Source: Thermodesulfovibrionales bacterium
Lineage (GTDB): Bacteria > Nitrospirota > Thermodesulfovibrionia > Thermodesulfovibrionales > SM23-35
Direction: 5' to 3'
DNA length: 49,365 bases
Assembly (NCBI GenBank): GCA_031082155.1
Contig: JAVHLL010000021.1
Location: forward strand, 1-49,365
The number at the start of each line of letters is the position of its first letter. Position 1 is the first letter of the stretch. Of this stretch, positions 1 through 49,365 are shown one piece after another. The translations under genes and the position numbers were made by a program. The notes beneath the pieces are model-generated. The model made no database searches. It had not been told where the DNA came from and was given only the letters and a program-made list of their open reading frames with translations.

Positions 1-48
1 TGACTTTTCACTTTTAGCTCGTAACGTAAGTTTAAAAGGAGGGAATGG

Positions 49-2124
49 ATGGAAAGTATGAGTTATACGATTCTTTTTGCATTAGGTTGCGGATTGTTAG
101 GCGTTCTATACGCTGGGATGACCGCAATGTGGGTATCAAAGCAGGACGCAGGAAATGCGAAGATGCAGGGGATCTCGAATGCGGTAAAAGAGGGCGCAAT
201 GGCGTTCCTCGCACGCGAGTACAAAACAGTCGCTGTTGTTGCGGTAATTTTGACGGTGCTTCTGTCTTTCCTCGGGATCTGGACAGCAATAGGGTTTGTC
301 ATCGGCACGGTTGGTTCGGCGCTCGCCGGATACATCGGCATGATGGTATCAGTGCGGGCCAATGTGCGCACGGCCCAGGCAGCCCACAAGGGCCTCCAGG
401 CTGCGCTCGGTCTTGCTTTTAAGGGCGGCTCGGTGACCGGCGTTATGGTCGTTGGTCTTGGAATTATAGGACTTGCGGGTTTCTATTTTGTAGCAAAGTC
501 GTCAGCTCCTGAGCAGGCATTCCATGCACTGGTTGGTCTCGGATTCGGATGTTCACTTATGAGCGTGTTTGCCCGTATCGCAGGCGGTATTTATACAAAG
601 GCAGCTGACGTAGGCGCTGACCTTGTTGGAAAAGTTGAAGCAGGAATTCCTGAAGATGATCCCAGAAACCCTGCAGTTATCGCTGATAACGTTGGCGATA
701 ACGTTGGTGACTGCGCAGGCATGGCAGCTGACCTGTATGAGACATACACAGTTACGCTCGTTGCAGCAATGCTTCTTGCAAAGACGGTTTTTGGAGCTGA
801 GAGCCCATGGGTGGAATTCCCGTTGCTCCTCGGCGGAATATCGATCATCGCTTCCATTATAGGAACATTTGCAGTAAGGATGGGCAAAAGCGGATATATC
901 ATGGGCGCCCTCTATAAGGGACTGGCTGTTGCCGGCGTTCTTGCAGCAGTAACATTTTATTTTGTGACAGGTAAATTTCTGGAAGGCATAGATCCGGCTT
1001 CAATGGTCTCTCACCCTTCATTTACACAGATGAACGTTTTCCTTATGGCGCTCATCGGCCTTGCATTGACCGGAATTATCGTGGTTATCACTGAGTACTT
1101 CACTGCTTCGCAGTATCCGCCGGTGAAACACATTGCACAAGCCAGTTTGACCGGTCACGGCACAAACGTGATCGCCGGCCTCGCAGTCAGCATGAAGGCA
1201 ACCGCAGCGCCTGTTATCGTTATCGTTGCCTCAATACTTGGCGCCTATTCATTGGGCGGCGGATTTGACGGCGATGCATCCGGCGGTCTTTTTGCTATTG
1301 CGTTATCAGCGGTTTCGATGCTTTCGATGACAGGCATCGTGGTGGCCATTGACACCTACGGCCCGATCACGGACAACGCAGGCGGTATAGCAGAAATGGC
1401 AGGAATGCCTGAAGAGATCCGTAACATCACAGACCCATTGGATGCAGTCGGCAACACCACAAAGGCTGTTACCAAGGGTTATGCTATTGGTTCGGCAGCC
1501 CTCGCGGCACTGGTCCTTTTTGCAGAGTATTCAAGATCGTTCAGCGAGACCCTTTATTTTGACCTTTCAAATCCTTTGGTTCTGGCCGGCCTTTTCATCG
1601 GCGGTCTGCTCCCTTATTATTACGGATCGCTCCTGATGGAGGCCGTTGCCAAAGCTGCCGGCGGCATTGTTGTTGAAGTGCGCAGGCAGTTCCGTGAGAT
1701 CCCCGGCATTATGGAAGGCACGGGAAAGCCGGAGTACGGCAAGTGTGTTGATATAGTGACCAAGGGCGCCATCCAGCAGATGATGGTCCCTGCGCTTATC
1801 CCCGTTGTTGTTCCTGTTGTTGTAGGTTTTCTGCTTGGCAGAGAGGCACTCGGAGGCGTACTCATGGGAAGTATCCTTACCGGACTCTTCCAGGCGATCG
1901 CCATGACAAGTGGCGGTGGCGCATGGGACAACGCCAAGAAATCCTTTGAAGACGGCGTTACCGATGACAAAGGCGTAGTACACAAGAAGGGAAGCGATGG
2001 ACATAAAGCCTCTGTCACAGGCGACACTGTCGGCGACCCGTATAAAGACACAGCAGGACCGGCAATCAACCCGATGATCAAGGTCATCAATATCGTTGCA
2101 TTGCTGATCGTTCCGCTTATTTAA
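49..2124 (+). CDS. hppA: membrane-bound proton-translocating pyrophosphatase (K+-independent type)
   Basis: This 691-aa integral membrane enzyme couples PPi hydrolysis to cation pumping across the inner membrane. About 16 hydrophobic segments run through the protein, the usual size for the family. The substrate loop [20 protein letters not shown] (residues about 202-221) and the C-terminal [10 protein letters not shown] and [10 protein letters not shown] motifs are intact. The motif [10 protein letters not shown] has Lys472 where K+-dependent enzymes have Ala, and Thr three residues later. By family knowledge this marks a K+-independent H+-pumping enzyme rather than a Na+-PPase. The start at 49 follows AGGAGG (37-42) by 6 nt; ATG 45 is out of frame and ATG 58 is too far away. 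The gene stands alone with a strong terminator behind it; its promoter lies off-window or in the first 35 nt. Confidence 0.97.
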
Positions 2125-2138
2125 CTTCTGATAGAATA

Positions 2139-2172
2139 AAAGGCCGGCGGAAAAGTCCGCCGGCCTTTTTTA
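2139..2172 (+). terminator. rho-independent terminator of hppA
   Basis: A perfect 10-bp GC-rich stem (2141-2150 with 2157-2166, arm AGGCCGGCGG) closes a 6-nt AAAAGT loop, is flanked by A residues and is followed by a run of T. It begins 14 nt after the hppA stop codon. Confidence 0.95.
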
Positions 2173-2242
2173 TTGAGCCTTTTTTTTACACGATTTCTCT
2201 TTTTCGAGATAGAATAAACAGGGAAGAAAGGATTGAAAGAAG

Positions 2243-3025
2243 ATGGCTTTACCGAGCATGAAACATGTTGAACCGACAAAACTTACCAAGAATAGCAGAT
2301 TTAAATTCAGGTGTCATAAAGGGGTGCAATGTTTTACACAATGCTGCAGCCAGATAAACATTCTGTTGACGCCATACGATATAATCTGCATGAAGAAGCG
2401 TCTCGGCATGACCTCCGAGGAATTCCTTGAAAAATATACCACCATGGATATCGAAGAAAAAACCTCCCATCCTTTTGTAATGTTGAAAATGCTGGATACT
2501 GAAGGGAAACCATGCCCGTTCGTAACCCCGGAAGGATGCACCATTTACAAAGACCGGCCTGCAAACTGCCGTTATTATCCGATAGGCCAGGCTTCGTTGA
2601 GAAAAGGCGGAGAACAGGGACCGGAACATGAAGAATTCTACTTCTTTATCAGAGAGCCCCACTGTCTTGGATACCAGGAAGATGCTGAATGGACGATTGA
2701 ATCCTGGATGCAGGATCAGGGGGTTGATCGTTATGATGAAATGAACAGGGAGTGGAAGGAGATTCAACTCCGGAGAAACCTTCCCGGAGCTGCTCTCGAT
2801 TCGAACAAGCAGGCACAGATCTATACCGCCTGTTATGATATGGACAGGTTCCGGAGGTTTGTCTTCGAAAGCCGGTTTCTTGATATATTTGATATATCGC
2901 AGGAAGAGAGAGAGAAGGTCAGGACTGATGACATCGCCCTCATGCAATTAGGGGTAAAATACGTGAAGTATGTTCTGATGCTCGAAGAGACACTGAAGGT
3001 AAAGGAAGAGCATAAGAAAAAATAA
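2243..3025 (+). CDS. YkgJ-family CxxCxxCC cysteine-cluster protein
   Basis: This 260-aa soluble protein of the YkgJ / CxxCxxCC (PF03692-type) family is thought to bind a Zn or Fe ion; no reaction is established for the family. An N-terminal cluster has Cys24, Cys30, Cys34 and Cys35 (FRCHKGVQCFTQCC). A second group follows in KPCPFVTPEGC and DRPANCRYYPIG, the typical C-P-F...G-C...R-P..C-R pattern. The C-terminal half (about 130-260) is charged and unlike anything I recognise. There is no signal peptide or membrane segment. The start has a purine-rich Shine-Dalgarno-like stretch (gaaagaag) just upstream. The gene is apparently monocistronic, between the hppA terminator and the next promoter. 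Confidence 0.85.
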   Translation: MALPSMKHVEPTKLTKNSRFKFRCHKGVQCFTQCCSQINILLTPYDIICMKKRLGMTSEEFLEKYTTMDIEEKTSHPFVMLKMLDTEGKPCPFVTPEGCTIYKDRPANCRYYPIGQASLRKGGEQGPEHEEFYFFIREPHCLGYQEDAEWTIESWMQDQGVDRYDEMNREWKEIQLRRNLPGAALDSNKQAQIYTACYDMDRFRRFVFESRFLDIFDISQEEREKVRTDDIALMQLGVKYVKYVLMLEETLKVKEEHKKK

Positions 3026-3212
3026 CAATGTAAAACAGGCAATTATCAATGTAAAATTATCATTGGAGATCGAATAGGGGATTTATACAATATAGGCTGG
3101 TTTTCATTCGCGCTCTTTCCTTTTGGTCAGAAAGAGTGCTTTCAATCATTTACTGAGATATCTGCATTATTTTGAATTGGTTGTTTTCGTGCGAGATTCT
3201 GTTATGAACCCA
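3026..3212. other. intergenic region with a 10-bp hairpin
   Basis: No gene is seen. Bases 3110-3119 and 3130-3139 pair as a 10-bp stem (GCGCTCTTTC with GAAAGAGTGC, one G-U wobble) around a 10-nt loop. There is no T-run, so it is a weak terminator candidate at best. Short repeats of CAATGTAAAA lie at 3026-3055. Confidence 0.35.
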
Positions 3213-3241
3213 TTGACAAATGGCCATTGATAATTGATAAT
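3213..3241 (+). promoter_or_regulatory. sigma70 promoter of the AICAR transformylase gene
   Basis: TTGACA (3213-3218), a 17-nt spacer and GATAAT (3236-3241). The predicted start near 3248 gives a leader of about 27 nt that contains the AAGGAGG ribosome-binding site. Confidence 0.75.
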
Positions 3242-3274
3242 TTTGACTTATCTTCTTCATCCAAGGAGGATTTT

Positions 3275-4567
3275 ATGTCAGACATAAAGAAAATGTACAA
3301 GACCATTATGGGAGATCATTTCCCCGGGGAGATGGTAATACAGTTTGGTGACCGGACATTGATATACAAAAAGAAAACCTGGAAAATACCTGATGACAAG
3401 ACCGGAGAGTTGATTGAAAAAGGACTCCGGTATGGAGAAAATCCCGGACAGGAAGCTGCGCTCTATGAATTAATCAACGGCAATCTTGCCCTTGGTGGCT
3501 GCCAGTTCATAGAACCAGGGAACGGCCTCGTCAGCAGCATTTCCGAAGAAGACATGATCCAGGCAGGAAAGCATCCGGGCAAGACGAACCTTACCGACCT
3601 TGATAATGGACTGAATATTCTCAAATTCCTTGTGGACAGACCTGCAGCAGTCATCCTCAAACATAATAACCCCTGCGCTGCTGCATACGGCGCCTCTCTT
3701 GCTGCTGCATATGAAAAAGCGAATATGGCTGACAGAATAGCTGCGTTTGGTGGATGCCTTGTAGTGAGCAGGGCTATGGATAAAGAGACGGCAGAGATGG
3801 TGAGCAAGAATTATCTTGAAGTTGTTGCAGCGCCGGAATTTGAGGAAGGAACTGTTCCGATTCTTGCAAAGAGAAAGAATTTGAGAATTATACGGGTAAC
3901 AAAAATAAATGATCTCACAAAATACCGGGAATTTCGTTTTGTTGATTTCAAATCTTTGATTGACGGGGGCATAATTGTCCAGCAATCTCCAATGAACAAA
4001 ATCAGGACAAAAAGTGATTTTCTCCCTGCCAAAACAGCATATAAAGGGCAAGAATATGTCATCGAGAGACAGCCGACAGAAAAGGAATATTCAGATATGC
4101 TTTTCGGGTGGAATGTCGAGCAGGGTATTACCTCGAATTCCGTCATTTATGTCAAGGATGGGGTAACCGTCGGGATTGGAACTGGTGAACAGGACAGGGT
4201 AGGCGTTGCAGAAATAGCAACCTTCAAGGCATATACAAAATATGCAGATGCACTGTGCTTCAAAAAGCATGGCGTGCCGTATAAAACATTCGAACTCGAG
4301 GTGAAACAGGGAAAGAGAAAAGAAGACTCACTTGCCGAGATCGATGAAGAAACAAAGAAGAACAAGGGCGGAATCATTGGGGCCATAATGGTCTCTGATG
4401 CGTTCTTCCCTTTTAGGGACGGTGTTGATGCAGGAATCAAAGAGGGGATTGCCGGCATTGTGAACCCAGGCGGGTCCGAGAGAGATTTCGAGTCGATTGT
4501 TGCATGCAATGAAGCTGATCCGAAGGTGACCATGGTATTCACCGGACAACGGGCATTCAGGCACTGA
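3275..4567 (+). CDS. stand-alone AICAR transformylase (PurH C-terminal domain homologue)
   Basis: This 430-aa cytosolic enzyme should formylate AICAR with 10-formyl-THF in purine synthesis. It matches the AICARFT part of PurH: LRYGENPGQEAALY corresponds to the RYGENPHQ entry motif and KHNNPCAAA to the KHANPCG catalytic motif. HTAFxP-like and PGGS-like (IVNPGGSERD) elements lie toward the C-terminus. The N-terminal MGS-like IMP cyclohydrolase domain of bifunctional PurH is absent; instead about 45 residues precede the AICARFT core. Start chosen at 3275 because AAGGAGG (3263-3269) is 6 nt upstream; a 16-codon open extension from 3227 lacks a ribosome-binding site and overlaps the promoter. Such proteins are sometimes labelled IMP cyclohydrolase, but the visible motifs belong to the transformylase. 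Confidence 0.85.
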   Translation: MSDIKKMYKTIMGDHFPGEMVIQFGDRTLIYKKKTWKIPDDKTGELIEKGLRYGENPGQEAALYELINGNLALGGCQFIEPGNGLVSSISEEDMIQAGKHPGKTNLTDLDNGLNILKFLVDRPAAVILKHNNPCAAAYGASLAAAYEKANMADRIAAFGGCLVVSRAMDKETAEMVSKNYLEVVAAPEFEEGTVPILAKRKNLRIIRVTKINDLTKYREFRFVDFKSLIDGGIIVQQSPMNKIRTKSDFLPAKTAYKGQEYVIERQPTEKEYSDMLFGWNVEQGITSNSVIYVKDGVTVGIGTGEQDRVGVAEIATFKAYTKYADALCFKKHGVPYKTFELEVKQGKRKEDSLAEIDEETKKNKGGIIGAIMVSDAFFPFRDGVDAGIKEGIAGIVNPGGSERDFESIVACNEADPKVTMVFTGQRAFRH

Positions 4568-4800
4568 TACGTTCTCCAGCCTAAAGGAGAGCCTCTTTCC
4601 TGGTCAGGGATGCCGATGAATTTATATTGAAGTTGTATGGTATCACGGAGGCAAAGGTCACTGAAAGTTTTTCCCGTCACCTGATATGACAAGGTTCAGC
4701 ATCCGCATTCGGGAAGATTCATGAATACTCTCCTTGACAGGGTTTTTTCTTGCATGTTCCTTTCCGTATCCTGCATTATAAATATAAACGGGAGTTTTCA
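4568..4800. other. intergenic region upstream of the SurA-like gene
   Basis: No gene is seen. TTGACA occurs at 4734-4739 and an AT-rich TTATAAATATAAA stretch at 4777-4789, but their spacing does not fit one promoter. No terminator with a T-run is visible after the transformylase gene. Confidence 0.3.
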
Positions 4801-5715
4801 ATGAAGAAGATACTATTTGTTTTTCTGATTATTCTGTTTGCAATCCCAGTCTATGGGGAAGAGACAGTTGTTGCCGTAGTAAATGGAACCAAGTTGACCA
4901 TGAAAGAACTGGAGGGCCAGGTTGACCGCCTTATTCCCCGTATGACATTTCATAAGAATGTTCCAGAGGAAAAGCGGAAAAATTTCTATAAACAGGCGCT
5001 TGATGAAATCATAAATCGCGAGCTTCTGTATCAGGATGCCCTGGCAATCGGGATGAAACCTGATAAGGACAAGGTAAATGCACAATCCGAGAAGATCAGA
5101 CAAAGGTTTAAATCAGAGGAAGAATATAAGGCAGCCATTAAGAAGGAAGGCATAAAGGAAGAAACGATCCGCTTCCAGATCGAAAAAGAACAGCTGGTTC
5201 AACAGCTCAACGAGAAAAAAGTCGTCGAGGCATCACGGATAAGCGAGGAGCAGCTTAAAAATTATTATGACAAGAACACCGCCCAGTTCAAACAGCCGGA
5301 AAGCGTACAACTGAGGCTCATCTCTACAAAAGATGAGCAGAAAGCAAAAGACATCCAGGAGAAAATAAAGGCGGGAGATGACTTCGGCGAGATAGCGTAT
5401 AATTTTTCAGAGGACAGCTATCGAGTCAAGTCTGGCGACATCGGTTACATCCATAAGGGAAGACTGCTTCCCGATATTGAAACTGCAGCATTTAAACTGA
5501 AAACCGGCGAAGTGAGCGATCTCATTCACACGGAAGATTCATGGTTTTTTATCAAGGTAGAGAACAAGAAACCCGAGCAGCAGCTTTCCTTTGAAGAGGT
5601 CAAGGACAAACTTAAGCGAGAAATGGAGGCCGATAAGGTGCGTGAACTTTCCGAGAAATTGACCGCTGACCTGAGAGCGAAAGCAAAGATCGAGGTTCTG
5701 TTAAAGACCGAATAG
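4801..5715 (+). CDS. SurA-like periplasmic peptidyl-prolyl isomerase (parvulin type)
   Basis: This 304-aa exported foldase is likely to assist folding of outer-membrane or periplasmic proteins. Residues 1-18 form a signal peptide (MKK, a hydrophobic core, then VYG before EE). A SurA_N-type helical region (about 20-165) contains the DEIINRELLYQDA motif, followed by a parvulin rotamase domain (about 170-275) with GDDFGEIAYNFSED, SGDIGYIHKGRLLPDIE and AFKLKTGEVSDLI. The C-terminal helix is highly charged. ATG 4801 follows GGGAG (4791-4795); the open frame extends 17 codons upstream without signal-peptide character, so the shorter start is preferred. Whether it is SurA itself or a PrsA/PpiD-like paralogue cannot be decided from sequence alone. 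There is only one rotamase domain, whereas E. coli SurA has two. Confidence 0.88.
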   Translation: MKKILFVFLIILFAIPVYGEETVVAVVNGTKLTMKELEGQVDRLIPRMTFHKNVPEEKRKNFYKQALDEIINRELLYQDALAIGMKPDKDKVNAQSEKIRQRFKSEEEYKAAIKKEGIKEETIRFQIEKEQLVQQLNEKKVVEASRISEEQLKNYYDKNTAQFKQPESVQLRLISTKDEQKAKDIQEKIKAGDDFGEIAYNFSEDSYRVKSGDIGYIHKGRLLPDIETAAFKLKTGEVSDLIHTEDSWFFIKVENKKPEQQLSFEEVKDKLKREMEADKVRELSEKLTADLRAKAKIEVLLKTE

Positions 5716-5753
5716 AATCTTCCGCATTTCTGTTCCGCAACTGAACAAATACT

Positions 5754-5770
5754 TCCTGCAAACTGCAGGA
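5754..5770 (+). other. small hairpin downstream of the SurA-like gene
   Basis: TCCTGCA (5754-5760), loop AAC, TGCAGGA (5764-5770): a perfect 7-bp stem without a T-run, 38 nt after the stop codon. It is at best a weak terminator or an mRNA 3'-end stabiliser. Confidence 0.35.
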
Positions 5771-5867
5771 GAGGCCACGTTTTCATAGATCGCGGCTTTG
5801 TCGGGTTGTTCTATGCTCTGAAGGCCGAACCTCTTGTATGTTCTGATAGACTCGATAAATTTAACTA

Positions 5868-5896
5868 TTGACACAAGGAAAAATCCCCATTACAAT
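5868..5896 (+). promoter_or_regulatory. consensus sigma70 promoter producing a leaderless transcript
   Basis: Perfect TTGACA (5868-5873), 17-nt spacer, TACAAT (5891-5896). The predicted +1 (about 5903) is one base before the ATG at 5904, leaving no room for a ribosome-binding site. Confidence 0.8.
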
Positions 5897-5903
5897 TTAG
5901 CAA

Positions 5904-6479
5904 ATGAGAAATACAATTCTGTTGGTCGAAGATTCAAAGGTTGTGCAGCAGATGTACCGGAGCAAGCTGACAATCGAACAGTTTACAGTTTTGACCGCCG
6001 ATAACGGGGTGGAAGCTATCAAGATCCTCTCCACGGAAATCCCGGATATCATCCTCCTTGACCTCATGATGCCGGTGATGGACGGGTATAAAGTCCTCCA
6101 GGTTATCAAAACCGATCCCCGTCTTACGGATATTCCCGTCATCGTATTCTCTGCGAAGGGGCAGCCGGAAGAGGTTGAACGTTCCATGAATCTCGGGGCC
6201 GCGGGATATATTATCAAGGCAACAACAAAACCGAATGAGGTTGTGGAACAGATACGCAAGATCCTCAGCCAGAAGCCAAAAGCAAAAGCCGTCACTTTTT
6301 ACCGGGTAAAAATCGATGAGCACGCTTATGACGCGGCAAAACTTGCTGCCGACTTTTCCCTGCAGGATTTTAGTTGCCCGGTATGCAAGACGCCGATGCT
6401 CCTCGAATTGATCCCTGATTTTTCTCACGAAACACCCTGGTTTTCCGGAACGTTCTTCTGCCCGAAGTGTAAAGGCTGA
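5904..6479 (+). CDS. receiver-domain protein with C-terminal zinc ribbon
   Basis: This 191-aa protein has a CheY-like receiver at residues 3-120: acidic pair E9-D10, phospho-acceptor Asp53 in LLDLMMPVMD, conserved S/T and Lys in VFSAKG and IIKATTKP. A linker of about 30 residues follows, then a compact C4 zinc ribbon (CPVC at about 154-157, CPKC at the extreme end) separated by roughly 30 residues. There is no DNA-binding or enzymatic output domain, so the ribbon is probably a protein- or nucleic-acid-contact module (inference). The start is fixed by the receiver's first strand; no Shine-Dalgarno exists and the promoter predicts a leaderless mRNA. The stop codon (6477-6479) directly abuts the stop of cheY on the other strand, with no terminator between. 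Confidence 0.88.
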   Translation: MRNTILLVEDSKVVQQMYRSKLTIEQFTVLTADNGVEAIKILSTEIPDIILLDLMMPVMDGYKVLQVIKTDPRLTDIPVIVFSAKGQPEEVERSMNLGAAGYIIKATTKPNEVVEQIRKILSQKPKAKAVTFYRVKIDEHAYDAAKLAADFSLQDFSCPVCKTPMLLELIPDFSHETPWFSGTFFCPKCKG

Positions 6480-6845
6480 CTAAGGGAAAAAGCTGGTGAC
6501 GAGTTTCATCAATTCCTGCGTCTGTATAGGTTTTGTGAGATAGGCATTCGCACCGATAGCGAGCGCTTTCTTTCTGTCTTCTTCTGCCCCCTCAGTGGTG
6601 ATCATGATGATGGGGATATTTTTATAGGAAGGATTCTCCCTGACAAGGCTTACCAGTTTCAGGCCGTCCATGACCGGCATATTGATATCGGCGAGAATGA
6701 CGTCTATCTTTTCAGAAGCCAGTTTCTTTAATGCGTCGACTCCGTCTGTCGCCTCAATGATCCTGGATTCAGGAATCCGCTTGATTGCAAACCCTATGAG
6801 TTGTCGCATCGTTGGTGAGTCTTCAACAACAAGGATGTTCGGCAT
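6480..6845 (-). CDS. CheY-type single-domain response regulator (operon end)
   Basis: This 121-aa receiver with no output domain is the last gene of the chemosensory operon. The acidic pocket residues E8-D9, phospho-acceptor Asp53 (VILADINMP), Thr in MITTEG and Lys in YLTKP are all present, so it should accept phosphate from the CheA encoded upstream. A strong GAGGAGGG ribosome-binding site precedes ATG 6845. It closely resembles the other cheY of the operon (18111-18509), sharing the EEDRKK/R...GA.AY.TKP block, so the operon is bracketed by two related CheYs. No terminator follows; the gene runs into the convergent receiver gene. Confidence 0.92.
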   Translation of the reverse strand: MPNILVVEDSPTMRQLIGFAIKRIPESRIIEATDGVDALKKLASEKIDVILADINMPVMDGLKLVSLVRENPSYKNIPIIMITTEGAEEDRKKALAIGANAYLTKPIQTQELMKLVTSFFP

Positions 6846-6863
6846 GTTCCCTCCTCATTATGA

Positions 6864-7691
6864 TCATTTTTTCGGTTTTTCTTTTAGAAGGTCGAGGAAA
6901 CTCTGGATTGTTGTCAGTTTCCGCTCAGACTGAGTGTAGAGCCGCGAGGAAAAAATTGCAGTAGCAGCATGCCCCGCGAGCAGATTGAACAGCTCATAGT
7001 CAATGTTCGAAAATGAGGCTTTCTGTATGAAAAGCGAGTAGATGGATATAACCCCGATAACATGTTCCTTTATTTTTAGCGGGATGCAGACTATAGGATG
7101 TGCAGGGTCTGCAGGCGATGAGCCTCTCTCCCCAAAGTCCTCAATAAAATAACTCTCTGCTTCCTTTGCCACTTTTCCGATGACTCCCTCCCCGATTTTC
7201 GTTTTCGGGATTTCGCTCAGGGATATGCCTTCTGCTGCTGCGGGAAGAAGCTCATTGCTTTTTTCATCCATGAGGTATATGGCAAATTTCTCGGCCCCGA
7301 TGAGGTTGATGACAATTTCAAGCACAATCCGGAGGACTTCGTTGAAATCAAGCGTGGAATGGAGTTGATAGCTCGCAACATACAGGTTTGCAAGGTTGTT
7401 GTTTTCTGATTCGACCTCCAGATACTTGGACGCAAAGTCCTTGTTCTCTTCCTCAACTTGTTTGTATCGTTCCAGGAGAGAACCTATCTCCTTTTCAAGT
7501 ACCCGTATCTTTTCTTCATACAGCATCTTTCTGTCTTCATTGCCTGCCTTTTCGAGTTCTTCTTCAAGTTGTGCAATCCTGAACCTCAGACGTTCGTTTT
7601 CCTTAAGGAGATTTTTTGTGAATTCTTCGCCTTTTTTGAACATCTGAAGAAATTCATCTGCCTTTTTCGAGAGATTGAATTCTTTTTCCAT
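6864..7691 (-). CDS. coiled-coil GAF-domain signalling protein
   Basis: This 275-aa cytosolic protein has a long charged coiled coil at residues 5-100 (heptad Leu/Glu/Lys pattern such as RLRFRIAQLEEELEKA). A GAF domain follows at about 108-260, with STLDFNEVLRIVLEIVINLIGAEK, the GEGVIGKVAKEAESYFIEDF core and IPLKIKEHVIGVISIYS. There is no catalytic output domain, so it probably senses a small molecule or acts as an adaptor within the chemosensory complex (inference). GGAGGG precedes the start. It lies between cheB and the terminal cheY with short gaps (13 and 18 nt), consistent with co-transcription. The ligand is unknown. Confidence 0.85.
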   Translation of the reverse strand: MEKEFNLSKKADEFLQMFKKGEEFTKNLLKENERLRFRIAQLEEELEKAGNEDRKMLYEEKIRVLEKEIGSLLERYKQVEEENKDFASKYLEVESENNNLANLYVASYQLHSTLDFNEVLRIVLEIVINLIGAEKFAIYLMDEKSNELLPAAAEGISLSEIPKTKIGEGVIGKVAKEAESYFIEDFGERGSSPADPAHPIVCIPLKIKEHVIGVISIYSLFIQKASFSNIDYELFNLLAGHAATAIFSSRLYTQSERKLTTIQSFLDLLKEKPKK

Positions 7692-7704
7692 GAGCCCTCC
7701 GCCT

Positions 7705-8772
7705 TTAGGAACCTTTCCTCCGCCCTGTCCCCTTTACTAGCCGCACCATCTCGGCAGGTATGTCAGAGATCGGCAGGATTCGTTCAGCAACACCGGCTTT
7801 TATTACCTCCGCAGGCATACCGAAGACAACAGCAGATTCTTCCGCTTCCACTATAGTATAGCCTCCCCGTTTCTTAATTTCCAGCATTCCGGCCCTTCCA
7901 TCACTGCCCATGCCGGTGAGAATAACACCAAGTGTCTGAGGCCCGTAGATTTCTGCGAGTGAAGACATCATGAGATCTACGGAAGGGGTATATTTGTCAA
8001 TGCTCCTTGTTTCTTTCATTGTGGCAAGCACCTTTTTCCCCTTTTTCGTAAACGTCATATGATAGCCGCCCGGACAGATAAGCGCCCTTCCATGCTCCAG
8101 AGAGTCTCCTTCTACGGCCTCTTTCACCTCGATTTTCGAAATATTATTGAGCCGTTCAGCAAAGGAAGCAGTAAAGCCCTTCGGCATATGTTGGCTAACC
8201 ACGATTCCTGCAGCAAAATCGGCGGGAAGCCGGGAAAAGAGTATCTTCAGCGCTGCAGGCCCCCCTGTCGAGGTCCCTATTGCGACAGCGTTTATGTCAA
8301 AGGCAGATTTTTCACGAAGAACGTGAGTGGATTTATTTTCTTCAAAAAGTCCGAGGTTTTTACTCAGACGATCCATGCGCAGACCCTTGAGCCCCTTGAC
8401 CTTTGTCAGGAGTTCTTTCTCCATTGCGCGAAATTCTGATAATACCATTCGTGAGGGTTTTGCGATAAAGTCCGCAGCGCCAAATTCAAGGGCCTTGAAG
8501 ACCGTTTTTGAATCAGAATATGAACTGATGATGATAACAGGGGTAGGCCTGTTTTCCATAAGCCACCGGAGAAAACTGAAGCCGTCCATGCCTGGCATTT
8601 CGAGGTCGAGAGTGATGAGATCAGGTTTGTGTCTCAGCGTCTTGGCCATGGCGTCAATCCCGTCAGTTGAAATGCCGACGATCTCAATCGCCTGATCAGT
8701 CTCGAGCATTTTTCTCAAGGTCTGTCGGCTATATGCAGAATCATCAACAATAAGAATCCGTATTTTAGACAT
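7705..8772 (-). CDS. cheB: CheB receptor methylesterase/glutamine deamidase
   Basis: This 355-aa enzyme removes methyl groups from MCP glutamates and resets adaptation. The receiver domain (1-120) has phospho-acceptor Asp56 in LITLDLEMPGMDG. The methylesterase domain (about 158-350) carries the catalytic triad Ser168 (GTSTGGP), His195 (SQHMPKGFT) and Asp291 (TGMGSDGR). Length is normal for CheB. The ATG (8772) overlaps the end of cheR by 8 nt, implying translational coupling of the two opposing modification enzymes, which presumably act on the MCP encoded in the same operon. Confidence 0.97.
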   Translation of the reverse strand: MSKIRILIVDDSAYSRQTLRKMLETDQAIEIVGISTDGIDAMAKTLRHKPDLITLDLEMPGMDGFSFLRWLMENRPTPVIIISSYSDSKTVFKALEFGAADFIAKPSRMVLSEFRAMEKELLTKVKGLKGLRMDRLSKNLGLFEENKSTHVLREKSAFDINAVAIGTSTGGPAALKILFSRLPADFAAGIVVSQHMPKGFTASFAERLNNISKIEVKEAVEGDSLEHGRALICPGGYHMTFTKKGKKVLATMKETRSIDKYTPSVDLMMSSLAEIYGPQTLGVILTGMGSDGRAGMLEIKKRGGYTIVEAEESAVVFGMPAEVIKAGVAERILPISDIPAEMVRLVKGTGRRKGS

Positions 8773-9640
8773 GGATATGTGCTCCGATTTTTACCGGTTT
8801 TTGATATACCATATCATATTTTAAGTGTTTTAAGGTGAAAGCGGTTGAAATATTAATCAGCGATTCGGCATGACCCAGGAGAAGATATCCCCCGACTCCA
8901 AGCCTTTCATAAAACATCTCGATAACTTTTTTCCTTGAGGGATAGTCGAAATAGATAAGCACATTTCTGCAGAAGATGACATCTACGGTACCGGCCAGTT
9001 TTGTCTTGACAGGATCGAGAAGATTGAGATGACTGAAATTGACGTGGTGCTTAACACTATCAGAGATTGTAAAGAGGGAATCCTCTTCTTTGAAATATTT
9101 CCTCAAGTAGTGTTGTTCGGTAGTCCGGAAAGAGTTTTTCCTGTAGGCACCGCTCCGTGCTACCTGGAGCACCCTCTGATTGATATCACTCCCGAAAACC
9201 TCAATGTTCCAGTTATGGAATGCTCCGGTTTCGAGAATGAGCATGGCAATGGTGTATGGCTCTTCGCCGGTTGAACAGCCGGCAGACCATATCCTCACCC
9301 TTTTCTTTTCCCTGTTTGTCTTTTTCATATCTGGCAGAATTTCTTCAGTGAATGCCTTCAACTGGTTCTGCTCCCTGAAGAAATAGGTTTCGTTCACTGT
9401 CAGGATATCGATGATTGAGGTAAGTTCTTCATCGCGGTTCCGGTGATAGAGCAGGTACCGGTAGTAATCTCTGAAATTCGAGAAGTGATAGCTTTTGAGC
9501 CGTCGTGAAAGCCGTTTCTCCAGGAGGTACCGCGAGTCATCATCGAAAAATATCCCGCAGTAATCACGGATAAAATCCCTTATCAGCCTGAATACCTCAG
9601 GCTCAAGCGGTATTATTTCTTCTTTCTCAAATAAAGACAT
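8765..9640 (-). CDS. cheR: CheR chemoreceptor methyltransferase
   Basis: This 291-aa enzyme transfers methyl groups from SAM to MCP glutamate residues. The N-terminal helical domain ends in the hallmark TVNETYFFRE (81-90). The SAM-binding domain has RIWSAGCSTGEEPYTIA (116-132), a FGSDIN acidic loop and DVIFCRNVLIYF. No TPR extension follows, so this is a plain CheR. The gene is tightly coupled with cheB by an 8-nt overlap and sits 61 nt downstream of the HEAT-repeat gene. Confidence 0.97.
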   Translation of the reverse strand: MSLFEKEEIIPLEPEVFRLIRDFIRDYCGIFFDDDSRYLLEKRLSRRLKSYHFSNFRDYYRYLLYHRNRDEELTSIIDILTVNETYFFREQNQLKAFTEEILPDMKKTNREKKRVRIWSAGCSTGEEPYTIAMLILETGAFHNWNIEVFGSDINQRVLQVARSGAYRKNSFRTTEQHYLRKYFKEEDSLFTISDSVKHHVNFSHLNLLDPVKTKLAGTVDVIFCRNVLIYFDYPSRKKVIEMFYERLGVGGYLLLGHAESLINISTAFTLKHLKYDMVYQKPVKIGAHIHV

Positions 9641-9701
9641 TGATATCTCTGAACCACTTCCGTCTTTCGTGATGAGACGTTGTATCCCTGACCACTGCTG
9701 A

Positions 9702-11681
9702 CTAACGACTCTTCCCGAGACTCTTTTCTATGGCTCTTTTCACCGTAGGGTCTTCTTCACGGTCATGGAGTTTTTCAATCTCCTTCCTGGCAGACTTTGT
9801 TATCCTTGTCCCGAGCGCTTCAACCGCGGCCATTCTTGTTGCCCAATCATTGTCCTGGAGGAAGGGCAATAATACCTCTTCGACACCGGAAAAAGAAGAA
9901 AGGCCCGTTATTGCGGTCCGCGTGATTTCTTTGTCATTGGAAGCAAGCATGCCCAGCAGCGCATCACGCGCTTCGTCCCCGCCTATTCTGCTTAATGATT
10001 CAATGGTGGTGGCAACTACGAAGCCATTTCTGTCAGAGAGAAGCTTCACCAGCAGTCGAACAGCCTTTTTATTCTGGAGCATGCCGAGAGACTTTGCCAC
10101 TGTAACCCTTACTGAATCATCTGCATCGGACATGAGGAGCGAGAGTGCGTCAAATACGCCTTCTCCACCGATCCGTCCGAGGCTCAGGGCGGATAAAGCC
10201 CTGATATGAGGTTCTTCATCGGTAAGCGCAAGGACAAGAAATTGGAAAGATTCCTCTGTTCTCAAGATCGAAAAAGCCTCAACACAGGCCTTTCTTACCG
10301 CTACCTTTCCGTCTTTCAATGCGAATCCCAGCGCGGGGACCGCCTCTTTTGCTCCAATTTTACCGAGCAAAAGGGCGGCATTTTTTCTCAGCACCGGATT
10401 TGGGTCCCTGAGCATGGAGATGAATTCATCTGTTTTAAGCCAGGGGCCAAGCTGTGCAAGAGCTTCGACAGCGGTCTCCTGCACATCTTCATAAGGGTCT
10501 GCGAGCAGCTTTCTTATCGGTGCGATTGCTTTCGGGTCATTGATGCTCGAGAGACCCCGTGCTGCAATGGAACGGATATGGCCGTCCTCATCTTCGATAA
10601 GCCTGAGAAACTCATCAAAATAGAGAGGAGACGCGATGCGTGAACCGACATCACAGATAAAACGCTTCTGATTGAGGTTCTCTGTTCTGAAAAGCTGGAT
10701 GAGAGCCTCTGGCCTCTCCCTTCCGATGAACACAAAAGCCCGCTTTACGTCTTCAGCAAAATGTTCGTCCTGAGATATTTCGAGAAGAGGAGTGAACGCC
10801 TGTTCATCCTTCATTAATCCGAGGAGAAGTATGGCGGAGACTTTGACTTCCGGCTTATTCGAACGCACATGATCAGCGAGAATTGCGAATATGGTATCGT
10901 TGATGAGTCTCCTGATCTCCCCGGTAATGACGTCTTCACCGATACCCTTATGATAGAATCTCACAAGGGCGTGCAGTATCTCTTCCCGGACAGATTTTGA
11001 AGAATCCTGGAGGAGGGGGACAAGATTTGCGAGTGTTGCGGGCACTGCAATGAGACTGAGTGCTTTTATTGCCGGGATCCGGAGAGTTTTTTTGTCAAGA
11101 GCCTTGATCAGGACGGAGACCGCTTTTGCGTCTCCTATTCTCCCGAGTGCGTCAGTAGCGGGATAAGCCGTCCAGACGTCATCGCTCTCGACGATTTTGA
11201 TCAAAGCGTCTACTACAGTCGCTTCCCCGACTTTGCCGAGGTGCTCGATGGCGGTGACGCGGACATTCTCGTCGTCGTCTTTCAGGGCGTGGAGCATGAG
11301 CGGGAGTGATCTGTTGTCCCTGAATTCTCCCAGCACATCAATGATAAACTTCCTTACATCCCGGTTAGAGGTATGAAACGCATCGATGAGAAAAGGGGTT
11401 ATTTTTTTGTTGAGGCGTATGAGTGCTTCTATCGAGGAGTTCCTCGCGCCTGCGTTCTCCTCCCGATAGAGGAGATCAATCAACCCATGGATATAGGCTT
11501 CAACAGGGTGTTCTTCAAGAAGAATATCGATCGCGGTGTTCCGCACCCTCCAGCTTGTATCTTCCATGGCAGAGAGCAGCAGCCGGATGGGCCGTTCACC
11601 CTGTTGACCCCTCAGGCTCTCAAGGGCTTCTCTCCTTACTTCGACATCAGTATGTTTAAGCAGAGTCTCCAGTTTTTGCAT
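9702..11681 (-). CDS. HEAT-repeat scaffold protein of the chemosensory operon
   Basis: This 659-aa protein is built almost entirely of about 20 HEAT/PBS-lyase-type repeats of roughly 31 residues, recognisable by recurrent patterns such as DPNPVLRKNAALLLGKIGAKEAVPAL and DEEPHIRALSALSLGRIGGEG (quoted in part: GAKEAVPAL, ALSLGRIGG). It lacks a signal peptide and membrane segments. HEAT solenoids bind other proteins, so a scaffold or adaptor for the CheA/CheW array or for an output partner is plausible but unproven. The ATG lies inside the end of cheW (26-nt overlap) behind a GGAAG ribosome-binding site, so translation is coupled. I know of no canonical Che protein with this architecture. Confidence 0.85.
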   Translation of the reverse strand: MQKLETLLKHTDVEVRREALESLRGQQGERPIRLLLSAMEDTSWRVRNTAIDILLEEHPVEAYIHGLIDLLYREENAGARNSSIEALIRLNKKITPFLIDAFHTSNRDVRKFIIDVLGEFRDNRSLPLMLHALKDDDENVRVTAIEHLGKVGEATVVDALIKIVESDDVWTAYPATDALGRIGDAKAVSVLIKALDKKTLRIPAIKALSLIAVPATLANLVPLLQDSSKSVREEILHALVRFYHKGIGEDVITGEIRRLINDTIFAILADHVRSNKPEVKVSAILLLGLMKDEQAFTPLLEISQDEHFAEDVKRAFVFIGRERPEALIQLFRTENLNQKRFICDVGSRIASPLYFDEFLRLIEDEDGHIRSIAARGLSSINDPKAIAPIRKLLADPYEDVQETAVEALAQLGPWLKTDEFISMLRDPNPVLRKNAALLLGKIGAKEAVPALGFALKDGKVAVRKACVEAFSILRTEESFQFLVLALTDEEPHIRALSALSLGRIGGEGVFDALSLLMSDADDSVRVTVAKSLGMLQNKKAVRLLVKLLSDRNGFVVATTIESLSRIGGDEARDALLGMLASNDKEITRTAITGLSSFSGVEEVLLPFLQDNDWATRMAAVEALGTRITKSARKEIEKLHDREEDPTVKRAIEKSLGKSR

Positions 11682-12147
11682 GTTCTTCCAGTAGTTCTTC
11701 TGATTCTTTCAACATGATCTTTTCCTCTGAAGAGAGGAGAAAATCGAGATTGAGCAATATGATGATCCTGTCTTCTTTTTTCCCGATGCCGGTAAGATAT
11801 TTCTTCTTCAGACCTTTAAAGATGGCCGGAGGGGCAATGATTTCTCCGGTAAGAAGGGTGACAATTTCCTGGACCCTCTCAACAGTAAGCCCGATTTTTT
11901 CACTGTCATATCTTACGATTATAGTAAGTTCCTGCCCGCTCTCAGAACTTATCCCGAATCGTTTCCTGAGATCAAGCAGAGGGATGACTTCTCCCCTCAC
12001 GGTGATAACGCCGGAAAGGAATTCGGGGAGCTCCGGAAGTGTATATATTTTCTGCGTATGGAGTATCTCGATTACCCGGTTGATCTCGATCCCGAAGGTT
12101 TCCTGGCCGATCGTAAATACGGCAAATTTTTTGCCTTTTGTTATCAT
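11656..12147 (-). CDS. cheW: CheW coupling protein (single domain)
   Basis: This 163-aa protein is a single CheW domain (about 8-145) that links the MCP to CheA. Recognisable strands are [47 protein letters not shown] and a conserved VERVQEIV region. The C-terminal tail (145-163) is acidic and helical. It overlaps the mcp stop by 4 nt (ATGA) and the HEAT gene start by 26 nt. It is one of two CheW proteins in the operon; the other (14646-15371) has a long extra N-terminus. Confidence 0.95.
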
Positions 12148-14633
12148 AGCAGCCCCAACTTTCCCATCATGGCATGTAAAGTTCCTATCTCGTCATCAGA
12201 GGTGCTGGTAAAGCCACTATAGCGTTTATCAATGGCATGAAGGATTGACAGCCCTTCAGGGGTCGTATCCTTGAGTTCGAGGAGCGCCTGGGCAAGAGAT
12301 TCCTGTATGTTCCGGGGCATCTTTTTGTGTGCGCTTATGATGAAGCCGGGCATTTCGCCGGAAAATTCGATGACCTTGATCCCCTTGTCTTTGTGCCGGC
12401 TGGCCATACTTTCCGATATACCCCCTGCGTCAAATGAGCCTTCAATCACCGCACTGATGACATTCTCGTGTGTGCCGACATATTCGTAATGGAGAAGGTC
12501 TTTCAATTCAATTCCGGCATTGAGCAGCATAACCCGGGGAGCTATATGGCTCGATACCGAGTGTAATGTCCCGAACGCAAATCTCTTTCCCCTGATGTCT
12601 TTGGTAGCACTAATCTTACTGTCACTTTTTGCGATAATGACGGAATGGTATCCGGCTTTTCCTTCAGTCATAATTTTCACGAGAGGGATAACCGCGTATT
12701 TCCCCCGTGCTTTCACATAAGTAATGGGGCTCATGAAACAACAGTCAGTCAACCCCTGACCGATATCCCGGATTGCCCCTTCATGATCGGAAACAATTCT
12801 GAGGACTACCCTTTTGCCAAGACGTGTGCTGAGATATTCCGCAAGAGGGGCGAAATTTTCCGGGATTTCGAGAGGTGATGTGCCGACCGGTTCGATCCCG
12901 AAATGTATTACCGCGGTTTCTCCCTTTCTTGCAGAACTCTCTTCGGAGAAACTGATTTTTTCGAGTTCCTTTGTTACCAATTCCGTATTCCTCGAAAGAC
13001 CCTTGAGGGCCTGAGTAATAGCAAAGACGCTGTTCAGCGTATGCTGGGGGATTTCCCGTATCTTCTCTATGGAAATGAAAATCTGGCTTGCGCCCATGCG
13101 CTGTTCCTGGATAGCCTTTGCGATCTGGCGGCTCTTCTCCGATACGGTTTCTATCGCTTCTGATATCTGTTTTGTGTTAATCAACTGTTCGCTTGTTGCA
13201 GCGCTCACATGGTTCGCAACATCGCGCATTTTTTCCGTAGCTTTTGATATGAGATGAGCGCCTTTGCTCTGTTCCAGAGTTGCCTTCGCGACCTGGGACA
13301 CCATGTTTTTGACGTTCTCCATTGCGTCGGAAACAAGCCGTGTCGTCCTCGCCTGCTCGATGGTAGAGCGCTCTATCGTATCGGACATCTCTGCCGACTG
13401 TGTTGAACTTTCCACGATTGTATGCAATGCGTCTCCTGAATTACGGGCGACATGAAGGCCTTCATCTACCGACGTGATTCCCTCGTCCATGGCAAGAATC
13501 GCATCTTGCACTTCGTGCTGAACCGCCTGGATTAGTCCTGCAATCTCGTGGGTGGAGAAGGAAGTCCGTTCCGCAAGATCTTTTATCTCTTCGGCAACAA
13601 CCGAAAACCCTTTTCCATGCTCGCCTGCCTGTGAAGCGAGTATGGCAGCATTCAGAGCGAGGAGCGTTGTCTGATCGGTTATCTCGTCAATGACATTCAA
13701 TATCTTCCCGATTTCATCTGATCGCACGCCGAGTTTCTTAATGCAGCTCGCGGTTTTCTCAAACGACGTTTTGATGTTCTGAATTCCCTCGATTGTCTTT
13801 TCGACGGATGCCATTCCGATGGTTGTTGCTTCATTCTTGACTTTTTCGGACAAGAGCGCTGATTCCTTTACGCTCTGCTCGACTTCCTTGATGGACGAGG
13901 AAATCTCCTCGGCTGCGGCAAGGGTCTCTTCCGAAGATGCCGAGAGTTCTTCGGTCTTCTGCGCTACCTCTCTGATGGTCGCGGACAACTCTTCGATCGA
14001 GGATGAGGTCGTGTCGATAACCTGAAAGAGCTCCTGAGCGCTTTTTGCGACTTCGCCGATGCTCATCACCATCTCTTCCATGGAAGCTGCCTTTTCTTCC
14101 GTGGAAATCGCAAGGTGTTCGGTATTTTCAGAAATCTCTGCGGATGCAGAATTCATCTGTTCAAGAGAACTTGCTATATTCGCGATTGCTTCCGATTCGC
14201 GTTTTGTATTTACAGAGACATTCTTGAATTCCGTCTCGACTTTGTCAACCACATCCCTGACACGCTGAGAGCCGTTTTTGATTCTTTGAAGAATTCCTCC
14301 CATTGAACGTATTGACTCCTGAAGCGCCTTATTCAGGCTGCCCAGTTCGTCAGTCCTCCGCATATCGGCAGGATACACAAATTTTCCCTCTGACAGGGAT
14401 TTTGCCGCTTCTTCGACAGATCGTATCGGATGAATGACAAACTTTTTCAGGAGAAGAAGAGAAACATACGTAATCACAAACACGGAGATTATGGTAATGG
14501 CGATCCAGGAAAAGAGATCCATCTTCTCCGGAGAAGGAAGTATCCCGGCCCACAGGATAATGCATACTGTCGATAAACCGAGAATGAATAGGACAAATCT
14601 GAATTCGAGGCTTTCTCTAAAGCTTCTTTGCAT
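12144..14633 (-). CDS. methyl-accepting chemotaxis protein with C-terminal cytoplasmic PhnD-like ligand-binding domain
   Basis: This 829-aa chemoreceptor has an unusual order of domains. TM1 (about 12-32) and TM2 (about 40-63) are joined by only 7 residues, so there is no periplasmic sensor. A HAMP domain (about 62-115) and a long antiparallel signalling hairpin follow, with its tip at 318-345 ([21 protein letters not shown], a variant of [18 protein letters not shown]; quoted part LLALNAA). Residues about 576-829 form a phosphonate/phosphate-type binding-protein domain: [53 protein letters not shown] and [14 protein letters not shown] match PhnD. No membrane segment separates it from the signalling domain, so it should sit in the cytoplasm. 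It probably supplies the ligand input normally given by a periplasmic domain (inference). The stop overlaps cheW by 4 nt. Confidence 0.93.
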
Positions 14634-14645
14634 ATGGCCTCCCGC

Positions 14646-15371
14646 TCATTTTATGGATAAGGTTACTGCCTCTTGCATGTTCAGTATCGATACGAAGCGT
14701 TTTTCGACCACTGCGATCCCGGAAACGAATAGCAGTTCATCGTCAGAGAGGTGAGAAGGAGGCGGCAACAATTCGGATTCTGCAATCCTGACAACCCCGG
14801 TGACCTTATCTACTGCCGCACCGATACGGCCTTTCGGGCCTTTAATGATAAGTATCTTTTTCTTGTAACCGTCCTCTGCCGTGCCCCTCCTGAGTGACAG
14901 CTTCGCTTTCAGGTCAATGACAGGGATGACTTTGCCCCGCAGCGAGGTTATGCCAAGGACATAATCCGACAACCTTGGAACAGGAGTGATATGCTGGAAC
15001 CTGATGATCTCATCAAGTTCGGAAACCCTGAATGCAAAATCTTCGCTAAGGAGCTTGAAGGTAAGGATTTCGATAACGTTTCCCGTCGCCTCGGCGTCAG
15101 CTTCCGATTTTTCAGGAGATTGCTGCTGCATGTCTTCACTCCCTGCTGATTGAACTCCCTTTTTTGCCTCGACCCCTCTCCCGCCTGATGCTGGTTTCTC
15201 CTGTGCTTTGCCCGGTTCCGGTTGTTGCGCCGCCGGAGCAGGGAGTACGTTCTTGTCTTCCGGTGATGTATCCGAGGCCTTTTCTGCTTCGGGTTTCTGC
15301 CCGGCCTTCCGCGGGGGCTGGTCTTCAGGTTCCGGCTGGTTCAGTTTTTTCCTAATTTTCGCGATATCCAT
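14646..15371 (-). CDS. CheW-domain protein with long disordered N-terminal extension
   Basis: This 241-aa protein has about 95 N-terminal residues of low-complexity Pro/Glu/Lys/Ala/Gln sequence (EPEDQPPRKAGQKPEAEKA-like), predicted disordered. A CheW domain (about 98-240) follows, with VIEILTFKLLSEDFAFRVSELDEII, YVLGITSLRGKVIPVIDLKAKL and ILIIKGPKGRIGAAVDKVTGVV (parts). The extension could tether a partner such as the neighbouring ATPase, but nothing in the sequence proves this. The gene overlaps the ATPase stop by 20 nt and precedes the mcp gene by 12 nt. Confidence 0.9.
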   Translation of the reverse strand: MDIAKIRKKLNQPEPEDQPPRKAGQKPEAEKASDTSPEDKNVLPAPAAQQPEPGKAQEKPASGGRGVEAKKGVQSAGSEDMQQQSPEKSEADAEATGNVIEILTFKLLSEDFAFRVSELDEIIRFQHITPVPRLSDYVLGITSLRGKVIPVIDLKAKLSLRRGTAEDGYKKKILIIKGPKGRIGAAVDKVTGVVRIAESELLPPPSHLSDDELLFVSGIAVVEKRFVSILNMQEAVTLSIK

Positions 15372-16170
15372 TTAACCCGAGTTCCCGTGCTGCGTCGTTG
15401 ATAATCGGTTCGTCTATGATGCGCATTTCTCTGCCGAAACCATCGAGCAGCGCAGATGCTGCAATACTGTTAATGACCCGGGGAATTCCTCCGGAATAGT
15501 GATAGAGTTTTTGGATGGCAATGTCGGTAAAGAGCGGGCTGTCAAGCCCGGAAATGCGTAACCTGTGCTCGACATATTCCTTCATCTCCTCAGCGGCAAG
15601 GGGGCCGAGATGATAAAACAGGCCGATTCTCTGGCGCAGCGGCAGATAGGTTTTGTGGTTCAACCGCTTTCTCAGGTCTGTCTGACCGACGAGAATCAGG
15701 CTGAGGAGATTTATATGATCGAGCTGAAAATTTGTCAAGAGTCGTACTTCCTCGAAAGTGCTTTTAGTGGGTATGAGCTGTGCTTCGTCAATGATGAGAA
15801 CCGGGGTAATACCGGATTCATAATCTTTATATACCCGCTCATAAATTGCATCGAGAAGGTTATCTTTGAAATTATGAGGGATCTTAATATCAAACCGTTT
15901 CGCTACGGTTCTGAGAAATTGAAGCGGGGTCAGCTGGGGATTAATGATTACGATGACACGGTATTTTTCCCCCAGTGAATCCATGAGCGCACGGGTAAGC
16001 GTTGTCTTCCCGCTGCCTACTTCTCCGGTCAGAAGAACGAGTTCTCTTTCTTCCACTGCATACTGCAGCCGGGCAAGCGCTTCTTCATGGTTTTTGCTCA
16101 GAAAGAGGAAGCGGGGATCGGGTGTTTTGGAAAAAGGCTTTTGTTTCAGGCCGTAGTATGCTTCATACAT
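15352..16170 (-). CDS. ExeA/GspA-type AAA ATPase
   Basis: This 272-aa P-loop ATPase resembles the N-terminal ATPase of ExeA/GspA. The family start MYEAYYGLKQKPFSKTPDP is clear (1-19). Walker A is GEVGSGKTT (49-57), Walker B is VLIIDEAQL, and a sensor/arginine-finger region contains LRQRIG and an AAA lid with YVEHRLRISG and GGIPRVINSIA. The ExeA C-terminal peptidoglycan-binding domain is missing. Such ATPases usually occur in secretion, transposition (TniB/MuB-like) or exopolysaccharide loci; here it lies between cheA (8-nt overlap) and cheW (20-nt overlap). A role in positioning or remodelling the array is conceivable but unproven. Confidence 0.9.
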   Translation of the reverse strand: MYEAYYGLKQKPFSKTPDPRFLFLSKNHEEALARLQYAVEERELVLLTGEVGSGKTTLTRALMDSLGEKYRVIVIINPQLTPLQFLRTVAKRFDIKIPHNFKDNLLDAIYERVYKDYESGITPVLIIDEAQLIPTKSTFEEVRLLTNFQLDHINLLSLILVGQTDLRKRLNHKTYLPLRQRIGLFYHLGPLAAEEMKEYVEHRLRISGLDSPLFTDIAIQKLYHYSGGIPRVINSIAASALLDGFGREMRIIDEPIINDAARELGLNGYREN

Positions 16171-18124
16171 AAGAAGCCCCCTCCTGGCGTGTTAAGGACT
16201 GTTCGATGATTGACTCGACGTCAAGGACAAGGATTACCTCATGCCTGCCGATTTCGGCTGCGCCTGCAAAACCGCTGATCCCTTTCAGATAGTTCCCGAG
16301 AGACTTGATCACAATCTCATGCTGTGCGATGATTTCGTCAACAACAACCCCTAGCTTCCTTCTTCCGAATCCTACGACCACCGCGAAGGTCTGATCATTT
16401 TTGTCGGTTTCCAGCAGGAATATTTTTCCGACATCAATAATCGGAAGCATCTCGCCCCGCAGGTAGTACACGTTTTTCCATTCTATTGTCTGGATATCTT
16501 TTAGTTCTATCACAATGATTTCAGATATCGCGGAAAGAGGAATGGCAAACCGGTGCTTCCCTGCCCTTACCAAAAGGGCCCTGATAATGGCGAGGGTAAT
16601 AGGCAGCGTGAGGGTGATAGTTGTCCCCTCGTTCTTTTTTGTGCGTATCTCGGTGAATCCGCCGAGCACAGAGAGTTTTTCCTTCACTATATCCATGCCA
16701 ACTCCCCTGCCCGAGATTTCGCTCACCACGTTCTTTGTGCTGAACCCTGGCGCGAAGACGAAGTCCAGTACCTCTCTGTCTTCGATCTTCGCATCCGGTT
16801 CTATGAGTCCTTTCTCGATCGCCTTTGTCCTGACTTCTGCAATATCTATTCCCCGGCCGTCGTCTATGACCTCGATTACGACATGGTTCCCTTTCTGGGC
16901 GGCCTTGAGGACTATTGTCCCATGTTCCCGTTTTCCCTTGGCCAGTCTTTCTTCGGCAGATTCTATCCCATGGTCAATGGAGTTTCTCACCAGGTGCATA
17001 AGAGGATCGATGATCTCTTCCGCAATTGATTTATCGACTTCTGTATCTTCACCATAGAGGGTAAGATCAATCTCTTTTCCGGTTTCCCTCGAATAACGGC
17101 GGATGACCTGCGCAAGCCGCGAAAATATCTGGCCGATCGGTACCATCCGGATGGCGAGCACCTCGTCCTGCAGCTCGCCAAGCCTTCTCTCGAACGAGAC
17201 CGATATCTTATGGATATCCCGGATAAGGGGCGAATACGGATACGACTCTTCTATCTCTGCCCCGATTCTCTTCACGGCGTCCTTTGCAAGGGTTAATTCA
17301 CCGATGGTATTGAGTATCCTGTCCAGCTTGTCGATATCGACCCTGACGGTGGTAGTTGCACTCCTGACAGTATGGTCCTGTTTCGCCGCTATCTGCGGCT
17401 CTGCATGCTTTGCGGGGACGAGGACTTCTATATTCCCGCTGAAATGCTGTTTGAATGCCTCTGTATTTTGATTGCTGGCGAACATGAGATTAAACCCTAT
17501 CGAGCCTTCAGGCACGCCGGTGGATGTGGGGAGCGTAGAGATAAGTTCTCCCTCTCCCTTAATCTTTTTTGTGACCTCTTCCAGCGAAGTGTCGAACGTG
17601 GAGAGGTCAAAAATCGCATTGAACAGGTAAATGCCATTCCCGGTTTTTATGTTTGCTTTCAGCCGGTGTTCTTCATATTCAGAAAGGACCCTGAGAATTC
17701 TCTCATCAATGATACCCTGAATATCCAGTCCCTGCTCCCCGGCCTGCATGGATACCCGGAAATTCCTGATTTCCTCAATATGTGCCAAGAGATCCACAGG
17801 GGTGTCTTCCTTCAGTCCGTTGATTGCAGAACTCAAGGTGTCGATGCTTTTGAAAAGGAAATTCACCACGTCTTCTGTTATGGGAACCTTCCCCAGACGC
17901 ATATCGTCCAATAAGGACTCAAGGGCGTGGCTGATGTCCGTTATCCCCTGATTGCCGAAGAGCCCTGACAGACCCTTCAGGGTATGCATGGAACGGAAGA
18001 GTGCATTGATTGTATCGGGGCTGACCGCAGTCAGGTAGGTATCCTGAATCTCGAGGACGCACTGCTGGCACTCGAAAAGCAGGTCCTCAGCTTCAGCAAT
18101 GAATTCCTTCTTAGAGGCCTTCAT
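16163..18124 (-). CDS. cheA: CheA chemosensory histidine kinase
   Basis: This 653-aa kinase contains an Hpt domain with phosphorylatable His47 (LFRSMHTLKGLSG) and a P2-like region at about 145-235. Dimerisation helices follow at about 265-325 (ELTLAKDAVKRIG). The HATPase domain has the N box LMHLVRNSIDHGIE, the G1 box IDDGRGID and the G2 FSTKNVVSEISGRGVGMDIV region (quoted in parts). A CheW-like regulatory domain (about 510-645) ends the protein. It should phosphorylate the CheY proteins and CheB of this operon. The start (18124) lies within cheY (14-nt overlap), suggesting coupling. No receiver domain is fused, unlike many hybrid CheAs of type-IV-pilus systems. Confidence 0.97.
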   Translation of the reverse strand: MKASKKEFIAEAEDLLFECQQCVLEIQDTYLTAVSPDTINALFRSMHTLKGLSGLFGNQGITDISHALESLLDDMRLGKVPITEDVVNFLFKSIDTLSSAINGLKEDTPVDLLAHIEEIRNFRVSMQAGEQGLDIQGIIDERILRVLSEYEEHRLKANIKTGNGIYLFNAIFDLSTFDTSLEEVTKKIKGEGELISTLPTSTGVPEGSIGFNLMFASNQNTEAFKQHFSGNIEVLVPAKHAEPQIAAKQDHTVRSATTTVRVDIDKLDRILNTIGELTLAKDAVKRIGAEIEESYPYSPLIRDIHKISVSFERRLGELQDEVLAIRMVPIGQIFSRLAQVIRRYSRETGKEIDLTLYGEDTEVDKSIAEEIIDPLMHLVRNSIDHGIESAEERLAKGKREHGTIVLKAAQKGNHVVIEVIDDGRGIDIAEVRTKAIEKGLIEPDAKIEDREVLDFVFAPGFSTKNVVSEISGRGVGMDIVKEKLSVLGGFTEIRTKKNEGTTITLTLPITLAIIRALLVRAGKHRFAIPLSAISEIIVIELKDIQTIEWKNVYYLRGEMLPIIDVGKIFLLETDKNDQTFAVVVGFGRRKLGVVVDEIIAQHEIVIKSLGNYLKGISGFAGAAEIGRHEVILVLDVESIIEQSLTRQEGASYV

Positions 18125-18509
18125 GATGCAGTGCCTTTTTTACGACCTCCTGCAGCTCCTGTGCTCTGAAAGGCTTGGTTATGTATGCCATAGCACCGAG
18201 CGCTACTCCCCGTTTTCTGTCTTCCTCGCTCCTTTCCGTGCTTACGATAATGAGCGGGATATGGCTGTACCGGGGGTTGTTTTTAACAAAACTGATGAGT
18301 TCGAGGCCGTTTATATCAGGCATATTCACATCGGTGACGATGAGATTAAAATCCTGTGTGGGAAGCAGCTTGAGGGCTTCGAAGCCTGAAGCGGCTTCTG
18401 TAGTGGAGAGGTCCCCCATCTCCTCGATTACAGCCCTGATGAGAGCCCTGGTAGTTGCAGAATCTTCAACAATCAGAATTGATCCGGTAACCCCTTTATC
18501 CTCCATCAC
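18111..18509 (-). CDS. CheY-type single-domain response regulator (operon start)
   Basis: This 132-aa receiver has acidic residues E15-D16, phospho-acceptor Asp60 (LIVTDVNMPDING), Ser/Thr in IVSTER and Lys in YITKPF. About 10 extra residues precede the first strand; the second Met (18506) is an equally good start. It lies directly upstream of cheA with a 14-nt overlap. It is likely a direct CheA substrate and a paralogue of the cheY at 6480-6845. Confidence 0.92.
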   Translation of the reverse strand: MMEDKGVTGSILIVEDSATTRALIRAVIEEMGDLSTTEAASGFEALKLLPTQDFNLIVTDVNMPDINGLELISFVKNNPRYSHIPLIIVSTERSEEDRKRGVALGAMAYITKPFRAQELQEVVKKALHHEGL

Positions 18510-18544
18510 CTGATCAATTCTAACAGATTAGCAACAAAAAATCA

Positions 18545-19669
18545 TTAGTTCTTTGGCCGTTTCTCCATTTCCTGTATCCTTCGCTGGAGCAGGGATTTTT
18601 CAAGGGCCAGGCCGGCCTGATCTATGAATATCTCGAGTCCTTCGCTTTCTCCGAGGCTCTCCCCTGAAGTCAGATTATCGCAGAAAAGGAGTGCAACGAC
18701 TTTCGATTCTGCAACGATCGGGAACAGCGCAATTTCATCCGGCCATTGTCCCCCGATGCTGCCCACAAAGGACTCGGTGACTTCGTCTTTTGCCATGGAC
18801 CCTTTATAAAAACGCTTTTCTAAGAGGATGTTTTTGAGGAAAGGGCTCTTTTCACAAGAGAGAATTATTCCCCGTATCTTCTCGTCGGGCTGTTCTATTT
18901 CGAGTCCGAACTGGCCAAGACCCACAATCTCGGTATCTCCGACCATGAAAAGGACGCCCCTTGAAAACATATCGCTTGCAAATCTCAGAATAAGCAGGGT
19001 AATTTCAGAGGACGTATTGGGAAATCGCAGTTCCTGGGTTAAAGCCCTCAAAGAGGAAATGTCCTTTCTCTCTTGAGGTGGGTGCATACTCCACTCTTCT
19101 TCCCATGGTGCCCCTTCATCCTGGATGCCGAAGATCTCCTCGGTTGAGACGGTAGCAACCTGAGAAGATTCGTCGTGTACCCGTGCCCCTTCCATAAGGA
19201 GATATTCGGGGCTCATGCCTTTTGAGAGTTCCCATCCGATATCAGGGAAATCTGCTTTTCCCTGTGGATTGGTATCGTCGAGTTCGAACTGAAAGTCTCC
19301 ATCCTGCCAGACGAGGAGCTGGTAGACGACTCGTTCAACTCTTTTCTTTGTTATCTTTTCGAGGGCTTCTTTCGAGACTGAACCGAGTTCATGGAGTATT
19401 TCAGGGACTGACTTCGAAGGCAGCTTTTTTTTTACCTCTGATGCCAAATTAAGCATGGTATCTTTGATAGCGCCTGCATGGAGGAGGTCTTCCTCGATGG
19501 TTGTCTCAAGATCGCTGGTCTCAGCCCTTACCACAAGACCGTTTTTGAAGACAATCAGCGCATTGCCCCGGCTTCCCTGGAGAATGAGCGTTCCGGTCTT
19601 TTTCCCAATGCTCAGTATCTGAAAAATGTCTGCGAGGGCAAGGTCTTCAAGTCTCCCTACAAGACTCAT
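18545..19669 (-). CDS. DUF4388 (PATAN) protein with GAF-like C-terminus, first gene of the chemosensory operon
   Basis: In this 374-aa protein, residues 1-135 match the DUF4388/PATAN domain: MSLVGRLEDLALADIFQIL, GKKTGTLIL, GLVVRAET and a KKRVERVVYQLLVWQDGDFQFE block (in parts). DUF4388 proteins often act as response-regulator partners in motility and polarity. A middle linker (about 150-205) is acidic. Residues about 210-365 look like a divergent GAF domain (VGDTEIVGLGQFGLE, FPIVAESKVVALLFCDN) ending in a coiled coil. There is no catalytic motif. GGGGAG precedes the start and the operon promoter lies about 150 nt upstream. It is a candidate output or input partner of the CheYs (inference). 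Confidence 0.85.
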   Translation of the reverse strand: MSLVGRLEDLALADIFQILSIGKKTGTLILQGSRGNALIVFKNGLVVRAETSDLETTIEEDLLHAGAIKDTMLNLASEVKKKLPSKSVPEILHELGSVSKEALEKITKKRVERVVYQLLVWQDGDFQFELDDTNPQGKADFPDIGWELSKGMSPEYLLMEGARVHDESSQVATVSTEEIFGIQDEGAPWEEEWSMHPPQERKDISSLRALTQELRFPNTSSEITLLILRFASDMFSRGVLFMVGDTEIVGLGQFGLEIEQPDEKIRGIILSCEKSPFLKNILLEKRFYKGSMAKDEVTESFVGSIGGQWPDEIALFPIVAESKVVALLFCDNLTSGESLGESEGLEIFIDQAGLALEKSLLQRRIQEMEKRPKN

Positions 19670-19815
19670 CTTTTTCCACTCCCCTTCGGAAGAAAAGACT
19701 GATCGCCGGATTTTTTGTTCCGGTCGCCGGTATCATACCCCCTCCCTTTTCCGAACAGGGAAAGCGGTTGAACGGCATCGCATGGCGCAACAAACTGTAC
19801 GGTAAACAATAATCG

Positions 19816-19845
19816 AGTATATCAGGTAAAATTACGATGTGTCAA
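19816..19845 (-). promoter_or_regulatory. sigma70 promoter of the chemosensory operon
   Basis: On the minus strand TTGACA (19845-19840), an 18-nt spacer and TATACT (19821-19816). Predicted +1 is near 19809, giving a 5' leader of about 140 nt before the DUF4388 gene, unusually long for this window. The leader contains a direct repeat of CCGGCGAYC around a stretch of A residues, and a GGGAGGGGG run. No known riboswitch is recognised. Confidence 0.75.
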
Positions 19846-19872
19846 CGAACAGATTGGACAGGTAATGCAGTA

Positions 19873-20640
19873 TTAATAGGTGATACGTTCGAGAAAAAGA
19901 CCATTTCCTGGAGCGGTGGGACCGGCGCATTTCCTGTCGCACGAGAGAAGAATTTCTTTCATGCGATCGGCTGAAATCTTTCCTCTTCCGACTTCTGCAA
20001 GCGTGCCGACGATATTCCTTACCATGTGGCGTAAAAAACCGTTTGCCTCAACGGTTATTTTGATAAAATTCCCTTTCACTCCTCCCGTCATAAAACTGAT
20101 TTTTTTCATACTTCTGATTTCCAGGGAAAGGAGTTCACGCACAGGATTTTTTATGCCGCTCCCTGTCCCCATGAACGAGGAGAAATCATGAAGACCGGGG
20201 AGAACAGCCCCCGCAGTCCGCATTGATTTCAGATCAAGCGGCTGCCTGATCAGCCAGGCATAGCGGAAGAGGAATCCAGAAGAACTGTTCTGGTTGGCGA
20301 TGATATAGAAATATCTCTTCCTAAGCGCATCATCCCTCGGCTGGAAGGTATTGTTCACAATCGATGCATCAAGAATTCTGATATCAGATGGGAGCAGGGC
20401 ATTCAGCGCCTGTTGTATTCTTTCAGGACCAAGGTCCGATGAGGTGCTGAATGCAGCAACCTGACCAAGGGCATGCACTCCTGCGTCAGTTCTGCTTGCC
20501 CCCATGACCCTGGAAAGTTCGCCGGTGATGTTTCTGATCCTGTCTTCAAGGATACCCTGAATAGTTACCTCGTTCCGCTGGAGTTGCCAGCCATGGTATC
20601 CGGTACCGTCATATTCGATGATGAGTCTGATTTTCTGCAT
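19873..20640 (-). CDS. truA: tRNA pseudouridine(38-40) synthase
   Basis: This 255-aa enzyme isomerises U38-U40 in the anticodon arm. The catalytic Asp52 sits in the signature GASRTDAGVHALGQV. The N-terminal motif EYDGTGYHGWQLQ and the C-terminal FLRHMVRNIVGTL motif are intact. Length is typical. No Shine-Dalgarno is seen. A weak -35/-10 pair (TTGCGG 20674-20669, N17, TATGCT 20651-20646) ends 5 nt before the ATG, so a leaderless transcript is possible. The gene diverges from the unknown gene at 20732. Confidence 0.96.
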   Translation of the reverse strand: MQKIRLIIEYDGTGYHGWQLQRNEVTIQGILEDRIRNITGELSRVMGASRTDAGVHALGQVAAFSTSSDLGPERIQQALNALLPSDIRILDASIVNNTFQPRDDALRKRYFYIIANQNSSSGFLFRYAWLIRQPLDLKSMRTAGAVLPGLHDFSSFMGTGSGIKNPVRELLSLEIRSMKKISFMTGGVKGNFIKITVEANGFLRHMVRNIVGTLAEVGRGKISADRMKEILLSCDRKCAGPTAPGNGLFLERITY

Positions 20641-20731
20641 GGTTTAGCATATCACCCGCTCAAGATTCCCGCAATGCCGCTCCGCCATAAGATTCTGTGC
20701 GTGTATCTGATACAATAAATCAGTAGGCGCT

Positions 20732-21802
20732 ATGGTTGATATCGAATCGCTGGCCCGACAGGTCAAGAAGAACTGCAATATCTCTGATGCCCGTTACTGG
20801 GGAAACTATTCCCTCTGCGGCCTTCTCCTCAGATTGAGAGACCTCTATCGTTCCGAAAGTCAGGTGAACCCGTGGGAGAGGATTTCTCACCGCGATGTCG
20901 GCGAATGGATCTCGGCGAGGGAAGCCCTATGGGGAGAACTCAAAGACAGCGAGTTCGGGGATATTCCACTGAACGGTAATGTATATGATGCGTTTGAAGT
21001 TGAACGCATCAATGCGGCGCTGACAAAGGAAGGCCTGGTCTACGGCGCCGGGCTTGGGCTTTACGGGAAACCATCATTTTTCCTCGCCGACCTTGTGTCG
21101 AAAGAACAGAAGAATGGCTGTGCGGTTTTTACCGCCGCGGGTGAATATGCCCGTGATCTTGCGGACTATCCTGCGATGGTACAGGAGAAGACGATATTTA
21201 TGCGCACCGATATGGTAAAACAACTCCTCTGGGGACGGTTCGAGGAGGTACGCTCCAACTGCGTCAAATCTGCCCTCACCTATGCTTTTTCGTATTACGG
21301 GATCAGTGCCGGTGAAGAACCTTCTGAGAATCTCTATGCAAGAATATCACAGGTTGCGCTCTGCGAAGCAGAGACGTACCTCTATCATGAATTGGGAGAA
21401 GTCTTTGAGGGAGAACGGACAGGGGGGGAATGGAAGGCATTGCTCGCGTCCCTGCCGCATGGCCGTGCTGAAGTGTTCGTACGCTCTGTCAAGGATATCC
21501 TCTCCGATACCTCTGAGAATGGCATGCTCATGTACATCATACAGAACCGGAAAGCCGGGTCTCTCGGTTTTTATCTTGTCTTCCTCACCGGGTTCAGGAA
21601 GATCATTTTCCCCGAAATATCCGAAGCGTTTCAGGTATTTCAGGAGACAGGAAACTGGGGAAGGATTGATGAGGCAAGAAAAGCAGGATACAAAAACGCC
21701 GCAGGCTACCTCGAAAAGATTCTTTTCCTCCATAAAAGAGGTGTCATCAACAGCACACTCTCTGAACGGATTGAGCAGGAAATCCTGAGCGGGTTGCTAT
21801 AA
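20732..21802 (+). CDS. conserved-looking protein of unknown function (356 aa)
   Basis: This 356-aa soluble protein has no signal peptide, membrane helix or catalytic motif I can name. The N-terminus (ISDARYWGNYSLCGLLLRLRDLYR, in part) and a Trp/Glu-rich stretch (WISAREALWGEL) look like family signatures. The whole reads as an alpha-helical protein with good codon usage. I recall similar proteins being annotated as the Sfum_1244 family, but this is memory, not a search. An extended -10 (TGATACAAT, 20708-20716) lies upstream, predicting a leader of about 9 nt and little room for a Shine-Dalgarno. Its stop overlaps the stop of the convergent HD-GYP gene by 6 nt. Confidence 0.75.
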   Translation: MVDIESLARQVKKNCNISDARYWGNYSLCGLLLRLRDLYRSESQVNPWERISHRDVGEWISAREALWGELKDSEFGDIPLNGNVYDAFEVERINAALTKEGLVYGAGLGLYGKPSFFLADLVSKEQKNGCAVFTAAGEYARDLADYPAMVQEKTIFMRTDMVKQLLWGRFEEVRSNCVKSALTYAFSYYGISAGEEPSENLYARISQVALCEAETYLYHELGEVFEGERTGGEWKALLASLPHGRAEVFVRSVKDILSDTSENGMLMYIIQNRKAGSLGFYLVFLTGFRKIIFPEISEAFQVFQETGNWGRIDEARKAGYKNAAGYLEKILFLHKRGVINSTLSERIEQEILSGLL

Positions 21803-23101
21803 CAGTTCGGGACCGACGTTCTGGGCGAATACCTCGACAAGCCAGAAATCAAACTGGGTGCCGGCATTCCGTTGTAATTCTTCTATCGCAGAGGCAAAGC
21901 TTATCGGCACCTTATATGACGTCTCGCTCACCATAACATCAAAGGCATCAGCTATTGCGATAATCCTTGACTCAAGGGGTATTTCTTCCCCAGCCAGGTT
22001 CATGGGGTATCCGGTGCCATCGTATCGTTCGTGGTGATGGAGGATAAATGGCGCGATCCCTGCATAGAAGTTTATCGGTCTGATCATTTCATATCCGATA
22101 ACAGGATGTTTCACATAGTATTCCCTCCTGAAATTATCTTCGTTCCTGATTTTCAGGAAACCCACATCATGAAGGAGGCAGGCAAAATACAGCTTCCTCT
22201 GCTCTTCTTCAGACATGTTGATTGCCTTTGCAATGAGAGTACTGTATTTCGCAACCCGCCTGGAATGCCCTGTCTTTTCCATGATCTGGGAGTCCAGCGT
22301 TTCCAGAAGGATATCAGTGAGATGAATCTCGTAGTTTTTTTGGTCTTCAATGAATTTTGCCCGTGCGAGTGAAATTGCCGCTTGATCAGAAAGATACACT
22401 ATGAGTTCTTCATCTTTCTCTGTGTAATACCCGTTCTTTTTGTTCAGCAGTTCTATTACCCCGATCACTCCGGTTTTCATGATCAGGGGGACGCAGAGCA
22501 TGGATTTTGTCTCATAGCCGGTTCTCGTATCAACTTCCGGGTCAAACCGGGCATCACCCTGGATATCTCCTGTACGGAGAGGCCTGCCGCTTTTCGCTAC
22601 CCAGCCGGCTATCCCCTTGCCAGCCGGTATCTTTGTTCCGGTAAGAATCTCCGCCTTCGCGCCTTTTGCTATCTTGAAGACCAGGTCGCCGTTTTCTACT
22701 AGCAGTATCGAACCGGTATCTGACTGAGTGAGTGCAAGCGAGGAGTCGATTATCTTCTCAAGGAGAATGTCTCCGTAAATTTCATCACGAACGTCCCGTG
22801 TGACGGTAAGGATCTGGTCGAGTCTGTTTTTATAGCTCTCAATACTCTGGATGATCCTCCGGGAAACGACTGCCCACATATAGAAACCGAGAATGGCGAG
22901 AAAGACCACGATCCCGATGATCAGGGTTATCGAGATATCGGGAAGGAAATCAAAGACGTCACTGAGAGGTTTGAAGAGATACCTGAATATTACTGCGAGG
23001 AGAGTAATAACGACAAAGGCTGCGATAATATTCAGGAGACGGATTTTCTGTTTTATTTCCGCGATCAGAGAATGTTTGTCTTCCCGGTGTTCTCTTTCCA
23101 T
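21797..23101 (-). CDS. membrane-anchored GAF / HD-GYP phosphodiesterase-like protein
   Basis: This 434-aa protein has two N-terminal membrane helices (about 23-43 and 55-79) joined by a short loop. A GAF domain (about 105-245) includes GKGIAGWVAKSGRPLRTGDI and MCVPLIMKTGVIGVIEL. An HD-GYP-type domain (about 265-430) includes HSRRVAKYSTLIA, LLHDVGFL and HHHERYDGTGYP. The HD and the HHERxDGxGYP signature suggest cyclic-di-GMP hydrolysis. The input is presumably a cytosolic ligand of the GAF domain or a membrane signal. A consensus promoter 6 nt before the ATG and the absence of a Shine-Dalgarno predict a leaderless mRNA. Confidence 0.9.
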   Translation of the reverse strand: MEREHREDKHSLIAEIKQKIRLLNIIAAFVVITLLAVIFRYLFKPLSDVFDFLPDISITLIIGIVVFLAILGFYMWAVVSRRIIQSIESYKNRLDQILTVTRDVRDEIYGDILLEKIIDSSLALTQSDTGSILLVENGDLVFKIAKGAKAEILTGTKIPAGKGIAGWVAKSGRPLRTGDIQGDARFDPEVDTRTGYETKSMLCVPLIMKTGVIGVIELLNKKNGYYTEKDEELIVYLSDQAAISLARAKFIEDQKNYEIHLTDILLETLDSQIMEKTGHSRRVAKYSTLIAKAINMSEEEQRKLYFACLLHDVGFLKIRNEDNFRREYYVKHPVIGYEMIRPINFYAGIAPFILHHHERYDGTGYPMNLAGEEIPLESRIIAIADAFDVMVSETSYKVPISFASAIEELQRNAGTQFDFWLVEVFAQNVGPELL

Positions 23102-23107
23102 AGCTTC

Positions 23108-23136
23108 AATGTAATAAATACGCGCCGGAATGTCAA
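23108..23136 (-). promoter_or_regulatory. consensus sigma70 promoter of the HD-GYP gene (leaderless)
   Basis: Minus strand: TTGACA (23136-23131), 17-nt spacer, TACATT (23113-23108), then 6 nt to the ATG at 23101. The predicted +1 coincides with the A of the start codon. Confidence 0.82.
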
Positions 23137-23151
23137 CCGAGGAGGATGAGG

Positions 23152-23180
23152 TTGATAAATCGCATATGAAAAGGTAGAAT
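23152..23180 (+). promoter_or_regulatory. sigma70 promoter of hisD (leaderless)
   Basis: TTGATA (23152-23157), 17-nt spacer, TAGAAT (23175-23180), 8 nt to ATG 23189. The predicted +1 near 23187 leaves a 2-nt leader. Its -35 is 15 bp from the -35 of the divergent HD-GYP promoter. Confidence 0.78.
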
Positions 23181-23188
23181 TATTTTCG

Positions 23189-24463
23189 ATGAAGAGAATA
23201 CAAACCCGCAAAGAGCGAAGCGCTTTTTTCAGCATCCTTCAGACGCGCGCATCAGGGATGAACAGGACAATCGAAGAGAAAGTCAGGACAATCCTGGATG
23301 ACGTACGAAGACATGGCGACAAAGCTCTTTATGCCTATACAGAACAGTTCGACTCACTGAAGACAAATTGCCTGAGACTTTCTTCTCAGGAGATTTCACA
23401 CGCTGCTGCAAAAGCAGAGAAAAATATCGTGAAAGCCCTCAGTCTTTCCGCCCGGAGGATCAGGGTATTCCATAAACAGCAGCGTGAAAAGTCATGGTCA
23501 TTCAGCAGAAACGGGATTGAACTCGGACAGATCATCAGGCCGATTGAACGGGCGGGCATATATGTACCCGGAGGAAAAGCTGCATATCCTTCTACAGTTC
23601 TCATGAATGTAATCCCTGCGCAGGTTGCAGGGGTCGGTGAGATCGCAGTGTGTGTTCCGGCTCCGAAAGGTAAACTAAACCCCGCTGTTATGGCAGTACT
23701 GCAGTTGCTCGGTATTCAGGAAGTTTACAGGATAGGGGGAGCACAGGCAATCGCCGCTATGGCATATGGAACGAAAACGGTCAGAAAAGTTGATAAAATA
23801 ACTGGTCCGGGCAATATCTATGTGGCAACGGCAAAAAGAATGGTATATGGCGAAGTGGATATCGATATGATCGCCGGCCCCAGTGAAGTGCTCATTATCG
23901 CGGATGAGACAGCAAACCCCGCGTTCATTGCCGCAGATATACTCAGCCAGGCCGAACATGATGAACATGCGTCATCGGTCCTTGTCACTCCTTCCGGAAA
24001 ACTGGCGGACTCAGTGCGAAAAGAGGTGCAAAAACAGCTGATTACCCTGCGGAGGAGAGATATTGCGCAGAAATCTCTGGAAAGCTTTGGGGCAATAATG
24101 CTCACAAGAGATATGCAGGATGCGGCAGAAATCGCAAACCGGATCGCCCCCGAGCATCTGGAGATCATGACTGCCCGGCCAAAGGATATCCTGCCACTCA
24201 TAAAACATGCCGGCGCGATATTCCTTGGAGAATGGACGCCGGAAGCGCTTGGTGATTATTCCGCAGGTCCCAACCACACCCTTCCCACAGGAGGAACCGC
24301 ACGGTTTTCTTCTCCTTTGGGAGTATATGATTTCATGAAACGGTCGAGTCTTCTCTGCTTTACAAGGCAAGGTTTCAATAAACTGGCCGAGACAGTGAAG
24401 ACAATCGCAGATGCAGAAGGACTTGAGGCGCATGGCAATTCGATCAGGGTGAGGCAGAAATAA
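23189..24463 (+). CDS. hisD: histidinol dehydrogenase
   Basis: This 424-aa enzyme catalyses the last two steps of histidine synthesis (histidinol to histidine, NAD+). Motifs present: ERAGIYVPGGKAAYPSTVLMN, the signature stretch KITGPGNIYVATAKR, IDMIAGPSEVLI, ILSQAEHD (metal/catalytic region) and SAGPNHTLPTGGTARF with the catalytic His (all quoted in part). Length is normal. It is a lone his gene here: no other his gene is adjacent, and hisH lies 24 kb away. No usable Shine-Dalgarno once the promoter is considered; predicted leaderless. Confidence 0.97.
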   Translation: MKRIQTRKERSAFFSILQTRASGMNRTIEEKVRTILDDVRRHGDKALYAYTEQFDSLKTNCLRLSSQEISHAAAKAEKNIVKALSLSARRIRVFHKQQREKSWSFSRNGIELGQIIRPIERAGIYVPGGKAAYPSTVLMNVIPAQVAGVGEIAVCVPAPKGKLNPAVMAVLQLLGIQEVYRIGGAQAIAAMAYGTKTVRKVDKITGPGNIYVATAKRMVYGEVDIDMIAGPSEVLIIADETANPAFIAADILSQAEHDEHASSVLVTPSGKLADSVRKEVQKQLITLRRRDIAQKSLESFGAIMLTRDMQDAAEIANRIAPEHLEIMTARPKDILPLIKHAGAIFLGEWTPEALGDYSAGPNHTLPTGGTARFSSPLGVYDFMKRSSLLCFTRQGFNKLAETVKTIADAEGLEAHGNSIRVRQK

Positions 24464-24475
24464 TCAGCACAACGC

Positions 24476-24663
24476 AGGGGAAGGGTATTCTATGAGAAAG
24501 ATATTCGCGGGGACTCCAAAGCCCTCTCTCTGGCAGTATGGAATGTACAACAGGAGAGACTCCGTAGGGACAGAACCCCGACAATATAAAACTCAATCTG
24601 GTTGTCAACGGCATAGGGACGGTTTGGATTGACGATCTCACACTGATCAAAGAACCGCTGTAG
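24476..24663 (+). pseudogene. possible remnant of a carbohydrate-binding-module protein
   Basis: Two short coding-like stretches in different frames are visible in the 313-bp gap after hisD. The first (about 24482-24565) reads FYEKDIRGDSKALSLAVWNV. The second (24568-24663) ends in VVNGIGTVWIDDLTLIKEPL and a stop codon. The GTVWIDDLTL pattern is typical of the last strands of carbohydrate-binding or glycosidase-associated beta-sandwich modules. A frameshift and a stop separate the two pieces and no start is obvious, so this looks like a decayed fragment. Apart from it, 24464-24776 holds nothing I recognise. Confidence 0.35.
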
Positions 24664-24776
24664 TAGCACAGTGACAGAAAGGAATGGAATCGCATTTTTC
24701 TGCAAATTCAGGTGCAAGATTTCCCTGCATATTTCAATAGAGGCCGTGATTTTTATAGATTGAATATAACCGGCTG

Positions 24777-25232
24777 TCAGGACTTTTTGATCCGTTCGAT
24801 AATTTCAGAAGTGGAGACCCCTTCAATATAGGGCAGGCTGAAGGTTTCTTTTGCGATGTCCGAGCCGATGATGTCTTCTTTTTTCCAGTCCCCGCCTTTC
24901 ACAAGGACGTCCGGCTGAACGAGCCTGATCAACTCATACGGCGTATCCTGATCGAAAAAGGTTACATAATCGACCATCTCAAGCGCAGACAGGACCTCTG
25001 CTCTTTGGTCCTGGGGGACAAGCGGTCTTCCCGGTTTGATCCGGGAAACGGACTTGTCGGAATTCAATCCGATGACCAGAACATCACCATGTGATTTTGC
25101 TTCCCTGAGATAACGGACATGGCCGATATGGATAAGGTCGAAACAGCCATTGGTGAAGACGATTCTTTTGCCTTCGGCCTTTGCATAATCGATGATTTGC
25201 TTTAACTCATTCCCGCTGACAGTCTTTCCCAT
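24777..25232 (-). CDS. rfaE2: D-glycero-beta-D-manno-heptose 1-phosphate adenylyltransferase
   Basis: This 151-aa nucleotidyltransferase is equivalent to the C-terminal domain of HldE. It makes ADP-heptose precursor for LPS inner core. The nucleotide-binding motif FTNGCFDLIHIGHVRYLREA has the HIGH box, and LGxNSDxSV-like VIGLNSDKSVSRIKG-region and VKGGDW motifs follow. The kinase half of HldE is absent and must be encoded elsewhere. It follows rseP by 13 nt at the distal end of the long operon. No terminator is seen downstream. Confidence 0.93.
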   Translation of the reverse strand: MGKTVSGNELKQIIDYAKAEGKRIVFTNGCFDLIHIGHVRYLREAKSHGDVLVIGLNSDKSVSRIKPGRPLVPQDQRAEVLSALEMVDYVTFFDQDTPYELIRLVQPDVLVKGGDWKKEDIIGSDIAKETFSLPYIEGVSTSEIIERIKKS

Positions 25233-25245
25233 CGCTCCATCCCTG

Positions 25246-26316
25246 CTACGGAAATGTCTTTCCCGTTATCAGGCGCAACACGTCGTTGTACATGACAAAG
25301 ACCACGAGCGTAAGAATAAGCGCAAGACCGATCTTCTGGCTGATCGAGATGACCTTCTCGCTGAGCGGTTTTCTCCTGATCGCCTCGATCCCCAGGAACA
25401 GGATATGCCCGCCGTCAAGGATCGGTATGGGGAGGAGGTTGAGAATCCCAAGATTTATATTGATCAGAGCCATGAAGATGAAGAAACTGAGAGGTCCCTG
25501 CGCCGCCTGTTCCCCGGCCATCTGAACGATCATAATAGGGCCTCCGATGGTGTCCATGGGGATTGCCCTCTGTATCAGTTTCACAATCGAAATAACCGTC
25601 AGCTTGGATATTTCCCATGTCCTGACAACGCTGTCCCTGGCAGCCTCAGGGAAGCTTTCCCGCTTTATGAATGTAGACCCTGACGGCCTAATGCCGATAA
25701 GGCCTACAGACTGCCCCTCGCCGAAAATATTCTTTACCTCTTTCTTTTCGGGGGTGAGAGTCACTGTGAAGGAAGTACTGTTTCGCTCAATCGTCATATT
25801 CAAGGGTTTCCCGGGATTTTCATGAATGATTGTTGTCATTTCATCCCACTGTTTGACGGGGTTCCCTTCGATCTGAACAATCCTGTCTCCCTTAATCAGG
25901 CCGCTTCTCTCTGCGGGAGAGTTTTCCAGAACACTCCCGATTTCCGGCGTCAGCACCGGCAGGCCTCCGAGGAAACTGAAGAAAAAGATTACCACCGCGC
26001 AGATGATATTAAAGAGCGGGCCTGCAAAGACGATCAGGAAACGTTTCCATACAGGCTGGTAATTGAATGCAAAAGGTTTTTCTTCCTCTTCGAGCTCTTC
26101 GCCGGGGTTTTCCCCGAGGGGTTTGACATATCCGCCAAACGGTATGGCTGAGATGAGGTATTCTGTCTCTCCTATCTTTTTGCCCGCCAACTTCGGGCCG
26201 AACCCGAGGGAAAACTTCAGCACCCTGACCCCGAGCAATTTTGCAAAGATGAAATGTCCGAGTTCATGGACGAATATGATGACACCAAGAAGGACTATTG
26301 CGTATAAAAAAGTCAT
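25246..26316 (-). CDS. rseP: RseP-type site-2 intramembrane metalloprotease
   Basis: This 356-aa inner-membrane protease cleaves transmembrane substrates such as anti-sigma factors. The zinc motif HELGH (17-21) lies in TM1. A single PDZ domain (about 105-190) includes SVLENSPAERSGLIKGDRIVQIEG. The second active-site motif NLLPIPILDGGH and further hydrophobic helices complete the fold. ATG 26316 is chosen because it overlaps the dxr stop as ATGA; an upstream in-frame extension of 13 codons would lie inside dxr. Only one PDZ is obvious, whereas E. coli RseP has two. It belongs to the conserved uppS-cdsA-dxr-rseP block. Confidence 0.95.
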   Translation of the reverse strand: MTFLYAIVLLGVIIFVHELGHFIFAKLLGVRVLKFSLGFGPKLAGKKIGETEYLISAIPFGGYVKPLGENPGEELEEEEKPFAFNYQPVWKRFLIVFAGPLFNIICAVVIFFFSFLGGLPVLTPEIGSVLENSPAERSGLIKGDRIVQIEGNPVKQWDEMTTIIHENPGKPLNMTIERNSTSFTVTLTPEKKEVKNIFGEGQSVGLIGIRPSGSTFIKRESFPEAARDSVVRTWEISKLTVISIVKLIQRAIPMDTIGGPIMIVQMAGEQAAQGPLSFFIFMALININLGILNLLPIPILDGGHILFLGIEAIRRKPLSEKVISISQKIGLALILTLVVFVMYNDVLRLITGKTFP

Positions 26317-27482
26317 AATTTCTGTACCAGCTCCTTTGCTGTTTCGCGCGCCCATCTGTCGGCCTCCAACACCAGAGGGAGGGTTTTATCCGACTGCACG
26401 GTATGGCGATCCATAGTTTTTTTGATTAGAAGAGGAATATCCGTAAACCTGATGACCCCCTTCAGGAACGCATGCACCGCAACCTCATTCGATGCATTCA
26501 GTACAGAGGGCATGGTGCCTCCTTCCCTGAGGGCTCTGTACGCATACGCAAGACAGGGGAAGCATTTCATTTCAGGCTTCTTGAATGTCAGCGCCCCGAT
26601 TTGATGGAGGGAAAGTTTACGAATGACGTCCGTTAACCTGTTCGGATAGGTCAGGGCATATGCTATCGGAGCCTTCATGTCCGGCACCGACATCTGGGCG
26701 ATACAGCTTCTGTCGTGAAATTCAACAAGAGAATGGACAATGCTTTGCGGATGGACGATCACGTCAATTTTTTCCGCAGGAAGTCCGAACAGATAGTGGG
26801 CCTCTATGACTTCCAGGCCCTTGTTCATGAGTGTTGCCGAGTCTATGGTTATTTTCCTGCCCATTTTCCAGCTCGGGTGGTTCAAGGCCTGTGCGGGTGT
26901 AATCGCGCGGAGTTCACGCGTTTTTTTCCCCGAGAAAGGTCCGCCCGAAGCGGTGAGTATGATTCTCCTGACATCGGACTTTTTGTGTCCCTCAATACAC
27001 TGAAATATTGCGCTATGTTCACTGTCGACAGGGAGGAGTGTGGCGCCATATTTTTTTGCCTGCTGTATCATGATTCTTCCGGCCATTACGAGCGCTTCCT
27101 TGTTCGCGAGGCCTACTGTTTTCCCTGCACGTATTGCTGCAAGGCCCGGAACGAGCCCCGCTGCCCCGACTATGGCAGAAAGGACAAAATCCGATTTTTT
27201 GTACTCTGCGGCTGCAGATATCCCCTCTTCACCAAAAAGTATCCTGAGCGGGGCTGATTTCCTGCGGCAGATCTTTTTCTCGAGTGCATGGGCTGCCTGT
27301 TTGTCTGCGACCGCCACGATTTCCGGAGAGAAGGCATGTATCTGTTTTTTCAGTAAATCGATATTTTGTCCCGCGGTGAGGGCTACAACCCTGAAGCGGT
27401 TCCTGTGGCGTGAAACAATCGCGAGGGCATTCCTCCCGATTGATCCTGTCGAACCCAGAATTGTGATGCGTTTTATAGGCAT
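26313..27482 (-). CDS. dxr: 1-deoxy-D-xylulose-5-phosphate reductoisomerase
   Basis: This 389-aa NADPH-dependent enzyme commits DXP to MEP in the non-mevalonate isoprenoid pathway. ILGSTGSIGRNALAI is the NADPH-binding motif (8-22). Substrate and metal residues occur in LPVDSEHSAIFQ, ILTASGGPF and MGRKITIDSATLMNKGLEVIEA (parts). The start directly abuts the cdsA stop codon (TAAATG), and the stop overlaps rseP by 4 nt. The product feeds the UppS step encoded two genes upstream. Confidence 0.97.
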   Translation of the reverse strand: MPIKRITILGSTGSIGRNALAIVSRHRNRFRVVALTAGQNIDLLKKQIHAFSPEIVAVADKQAAHALEKKICRRKSAPLRILFGEEGISAAAEYKKSDFVLSAIVGAAGLVPGLAAIRAGKTVGLANKEALVMAGRIMIQQAKKYGATLLPVDSEHSAIFQCIEGHKKSDVRRIILTASGGPFSGKKTRELRAITPAQALNHPSWKMGRKITIDSATLMNKGLEVIEAHYLFGLPAEKIDVIVHPQSIVHSLVEFHDRSCIAQMSVPDMKAPIAYALTYPNRLTDVIRKLSLHQIGALTFKKPEMKCFPCLAYAYRALREGGTMPSVLNASNEVAVHAFLKGVIRFTDIPLLIKKTMDRHTVQSDKTLPLVLEADRWARETAKELVQKL

Positions 27483-28274
27483 TTAGTGTATCATCCCGAA
27501 TATTTTCAGAGCCGAATAGAGCAGGGGCCCTGCAAAGAGAGCACCGTCAATCTTGTCGAGCATGCCTCCATGTCCGGGGATTATAATACTTGAATCCTTG
27601 ACCCCTGCATCCCGTTTGAACATTGATTCTGTAAGATCACCAATGATGGAGATTATTCCAATCATTATACCAATAATTACCGCCTGGTATATGCCAAGTT
27701 GAGGGACGAGGAGTATTTTGAGCAGCAGCGCCCCGCTGGTTCCCCCGACCAGCGAACCTACTGCGCCGGCGACGGTCTTGTTCGGACTCACCTCGGGATA
27801 GAGTTTTTTCTTCCCGATACCCTTCCCGATATAGTATGCGAAAGAATCTGCAGACCAGACCGTTGCATAGAGGAAAATTATCCACTCGGGGCCGAGGTCC
27901 CGCACATAGGTCTGAAAGGACAGAAACAGGGGAATGTAGAGCAACCCCACTACAGGGGCGGCGACGTCGTTCAGAGAGGAGAGAGGCGTCTTCTTTATGA
28001 TAAGCCGGGAAGCGAACACCGCCATGACAGTAAGGGCTAAAAATTTTGCCATAAGGTCCGGCGCATAAGCCGAAACAGCGATGAGCGAGGTTCCAAGCAG
28101 AAGGCAGATATATCGGAAGAGGCCATACACACGGTACATGGAGTAGAATTCTATCATGGCGATAAAAGATATGGAGCCCAGGAGGAAGAGGAAATACTGT
28201 ACGGGAAGGTACATAACATACCAGTACAGAAGCGGCAGGAGAATTGCGGCAATGAAGAGTCTTTTAAGGTGCAT
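27483..28274 (-). CDS. cdsA: phosphatidate cytidylyltransferase
   Basis: This 263-aa polytopic inner-membrane enzyme makes CDP-diacylglycerol for phospholipid synthesis. About seven hydrophobic helices are visible. The family signature lies near the C-terminal half (SVDSFAYYIGK-like WSADSFAYYIGKGIGKKKL, then SPNKTVAGAVGSLVGG and IIGDLTESMFKRDAGVKDS; parts), ending in PGHGGMLDKIDG. It overlaps the end of uppS by 11 nt, a coupling usual for this gene pair. Confidence 0.96.
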   Translation of the reverse strand: MHLKRLFIAAILLPLLYWYVMYLPVQYFLFLLGSISFIAMIEFYSMYRVYGLFRYICLLLGTSLIAVSAYAPDLMAKFLALTVMAVFASRLIIKKTPLSSLNDVAAPVVGLLYIPLFLSFQTYVRDLGPEWIIFLYATVWSADSFAYYIGKGIGKKKLYPEVSPNKTVAGAVGSLVGGTSGALLLKILLVPQLGIYQAVIIGIMIGIISIIGDLTESMFKRDAGVKDSSIIIPGHGGMLDKIDGALFAGPLLYSALKIFGMIH

Positions 28275-28983
28275 CTGTCTTCACCCGGACTGTGCCGAAT
28301 CTGCGGTCCCTCCGCTGGAAATCCTGTATCGCGAGGAGGAATTCTTCCTTCGAAAAATCAGGCCAGAGCGTTTCAGTGAAATAGAATTCCGCATAGGCTC
28401 CCTGCCAGAGCAGGAAGTTGCTGATACGCATCTCCCCGCTTGTCCGGATGATGAGGTCAGGCGAGGGGAGACCGGCGGTATCGAGTTCTGCCTCAAAGGC
28501 CTGTTCATCAAGCTTTTCCGCTTTTATGCCCGAGGATATGATCTTTTTCACTGCCCTCACAATTTCATTCCGCCCGCTATAACTGAGAGCCATCACGAGG
28601 GTCAACCCTTTATTGTGGGTGGTCCTGGATTCTGCCTCCCTGATCATATCCTGTATGGGGCCGGGCAGTCTCCATGTCTCTCCGATTACCTTGAACACAA
28701 TATCCTGCCTCATCAGGTTTTCGATCTCTTTATTCAGATACAGTTCGAGAAGTTTCATCAGCATGGATATCTCCGCTGAAGGCCTGTGCCAGTTTTCGAG
28801 AGAAAATGCATAAAGTGTTAACGTTTGCAGCCCAAGTTCAACTGAATTTTCAACAATCTCTTTTGTTCTCTCGACGCCACGTCTATGGCCTTCAATCCGT
28901 GGAAGACCGCGCATTGCGGCCCACCTCCCATTTCCGTCCATGATGATCCCTATATGGTTCGGAATGCGTCCGGTTGCTGCCAT
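28264..28983 (-). CDS. uppS: undecaprenyl diphosphate synthase (di-trans,poly-cis)
   Basis: This 239-aa cis-prenyltransferase builds the C55 lipid carrier for peptidoglycan and O-antigen. Catalytic Asp in IIMDGNGRWA; also GHRRG, YAFSLENWHRP, LALSYSGR-like VMALSYSGRNEIV and the C-terminal LIIRTSGEMRISNFLLWQ and FTETLWPDF blocks are present (parts). AAGGAG precedes ATG 28983. Part of the uppS-cdsA-dxr-rseP operon. Confidence 0.97.
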   Translation of the reverse strand: MAATGRIPNHIGIIMDGNGRWAAMRGLPRIEGHRRGVERTKEIVENSVELGLQTLTLYAFSLENWHRPSAEISMLMKLLELYLNKEIENLMRQDIVFKVIGETWRLPGPIQDMIREAESRTTHNKGLTLVMALSYSGRNEIVRAVKKIISSGIKAEKLDEQAFEAELDTAGLPSPDLIIRTSGEMRISNFLLWQGAYAEFYFTETLWPDFSKEEFLLAIQDFQRRDRRFGTVRVKTDAP

Positions 28984-28985
28984 TG

Positions 28986-30734
28986 TTAACTCCTTTTCAT
29001 CGAATAGATCGAGAGCATGCTGCCAAGTGGATTATTCCCTTTCAGAATATTGCCTGCTTTGAGTCCGAGGACCGGACTGGAGAGTACGAGCACCTTATCA
29101 CCGGAAACTGCATAATCAAGAAGAGTACCGCTGATACCGTCGATGAAAGAAGTCTCCTCCATGGAAAGACCGGTCCACCGCATCTTTTTGATCTGAGAAT
29201 TCTTGTAGCCCAGTCCCTTGACCACTCCGAGAAGCGGGGTCCTCTCTGCTACAAGGATATCGCCGTTCCTCATGATCAGCCTGTCCTTGACCGTCCATTC
29301 GCCCCTGTCAATCATGGATGTAGGTGACGATTTCTTGAATGTTGCGAGAAAGCCGCCGGTTCTCTCCTTGCGCTTCCACACCTGCATTCCTTGCTCGTCA
29401 TATACGTTCAGGAACCTGTCCTGGTCGTATGCAATGAAAATACGCCCGGACCGTGGGTCGTCATAAGATACGAAGTCGTAAATATTCACCTTACCGGGGA
29501 GTTTCAACGGTTCTCCTTTCTTATATTCCCCTGCCTCGCAGGATATCGGAAATACAGGCCCGCTGAAGCCTTCTGCAGGGGAATACACCTGTGCAATCAT
29601 TCCATTCCCCAGGCTCCGGAGGAACAGAGAATCCTCATAGAGGGGAACGAATGCGGACCCCTGCAGTTCATAGACAGAAGAAGTGACGGAATCGCCCTTC
29701 ATTGTTGTGACAAGTATTTCGTCTTTTCCGTTCAGGTTCAGGTCAATTACATCGAGCCATAAATTTTCGCTGCCGACTGCTCCATTTATTTTTACCCCAC
29801 CGAGAGCGGCTTGCAGATCAGCTCCCGGAGTGTAAATGCCGACGTCGGTATCAGTGGCAAGAATTATCTCTTCTTTCCCGTCGCCATTCACGTCTCCTGT
29901 CATAACGAATCGTGCCGAGAAGGAAAGGTCGAACTTGAGCGCGACTTCTGACTCAATCTGAAAGAACTGTTCCCCGAAACGCAGTTCTTTTTCCAGAGAA
30001 GTATCGATAAGGACGCCGGTTTCGGCGAGTTTTTTCCCGTCAGAAACCCAGAAGAGTCTTTGGGTGAAAACCATTCCTTTTTCCCCTGTCTTTGACGATA
30101 GGAGAAGCGCCACTTCAGCACCGAGTTTTTTCGCTTCATCAATGGCAGTTGCCGGGTTATCTGTTTCAAGTGCGGTATCCCGGAGGGTGAACCTCCCGGT
30201 CTCCTTGAGTTTTTTATGGTAGGCGTCAGCAATTTGCCAGTCTACCTCCTTTGACTGACAGAAAAGGATGTCAACCTTTACTTCCGATATCCTCGCTTTG
30301 TCGCCTTCCTGCGTCTCACCTTCAAGGAGAATGCCAGACGCGGAATCTTCGTATACTTCCTGTATCTCCATTCTTCCGGTCAGAGATTCAAGGTTGCCCA
30401 GGACTTCCTTGGTCACAGGATGACGGAACGGCGCCTGTTCTCTCAGGACCGTAAGCCGCATGCCTGGTTTTAACCCCTCATTGAGCCCGATATCGATTAC
30501 CGCCTTCCGGTCTTCAACCCGGGTGATCTTGCCGGTTATGGCTTTAAAATATGAGAGGGTCGTGTCAGAGAGTTCCTGAAGAGGACTCTCGCCGGCATGC
30601 ACGGTATGAGGGCAGCACAGCCCGAAGAAAAGAACCTGAAGGACAAAAAAGGAACAGAAGAAGAACCCTGCCTTGCCATTGCCGGAAAATTTCATGCGGT
30701 TATTCGGTAAATTATGATTCATTTTTTCTGTCAT
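28986..30734 (-). CDS. exported protein with FlgT-like and FG-GAP/VCBS repeat regions
   Basis: This protein of about 582 aa is probably exported: a hydrophobic segment (FFFCSFFVLQVLFFGLCC) ends near AGES. Residues about 60-250 resemble FlgT/CsgG-like assembly proteins (ITRVEDRKAVIDIGLNEGLKPG, GRMEIQEV). The C-terminal half has calcium-binding FG-GAP/VCBS-type repeats (TGDVNGDGKEEIILATDTDVG; DLNLNGKDEILVT; parts), suggesting an incomplete beta-propeller. Start: ATG 30734 is 9 nt after GGGAG; ATG 30695 is an alternative, giving a shorter signal peptide. The upstream extension to 30773 would overlap the phosphoesterase gene. The function is unknown; its position before uppS suggests an envelope role. 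Confidence 0.75.
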   Translation of the reverse strand: MTEKMNHNLPNNRMKFSGNGKAGFFFCSFFVLQVLFFGLCCPHTVHAGESPLQELSDTTLSYFKAITGKITRVEDRKAVIDIGLNEGLKPGMRLTVLREQAPFRHPVTKEVLGNLESLTGRMEIQEVYEDSASGILLEGETQEGDKARISEVKVDILFCQSKEVDWQIADAYHKKLKETGRFTLRDTALETDNPATAIDEAKKLGAEVALLLSSKTGEKGMVFTQRLFWVSDGKKLAETGVLIDTSLEKELRFGEQFFQIESEVALKFDLSFSARFVMTGDVNGDGKEEIILATDTDVGIYTPGADLQAALGGVKINGAVGSENLWLDVIDLNLNGKDEILVTTMKGDSVTSSVYELQGSAFVPLYEDSLFLRSLGNGMIAQVYSPAEGFSGPVFPISCEAGEYKKGEPLKLPGKVNIYDFVSYDDPRSGRIFIAYDQDRFLNVYDEQGMQVWKRKERTGGFLATFKKSSPTSMIDRGEWTVKDRLIMRNGDILVAERTPLLGVVKGLGYKNSQIKKMRWTGLSMEETSFIDGISGTLLDYAVSGDKVLVLSSPVLGLKAGNILKGNNPLGSMLSIYSMKRS

Positions 30735-30747
30735 ATTTTTCATCTCC

Positions 30748-31473
30748 CTATGTTCCGGACGACAACCGTTCAACGAGCACAGCGGGAAGTCTTTCCTCCC
30801 TCATCTTTGACTGCACCGAGGTGATATCGTAGGGAATCCTCACGATCCTGATATTTTCATCATCAATCATTGCGTAACATGCCCTCGGGTCCCCGTCACG
30901 GGGCTGTCCCACACTTCCTGTATTGACAATATACCTGCTACCCTCCTTAATTCCGGTTTTTCCCCTGTAGGTGATGAGTTCTCCTGAAGGGACTTTCTCT
31001 ATGATTGAAGGTTGATGGCTATGGCCGACAAAACAGAACTTATTAGTAAAATAATCGAAATTCAATTCTGCATCCCAGAGGGTAAGAATATAATGCCACT
31101 CTTCCGGGTCCTTGGGTGTAGAGTGTACAAGGATTATATCGTTAACCCTCTCTTCATAAACAATGAGCAGTGTTTTCAGGAGGGCTTTGTTTTCCTCTGA
31201 GAGCACTTCCCTGGTCCATTCTATCGCATGTCTGGCATATTCATTAAAATATCGTATATCTGTCAGGCCGACCGACGCCCAATCGTGATTGCCGGCCAGG
31301 AGAACCCTGCAGCGGTCGTGCAGGAGTGCAACACACTCGTTCGGATTAGGCCCGTATCCTACGGCGTCCCCAATGAATATGATATCCCTAATCCCTCTCA
31401 GGGTTATATCGTCCAGAACTGCTTCGATCGCTTCAAGGTTTGAGTGCACATCAGAGATTATCGCGTAGCGCAT
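30748..31473 (-). CDS. YfcE-like metallophosphoesterase
   Basis: This 241-aa calcineurin-like phosphoesterase has metal ligands in SDVHSNLEAIEAV (D-x-H), IGDAVGYGPNP (G-D), LAGNHDW (G-N-H-D), HSTPKD and GHSHQP. The C-terminal NTGSVGQPRDGDPR motif is typical of the YfcE/MJ0936 group, which hydrolyses phosphodiester bonds. The physiological substrate is unknown. ATG overlaps the nusB stop by one base (TGATG), so translation is coupled. Cytosolic; no signal peptide. Confidence 0.9.
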   Translation of the reverse strand: MRYAIISDVHSNLEAIEAVLDDITLRGIRDIIFIGDAVGYGPNPNECVALLHDRCRVLLAGNHDWASVGLTDIRYFNEYARHAIEWTREVLSEENKALLKTLLIVYEERVNDIILVHSTPKDPEEWHYILTLWDAELNFDYFTNKFCFVGHSHQPSIIEKVPSGELITYRGKTGIKEGSRYIVNTGSVGQPRDGDPRACYAMIDDENIRIVRIPYDITSVQSKMREERLPAVLVERLSSGT

Positions 31474-31883
31474 CAGGCCTTGCCTGCCTCCTGTGCGAGT
31501 TTGTCCAGTACCCCGTTCAGGAAAGAGGCAGACTCTGATGATGAATATTTTTTTGCTATTTCCAGGGCTTCGTTCATAGTAACCGCAGAGGGGATGTCTT
31601 TTCTGAAAAAAATTTCATATGCGGCAAAACGAAGAATATTCCTGTCGACTGCAGCCATTCTCTTCAGCGCCCAGTTCTCTGTTACCTTTTCGATCAATTT
31701 GTCAATTTCCTCAATATTACCGACAGTGCCCTTCACGAGGCCCTCGGCAAAATCTATCACATCTCCGGACTCATTTTTATCCGACCAGAAATCGTCGCGG
31801 GCCTGAAAGGTATAGGATTCTCCGGTGAAATCCAACTGAAACAGTAACTGGAGAGCATACTCCCGCGCCTTGCGCCGTCTCAT
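31473..31883 (-). CDS. nusB: transcription antitermination factor NusB
   Basis: This 136-aa all-helical protein binds boxA RNA with NusE in rRNA antitermination. RRRKAREYALQLLFQLDF (residues 2-19) is the conserved N-terminus. The C-terminal block VDRNILRFAAYEIFFRKDIPSAVTMNEALEIAKKYSS and FLNGVLDKLA (parts) is diagnostic. No clear Shine-Dalgarno precedes the ATG. It follows ribH by 73 nt, the common ribH-nusB order. Confidence 0.96.
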   Translation of the reverse strand: MRRRKAREYALQLLFQLDFTGESYTFQARDDFWSDKNESGDVIDFAEGLVKGTVGNIEEIDKLIEKVTENWALKRMAAVDRNILRFAAYEIFFRKDIPSAVTMNEALEIAKKYSSSESASFLNGVLDKLAQEAGKA

Positions 31884-31956
31884 GAAAAATTGATCCGGGA
31901 GGTTGCCCCATACGAGCTTGACGTTTTGTTTCCGGTCCTGCGCGGAAAGCTTATCC

Positions 31957-32418
31957 TCATATCTTTTTCATGACCTGGGCCATCTCGATTGCGGTTATTG
32001 CCGCATCCCATCCTTTGTTGCCGCTCTTTGACCCGGCCCTTTCGACAGCCTGTTCAATTGTGTCACAGGTGATGACCCCGAATGCTATCGGTATGCCCGT
32101 ATCCATGGACGCTGCCGCGATCCCTTTCGACACTTCTGCCGCGATATAATCGAAGTGGGGAGTGGCGCCCCGTATGACAGTACCGAGACAGATCACCGAG
32201 TGGTAAGTCCCTTTCAGTGCCATTTTCTTTGCCACTATCGGTATTTCGAATGACCCCGGGACCTTTACGACATCGATATCCTCATCCTTTGCGCCATGCC
32301 TCAGAAGAGCATCCTTTGCCCCGTCAAGCAATTTACTGGTAATAAACTCATTGAACCTGCTGATAACAATACCGAATTTTAACCCTTTTGCCTGTAATTC
32401 ACCTTCTATAATCTTCAT
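31957..32418 (-). CDS. ribH: 6,7-dimethyl-8-ribityllumazine synthase
   Basis: This 153-aa enzyme condenses the ribityl pyrimidine with dihydroxybutanone phosphate, the penultimate step of riboflavin synthesis, usually as a 60-mer or pentamer. Motifs: [52 protein letters not shown] (with catalytic His) and [11 protein letters not shown] (parts). GAGGAGG precedes the ATG. Third gene of a ribE-ribBA-ribH cluster. Confidence 0.97.
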
Positions 32419-32429
32419 GGTATCCTCCT

Positions 32430-33644
32430 CTAAACATTATCCAGGATATGTCCCATTTTCTTTTTCTTCGTCTTGAGATAAATAATATTCCGGTCAGTGG
32501 GTTTTGTCTCTATGGGCACCCTTTCAATAACCTTAAGTCCGTAGCCTTCAAGTCCGACGATCTTTTTCGGGTTGTTCGTCATGAGTTTCATTTTCCGCAC
32601 CCCGATGTCAACAAGTATTTGCGCCCCTATCCCATAATCCCTGAGATCGGGTTTAAACCCAAGCTTTATATTTGCCTCGACCGTATCGAACCCCTTGTCC
32701 TGGAGTTCATACGCCCTGAGTTTATTGATTAAACCGATGCCCCGGCCTTCCTGCTTCATATAGAGGATGACCCCTTTCCCTTCCTTTCTGATCATTTCCA
32801 TTGCCTTGTGGAGCTGTTCTCCGCAGTCGCACCGCTCGGAGGCGAAGACGTCACCGGTGAGACACTGGGAATGAACCCTTACGAGTACTTCGTCTCTGGG
32901 CGTAATCTCTCCCTTTACCAGCGCGAGATGGATTATTTCGTCTATATCATTCGCATAGGCAATCACATTGAAATCGCCGCCGAATTTTGTCGGAATTTTT
33001 ACTGCTACAAGCCTCCTGACAAATAATTCTGTCCGCATCCTGTATTTGATGAGGTCTTTGATCGTGACTACCTTGAGGAGATGTTTTTTTGCAAATTCCA
33101 TAAGTTCCGGAACCCTTGCCATCGTCCCGTCTTCGTTCATGATTTCGCAGATTACCCCAGCCGGATAAAGGCGTGCCAGCTTGGTGAGATCGACCGATCC
33201 TTCAGTCTGCCCGGCCCGCTGGAGGACGCCTCCGGGTCTTGCCCTGAGGGGGAAGACATGGCCGGGACGGGCGATATCTTCCCTCTGCGTTTTTGGATCG
33301 ATTGCGGTCAATATTGTCCTTGCCCTGTCGGCAGCAGAAATGCCTGTTGTCACCCCCTTTTTTGCTTCAATAGAGACGGTGAATGCTGTACCGAATGACG
33401 AAGTGTTCTCATCGGTCATCATCGGCAGTTTCAGTTCCGCCACCCGTTCAGGGGTGAGGGAAAGACAGATGAGGCCTCTTCCGTGTTTGGCCATGAAGTT
33501 GATGGCTTCCGGTGTTACCTTTTCTGCTGCCATGCAGAGGTCCCCTTCATTTTCCCTGTCTTCATCATCGACAAGGATAACCATTTTCCCTTTTTCAATA
33601 TCCTCAATAGCTTCATCGATAGTGTTGAATTTATATTTCTCCAT
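32430..33644 (-). CDS. ribBA: bifunctional 3,4-DHBP synthase / GTP cyclohydrolase II
   Basis: This 404-aa enzyme supplies both precursors of riboflavin. The N-terminal DHBP synthase domain (1 to about 200) has [17 protein letters not shown] and [10 protein letters not shown], with [20 protein letters not shown] (parts). The C-terminal GTP cyclohydrolase II domain (from about 205) has [21 protein letters not shown] with the zinc cysteines and the GRGIGLINK motif. Start chosen at ATG 33644, 10 nt after GAGGAG; a TTG-initiated extension from 33662 is unlikely. It lies 11 nt before ribH. No FMN riboswitch precedes the cluster. Confidence 0.96.
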
Positions 33645-33700
33645 GCTCCCTGCTCTCCTCAAATAAAAAAGATTCTGCGTTCATGCTCCTTCAGCATCTA

Positions 33701-34342
33701 TCAGGCAAAGCCCTCGTTTATAAGGGTCTTCATAAATTCTGTATCTTTGCCGGTTTCTTTTTTTAAAAATTTTGCAACATACTTGCCTAAAATATCTACT
33801 TCAATGTTCACTGTATCACCGGAGGCTTTTACCCCAAGTGTCGTTGCCTTCGCGGTGTGGGGGATAATCACAACGGTGAAACTGTTATGAAGAACATCCA
33901 CGACGGTAAGACTGACACCGTCAACCGCAACAGATCCTTTTCCTACAAGATATTCCAGGATGGCAGGTGAGACTTCGATCCCGAATTTCCACATATCACC
34001 TGTGGTTGTCTTTGACCGGATTGTCCCCGTGTCGTCTATATGGCCGGTCACAAAATGTCCTCCAATCTTCGAACTGGGGGTCAGCGATGGTTCGAGGTTC
34101 ACCTTGTCACCGGTTCTGAGAATGCCGAGGTTTGTCCTGGACAGGGTTTCATATGAGAGATCAAACGAGAGTTCACCCCTGTCTTTGCTCACCACCGTGA
34201 GACAGACGCCGTTGACCGCGATGCTGTCACCGATCACGGTAGACCTTGAGATCTCTTCTGCCTTGAGTGAGAGTATTGCACCCCCGGTCAGTTTCCGTAC
34301 AGAGAGCAGTGTGCCCATACCAAGTATGAGTCCCGTAAACAA
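33701..34342 (-). CDS. ribE: riboflavin synthase, alpha chain
   Basis: This 213-aa enzyme dismutates lumazine to riboflavin. Two tandem barrel domains are visible: the first begins FTGLILGMGTL and contains AVNGVCLTVVS and GGHFVTGHIDDTG; the second contains AVDGVSLTVVDV. The start is TTG at 34342 behind GAGGAA, four codon positions in front of FTG, because the family always begins M-F-T-G. It starts 2 bases after the previous gene's stop. Confidence 0.95.
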   Translation of the reverse strand: MFTGLILGMGTLLSVRKLTGGAILSLKAEEISRSTVIGDSIAVNGVCLTVVSKDRGELSFDLSYETLSRTNLGILRTGDKVNLEPSLTPSSKIGGHFVTGHIDDTGTIRSKTTTGDMWKFGIEVSPAILEYLVGKGSVAVDGVSLTVVDVLHNSFTVVIIPHTAKATTLGVKASGDTVNIEVDILGKYVAKFLKKETGKDTEFMKTLINEGFA

Positions 34343-34343
34343 A

Positions 34344-34691
34344 TTATTCCTCGATACGAATATTGAAATTGAGTCTTTTCTGATAGAAACCCAGGATATC
34401 GACAGTTTCTGACCAGGCAGTCGTTACTATGACCGTATTTTCGGTTTTCGAAACTTTTATGTCTTCCTGGGAGACAGGTATCTTTAATTCCTGGGCTCTC
34501 TCAACTACCTGTTCCTTCGTCTTATCAACCTGACCAAGACTGACCCTTGCGAGCTCTTTTACATCAGATTTGAACGCAGAATACCGGTAATAGGGCATGC
34601 CGAACTGCACCCCCGCATACCCTAAGAATATCAGCAGCACTATGACGAACAAAACCTTGATAAATCCCTGTTCATTCCTTAGTGTTCTCAT
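34344..34691 (-). CDS. DUF4845-like single-pass membrane protein
   Basis: This 115-aa protein has a short basic N-terminus, a GF motif, one membrane helix (about 11-31) and a soluble tail with YRYSAFKSDVKELA. It resembles DUF4845 proteins, which in gammaproteobacteria sit just after lepB; here too the gene follows lepB, with a 4-nt ATGA overlap. The pilin-like start (EQGF after basic residues, followed by a hydrophobic stretch) is noticeable, but there is no true prepilin G/E cleavage motif in the expected order. Function unknown; probably periplasmic-facing. Confidence 0.7.
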   Translation of the reverse strand: MRTLRNEQGFIKVLFVIVLLIFLGYAGVQFGMPYYRYSAFKSDVKELARVSLGQVDKTKEQVVERAQELKIPVSQEDIKVSKTENTVIVTTAWSETVDILGFYQKRLNFNIRIEE

Positions 34692-35296
34692 TCAATCAAC
34701 CTCCCTATCCTGTTAAATCTCACCCAGTTATCAGGGTTCCAGGACCAATAGATTAATAATGCTTTTCCCCGTATGCTCTTGCGATCAACAAACCCCCAGT
34801 ACCGGCTGTCATAACTCTGGTCTCTATTGTCGCCCATGACAAAAACCTTGTTGGGCGGTATCGTGATCGGCCCGAAATTGTCTCTCGGGTCCATGCTTCT
34901 TGCTCTGATATTCATATCAGAATGCTGCACGTATGGTTCTGTGCGCGGGTTGCCGTTTACATATACAATTTTATTCCTCTCTTCTACGATATCCCCCGCT
35001 GTTGCAACGACCCGTTTTATAAAATCCTTCTCAGGATTCTCGGGATACTTGAATACTATTATATCTCCCTTTTCGGGTTTTCTGAACTCCAGAATTTTTG
35101 TGTCGGTAAAGGGAATTTTTGTCCCGTAGAGAAATTTGTTTACCAGGATATGGTCTCCAATAAGAAGTGTTGGAATCATTGAGCCGGATGGTATCTTGAA
35201 TGCCTGAACGATATATGCCCTTATAATAAGAGCGAGAATAAGCGCAGTTGCAATTGCTTCTACATATTCCCATAGCAGTTTTTTCTTGTCCTTCAC
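34688..35296 (-). CDS. lepB: signal peptidase I
   Basis: This 202-aa inner-membrane protease removes signal peptides. One N-terminal helix (about 11-30) precedes the catalytic Ser39 in PSGSMIPTL; general-base Lys94 lies in DFIKRVVATAGD; GDNRDQSYDSRYWGFV is box E. The start is GTG (35296) behind GAGGAGG. Length matches single-membrane-span enzymes. Located in an operon with ribE and a ROK kinase; no functional link is obvious. Confidence 0.97.
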   Translation of the reverse strand: MKDKKKLLWEYVEAIATALILALIIRAYIVQAFKIPSGSMIPTLLIGDHILVNKFLYGTKIPFTDTKILEFRKPEKGDIIVFKYPENPEKDFIKRVVATAGDIVEERNKIVYVNGNPRTEPYVQHSDMNIRARSMDPRDNFGPITIPPNKVFVMGDNRDQSYDSRYWGFVDRKSIRGKALLIYWSWNPDNWVRFNRIGRLIE

Positions 35297-35327
35297 CGAG
35301 ATGTCCTCCTCGCCTGTAACGTTCTGT

Positions 35328-36269
35328 TTACGAACTATGTGCTAGTTTTTCAAAAACAAGCCCTGCAGAACCGATAATCCCTGCATCATCCCTGAGGAGC
35401 GCAGGTAAAATTATTACCCTTTCAAAGAGTTCCTTGAAAGCCCTCCGTGAGGATTCCCTGATTGCCTCCTGGACATAAATATCCCATGCTCCGATAAGCC
35501 CTCCGGAGAGGATCACCGCTTCCGGGCCCATGAGATTGATAATGTTTGCGATACCGATACCCAGATATCTGCCTGCATTTTTCAGTAAGTCGCGTGCGAG
35601 AGTATCTCCGTCGAGAGCTGCCCTGAAAATATCTTCGGCGGTCAGCTTATAGAAATTCCCGCTGCAGTAATCCCTCAGTACGCTCTCTCTACCGGCCTCA
35701 AGCACTGAAACTGCCTCGGAGAGAATGGCCCTGGCTGATGCATATGATTCAAGGCATCCCGAATTGCCGCAGGGACACTTTCCCCCCTCTGCGCTGATAC
35801 TCATGTGGCCGACTTCTGCGGATACTCTGAGCAGTTTCTTCTCATATATTATACCACCACCGATGCCAGTGCCGAGTGTAAAGAGGAAAAAATTCGAAAA
35901 ACCCCTGCCTGCACCTGCCCATAATTCGCCGAATGCTGCAGCATTTGCGTCGTTCTCTATAAATACGGGAAGTCCGAATCTGTCGTGAATCCCCCTGACC
36001 AGGTCGCATTTTTCAACCGCATGGAGATTCGGAGAAATAATGACTCTGCTGGTGTCCTTGTCAAGCAACCCGGCAACACCGATGCCTATCCCCTCGATGC
36101 CATCGGTGCCAAGTTTTTCCATTGCCCGTATCACCGAGCCGAGGACGTCTTCCGTAACCGGTTCTTTTATCTTATGCAGTACCGCGCCGTCTTCCGAAAT
36201 AACCGCTACCCTGAGGTTTGTCCCTCCGATATCCATGCCTATTGCGTTCTTTTTCATGCCGGTATCCAT
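35328..36269 (-). CDS. ROK-family sugar kinase (glucokinase-like)
   Basis: This 313-aa cytosolic kinase phosphorylates a hexose with ATP or polyphosphate. The phosphate loop is MDIGGTNLRVAV; the substrate region GVAGLLDKDTSRVIISPNL and ENDANAAAFGE contains the catalytic Asp. GTGIGGGIIY and the zinc motif CPCGNSGCLESYAS follow, then the adenosine motif near VILSGGLIGA. Glucose is the likeliest substrate but N-acetylglucosamine or mannose cannot be excluded. Start 36269 directly abuts the ferredoxin stop codon; Met5 is a possible alternative. Confidence 0.9.
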   Translation of the reverse strand: MDTGMKKNAIGMDIGGTNLRVAVISEDGAVLHKIKEPVTEDVLGSVIRAMEKLGTDGIEGIGIGVAGLLDKDTSRVIISPNLHAVEKCDLVRGIHDRFGLPVFIENDANAAAFGELWAGAGRGFSNFFLFTLGTGIGGGIIYEKKLLRVSAEVGHMSISAEGGKCPCGNSGCLESYASARAILSEAVSVLEAGRESVLRDYCSGNFYKLTAEDIFRAALDGDTLARDLLKNAGRYLGIGIANIINLMGPEAVILSGGLIGAWDIYVQEAIRESSRRAFKELFERVIILPALLRDDAGIIGSAGLVFEKLAHSS

Positions 36270-36479
36270 TTATTCCCTGTAGACCTCTATCGCGATTTCA
36301 GGGCACATCTCTGCACACATGCAGCAACCGGTGCATTTTTCACCATGTGCTGCATATGCCGGGAACACCCCATTTTTGTTGAATTTCTCTTCAATGACAA
36401 TCAGTCCGAACTGACAGGCATTCACACAGTAGCCGCATCCTTTGCAGAGGTCCCTGTCTATCACGATCATCCCTCTCAT
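36270..36479 (-). CDS. 2[4Fe-4S] ferredoxin resembling a 2-oxoacid oxidoreductase delta subunit
   Basis: This 69-aa electron carrier has two cluster motifs: CKGCGYCVNAC (16-26) and CTGCCMCAEMCP (near 52-62). The overall form (IDRDLCKGCGYCVNAC, then a loop with FNKNGVFPA, then the second motif and IAIEVYRE) resembles KorD/VorD, the delta subunit of 2-oxoacid:ferredoxin oxidoreductases. No alpha, beta or gamma subunit gene is nearby, so either the complex is split or this is a free ferredoxin. It overlaps recN by 4 nt (ATGA) and abuts the ROK gene. Confidence 0.88.
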   Translation of the reverse strand: MRGMIVIDRDLCKGCGYCVNACQFGLIVIEEKFNKNGVFPAYAAHGEKCTGCCMCAEMCPEIAIEVYRE

Positions 36480-38119
36480 TGTCTGTCCTCGAGCAGTTCC
36501 TGTGCATGTCTCAACGAGACTTCTGTTGCAACCCCGCTGAGCATGCGAGCTATTTCCCCTTCTCTTTCCTTGCCGGAAATTGCCCTCACTGCTACCCTGA
36601 CCCTCTTGTCCCTCTGCTGCTTCTCAATTTTCAGATGGACATCTCCCCTTGATGCAATCTGGGGAAGATGCGTTGCGCAGAAGACCTGATGACTGGCCGA
36701 GAGGGCCTGGAGTTTGCTGCCGACGCTCTCTGCAGTCTTCCCTCCGATACCGGCATCAACCTCATCGAAGATAAGTACATCGGTATTGTCAAAATCTGCA
36801 AGAATACTTTTCAGCGCAAGCATTACCCGTGACAATTCTCCTCCTGATGCAATCCTGGCGAGCGGTCTCACCGGCTCGCCAGGATTCGCGGAGAAAAGGA
36901 ACTCAACCCTGTCAAAACCATGGGCGCTTAACGCTTCCTGTGTTATGCCGATGACAAACCCGGCATTTTCCAACGCAAGTTCATTCAGTTCTTTTTTCAT
37001 GAGTTTTTCCAATTTTGCCGCTGAGGCTCTTCTTTTTTCAGAGAGCGCCTGTACGTTCCGGGTGAGGAGACCTTCTTTTTCCCGCAACTCGCCCTCGATT
37101 GCACCAAGCTTCTCTTCCGAGAGTTCGAGTACCTTCAGCTCTCTGGTCGCATTGTCTCTGTAGTGCATGAGCTGTTCTGGCCCTTCACCATATTTTTTCT
37201 CGAGTTTCCTGATTACCTCCAGCCGTTCTTCGATCTGGTCGAGCTTTCGGGGTTCAAAATCATATCTGTCCTTTAGCTTTCTGAGGGCAACTGCCGCATC
37301 TTCGATATATGGACGGCCTGTTTCGAGCATCTGGAAGATTTCAGCGGTGCTCGGATCAACCTCTGCCAGTTCCCTGGCTTTGCCTAAAAGAGAAGAGAGC
37401 TGTTCCATGCAGGAATCCTCTGCGCCGTATATCAGTGCATATGCGGTTTCCGTGAGTTCATTGAGCCTGCTCAGGTTTGCTGCAATCGCCCTCTCCGAGG
37501 CCAACGCATCTTTCTCGCCGGTTTTCAACTGTGCTTCCTCAATCTCCTGTATCTGGAACCGGAGGATATCGATTCTTTTCTCCCGCTCTTTCATTTTCTG
37601 CTTCAGCATATCCTCTTCATTTCTTAAACGCCCAACCTCATGGTACAGGAGGGCCAGGTTTTTTTTCTCTTCATCCAGTGTGCCGAAGGAGTCGAGAAAG
37701 TCCCTGTGCCTGTTTATAGAAAGCAGGCTCTGGTGTTCATGCTGTCCATGAATATCAACCAGGGTTTTCCCGATCTCTGCGAGACTCTGGAGGCTTACCA
37801 TTGAATCATTAATGTAAGCCCTGCTCTTGCCGGTTGCGGAAACTGACCGTCTCAGGATCAGGCCGTCAGAGAAATCCAGCCCGATATCGGGGAATCCCGG
37901 TCTTTTGCCTAATTCGAAATAAGCCTGCACCACTGCCTCTTTCTCGCCTGCCCGCACAAACTCCGACTGAGCCCTGCTCCCGAGGGCAAGGCTGAGAGAA
38001 TCGATAAGAATAGATTTTCCCGCTCCTGTTTCGCCCGTCAAGATATTCAATCCTTTCCCGAACCTGACTGTGAGGTCATCGATAATCGCAAGGTTCTTGA
38101 TTCTGAGTTCACAAAGCAT
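36476..38119 (-). CDS. recN: DNA repair protein RecN
   Basis: This 547-aa SMC-like ATPase acts in double-strand break repair. Walker A is GETGAGKSILIDSL (30-43). Two long coiled-coil arms flank the middle. The C-terminal half has ASGGELSRVMLALK (signature), VLIFDEVDAGIGGKTAESVG (Walker B/D-loop) and THLPQIAS. Length is typical. No Shine-Dalgarno precedes the ATG (CAAAG); a weak promoter ends 5 nt upstream. No obvious LexA-like box is seen. Confidence 0.97.
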   Translation of the reverse strand: MLCELRIKNLAIIDDLTVRFGKGLNILTGETGAGKSILIDSLSLALGSRAQSEFVRAGEKEAVVQAYFELGKRPGFPDIGLDFSDGLILRRSVSATGKSRAYINDSMVSLQSLAEIGKTLVDIHGQHEHQSLLSINRHRDFLDSFGTLDEEKKNLALLYHEVGRLRNEEDMLKQKMKEREKRIDILRFQIQEIEEAQLKTGEKDALASERAIAANLSRLNELTETAYALIYGAEDSCMEQLSSLLGKARELAEVDPSTAEIFQMLETGRPYIEDAAVALRKLKDRYDFEPRKLDQIEERLEVIRKLEKKYGEGPEQLMHYRDNATRELKVLELSEEKLGAIEGELREKEGLLTRNVQALSEKRRASAAKLEKLMKKELNELALENAGFVIGITQEALSAHGFDRVEFLFSANPGEPVRPLARIASGGELSRVMLALKSILADFDNTDVLIFDEVDAGIGGKTAESVGSKLQALSASHQVFCATHLPQIASRGDVHLKIEKQQRDKRVRVAVRAISGKEREGEIARMLSGVATEVSLRHAQELLEDRQ

Positions 38120-38124
38120 CTTTG

Positions 38125-38154
38125 AAAATAGCAGAAAAAGGAGAGACCTTGCAA
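38125..38154 (-). promoter_or_regulatory. putative promoter of recN
   Basis: Minus strand: TTGCAA (38154-38149), 18-nt spacer, extended -10 TGC-TATTTT (hexamer 38130-38125), 5 nt before the ATG at 38119. If real, the mRNA would be leaderless or start within a few bases of the ATG. Confidence 0.45.
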
Positions 38155-38182
38155 GAGGAGAACAACTAATCTTTCAACAGGA

Positions 38183-38461
38183 TCAATATGTTATCGAGAA
38201 TCCTTTCTGGTCGCCGATGTATTCTTCCCACTGAAAATCTATATGCGATACCCGGGAGCCGGGTGTTCCTGCATAACAGGCTGTAACCGCCTTTTCGATG
38301 ACGTCCTTTCTCCCTTCAAAAAGGGCCTCTACCCTTCCATCTCTGAGATTCTTCACCCAGCCGTTCAATCCCAGGCTCTGTGCAATGTCTCTGGTGAAAG
38401 AACGATAAAAAACCCCCTGCACCCTTCCCTCAATGAACAGGTGTGCCCTGGAATTTTCCAT
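38183..38461 (-). CDS. acyP: acylphosphatase
   Basis: This 92-aa enzyme hydrolyses acyl phosphates. The active-site loop VQGVFYRSFTRDIAQ has the catalytic Arg, and GLNGWVKNLRDGRVEALFEG has the catalytic Asn (parts). Length and fold pattern are standard. It lies between livF and recN with its own extended -10 promoter. No Shine-Dalgarno is present, so translation is predicted to be leaderless. Confidence 0.95.
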   Translation of the reverse strand: MENSRAHLFIEGRVQGVFYRSFTRDIAQSLGLNGWVKNLRDGRVEALFEGRKDVIEKAVTACYAGTPGSRVSHIDFQWEEYIGDQKGFSITY

Positions 38462-38469
38462 GATAAAAA

Positions 38470-38478
38470 ATTATAGCA
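38470..38478 (-). promoter_or_regulatory. extended -10 promoter of acyP (leaderless)
   Basis: Minus strand TGC-TATAAT (hexamer 38475-38470), a perfect extended -10, 8 nt before the ATG at 38461. The predicted +1 is near 38463. No good -35 is present, as usual for extended -10 promoters. Confidence 0.65.
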
Positions 38479-38483
38479 CATCT

Positions 38484-39188
38484 CTATGCCTGCTCTCCGA
38501 GGTAGGCCTTTTTTACGTTGCTATTGTTCAGGAGTTCAGCCCCGTTCCCATGGAGCGGGATATGTCCGTTTTCGAGCACGTATCCCCTGCTCGATAATTT
38601 CAGGGCGGCGCGGGCGTTCTGTTCCACGAGAAGAACGGTAACTCCTTCCCGGTTTATTTCCTTTATGGTTTTGAAAATCTTGCTTACAATGATCGGGGCC
38701 AGTCCCAAAGACGGTTCATCGAGAAGGAGAAGTTTCGGACGTGACATAAGCGCGCGTGCGATTGCAAGCATTTGCTGTTCTCCGCCGCTCAGGGTTCCCC
38801 CAAGCTGGTTCTCCCTCTCGTGCAGTACCGGGAAGAGACTGAAAACCATTTCGAATGACGAGGCGGTATTGCCTCTTCCGGAAAAGGCTCCCATTTCAAG
38901 GTTTTCTCTCACGGTGAGTTTCGGAAAAATCCTGCGTCCCTCGGGAACCTGGCTGATTCCCATCCTGACGATTTTGTGGGGTGCGCTTTCCCTTATGCTT
39001 TTACCCTCGAACAGAATATCACCTGACTGTGGCTTTAGTATGCCGGATATCGTCATAAGCGTTGTGGATTTCCCCGCACCATTGTTGCCGATGAGAGAGA
39101 CGATTTCACTCTGGGAGATCTCCAGGTTAATCCCTCTGAGTGCTTCAATCGGCCCGTAAAATGTATGGAGCTTTCTCAGTTCAAGCAT
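38484..39188 (-). CDS. livF: branched-chain amino-acid ABC transporter ATP-binding protein LivF
   Basis: This 234-aa ATPase is the second nucleotide-binding subunit of a Liv-type importer. Walker A GNNGAGKSTT, the long signature LSGGEQQMLAIARALMS, Walker B LLLLDEPSLGLAP and the switch His region LLVEQNARAAL are present. The length fits LivF (shorter than LivG). It is separated from livG by 194 bp carrying a palindromic repeat and its own promoter. Confidence 0.95.
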   Translation of the reverse strand: MLELRKLHTFYGPIEALRGINLEISQSEIVSLIGNNGAGKSTTLMTISGILKPQSGDILFEGKSIRESAPHKIVRMGISQVPEGRRIFPKLTVRENLEMGAFSGRGNTASSFEMVFSLFPVLHERENQLGGTLSGGEQQMLAIARALMSRPKLLLLDEPSLGLAPIIVSKIFKTIKEINREGVTVLLVEQNARAALKLSSRGYVLENGHIPLHGNGAELLNNSNVKKAYLGEQA

Positions 39189-39210
39189 AAAGTTTTCTCA
39201 GTCACTTTTG

Positions 39211-39239
39211 ATTATACCGAGCGACATAAATTATGCCAA
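39211..39239 (-). promoter_or_regulatory. sigma70 promoter of livF
   Basis: Minus strand TTGGCA (39239-39234), 17-nt spacer, TATAAT (39216-39211). The predicted +1 near 39204 leaves a leader of about 15 nt. It lies just downstream of the palindromic repeat, so livF can be expressed apart from livHMG. Confidence 0.7.
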
Positions 39240-39256
39240 ATGAAGTACTACGTAAC

Positions 39257-39317
39257 TGTCATGCCGGCTTGTCCGGCATCCTTCTTGAAGAAAGATTCCC
39301 GACAAGCGGGAATGACA
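39257..39317. repeat. 61-bp palindromic dispersed-repeat element
   Basis: Left arm TGTCATGCCGGCTTGTCCGG continues to 39286; the right arm (39288-39317) is its near-perfect inverse, ending in GGGAATGACA. Each arm itself holds a short inverted repeat (GCCGG...CCGGC; CCCG...CGGG). The arms differ at positions that keep the inner pairing. This form matches mobile REP/MITE-like intergenic palindromes common in some Nitrospirota and deltaproteobacterial genomes. It could also attenuate transcription between livG and livF. Confidence 0.8.
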
Positions 39318-39382
39318 ACCATGCGACAATTGTTATGACGCTGTGTTTATTAACTTTTAACTCTCAACTGTTAACTTACTTT

Positions 39383-40144
39383 TCAGTAGTCCTTCCCAAG
39401 ATAGGCCTCTATAACCTGAGGGTCTCTCCTGATATCGTCAGGGGGGCCCTCTGCAATCTTCACCCCGTGGTTAATAACGGCGATCCAACCGGAAATCCCC
39501 ATCACCACTCTCATATCATGCTCTATCAGCATAACGGTTTTCCCGAGTTTTCTGAGGTCCTCGATTAGTTGCATGATGGCGGCGGTCTCCTGAAGATTCA
39601 TTCCTGCGGTCGGCTCATCAAGCAGCATTATTGCAGGATCTGCTGCGAGTGCCCTTGAAATCTCGAGCCTTCTCTGCGCACCATACGGTAGACTTCCTGA
39701 GAGCATATCCGCATATTCTGAAAGACCGACGAATCCAAGGTATTCATGGGCTTTTTCCCGTATTGCCCTTTCCTCGTCACTGAATTTTTTCGAACGGAGT
39801 ATCGAACTGAGAAGCCCTGCTTTTGTCTTGCTGTGCTGGGAAACCATGACATTCTCCAGAACTGTCATCTCCCGGAAGAGCCTGATATTCTGGAAAGTCC
39901 TTGATATGCCGAGTCTGGCAATTTTGTAGGGTTCAAGCCGGGTTATCTCTGCCCCCAAGAAATGAATGGATCCTTTCGTCGGTTTGGCAAGACCGGTGAG
40001 ACAATTGAAGATAGTTGTTTTCCCTGCACCGTTCGGGCCGATGATACTCATGATCACGCCTCTTCTTACCTTGAAAGAGACCTCTTCAATAGCCTTTATG
40101 CCCCCGAAATGTTTTGATAAACCCCTAACCTCTAAGAGATACAC
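39383..40144 (-). CDS. livG: branched-chain amino-acid ABC transporter ATP-binding protein LivG
   Basis: This 253-aa nucleotide-binding subunit has Walker A GPNGAGKTTIFNCLTG and the LivG-type degenerate signature LPYGAQRRLEISRALA. Walker B is IMLLDEPTAGMN and the switch is LIEHDMRVVMG. The C-terminal extension IRRDPQVIEAYLGKDY is typical of LivG. The start overlaps livM by 20 nt. Confidence 0.96.
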   Translation of the reverse strand: MYLLEVRGLSKHFGGIKAIEEVSFKVRRGVIMSIIGPNGAGKTTIFNCLTGLAKPTKGSIHFLGAEITRLEPYKIARLGISRTFQNIRLFREMTVLENVMVSQHSKTKAGLLSSILRSKKFSDEERAIREKAHEYLGFVGLSEYADMLSGSLPYGAQRRLEISRALAADPAIMLLDEPTAGMNLQETAAIMQLIEDLRKLGKTVMLIEHDMRVVMGISGWIAVINHGVKIAEGPPDDIRRDPQVIEAYLGKDY

Positions 40145-41285
40145 CTTTCCCTCCGAACAGCCCCTGAGGCCTGAATATCATGAGAAGTACGAGCCCGGCG
40201 CCAAGGGCAAGCATCCGGTAGAGCTGCACTTCCCGCAGCATTTCGGGCAGTATTACCAGAATCAGCGCTCCAATAACTACCCCCGCAATGCTGCCCAGTC
40301 CGCCGAGAATGACCATACAGACGATCAGCACTGACTCCATGAACGTGAAGCTTTCAGGAGATACGAACTGCATCTTTGCAGTAAAAAGAGAGCCCGCGAG
40401 AGAGGCCCAGAACGCACCGAAGGCAAAGGCATATAACTTGTAGGCAGTAGCATGTATCCCCATTACAGAAGACGCGATTTCGTCCTCCCGTATCGCAATC
40501 CACGCTCTTCCGATCCTGGAGGTGTGAACCCGCCTTACTATGAATATCGTGAAGATGACACAACAGAGAACGAGATAATAGTAGGAAGCGAGGGTGTTGA
40601 GCGGGAAAGAAATGATTTCAGGTCGTGCGATGCCGGAGATGCCGTTTGGACCCTGTGTCAGATTGTCCCAGTTGTTGAGGATCAGCCGTGTGATCTCACC
40701 GAATCCCAGGGTAACAATCGCCAGATAATCACCGCGGAGCCTCAGGGCAGGTACTGCGAGAAGAAATCCCGCGAGGGTTGTCAGGACAAGAGAAGCAGGC
40801 ATGGCAGTCCAGAATCCGAATCCCATCTTCGTATGCAGGAGCGCATATGCATAGGCGCCTATCGCATAAAAAGCGGCAAACCCCAGGTTGAGAAGACCTG
40901 CGAACCCTATGACCACGTTCAGGCCGAGTGCGAGTATGATATATATGCCTGCGAGTATGGCAACATCTATGAAATAGTCTCCGACAAAAAGCGGGGCCGT
41001 CGCTGCAAAGAGAAAGGAGAGGAGAATGAGGATGCGCATCCGTCCCATGGAAAAAAGTCCGGAGAACCGGACGGAGGGAAGCATCTCCGTGATAGTCTTA
41101 TGGTAGTTGACAAGAGAACGGGAGAAGACGAGGACGAGAGCAACAGCGAAGAAGAAGACTACCGCAGCAGAAATGCCTTTCAGGGGAAGGAAGAGAAATG
41201 ACAGCCATAGTGCAGCGACAAGGGACTTCAACAGTACTCCCTGTGATGTCCGTGCGGGTGTCTTCTGTGAAACGAACATTGCCAC
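40125..41285 (-). CDS. livM: branched-chain amino-acid ABC transporter permease LivM
   Basis: This 386-aa polytopic permease has about ten hydrophobic helices. The N-terminal 70 residues add two helices before the usual core beginning around ILILLSFLFAATAPLF. Diagnostic core: LGLNVVIGFAGLLNLGFAAFYAIGAYAYALL, YLAIVTLGFGEITRLILNNW and GGLGSIAGVVIGALIL (parts). The EAA-like loop is near AWIAIREDEIASSVMGI. Partner of LivH; they form the membrane channel together with LivG/LivF. Two bases separate it from livH. Confidence 0.95.
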   Translation of the reverse strand: MAMFVSQKTPARTSQGVLLKSLVAALWLSFLFLPLKGISAAVVFFFAVALVLVFSRSLVNYHKTITEMLPSVRFSGLFSMGRMRILILLSFLFAATAPLFVGDYFIDVAILAGIYIILALGLNVVIGFAGLLNLGFAAFYAIGAYAYALLHTKMGFGFWTAMPASLVLTTLAGFLLAVPALRLRGDYLAIVTLGFGEITRLILNNWDNLTQGPNGISGIARPEIISFPLNTLASYYYLVLCCVIFTIFIVRRVHTSRIGRAWIAIREDEIASSVMGIHATAYKLYAFAFGAFWASLAGSLFTAKMQFVSPESFTFMESVLIVCMVILGGLGSIAGVVIGALILVILPEMLREVQLYRMLALGAGLVLLMIFRPQGLFGGKGVSLRG

Positions 41286-41287
41286 GG

Positions 41288-42190
41288 TTATACTTTTTCC
41301 AGTTCTGCTTTTCCGAAAAGGCCCCCTGGTTTTACGAGGAGCACGATAATCAGCAGAATAAACGCGTAAGCGTCCTTATATTCGGATGAGATATAGCTCC
41401 CCCCGAGGCTCTCAACGAGTCCCAGAAGAATACCGCCGAGCATGGCTCCCCGTATGCTGCCGATACCACCCAGGACAGCAGCAGTAAATGCTTTTATCCC
41501 TGCAACATACCCGATAAAATAATTTACAAGCCCATAATACATTGCGACCATAAGTCCGGCAATAGCGGCAAGCCCGGACCCTATAAGAAAGGTCACGGAT
41601 ATAACCGTATCAATATTGATCCCTACGAGCGAGGCCATGACCTTGTCCTGGGCGACTGCTCTCATTGCCTTGCCCATGCGTGTTTTTCTCACAAAAAACC
41701 GGAGGCAGACCATGAGAATTACTGATACGACTATGATGGAGAGTTGAAGGTACGTCATCTGAACCGACAGGAACCGGAATCCCGCGGTTCCGAAAAGGGG
41801 CGGGAACACCTTGTCGGTAGCCCCCTGTGTAAGCATAACAAAGTTCTGAAGGAATATGGAGACCCCGATTGCGCTGATCAGCGGGCTGAGTCTCGGAGCA
41901 TTCCTGAGGGGTTTATATGCTATTTTTTCGATGGTAAATCCATAGGAAGCACAGAACATAATCGAGAGAACGAAGGTGAGTGCGAGCGCCAGGGGGAGAC
42001 TGAAGGCCGTCAACCCGATCGCGGTGAAAAGTCCGAAAAAGATGATGCCGAAATATGCGCCGAGCATGTAGATCTCGCCGTGTGCAAAATTAATCAGTTC
42101 AAGGATACCGTATACCATCGAATACCCGAGGGCAATGAGCGCATAGACACTGCCGAGTGTGAGGCCATTTATAAGTTGCTGTAAAAACAT
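41288..42190 (-). CDS. livH: branched-chain amino-acid ABC transporter permease LivH
   Basis: This 301-aa permease begins FLQQLINGLTLGSVYALIALGYSMVYG (part), the standard LivH N-terminus, and has about eight helices with the loop AMRAVAQDKVMASLVGIN. Start chosen at ATG 42190. The frame stays open 53 codons further upstream, but that stretch is not LivH-like and crosses the promoter. There is no Shine-Dalgarno; an extended -10 lies 6 nt before the ATG, predicting a leaderless mRNA. First gene of livHMG(F). No livK binding-protein gene occurs in the window. Confidence 0.94.
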   Translation of the reverse strand: MFLQQLINGLTLGSVYALIALGYSMVYGILELINFAHGEIYMLGAYFGIIFFGLFTAIGLTAFSLPLALALTFVLSIMFCASYGFTIEKIAYKPLRNAPRLSPLISAIGVSIFLQNFVMLTQGATDKVFPPLFGTAGFRFLSVQMTYLQLSIIVVSVILMVCLRFFVRKTRMGKAMRAVAQDKVMASLVGINIDTVISVTFLIGSGLAAIAGLMVAMYYGLVNYFIGYVAGIKAFTAAVLGGIGSIRGAMLGGILLGLVESLGGSYISSEYKDAYAFILLIIVLLVKPGGLFGKAELEKV

Positions 42191-42196
42191 AGAGAG

Positions 42197-42205
42197 ATTG
42201 TAACA
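42197..42205 (-). promoter_or_regulatory. extended -10 promoter of livH (leaderless)
   Basis: Minus strand TGT-TACAAT (hexamer 42202-42197), 6 nt before ATG 42190; the predicted +1 is the A of the ATG. No convincing -35. Confidence 0.6.
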
Positions 42206-42361
42206 GAAAAAACCACTGTTGGGGAGGTATTCCCCCAGCCATTGACTTCTCTTTCTATGAATGACACGCTCGGATGTACGGAACAATGATTTTCCCAGCG
42301 ACTTTCCGGCAGTCGCCGGAAAGAAACAATGAGCATTGAACAAAGGCACTTTAAATATTAT
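42206..42361. other. intergenic region with a 9-bp hairpin
   Basis: Between the divergent livH and the small secreted-protein gene. A perfect 9-bp stem pairs 42302-42310 with 42315-42323 (CTTTCCGGC / GCCGGAAAG) around an AGTC loop. No T-run on either strand, so it is not an intrinsic terminator. No gene is supported here. Confidence 0.5.
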
Positions 42362-42388
42362 GCAAATGCTTAATATTTGCTGTATACT
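42362..42388 (+). promoter_or_regulatory. promoter -10 with overlapping operator-like palindrome upstream of the small secreted protein
   Basis: The palindrome GCAAAT-N7-ATTTGC (42362-42380) ends 2 bp before a -10 TATACT (42383-42388), so it covers the spacer where a -35 would be expected; no -35 is evident. This arrangement fits either repression or activator-dependent initiation. Leader length to ATG 42502 is about 107 nt. Confidence 0.45.
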
Positions 42389-42501
42389 ATCCAGGGTTGT
42401 CCGTCAGCGGTTGACGCGATTCACACCAGGGATGATGAGAGAAGTGAAGTCTCATCGAAAAACTATTCATAGTTACTATGGAATGAAAGGAGGTGATTCT
42501 G

Positions 42502-42879
42502 ATGAAGAAGACACTCGCGATTCTTGTCGCAGCACTTTTCGTCTTCGCTCTTGTGGCAGTATCTTTTGCAACAGAGGCGCAGAAGGCGGCACCGGCTCCG
42601 ATGGGAGAGAAAAAGGAAGCTCCGGCAAAGGTGAAACAGGTTACCGGTGAGGTCAAGGCAGTTGATACAAAGGCAATGACTCTTACCGTCACAAAGAAGA
42701 TGAAAACCGGGGCCGAAGATACTCTGGCTTTGGTGAACGACAAGACCAGGATAATGATGGGCAAGGACAAGAAACTCCTGGCAGACCTCAAGGTTGGCGA
42801 CAAGGTTACCGTCAAATATACTGAGGCCGATGGCAAGATGGTAGCAAAGAGCATAGCCATCAAGACAGAAGAGAAGTAG
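42502..42879 (+). CDS. small exported protein with a DUF5666-like beta domain
   Basis: This 125-aa protein has a clear signal peptide (MKKTLAILVAALF, hydrophobic to about residue 22, cleavage near SFA). An Ala/Pro/Lys-rich linker follows (about 25-45), then a small beta domain (VTGEVKAVDTKAMTLTV, LVNDKTRIMMG, LKVGDKVTVKYTEADG) like periplasmic DUF5666/OB-type proteins. No Cys or catalytic motif. GGAGGTGAT, an exact complement of the 16S 3' end, lies 8 nt before ATG, so translation should be strong. GTG 42493 in frame overlaps the ribosome-binding site and is rejected. Function unknown. Confidence 0.8.
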   Translation: MKKTLAILVAALFVFALVAVSFATEAQKAAPAPMGEKKEAPAKVKQVTGEVKAVDTKAMTLTVTKKMKTGAEDTLALVNDKTRIMMGKDKKLLADLKVGDKVTVKYTEADGKMVAKSIAIKTEEK

Positions 42880-42934
42880 GCTGAGATGGCAGGAAGCTTG
42901 GCGAAGAAGAAATAAGTTGGTTCCCGCAAGACAG

Positions 42935-42960
42935 AGGGCGCTTACGATTGTGAGCGCCCT
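42935..42960. terminator. hairpin between convergent genes
   Basis: AGGGCGCT (42935-42942) pairs with AGCGCCCT (42953-42960): an 8-bp GC-rich stem with a 10-nt loop. It overlaps the stop codon of the convergent cNMP-binding gene. T-tracts are poor on both sides, so termination would be weak. Confidence 0.5.
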
Positions 42961-44053
42961 ATTGTTCGATCCTCGATTTAACCTTTTGCATGGTATCCTG
43001 AACACGGCATTGGTAGAAATCGTGTATCTTCCTGACCGTTTCAGGATATGATTCTATAATCTCCTGGAGGAGAAATTTGTCTATTTCTCTCACCTCGACA
43101 TCGTACAGGGCAATAACAGATGCTGTCCTGGGCCTTCCTGTCAGAAAAGCCACTTCTCCGAATACGTCGCCGGGAGAGAGAATGGCGAGCTCAATCTCTT
43201 TCCCGATAATATGGGTAACAACTTTTGCCTGTCCCGATTGAATAATATAAATTGAATCTCCTGAATCCCCCTCTTCGATGATCGTCTGCCCTGCAGGATA
43301 TATCTGGGGCGTGATATCCCCCAAAAGACGCTGTGCTTCTTCTCTCGGCAGTGGTGAAAACAGGGAGGGCAGCTCAAAGGTGATACCCTCCTCTCTTCCG
43401 GATATTTCAGCTGCTGCCGGTTTCTTTCCAGTCGCAGGTTTCTCCGGCTCCTGAATTTCCGGAAGGGATGTCACTTCATTGGTCTCTTCAGTGTATGCAG
43501 TCCTCTCTGTAAAATCGTCTGCCGGTGCTGACGGGCCGAGTTCAATTTCTTGTTCAGGCTTGACCGGGAGTTCGAGGGGATGCGGTGTTTCCATGCCAGG
43601 CTGTTCTTCACCCGCCCCAGGTTCTTCTTCCTCTTCCAGACCGAGAGGCATGCCTGTTTCTACCTCCTGTTTCTCTTCGAATGACTCTTTGATAACCTGC
43701 GCTCCAAGACCGGAGGTGGCAGATTTCGCGGCTTTTGCGCTTTCCAGTTCGATCATCAGTTCCTTGGATAATTTCAGTGCTTCATCGTTTTCCGGGTCAA
43801 GCCTGAGAATTATTTTATACAGGGCGAGCGCCTTCTGGATGAAACCCTTGTTTTGCAGCAGCCATGCCGACTGGTGATAGGAAGCGATTGCATGGGGACT
43901 TTTGCCCATTCTCTGATAGATATCCCCGAGTTTGAGATGCACCTGCGGGTTGTTTCTTTCAATGCTGGTGAGGTATTCAAGGGCTCCCTTTGCTCCGGCC
44001 CAGTCCTCCTGTCTGACAGAACCGAAATACATCTCCCAGTAGTTTTTCCCCAT
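42959..44053 (-). CDS. TPR / cyclic-nucleotide-binding-domain protein
   Basis: In this 364-aa protein, residues about 1-115 form TPR-like helical pairs (YLTSIERNNPQVHLKLGDIYQRMG, in part). Residues about 120-220 are a disordered acidic/Pro linker. Residues about 228-350 form a cNMP-binding domain (YPAGQTIIEEGDSGDSIYII, FGEVAFLTGRPRTASV with the phosphate-binding Arg). No DNA-binding helix-turn-helix follows, so this is not a CRP-type regulator. It may bind a cyclic nucleotide and relay it by protein contacts (inference). GAGGGA precedes the ATG. Confidence 0.85.
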   Translation of the reverse strand: MGKNYWEMYFGSVRQEDWAGAKGALEYLTSIERNNPQVHLKLGDIYQRMGKSPHAIASYHQSAWLLQNKGFIQKALALYKIILRLDPENDEALKLSKELMIELESAKAAKSATSGLGAQVIKESFEEKQEVETGMPLGLEEEEEPGAGEEQPGMETPHPLELPVKPEQEIELGPSAPADDFTERTAYTEETNEVTSLPEIQEPEKPATGKKPAAAEISGREEGITFELPSLFSPLPREEAQRLLGDITPQIYPAGQTIIEEGDSGDSIYIIQSGQAKVVTHIIGKEIELAILSPGDVFGEVAFLTGRPRTASVIALYDVEVREIDKFLLQEIIESYPETVRKIHDFYQCRVQDTMQKVKSRIEQ

Positions 44054-44134
44054 TTCCCTCTCCCGAAATCTTCGGATTGCTTGTTCTGGAGCGATCTCTC
44101 TCCAAAATCCTCAATTTTGTGCTCTGGGCTTTTG

Positions 44135-44154
44135 GATATAGTATATAATATATC
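44135..44154. promoter_or_regulatory. AT-rich near-palindrome with divergent -10 elements
   Basis: A 20-bp near-palindrome (GATATAGTATATAATATATC, two mismatches) contains TATAAT (44144-44149, +) for dapL and TATACT (44145-44140, -) for the TPR/cNMP gene. No good -35 in either direction. The overlapping -10 boxes would make the two start sites mutually exclusive. Confidence 0.5.
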
Positions 44155-44177
44155 ACTAAAAAAACAGGAGGTTCTTC

Positions 44178-45356
44178 TTGAAGAAAAAGGTTTCTGTCGA
44201 ACCGGCTTACCGTATCAGACATCTCCCCCCGTATCTTTTTGCAGAGATAGACAGAATGAAGCAGAAAGCAAGGAAAGCAGGGACTGACCTCATTGACCTC
44301 AGCATCGGTGACCCTGATATCCCTACCCCGAAGCATATTGTGAAAGCGATGAAAAAGGCTGTTGAGAACCCGGAACATCACCGCTATCCTTCATATGAAG
44401 GGATGCTGCTTTACAGGGAAGCGGTAACGCGATGGTATAAGAAGAGATTCGATGTGGTGCTTTCCCCGGAGAATGAAGTGCTTTCCTTAATTGGGTCAAA
44501 GGAGGGAATAGGGCACATCCCATTGGCGTTTGTGAATCCAGGAGATATTGTTCTGGTCCCTTCTCCAGGCTATCCCGTATATGCTGTCGGTACACTCTTT
44601 GCGGGGGGAAAGAGCCATTTCATGCCGCTTCTGGAGAAGAACGGCTTCTTGCCTGATCTGGAGAAAATCCCCGTGACAGTACTTAAAAAAACGAAACTCA
44701 TGTTCATCAATTATCCCAACAATCCGACATCTGCAGGCGCTGATGCGAATTTCTTCAAAAAGGTGATCAGATTGGCCCGACAGTACAATATTATCGTATG
44801 TCACGATGCCTCATATACAGAGATATTTTACGAGAAGAAACCTTTGAGCTTCATGGAGATTCCTGGTGCGAGGGATGTCGGCATCGAGTTCCATTCCCTT
44901 TCCAAGACATATAATATGACAGGGTGGAGAATCGGTTATGCTGTCGGCAACAAGGATATCCTTGCAGGTCTGGGGAAGATAAAGACGAACATTGATTCAG
45001 GAGTTTTCCAGGCGGTTCAGGAAGCGGCGATAACCGCTCTTGATACCGACGACCGGGTTCTTTCAGCTATAAGAAAGACATACCGGGACAGGCGGGATGC
45101 CCTCTGTGAAGGATTAACGAAACTCGGATTGAGCCTGAGGAAACCGGATGCTACCTTCTATATCTGGGCAAGGGTTCCGTCACGGTTCAATTCCATGAGT
45201 TTCGTTGCACACATGCTGAACAAAGCAGGGGTGCTTACTACACCCGGCAATGGGTTCGGATCTGCGGGGGAGGGATTTGTAAGGTTTGCATTGACGGCGC
45301 CTGTCCACAGGATACACGAAGCAGTGAAAAGGATAGAGGAAAGCCTTTCCTATTGA
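44178..45356 (+). CDS. dapL: LL-diaminopimelate aminotransferase
   Basis: This 392-aa class I/II PLP aminotransferase probably converts tetrahydrodipicolinate directly to LL-DAP in lysine and peptidoglycan synthesis. The N-terminus (YRIRHLPPYLFAEIDRMKQKARKAG, in part) and LSIGDPDIPTP match the DapL group. PLP Lys lies in FHSLSKTYNMTGWRIGYAVG; the Arg for the carboxylate is near GEGFVRFALT. Start is TTG, 6 nt after AGGAGG (44166-44171). A related alanine-type aminotransferase cannot be fully excluded. Confidence 0.85.
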   Translation: MKKKVSVEPAYRIRHLPPYLFAEIDRMKQKARKAGTDLIDLSIGDPDIPTPKHIVKAMKKAVENPEHHRYPSYEGMLLYREAVTRWYKKRFDVVLSPENEVLSLIGSKEGIGHIPLAFVNPGDIVLVPSPGYPVYAVGTLFAGGKSHFMPLLEKNGFLPDLEKIPVTVLKKTKLMFINYPNNPTSAGADANFFKKVIRLARQYNIIVCHDASYTEIFYEKKPLSFMEIPGARDVGIEFHSLSKTYNMTGWRIGYAVGNKDILAGLGKIKTNIDSGVFQAVQEAAITALDTDDRVLSAIRKTYRDRRDALCEGLTKLGLSLRKPDATFYIWARVPSRFNSMSFVAHMLNKAGVLTTPGNGFGSAGEGFVRFALTAPVHRIHEAVKRIEESLSY

Positions 45357-45557
45357 CAGAAATAGTCCTGATAAGATAGATTGAGCTAGATACCGTATCC
45401 GTATCCGTGCGGGCAGTCCCTGAATATCCCTGGTACAATGCGGGATAAGACATGAGAGAATAATATCTGATTGCTTCTTCTGACCCCTGCTCGTTATGAT
45501 AAGGCACATCTCCAAACCCTGAGAGAGGGAATTATAAAAGGAATATCGGGGGGGCGG
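45357..45557. other. intergenic region before folK with an extended -10
   Basis: TGG-TACAAT (45431-45439) is an extended -10 with predicted start near 45446. A short tandem CCGTATCCGTATCCGTG lies at 45397-45413. No terminator is visible after dapL. The frame of folK is open from 45471, but that part does not look like FolK. Confidence 0.4.
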
Positions 45558-46022
45558 TTGTACACTGCGTATATCGGCATTGGCTCTAATCTTGGCGACA
45601 GAAAGAAAAACTGTGAACGCGCTGTAGAGCTTCTGCAGCAACAGGGTATTTCTGTCAGGAAACGTTCTTCCCTCCGCGAGACTCAACCCTGGGGCAACAA
45701 AAACCAGTCATTGTTCCTGAACATGGCAATTGAGGTCGAAACAGATTGCACGCCCCGGGAACTGCTCGCAATACTCAGGGAAATTGAAACCAGGGTTGGG
45801 AGAAGGAAGACCTCTCCATGGGGCCCCCGTATCGTTGATCTCGATATCCTTATTTATAATGACATGGTCATTAAGAGCAGGGAACTCACCATTCCGCATC
45901 CTTTCATGCATGAGCGGGATTTTGTGCTGCAGCCCCTGCACGAAATTGCCCCTGACCTTGTACACCCCGTGTTAAAAAAAAACATGAGAGAACTTTTCGA
46001 GTCATTGACAGAGGAGCGTTAA
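45558..46022 (+). CDS. folK: 2-amino-4-hydroxy-6-hydroxymethyldihydropteridine pyrophosphokinase
   Basis: This enzyme of about 154 aa transfers pyrophosphate from ATP to the pterin in folate synthesis. YIGIGSNLGDRKKN is the N-terminal motif; ETQPWGNKNQSLFLNMAIEV, ETRVGRRKTSPWGPRIVDLDIL and IPHPFMHERDFVLQPL follow (parts). The start is placed at TTG 45558, three codons before YIGIGSN, behind a G-rich run (45548-45554) that may serve as the ribosome-binding site. An upstream TTG at 45471 is possible but less likely. Confidence 0.92.
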   Translation: MYTAYIGIGSNLGDRKKNCERAVELLQQQGISVRKRSSLRETQPWGNKNQSLFLNMAIEVETDCTPRELLAILREIETRVGRRKTSPWGPRIVDLDILIYNDMVIKSRELTIPHPFMHERDFVLQPLHEIAPDLVHPVLKKNMRELFESLTEER

Positions 46023-46028
46023 GGGGAA

Positions 46029-48026
46029 ATGGACAGAGAGAATTTTGAGACTTTATCCCTCCTGCAGACCCATCTGTCGAAACTAACAGGGCTTCCCCTT
46101 TCCCTCCACAGACCTGACGGGACAGTCATCCTCCCGTCGCTCAGAGAAGACAAGTTCCTCTCAACAGTTCAGTCTTCACCCAGAGGCAGTGAAAGCTACC
46201 AGGATTTTATCCGGAAGCAAATCAAGCTGGTAGCGCAAAGAAACGATGTGTCCATGATCCAGGGGCCGGCGGGTGAATACCATTGTTTCATCCCCGTATC
46301 GTTCAACAATACGGTGTATATTATCGCGGGCGGCGGCGTATACCTTTCTCAGGGAGATTTCGAGAATTTTTACAGGAAACAAGGGTATACATTCGGTTTG
46401 AACCCCCAGCACCTGCAGTCCTGGCAACCTGTGATTATCCAAAAAGATCTGGCTGATCTCCAGGAGACCATACAGTTCATCCGTTCCCTGTTCAGTCTTG
46501 TCCTGAAAGGGAACTTTCAGCACAGTCTTACAGAAAAACGGTATAAGCTGATAAAAATTTTCATCGGCCTCATATCTGACCTCAAGCTGGAGAAACAGAG
46601 CGACGAAGTGTATGATGTGGTGATCGATGTCATGCTTTTCCTCTTCCATGTAGACAGTATATCGATTATGGTGAAGGAGAACGGCCATTTCGTTCCGAAA
46701 AGGAGCGGTGGAAGATTCCAGGATTCCCTCCAGTCCCTGAAATTGCCGTTCACCGGGATTGTATCCGAAGTGCTCGAAAAGCAACGCCCCATCTTTTCTG
46801 AATCTGCCATGGAATTCCTGCGTCTGGGAATGCATGAAGAGATAGCGTCGATCCATATCTTTCCGATTCTCTCGGACAATGCAGTGCAGGGTCTCCTCTG
46901 TATTTACAATTCATCCATTGATCAGGAGAATGCGGATATCGTCGCGGAGATCTGCCGGATAGTTGGGTTCGTCTTCAGGATAAGAGAACTGCAGGGTACA
47001 TTCTCCAGGTACATGCAGGAAATCGACATCCTGAACACCGCTGCAGAGAAGATAACGCCTGTGAAGGAGCCGGACGTGCTCTATGAGGCTATCCTTGAAA
47101 CTTCTGTGCATCTCGCCGCAGCGGAGAAGGGGTCTCTCATGCTTATAGACAGCGATGAATCACATCTCACCATCAAGGCTGCGCGGGGCATAAACAGAAG
47201 ACTTCTCGGCGACATCAAGATCAGGGAAGGGGAGGGTATCGCAGGAAGGGTTTTCAGAGAAGGGATACCTCTCATTGTTGAAGATATCGAGAAGGACGAG
47301 AGCGTCTTTACCAAAAAGAAGCCGAAATATAAGACAGGTTCTTTTATAAGCATTCCCCTTAAGATTGGCGACCAGACGATAGGAGTGTTGAACATATCCG
47401 ATAAAATAACCGGCGAGGTGTTTTCGAAAGACGATCTGATGATGCTCCGTTCTTTCGCAGCATATGCAACAATAGCGCTCGAGCGCTCAAACTATTACTC
47501 TCTCGTAGGCCGCCTGAGGGAATTATCCATCACCGATGCACTCACAGGGCTCTTCAACCGGCGTTATTTTGAAGACAGATTTTTTGAAGAACTCCAGCGG
47601 TCTAAACGCCATGGACTTTCTTTTTCTCTTGCCATGATAGATGTCGACGATTTCAAGCTTTTCAATGACACGGAAGGGCATCTTGCAGGCGATGAGATTC
47701 TTAAATCCGTGGCCTATGGCGCCAAAGAATGCCTGCGGGTTACTGATGTGTTTGCACGTTTCGGCGGTGAGGAGTTCGTCGTAATTATGCCGCAGACTAC
47801 CAGAGAAGAAGCGTTTATGGTTGCCGAGAGGATCAGAATATGGTTCAAGGAACGCATTCTCCCTACGTGGAATACCTATCCAAGAGAGCATCTGACTGTC
47901 AGTATCGGGATTGCCACCTTTCCGTATGACGGAGAGGACAGAAAAGAACTGCTCAGGAATGCCGACAAGGCCCTGTACCGCGCAAAGATGGAGGGGAAAG
48001 ACAAGGTTGTGCTCTGGGTTGACTGA
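46029..48026 (+). CDS. multi-sensor GGDEF diguanylate cyclase
   Basis: This 665-aa soluble protein has an N-terminal region (about 5-165) that looks like a PocR-type ligand-binding domain (LSKLTGLPLSLHRPDGTVI, in part). GAF1 spans about 190-325 and GAF2 about 345-490 (GEGIAGRVFREGIPLIVEDI, ISIPLKIGDQTIGVLNI). A GGDEF domain (about 500-665) has DALTGLFNRRYFE, MIDVDDFKLFND and the active signature RFGGEEFVV. No transmembrane segment, so inputs are cytosolic. Together with the HD-GYP protein at 21797 it would set cyclic-di-GMP. AGGGGAA precedes the ATG; 6 nt after folK, so probably co-transcribed. Confidence 0.92.
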   Translation: MDRENFETLSLLQTHLSKLTGLPLSLHRPDGTVILPSLREDKFLSTVQSSPRGSESYQDFIRKQIKLVAQRNDVSMIQGPAGEYHCFIPVSFNNTVYIIAGGGVYLSQGDFENFYRKQGYTFGLNPQHLQSWQPVIIQKDLADLQETIQFIRSLFSLVLKGNFQHSLTEKRYKLIKIFIGLISDLKLEKQSDEVYDVVIDVMLFLFHVDSISIMVKENGHFVPKRSGGRFQDSLQSLKLPFTGIVSEVLEKQRPIFSESAMEFLRLGMHEEIASIHIFPILSDNAVQGLLCIYNSSIDQENADIVAEICRIVGFVFRIRELQGTFSRYMQEIDILNTAAEKITPVKEPDVLYEAILETSVHLAAAEKGSLMLIDSDESHLTIKAARGINRRLLGDIKIREGEGIAGRVFREGIPLIVEDIEKDESVFTKKKPKYKTGSFISIPLKIGDQTIGVLNISDKITGEVFSKDDLMMLRSFAAYATIALERSNYYSLVGRLRELSITDALTGLFNRRYFEDRFFEELQRSKRHGLSFSLAMIDVDDFKLFNDTEGHLAGDEILKSVAYGAKECLRVTDVFARFGGEEFVVIMPQTTREEAFMVAERIRIWFKERILPTWNTYPREHLTVSIGIATFPYDGEDRKELLRNADKALYRAKMEGKDKVVLWVD

Positions 48027-48038
48027 GCAGTTCTTGTG

Positions 48039-48650
48039 TCAGGCCTTTTTTACCCAATCTCCAAAATTTCTTAATATCCGGAGACCGGTTTCCTGACTTT
48101 TTTCAGGATGGAACTGAGTCGCAACGATGTTCTCTTTCCATATCATCGAGGTGAAGTTGATCCCGTACTCTGTCATCCCTGCTATTACCGCAGGCTCCGC
48201 AGGTGCGACAAAATATGAGTGCACGAAATAGAAATATGAGTTGTCGAGTATGTTCTCAAAGATAGGGGGCCTTTTCAGGAGGCTTACTGTATTCCATCCC
48301 ATGTGCGGAACCTTGAGGTCTATCCGGAACCTCACGACCTTTCCTGGCAGAATATCAAGGCCCTTAAAGTTGCCGAATTCTTCGGACTCTGTAAACAGAA
48401 TCTGGAGGCCGAGGCATATCCCCAGATACGGCTTGCCGCTTGCGATCGATTTCGCGATCGGTTCGATCAGGGACAGGGCGTCGAGGTTCCTCATACAGTC
48501 CCTGAATGCACCGACACCCGGGAGCACCACTGCCCGGGCATTTTCGATAGATTTGGCATCAGACACGACCTGGGCGTCGACCCCAACTTTCTGGAACCCT
48601 TTCTCGACGCTCCTGAGGTTACCCATGCCGTAATCAACAATCGCAATCAT
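48039..48650 (-). CDS. hisH: imidazole glycerol phosphate synthase, glutaminase subunit
   Basis: This 203-aa class I glutamine amidotransferase supplies ammonia to HisF. DYGMGNLRSVEKGF is the N-terminal signature; nucleophile Cys79 lies in LGICLGLQILF; the His/Glu pair is in ATQFHPEKSQ. Only hisH is in the window; hisF and hisA would have to be elsewhere. No Shine-Dalgarno (AAAATCCT precedes the ATG) and a TATAAT 8 nt upstream predict a leaderless mRNA. It converges with the GGDEF gene with only 12 bp between stops. Confidence 0.96.
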   Translation of the reverse strand: MIAIVDYGMGNLRSVEKGFQKVGVDAQVVSDAKSIENARAVVLPGVGAFRDCMRNLDALSLIEPIAKSIASGKPYLGICLGLQILFTESEEFGNFKGLDILPGKVVRFRIDLKVPHMGWNTVSLLKRPPIFENILDNSYFYFVHSYFVAPAEPAVIAGMTEYGINFTSMIWKENIVATQFHPEKSQETGLRILRNFGDWVKKA

Positions 48651-48658
48651 AGGATTTT

Positions 48659-48664
48659 ATTATA
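48659..48664 (-). promoter_or_regulatory. -10 element of hisH (leaderless)
   Basis: Perfect TATAAT on the minus strand, 8 nt before ATG 48650. No -35 is evident, so the call rests on the hexamer, its position and the missing Shine-Dalgarno. Confidence 0.5.
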
Positions 48665-48914
48665 CAGCAACCGCGCAAATCGGGGGGAGGCAATGTCCGT
48701 ATTGTGCTGACAGTGTGTAAAAATTGGCACCTTCAGAACCTATTCTCCTGAAGATGATCTGAGCAAGGGTATAATAAACAATGGCTTTAATGCTGCCGGA
48801 TAATATATTACATTCCAGTTGTATTTTTTGGTCAGATGCTCTTCATACAACAAATTCAATTTATAGGATTTTTGAAGTCAATTAATAACTTCCTGAAAGT
48901 TGTTTAAATAAATT
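48665..48914. other. intergenic region, no supported gene
   Basis: An AT-rich stretch between hisH and the entericidin-like gene. A 34-codon open frame (48781-48885, +) starts 5 nt after TATAAT (48770-48775) but matches nothing I know and has no other coding sign. Confidence 0.4.
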
Positions 48915-48923
48915 TGCTAAAAT
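48915..48923 (+). promoter_or_regulatory. extended -10 promoter of the entericidin-like gene
   Basis: TGC-TAAAAT (hexamer 48918-48923), predicted start near 48930, leader about 30 nt containing AAGGAG. Confidence 0.5.
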
Positions 48924-48960
48924 AGTGAATAGGTAAATTAATGCGTAAAGGAGTTGCGAT

Positions 48961-49095
48961 ATGATGAAAAAATTAATTTTAGCAGTCTCAATCATCCTCT
49001 ATTTAACAGTATTCACAGGTTGCCACACAGTGCATGGAGTAGGACAGGATATCGAAAGTGCTGGAGAATCCATTCAAAAAGCTACTGATAAATAA
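48961..49095 (+). CDS. entericidin-like small lipoprotein
   Basis: This 44-aa lipoprotein has a basic start (MMKK), a hydrophobic stretch and a lipobox FTGC with the lipidated Cys21. The mature part reads CHTVHGVGQDIESAGESIQK, the entericidin A/B pattern (C-x-T-x-x-G-x-G-x-D). In E. coli entericidins are small outer-membrane lipoproteins linked to stationary-phase lysis and its antidote; here there is only one. AAGGAG lies 7 nt before the ATG. It is followed by a dispersed repeat. Confidence 0.88.
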   Translation: MMKKLILAVSIILYLTVFTGCHTVHGVGQDIESAGESIQKATDK

Positions 49096-49142
49096 TAAAC
49101 CTAAGACCTGTTTAATAATTGCCCGAATCCAGTCATAACAAG

Positions 49143-49224
49143 TTGTCATTGCGAGCGAAGCGTAGCTATCTCGTTTTTCGTGGTGAGATTGCTACGCGCC
49201 CTTCATGTGCTTGCGATGAGACAA
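49143..49224. repeat. 82-bp imperfect palindromic dispersed repeat
   Basis: The left arm TTGTCATTGCGAGCGAAGCG continues through GTAGCTATCTC. The right arm (from GAGATTGCTACGCG, 49186) ends in GCGATGAGACAA and is its imperfect inverse. The form GTCATTGCGAGCGAAGCG...GCAATCTC is a widespread intergenic repeat type in several phyla. Confidence 0.75.
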
Positions 49225-49365
49225 TAGCCAAGGTTCCTGTCAGCGTATCGCTGTATTTGGGGATTAGTATGTGATCTTGTTTGAAATATGAATATTTCCT
49301 CCCGTGGCTTACTTGATAGCGTAAGATCAATTCTGCAAATATAAATCAGGGTATAATTCTCAAGG
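49225..49365. other. window-end intergenic sequence
   Basis: No gene is seen. TATAAT at 49352-49357 (about) near the edge may be a -10 of a gene beyond the window; no good -35 is visible. TGATCTT and AAGATCA occur about 45 nt apart as a weak inverted pair. Confidence 0.25.

Follow-up and report, generated by a model that had tools for sequence, protein, structure and literature searches.

The 87 bp that separate the gene of an HD-GYP domain protein (positions 21797–23101, minus strand) from hisD (23189–24463, plus strand) very probably hold two independent leaderless promoters, and the Nitrospirota order from which this DNA comes would, on the same comparative evidence, use leaderless mRNA for a minority of its genes. 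Throughout, "the window" means the whole stretch of DNA that was analysed, 49,365 nucleotides in length.

Both genes were identified from their open reading frames (ORFs) and from Pfam, and for hisD also from alignment of the N-terminus in relatives. The hisD product, histidinol dehydrogenase, has 424 aa and matches Histidinol_dh (PF00815) over its full length (E 2.9e-176, profile positions 3–410 of 411); a downstream start at Met 24 was rejected, since most alignments to relatives start somewhere in residues 1–13. The neighbouring protein has 434 aa, with an N-terminal membrane segment, a GAF domain, and an HD-GYP domain (Pfam matches to GAF and HD_5; PF13487, E 3.6e-30). The membrane segment was read by eye in the translation, as were the letters HDVG and DGTGYP, which we take to be the HD and GYP motifs. 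For both genes, no in-frame ATG, GTG, or TTG is found 5' of the start before a stop is reached.

A consensus scan places the two promoters as follows. On the minus strand, the HD-GYP promoter consists of TTGACA (23136–23131), a 17-nt spacer, and TACATT (23113–23108), after which come GAAGCT and the ATG at 23101; 6 nt thus separate the -10 box from the start codon, and counting seven nucleotides past the box would put +1 on the A of the ATG. On the plus strand, the hisD promoter consists of TTGATA (23152–23157), again a 17-nt spacer, and TAGAAT (23175–23180), followed by TATTTTCG and the ATG at 23189. Here the -10 box lies 8 nt before the ATG, and the predicted +1 is 23187, 2 nt 5' of the start codon, which we record as the range 23187–23189. 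Each promoter has 10 of the 12 consensus bases, and the coordinates agree with an earlier note on this DNA that had described two near-consensus promoters inside 87 bp with their -35 boxes 15 bp apart.

One should be careful not to read too much into such a scan. Ten promoter-like sites were found over 7 kb, where shuffled sequence leads one to expect 7.9 (sd 2.9), and at this near-chance density the consensus scan alone gives the pair no significance. What is significant is the position of the boxes relative to the two start codons, and it is the comparison with relatives that decides. No Shine–Dalgarno (SD) 4-mer was flagged at -16 to -5 before either gene of the window; hisD does have AAGG at -18, which is too far for the usual SD interaction, yet not impossible.

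Our explanation is that the region comprises two housekeeping (sigma70/SigA-type) core promoters that face away from each other and work independently. The housekeeping holoenzyme, presumably with this sigma factor, would bind each of them, and RNA polymerase would start on the A of the start codon or 1–2 nt 5' of it; because of this start position, the hisD and HD-GYP mRNAs would be leaderless, with ribosomes taking the 5'-terminal AUG rather than an SD sequence. The window's pair would be one example of a mode used by a minority of the genes that lead transcription units in this order. The observations at hand are the positions of the boxes, their conservation, the absence of an SD sequence at its usual place, and the failure to see a conserved site in the DNA that separates the two -35 boxes.

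For hisD, the comparison covers 61 genomes (the window's own, one congener, and others of the family and order), 60 of which have the gene; all 60 upstream regions, from 43 genera, were read. A promoter that matches the consensus at 8 or more of 12 bases and ends 5–9 nt before the start is present at 40 of these loci and in 32 of the genera, whereas 200 dinucleotide shuffles of the 60 upstream regions gave a mean of 2.75 and a maximum of 9. At 9 of 12 the count is 35 loci in 29 genera, against a mean of 0.74 and a maximum of 4 in the same number of shuffles. Six more loci have TATAAT at 5–9 nt without a recognised -35 box, four of them in the form TGnTATAAT, which brings the total to 46/60 loci and 34/43 genera. 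Among these 46 leaderless-like loci, 45 lack an SD 4-mer at -16 to -5, whereas 10 of the 14 that do not fit possess one; before hisD, the -10 box and the SD sequence are thus nearly mutually exclusive. Four further members of the order (L296–L299) were also inspected, and the -10 box was found in two, an SD sequence in one, and neither in one.

The HD-GYP gene was followed in the best 30 loci out of matches in the 61 genomes, 29 of them with a usable start (L219, with no readable start, was dropped from the count). A 9/12 promoter ending 5–9 nt before the start occurs in 19 of the 29, against a mean of 0.33 and a maximum of 2 in shuffles. Two more loci, L194 and L199, fit as well if the next in-frame GTG, and not an earlier one, is the start. 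Even when these are added, eight of the 29 (L206, L208, L209, L211, L212, L214, L215, and L218) do not fit, having a longer distance, an SD sequence, or no clear promoter; in L214, for instance, the gap is 10 and an SD 4-mer is present. In the 21 fitting relatives TTGAC is invariant in the -35 box; among relatives in general, the -10 box at a gap of 5–9 is often TAAAGT or TAAATT. With both genes so far above their shuffles, the earlier placement of each +1 at or within 2 nt of its ATG gains support from the relatives.

It could still be that these promoters are real but that the main transcripts start elsewhere, with a promoter inside the neighbouring gene adding a leader and the start-proximal -10 box being secondary. 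The near-chance density of promoter-like sites over 7 kb leaves room for unseen start sites of other types, and in a minority of the HD-GYP relatives at least 10 nt separate the nearest good promoter from the start. However, between 22,700 and 23,600 the scan lists these two promoters only, identity among relatives drops to 25–27% upstream of the -35 box, neither gene has an SD 4-mer at the usual place, and no Rfam match was found at E up to 1 within 22,900–23,500. We regard a distal main start as very improbable. The same lack of an Rfam match, together with the lack of room between the predicted +1 and the ATG, led us to reject a structured leader, a his attenuator, or a riboswitch before hisD, and a leader RNA is accordingly among the disfavoured explanations.

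Leaderless starts on both sides leave the question of whether the two promoters belong together. In 13 of the genomes read, the HD-GYP gene lies next to hisD and points away from it; in one of them, G016, the HD-GYP gene is only partial. In the window, 15 bp lie between the -35 boxes (23137–23151, no strand). This gap measures 15, 18, 21, 22, 23, 23, and 25 bp in seven genomes and ranges from 38 to about 140 bp in the other six; for L007 the figure is a slight underestimate, an earlier TTGA having been taken as the box. Its spacing is thus not fixed in these 13 genomes, and no site conserved across genera was seen in it by eye. A shared operator between the -35 boxes was therefore ruled out, given the variable length and the absence of any sequence seen to be common to genera, and a gap operator is disfavoured along with the leader RNA. 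The earlier note's opinion that there is little room for operators outside this gap stands.

Alternatively, the short gap might tie the pair into a single divergent regulatory unit, through competition between the polymerases or through co-regulation. A pair of polymerases, each with its alpha C-terminal domains, would probably clash on -35 boxes as closely spaced as those of the window, and the gap is no longer than 25 bp in 7 of the 13 genomes. Against this, it reaches about 140 bp in others, and the start-proximal geometry is kept in G005, G010, and G017, where hisD and the HD-GYP gene are apart. We consider a divergent unit unlikely. Because the gap varies so widely, with no sequence seen to be common to genera, the pair is not a fixed unit, and because both genes keep their geometry when apart, the two promoters do not form a unit, which refines the earlier description of them.

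Other divergent genes were considered in a sample of the window's genome amounting to 568,935 bp, in which starts were taken as the longest-ORF starts, some of them surely wrong. The sample holds 54 divergent pairs, and the 30 with less than 200 bp between them were inspected. Three of these have a -10-like box 4–10 nt from both starts and are 85, 86, and 87 bp apart; two wider pairs (316 and 356 bp) were flagged on both sides too, and six pairs under 50 bp resemble spurious ORFs by eye. A penicillin-binding protein (PBP) gene with transglycosylase and transpeptidase domains stands back to back with dnaE in 9 of the best 30 dnaE loci. Three of the nine were left out, the PBP match not beginning at residue 1, and in all six intergenic regions read a -10 box lies near both starts, at 6–7 nt on the dnaE side and 6–10 nt on the PBP side. 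A fixed spacing of 85–87 bp as a feature in its own right was ruled out, since the dnaE/PBP regions measure 85–125 bp and other genomes have a larger gap at hisD; 85 bp is taken as the least room needed, not as a rule.

Three individual regions may be mentioned here. In L165 (3209–3296) the PBP and dnaE genes diverge 86 bp apart, with a -10 box six nucleotides before both starts, and in L166 (10297–10383) 85 bp separate a DUF948 gene from the divergent ribD, the starts being preceded at 6 and 8 nt by -10-like boxes. In the window itself (20640–20732), a truA-like gene (minus strand) and a DUF6866 gene (plus strand) are divergent with 91 bp between them; TATGCT stands 5 nt before the ATG on the truA side, and the DUF6866 side has no -10-like box that close.

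How far the mode extends was assessed in the same genome sample. With the 9/12 rule and a distance of 5–9 nt, 13 of 118 divergent genes qualify (the window's two included) against a background of 1.3, as do 8 of 147 far-spaced genes (background 1.6), none of 27 at intermediate spacing, and none of 164 operon-internal genes. The excess is smaller at 8/12, with 16/118 divergent (background 4.2), 16/147 far-spaced (5.8), 3/27 intermediate (0.7), and 2/164 operon-internal genes (2.9). SD 4-mers precede 26–43% of the sampled genes, depending on class, so both modes coexist in this genome. Two further genes, dnaE and tpiA, were picked as candidates since they looked leaderless in the window's genome. 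The start-anchored geometry is present in all 28 usable loci of the best 30 for dnaE (matches in 61 genomes; two loci were dropped for lack of a usable start or for a short upstream region), and in 23 of the best 30 for tpiA (matches in 58 genomes). As single instances, tpiA of L032 (7686–7730) has TTGACA-17-TAAAGT, 6 nt before its ATG, and a response-regulator-like gene of the window, itself a leaderless candidate, has TTGACA-17-TACAAT (5868–5904; 11/12) 7 nt before the ATG at 5904.

Outside the order, which is probably Thermodesulfovibrionales (placed by NCBI in class Thermodesulfovibrionia), the picture changes. Among 77 usable loci of 80 kept that are named as hisD, nearly all from other groups, TANNNT stands 5–9 nt before the start in two and an SD 4-mer is present in 62. 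Both TANNNT-bearing loci are labelled Nitrospirae: L051, 66% identical to the window's hisD, possibly belongs to the window's order, and L109, 47% identical, has TAGAAT-like DNA close before its ATG. Judging from L109, leaderless-like hisD may occur outside the window's order too. In other families of the same class or phylum (16 loci, of which L293, with a TTG start only, was left unscored), none of the 15 readable hisD loci has a -10 box at 5–9 nt, and 14 of the 15 have an SD 4-mer before at least one candidate start.

Since a promoter of this kind is fixed to a start codon, individual promoters can be traced across genera. Conservation was measured with one locus per genus, using every locus that passed the rule of 8/12 at 5–9 nt. 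The -35 block, the -10 block, and the 40 nt upstream are, respectively, 55%, 60%, and 26% identical for hisD (32 genera); for dnaE (23 genera) the block values are 67% and 71% with 27% upstream, for tpiA (19 genera) 62% and 65% with 27%, and for HD-GYP (16 genera) 60% and 54% with 25%. The identity of the blocks is partly forced by the selection rule, and it is therefore the bases outside the hexamers that matter. Over the seven bases after the -35 box, identity within a gene, with that to the other genes in brackets, is 42% for hisD (25–31%), 51% for dnaE (25–36%), 38% for HD-GYP (25–27%), and 37% for tpiA (25–36%). Over eight bases around the -10 box the corresponding values are 55% for dnaE (26–40%), 52% for tpiA (24–27%), 40% for hisD (24–40%), and 35% for HD-GYP (27–33%). 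Not every flank stands out: the tpiA bases after the -35 box match one another (37%) no better than they match dnaE (36%), and the hisD bases around the -10 box equal their match to dnaE (both 40%). In one flank or more, each gene nevertheless shows a degree of extra conservation peculiar to it, most clearly dnaE. The upstream DNA is random (25–27% identity), whereas the boxes, together with some of the bases beside them, are kept gene by gene.

The bases kept beyond consensus raise another possibility at hisD. The commonest -35 sequence in relatives is TTGAATAATC (TTGAAT then AATC), of which the window's TTGATAAATC is a variant, and the block TTGAATAATC...TTAGAATTATC might mainly be the site of a regulator, made of two direct half-sites GAATwATC 23 nt apart, that overlaps the promoter by chance. 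The two half-sites do resemble each other by eye, and the positions that follow the -35 hexamer are conserved beyond promoter consensus, with A 78%, A 75%, T 69%, and C 56% across the 32 genera, in line with the raised identity of these seven bases in hisD relative to other genes. However, dnaE has similar extra conservation at bases of its own, and six hisD loci have TATAAT only, as noted above. The exact block, TTGAATAATN13-15TARAATTA, occurs at one site in each of 19 of the 61 genomes, always directly before hisD, and its reversed control has no sites in the 61 genomes; a regulon sharing the block was ruled out under that exact pattern, which misses the variant in the window's genome and its congener and so leaves these two out of the test. 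We judge it quite unlikely that the block is mainly a regulator's site, although one overlapping the promoter is possible, given the kept AATC after the -35 box. A coding or short-peptide explanation of the block is also disfavoured, and was ruled out, as the block contains stops and does not keep one frame with respect to hisD from family to family.

Two independent core promoters, the reading that we prefer, would fit with what is described for other bacteria, in which leaderless genes are already established (PMC3160421, PMC12340547); the case presented here would add a Nitrospirota order. The papers considered here treat leaderless transcription chiefly in archaea, Actinobacteria, and Deinococcus-Thermus. 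TA-led genes are described by Zheng et al. (2011, PMC3160421) as genes whose SD sequence is replaced by a Pribnow-like TA signal right before the start codon, with TAtaaT being the form in medium-GC genomes; the section of that paper on groups with leaderless genes does not name the Nitrospirae. Our genes are similar in having a -10-like signal before the start codon and no SD sequence, but they also have -35 boxes and are traced gene by gene across genera, back-to-back pairs included. In Deinococcus-Thermus the TANNNT that adjoins the start codon is the promoter -10 box, just as the -10 box adjoins the start codon here, and an added -35 box raises expression; approximately one third of the genes of D. 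radiodurans belong to this type, compared with about 7% of unit-leading genes here by the stringent score with background subtracted (PMC12340547). In Corynebacterium glutamicum several his transcripts (e.g., hisEG and hisHA) start at the start codon, while the hisD leader measures 93 or 196 nt and includes an SD sequence (PMC3896937); in our case it is hisD that would be the leaderless one. The portion of PMC10783764 that bears on Nitrospirota names its classes for anti-SD type only. In the open-licence PubMed Central literature, judged by title and abstract, we found no report of leaderless genes in Nitrospirae/Nitrospirota, Leptospirillum, or Thermodesulfovibrio.

The broader proposal is that a whole Nitrospirota order keeps start-anchored leaderless promoters for core genes (at least hisD, dnaE, tpiA, and HD-GYP), with some non-consensus bases that are specific to each gene and kept across genera while the upstream DNA is random, and to this we would give roughly even chances. 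If it is true, the basal promoter of each gene would itself be under long-term purifying selection, and the coinciding starts of transcription and translation would make promoters alignable and readable directly in the genomes of uncultured organisms. A set of promoters fixed to start codons would make long-term selection on single core promoters measurable by alignment. Gene-by-gene retention of leaderless promoters in this order would extend the range in which they are known and assist the choice of start codons during annotation, and the window's pair illustrates that the control region of two divergent genes can be as short as approximately 85–90 bp.
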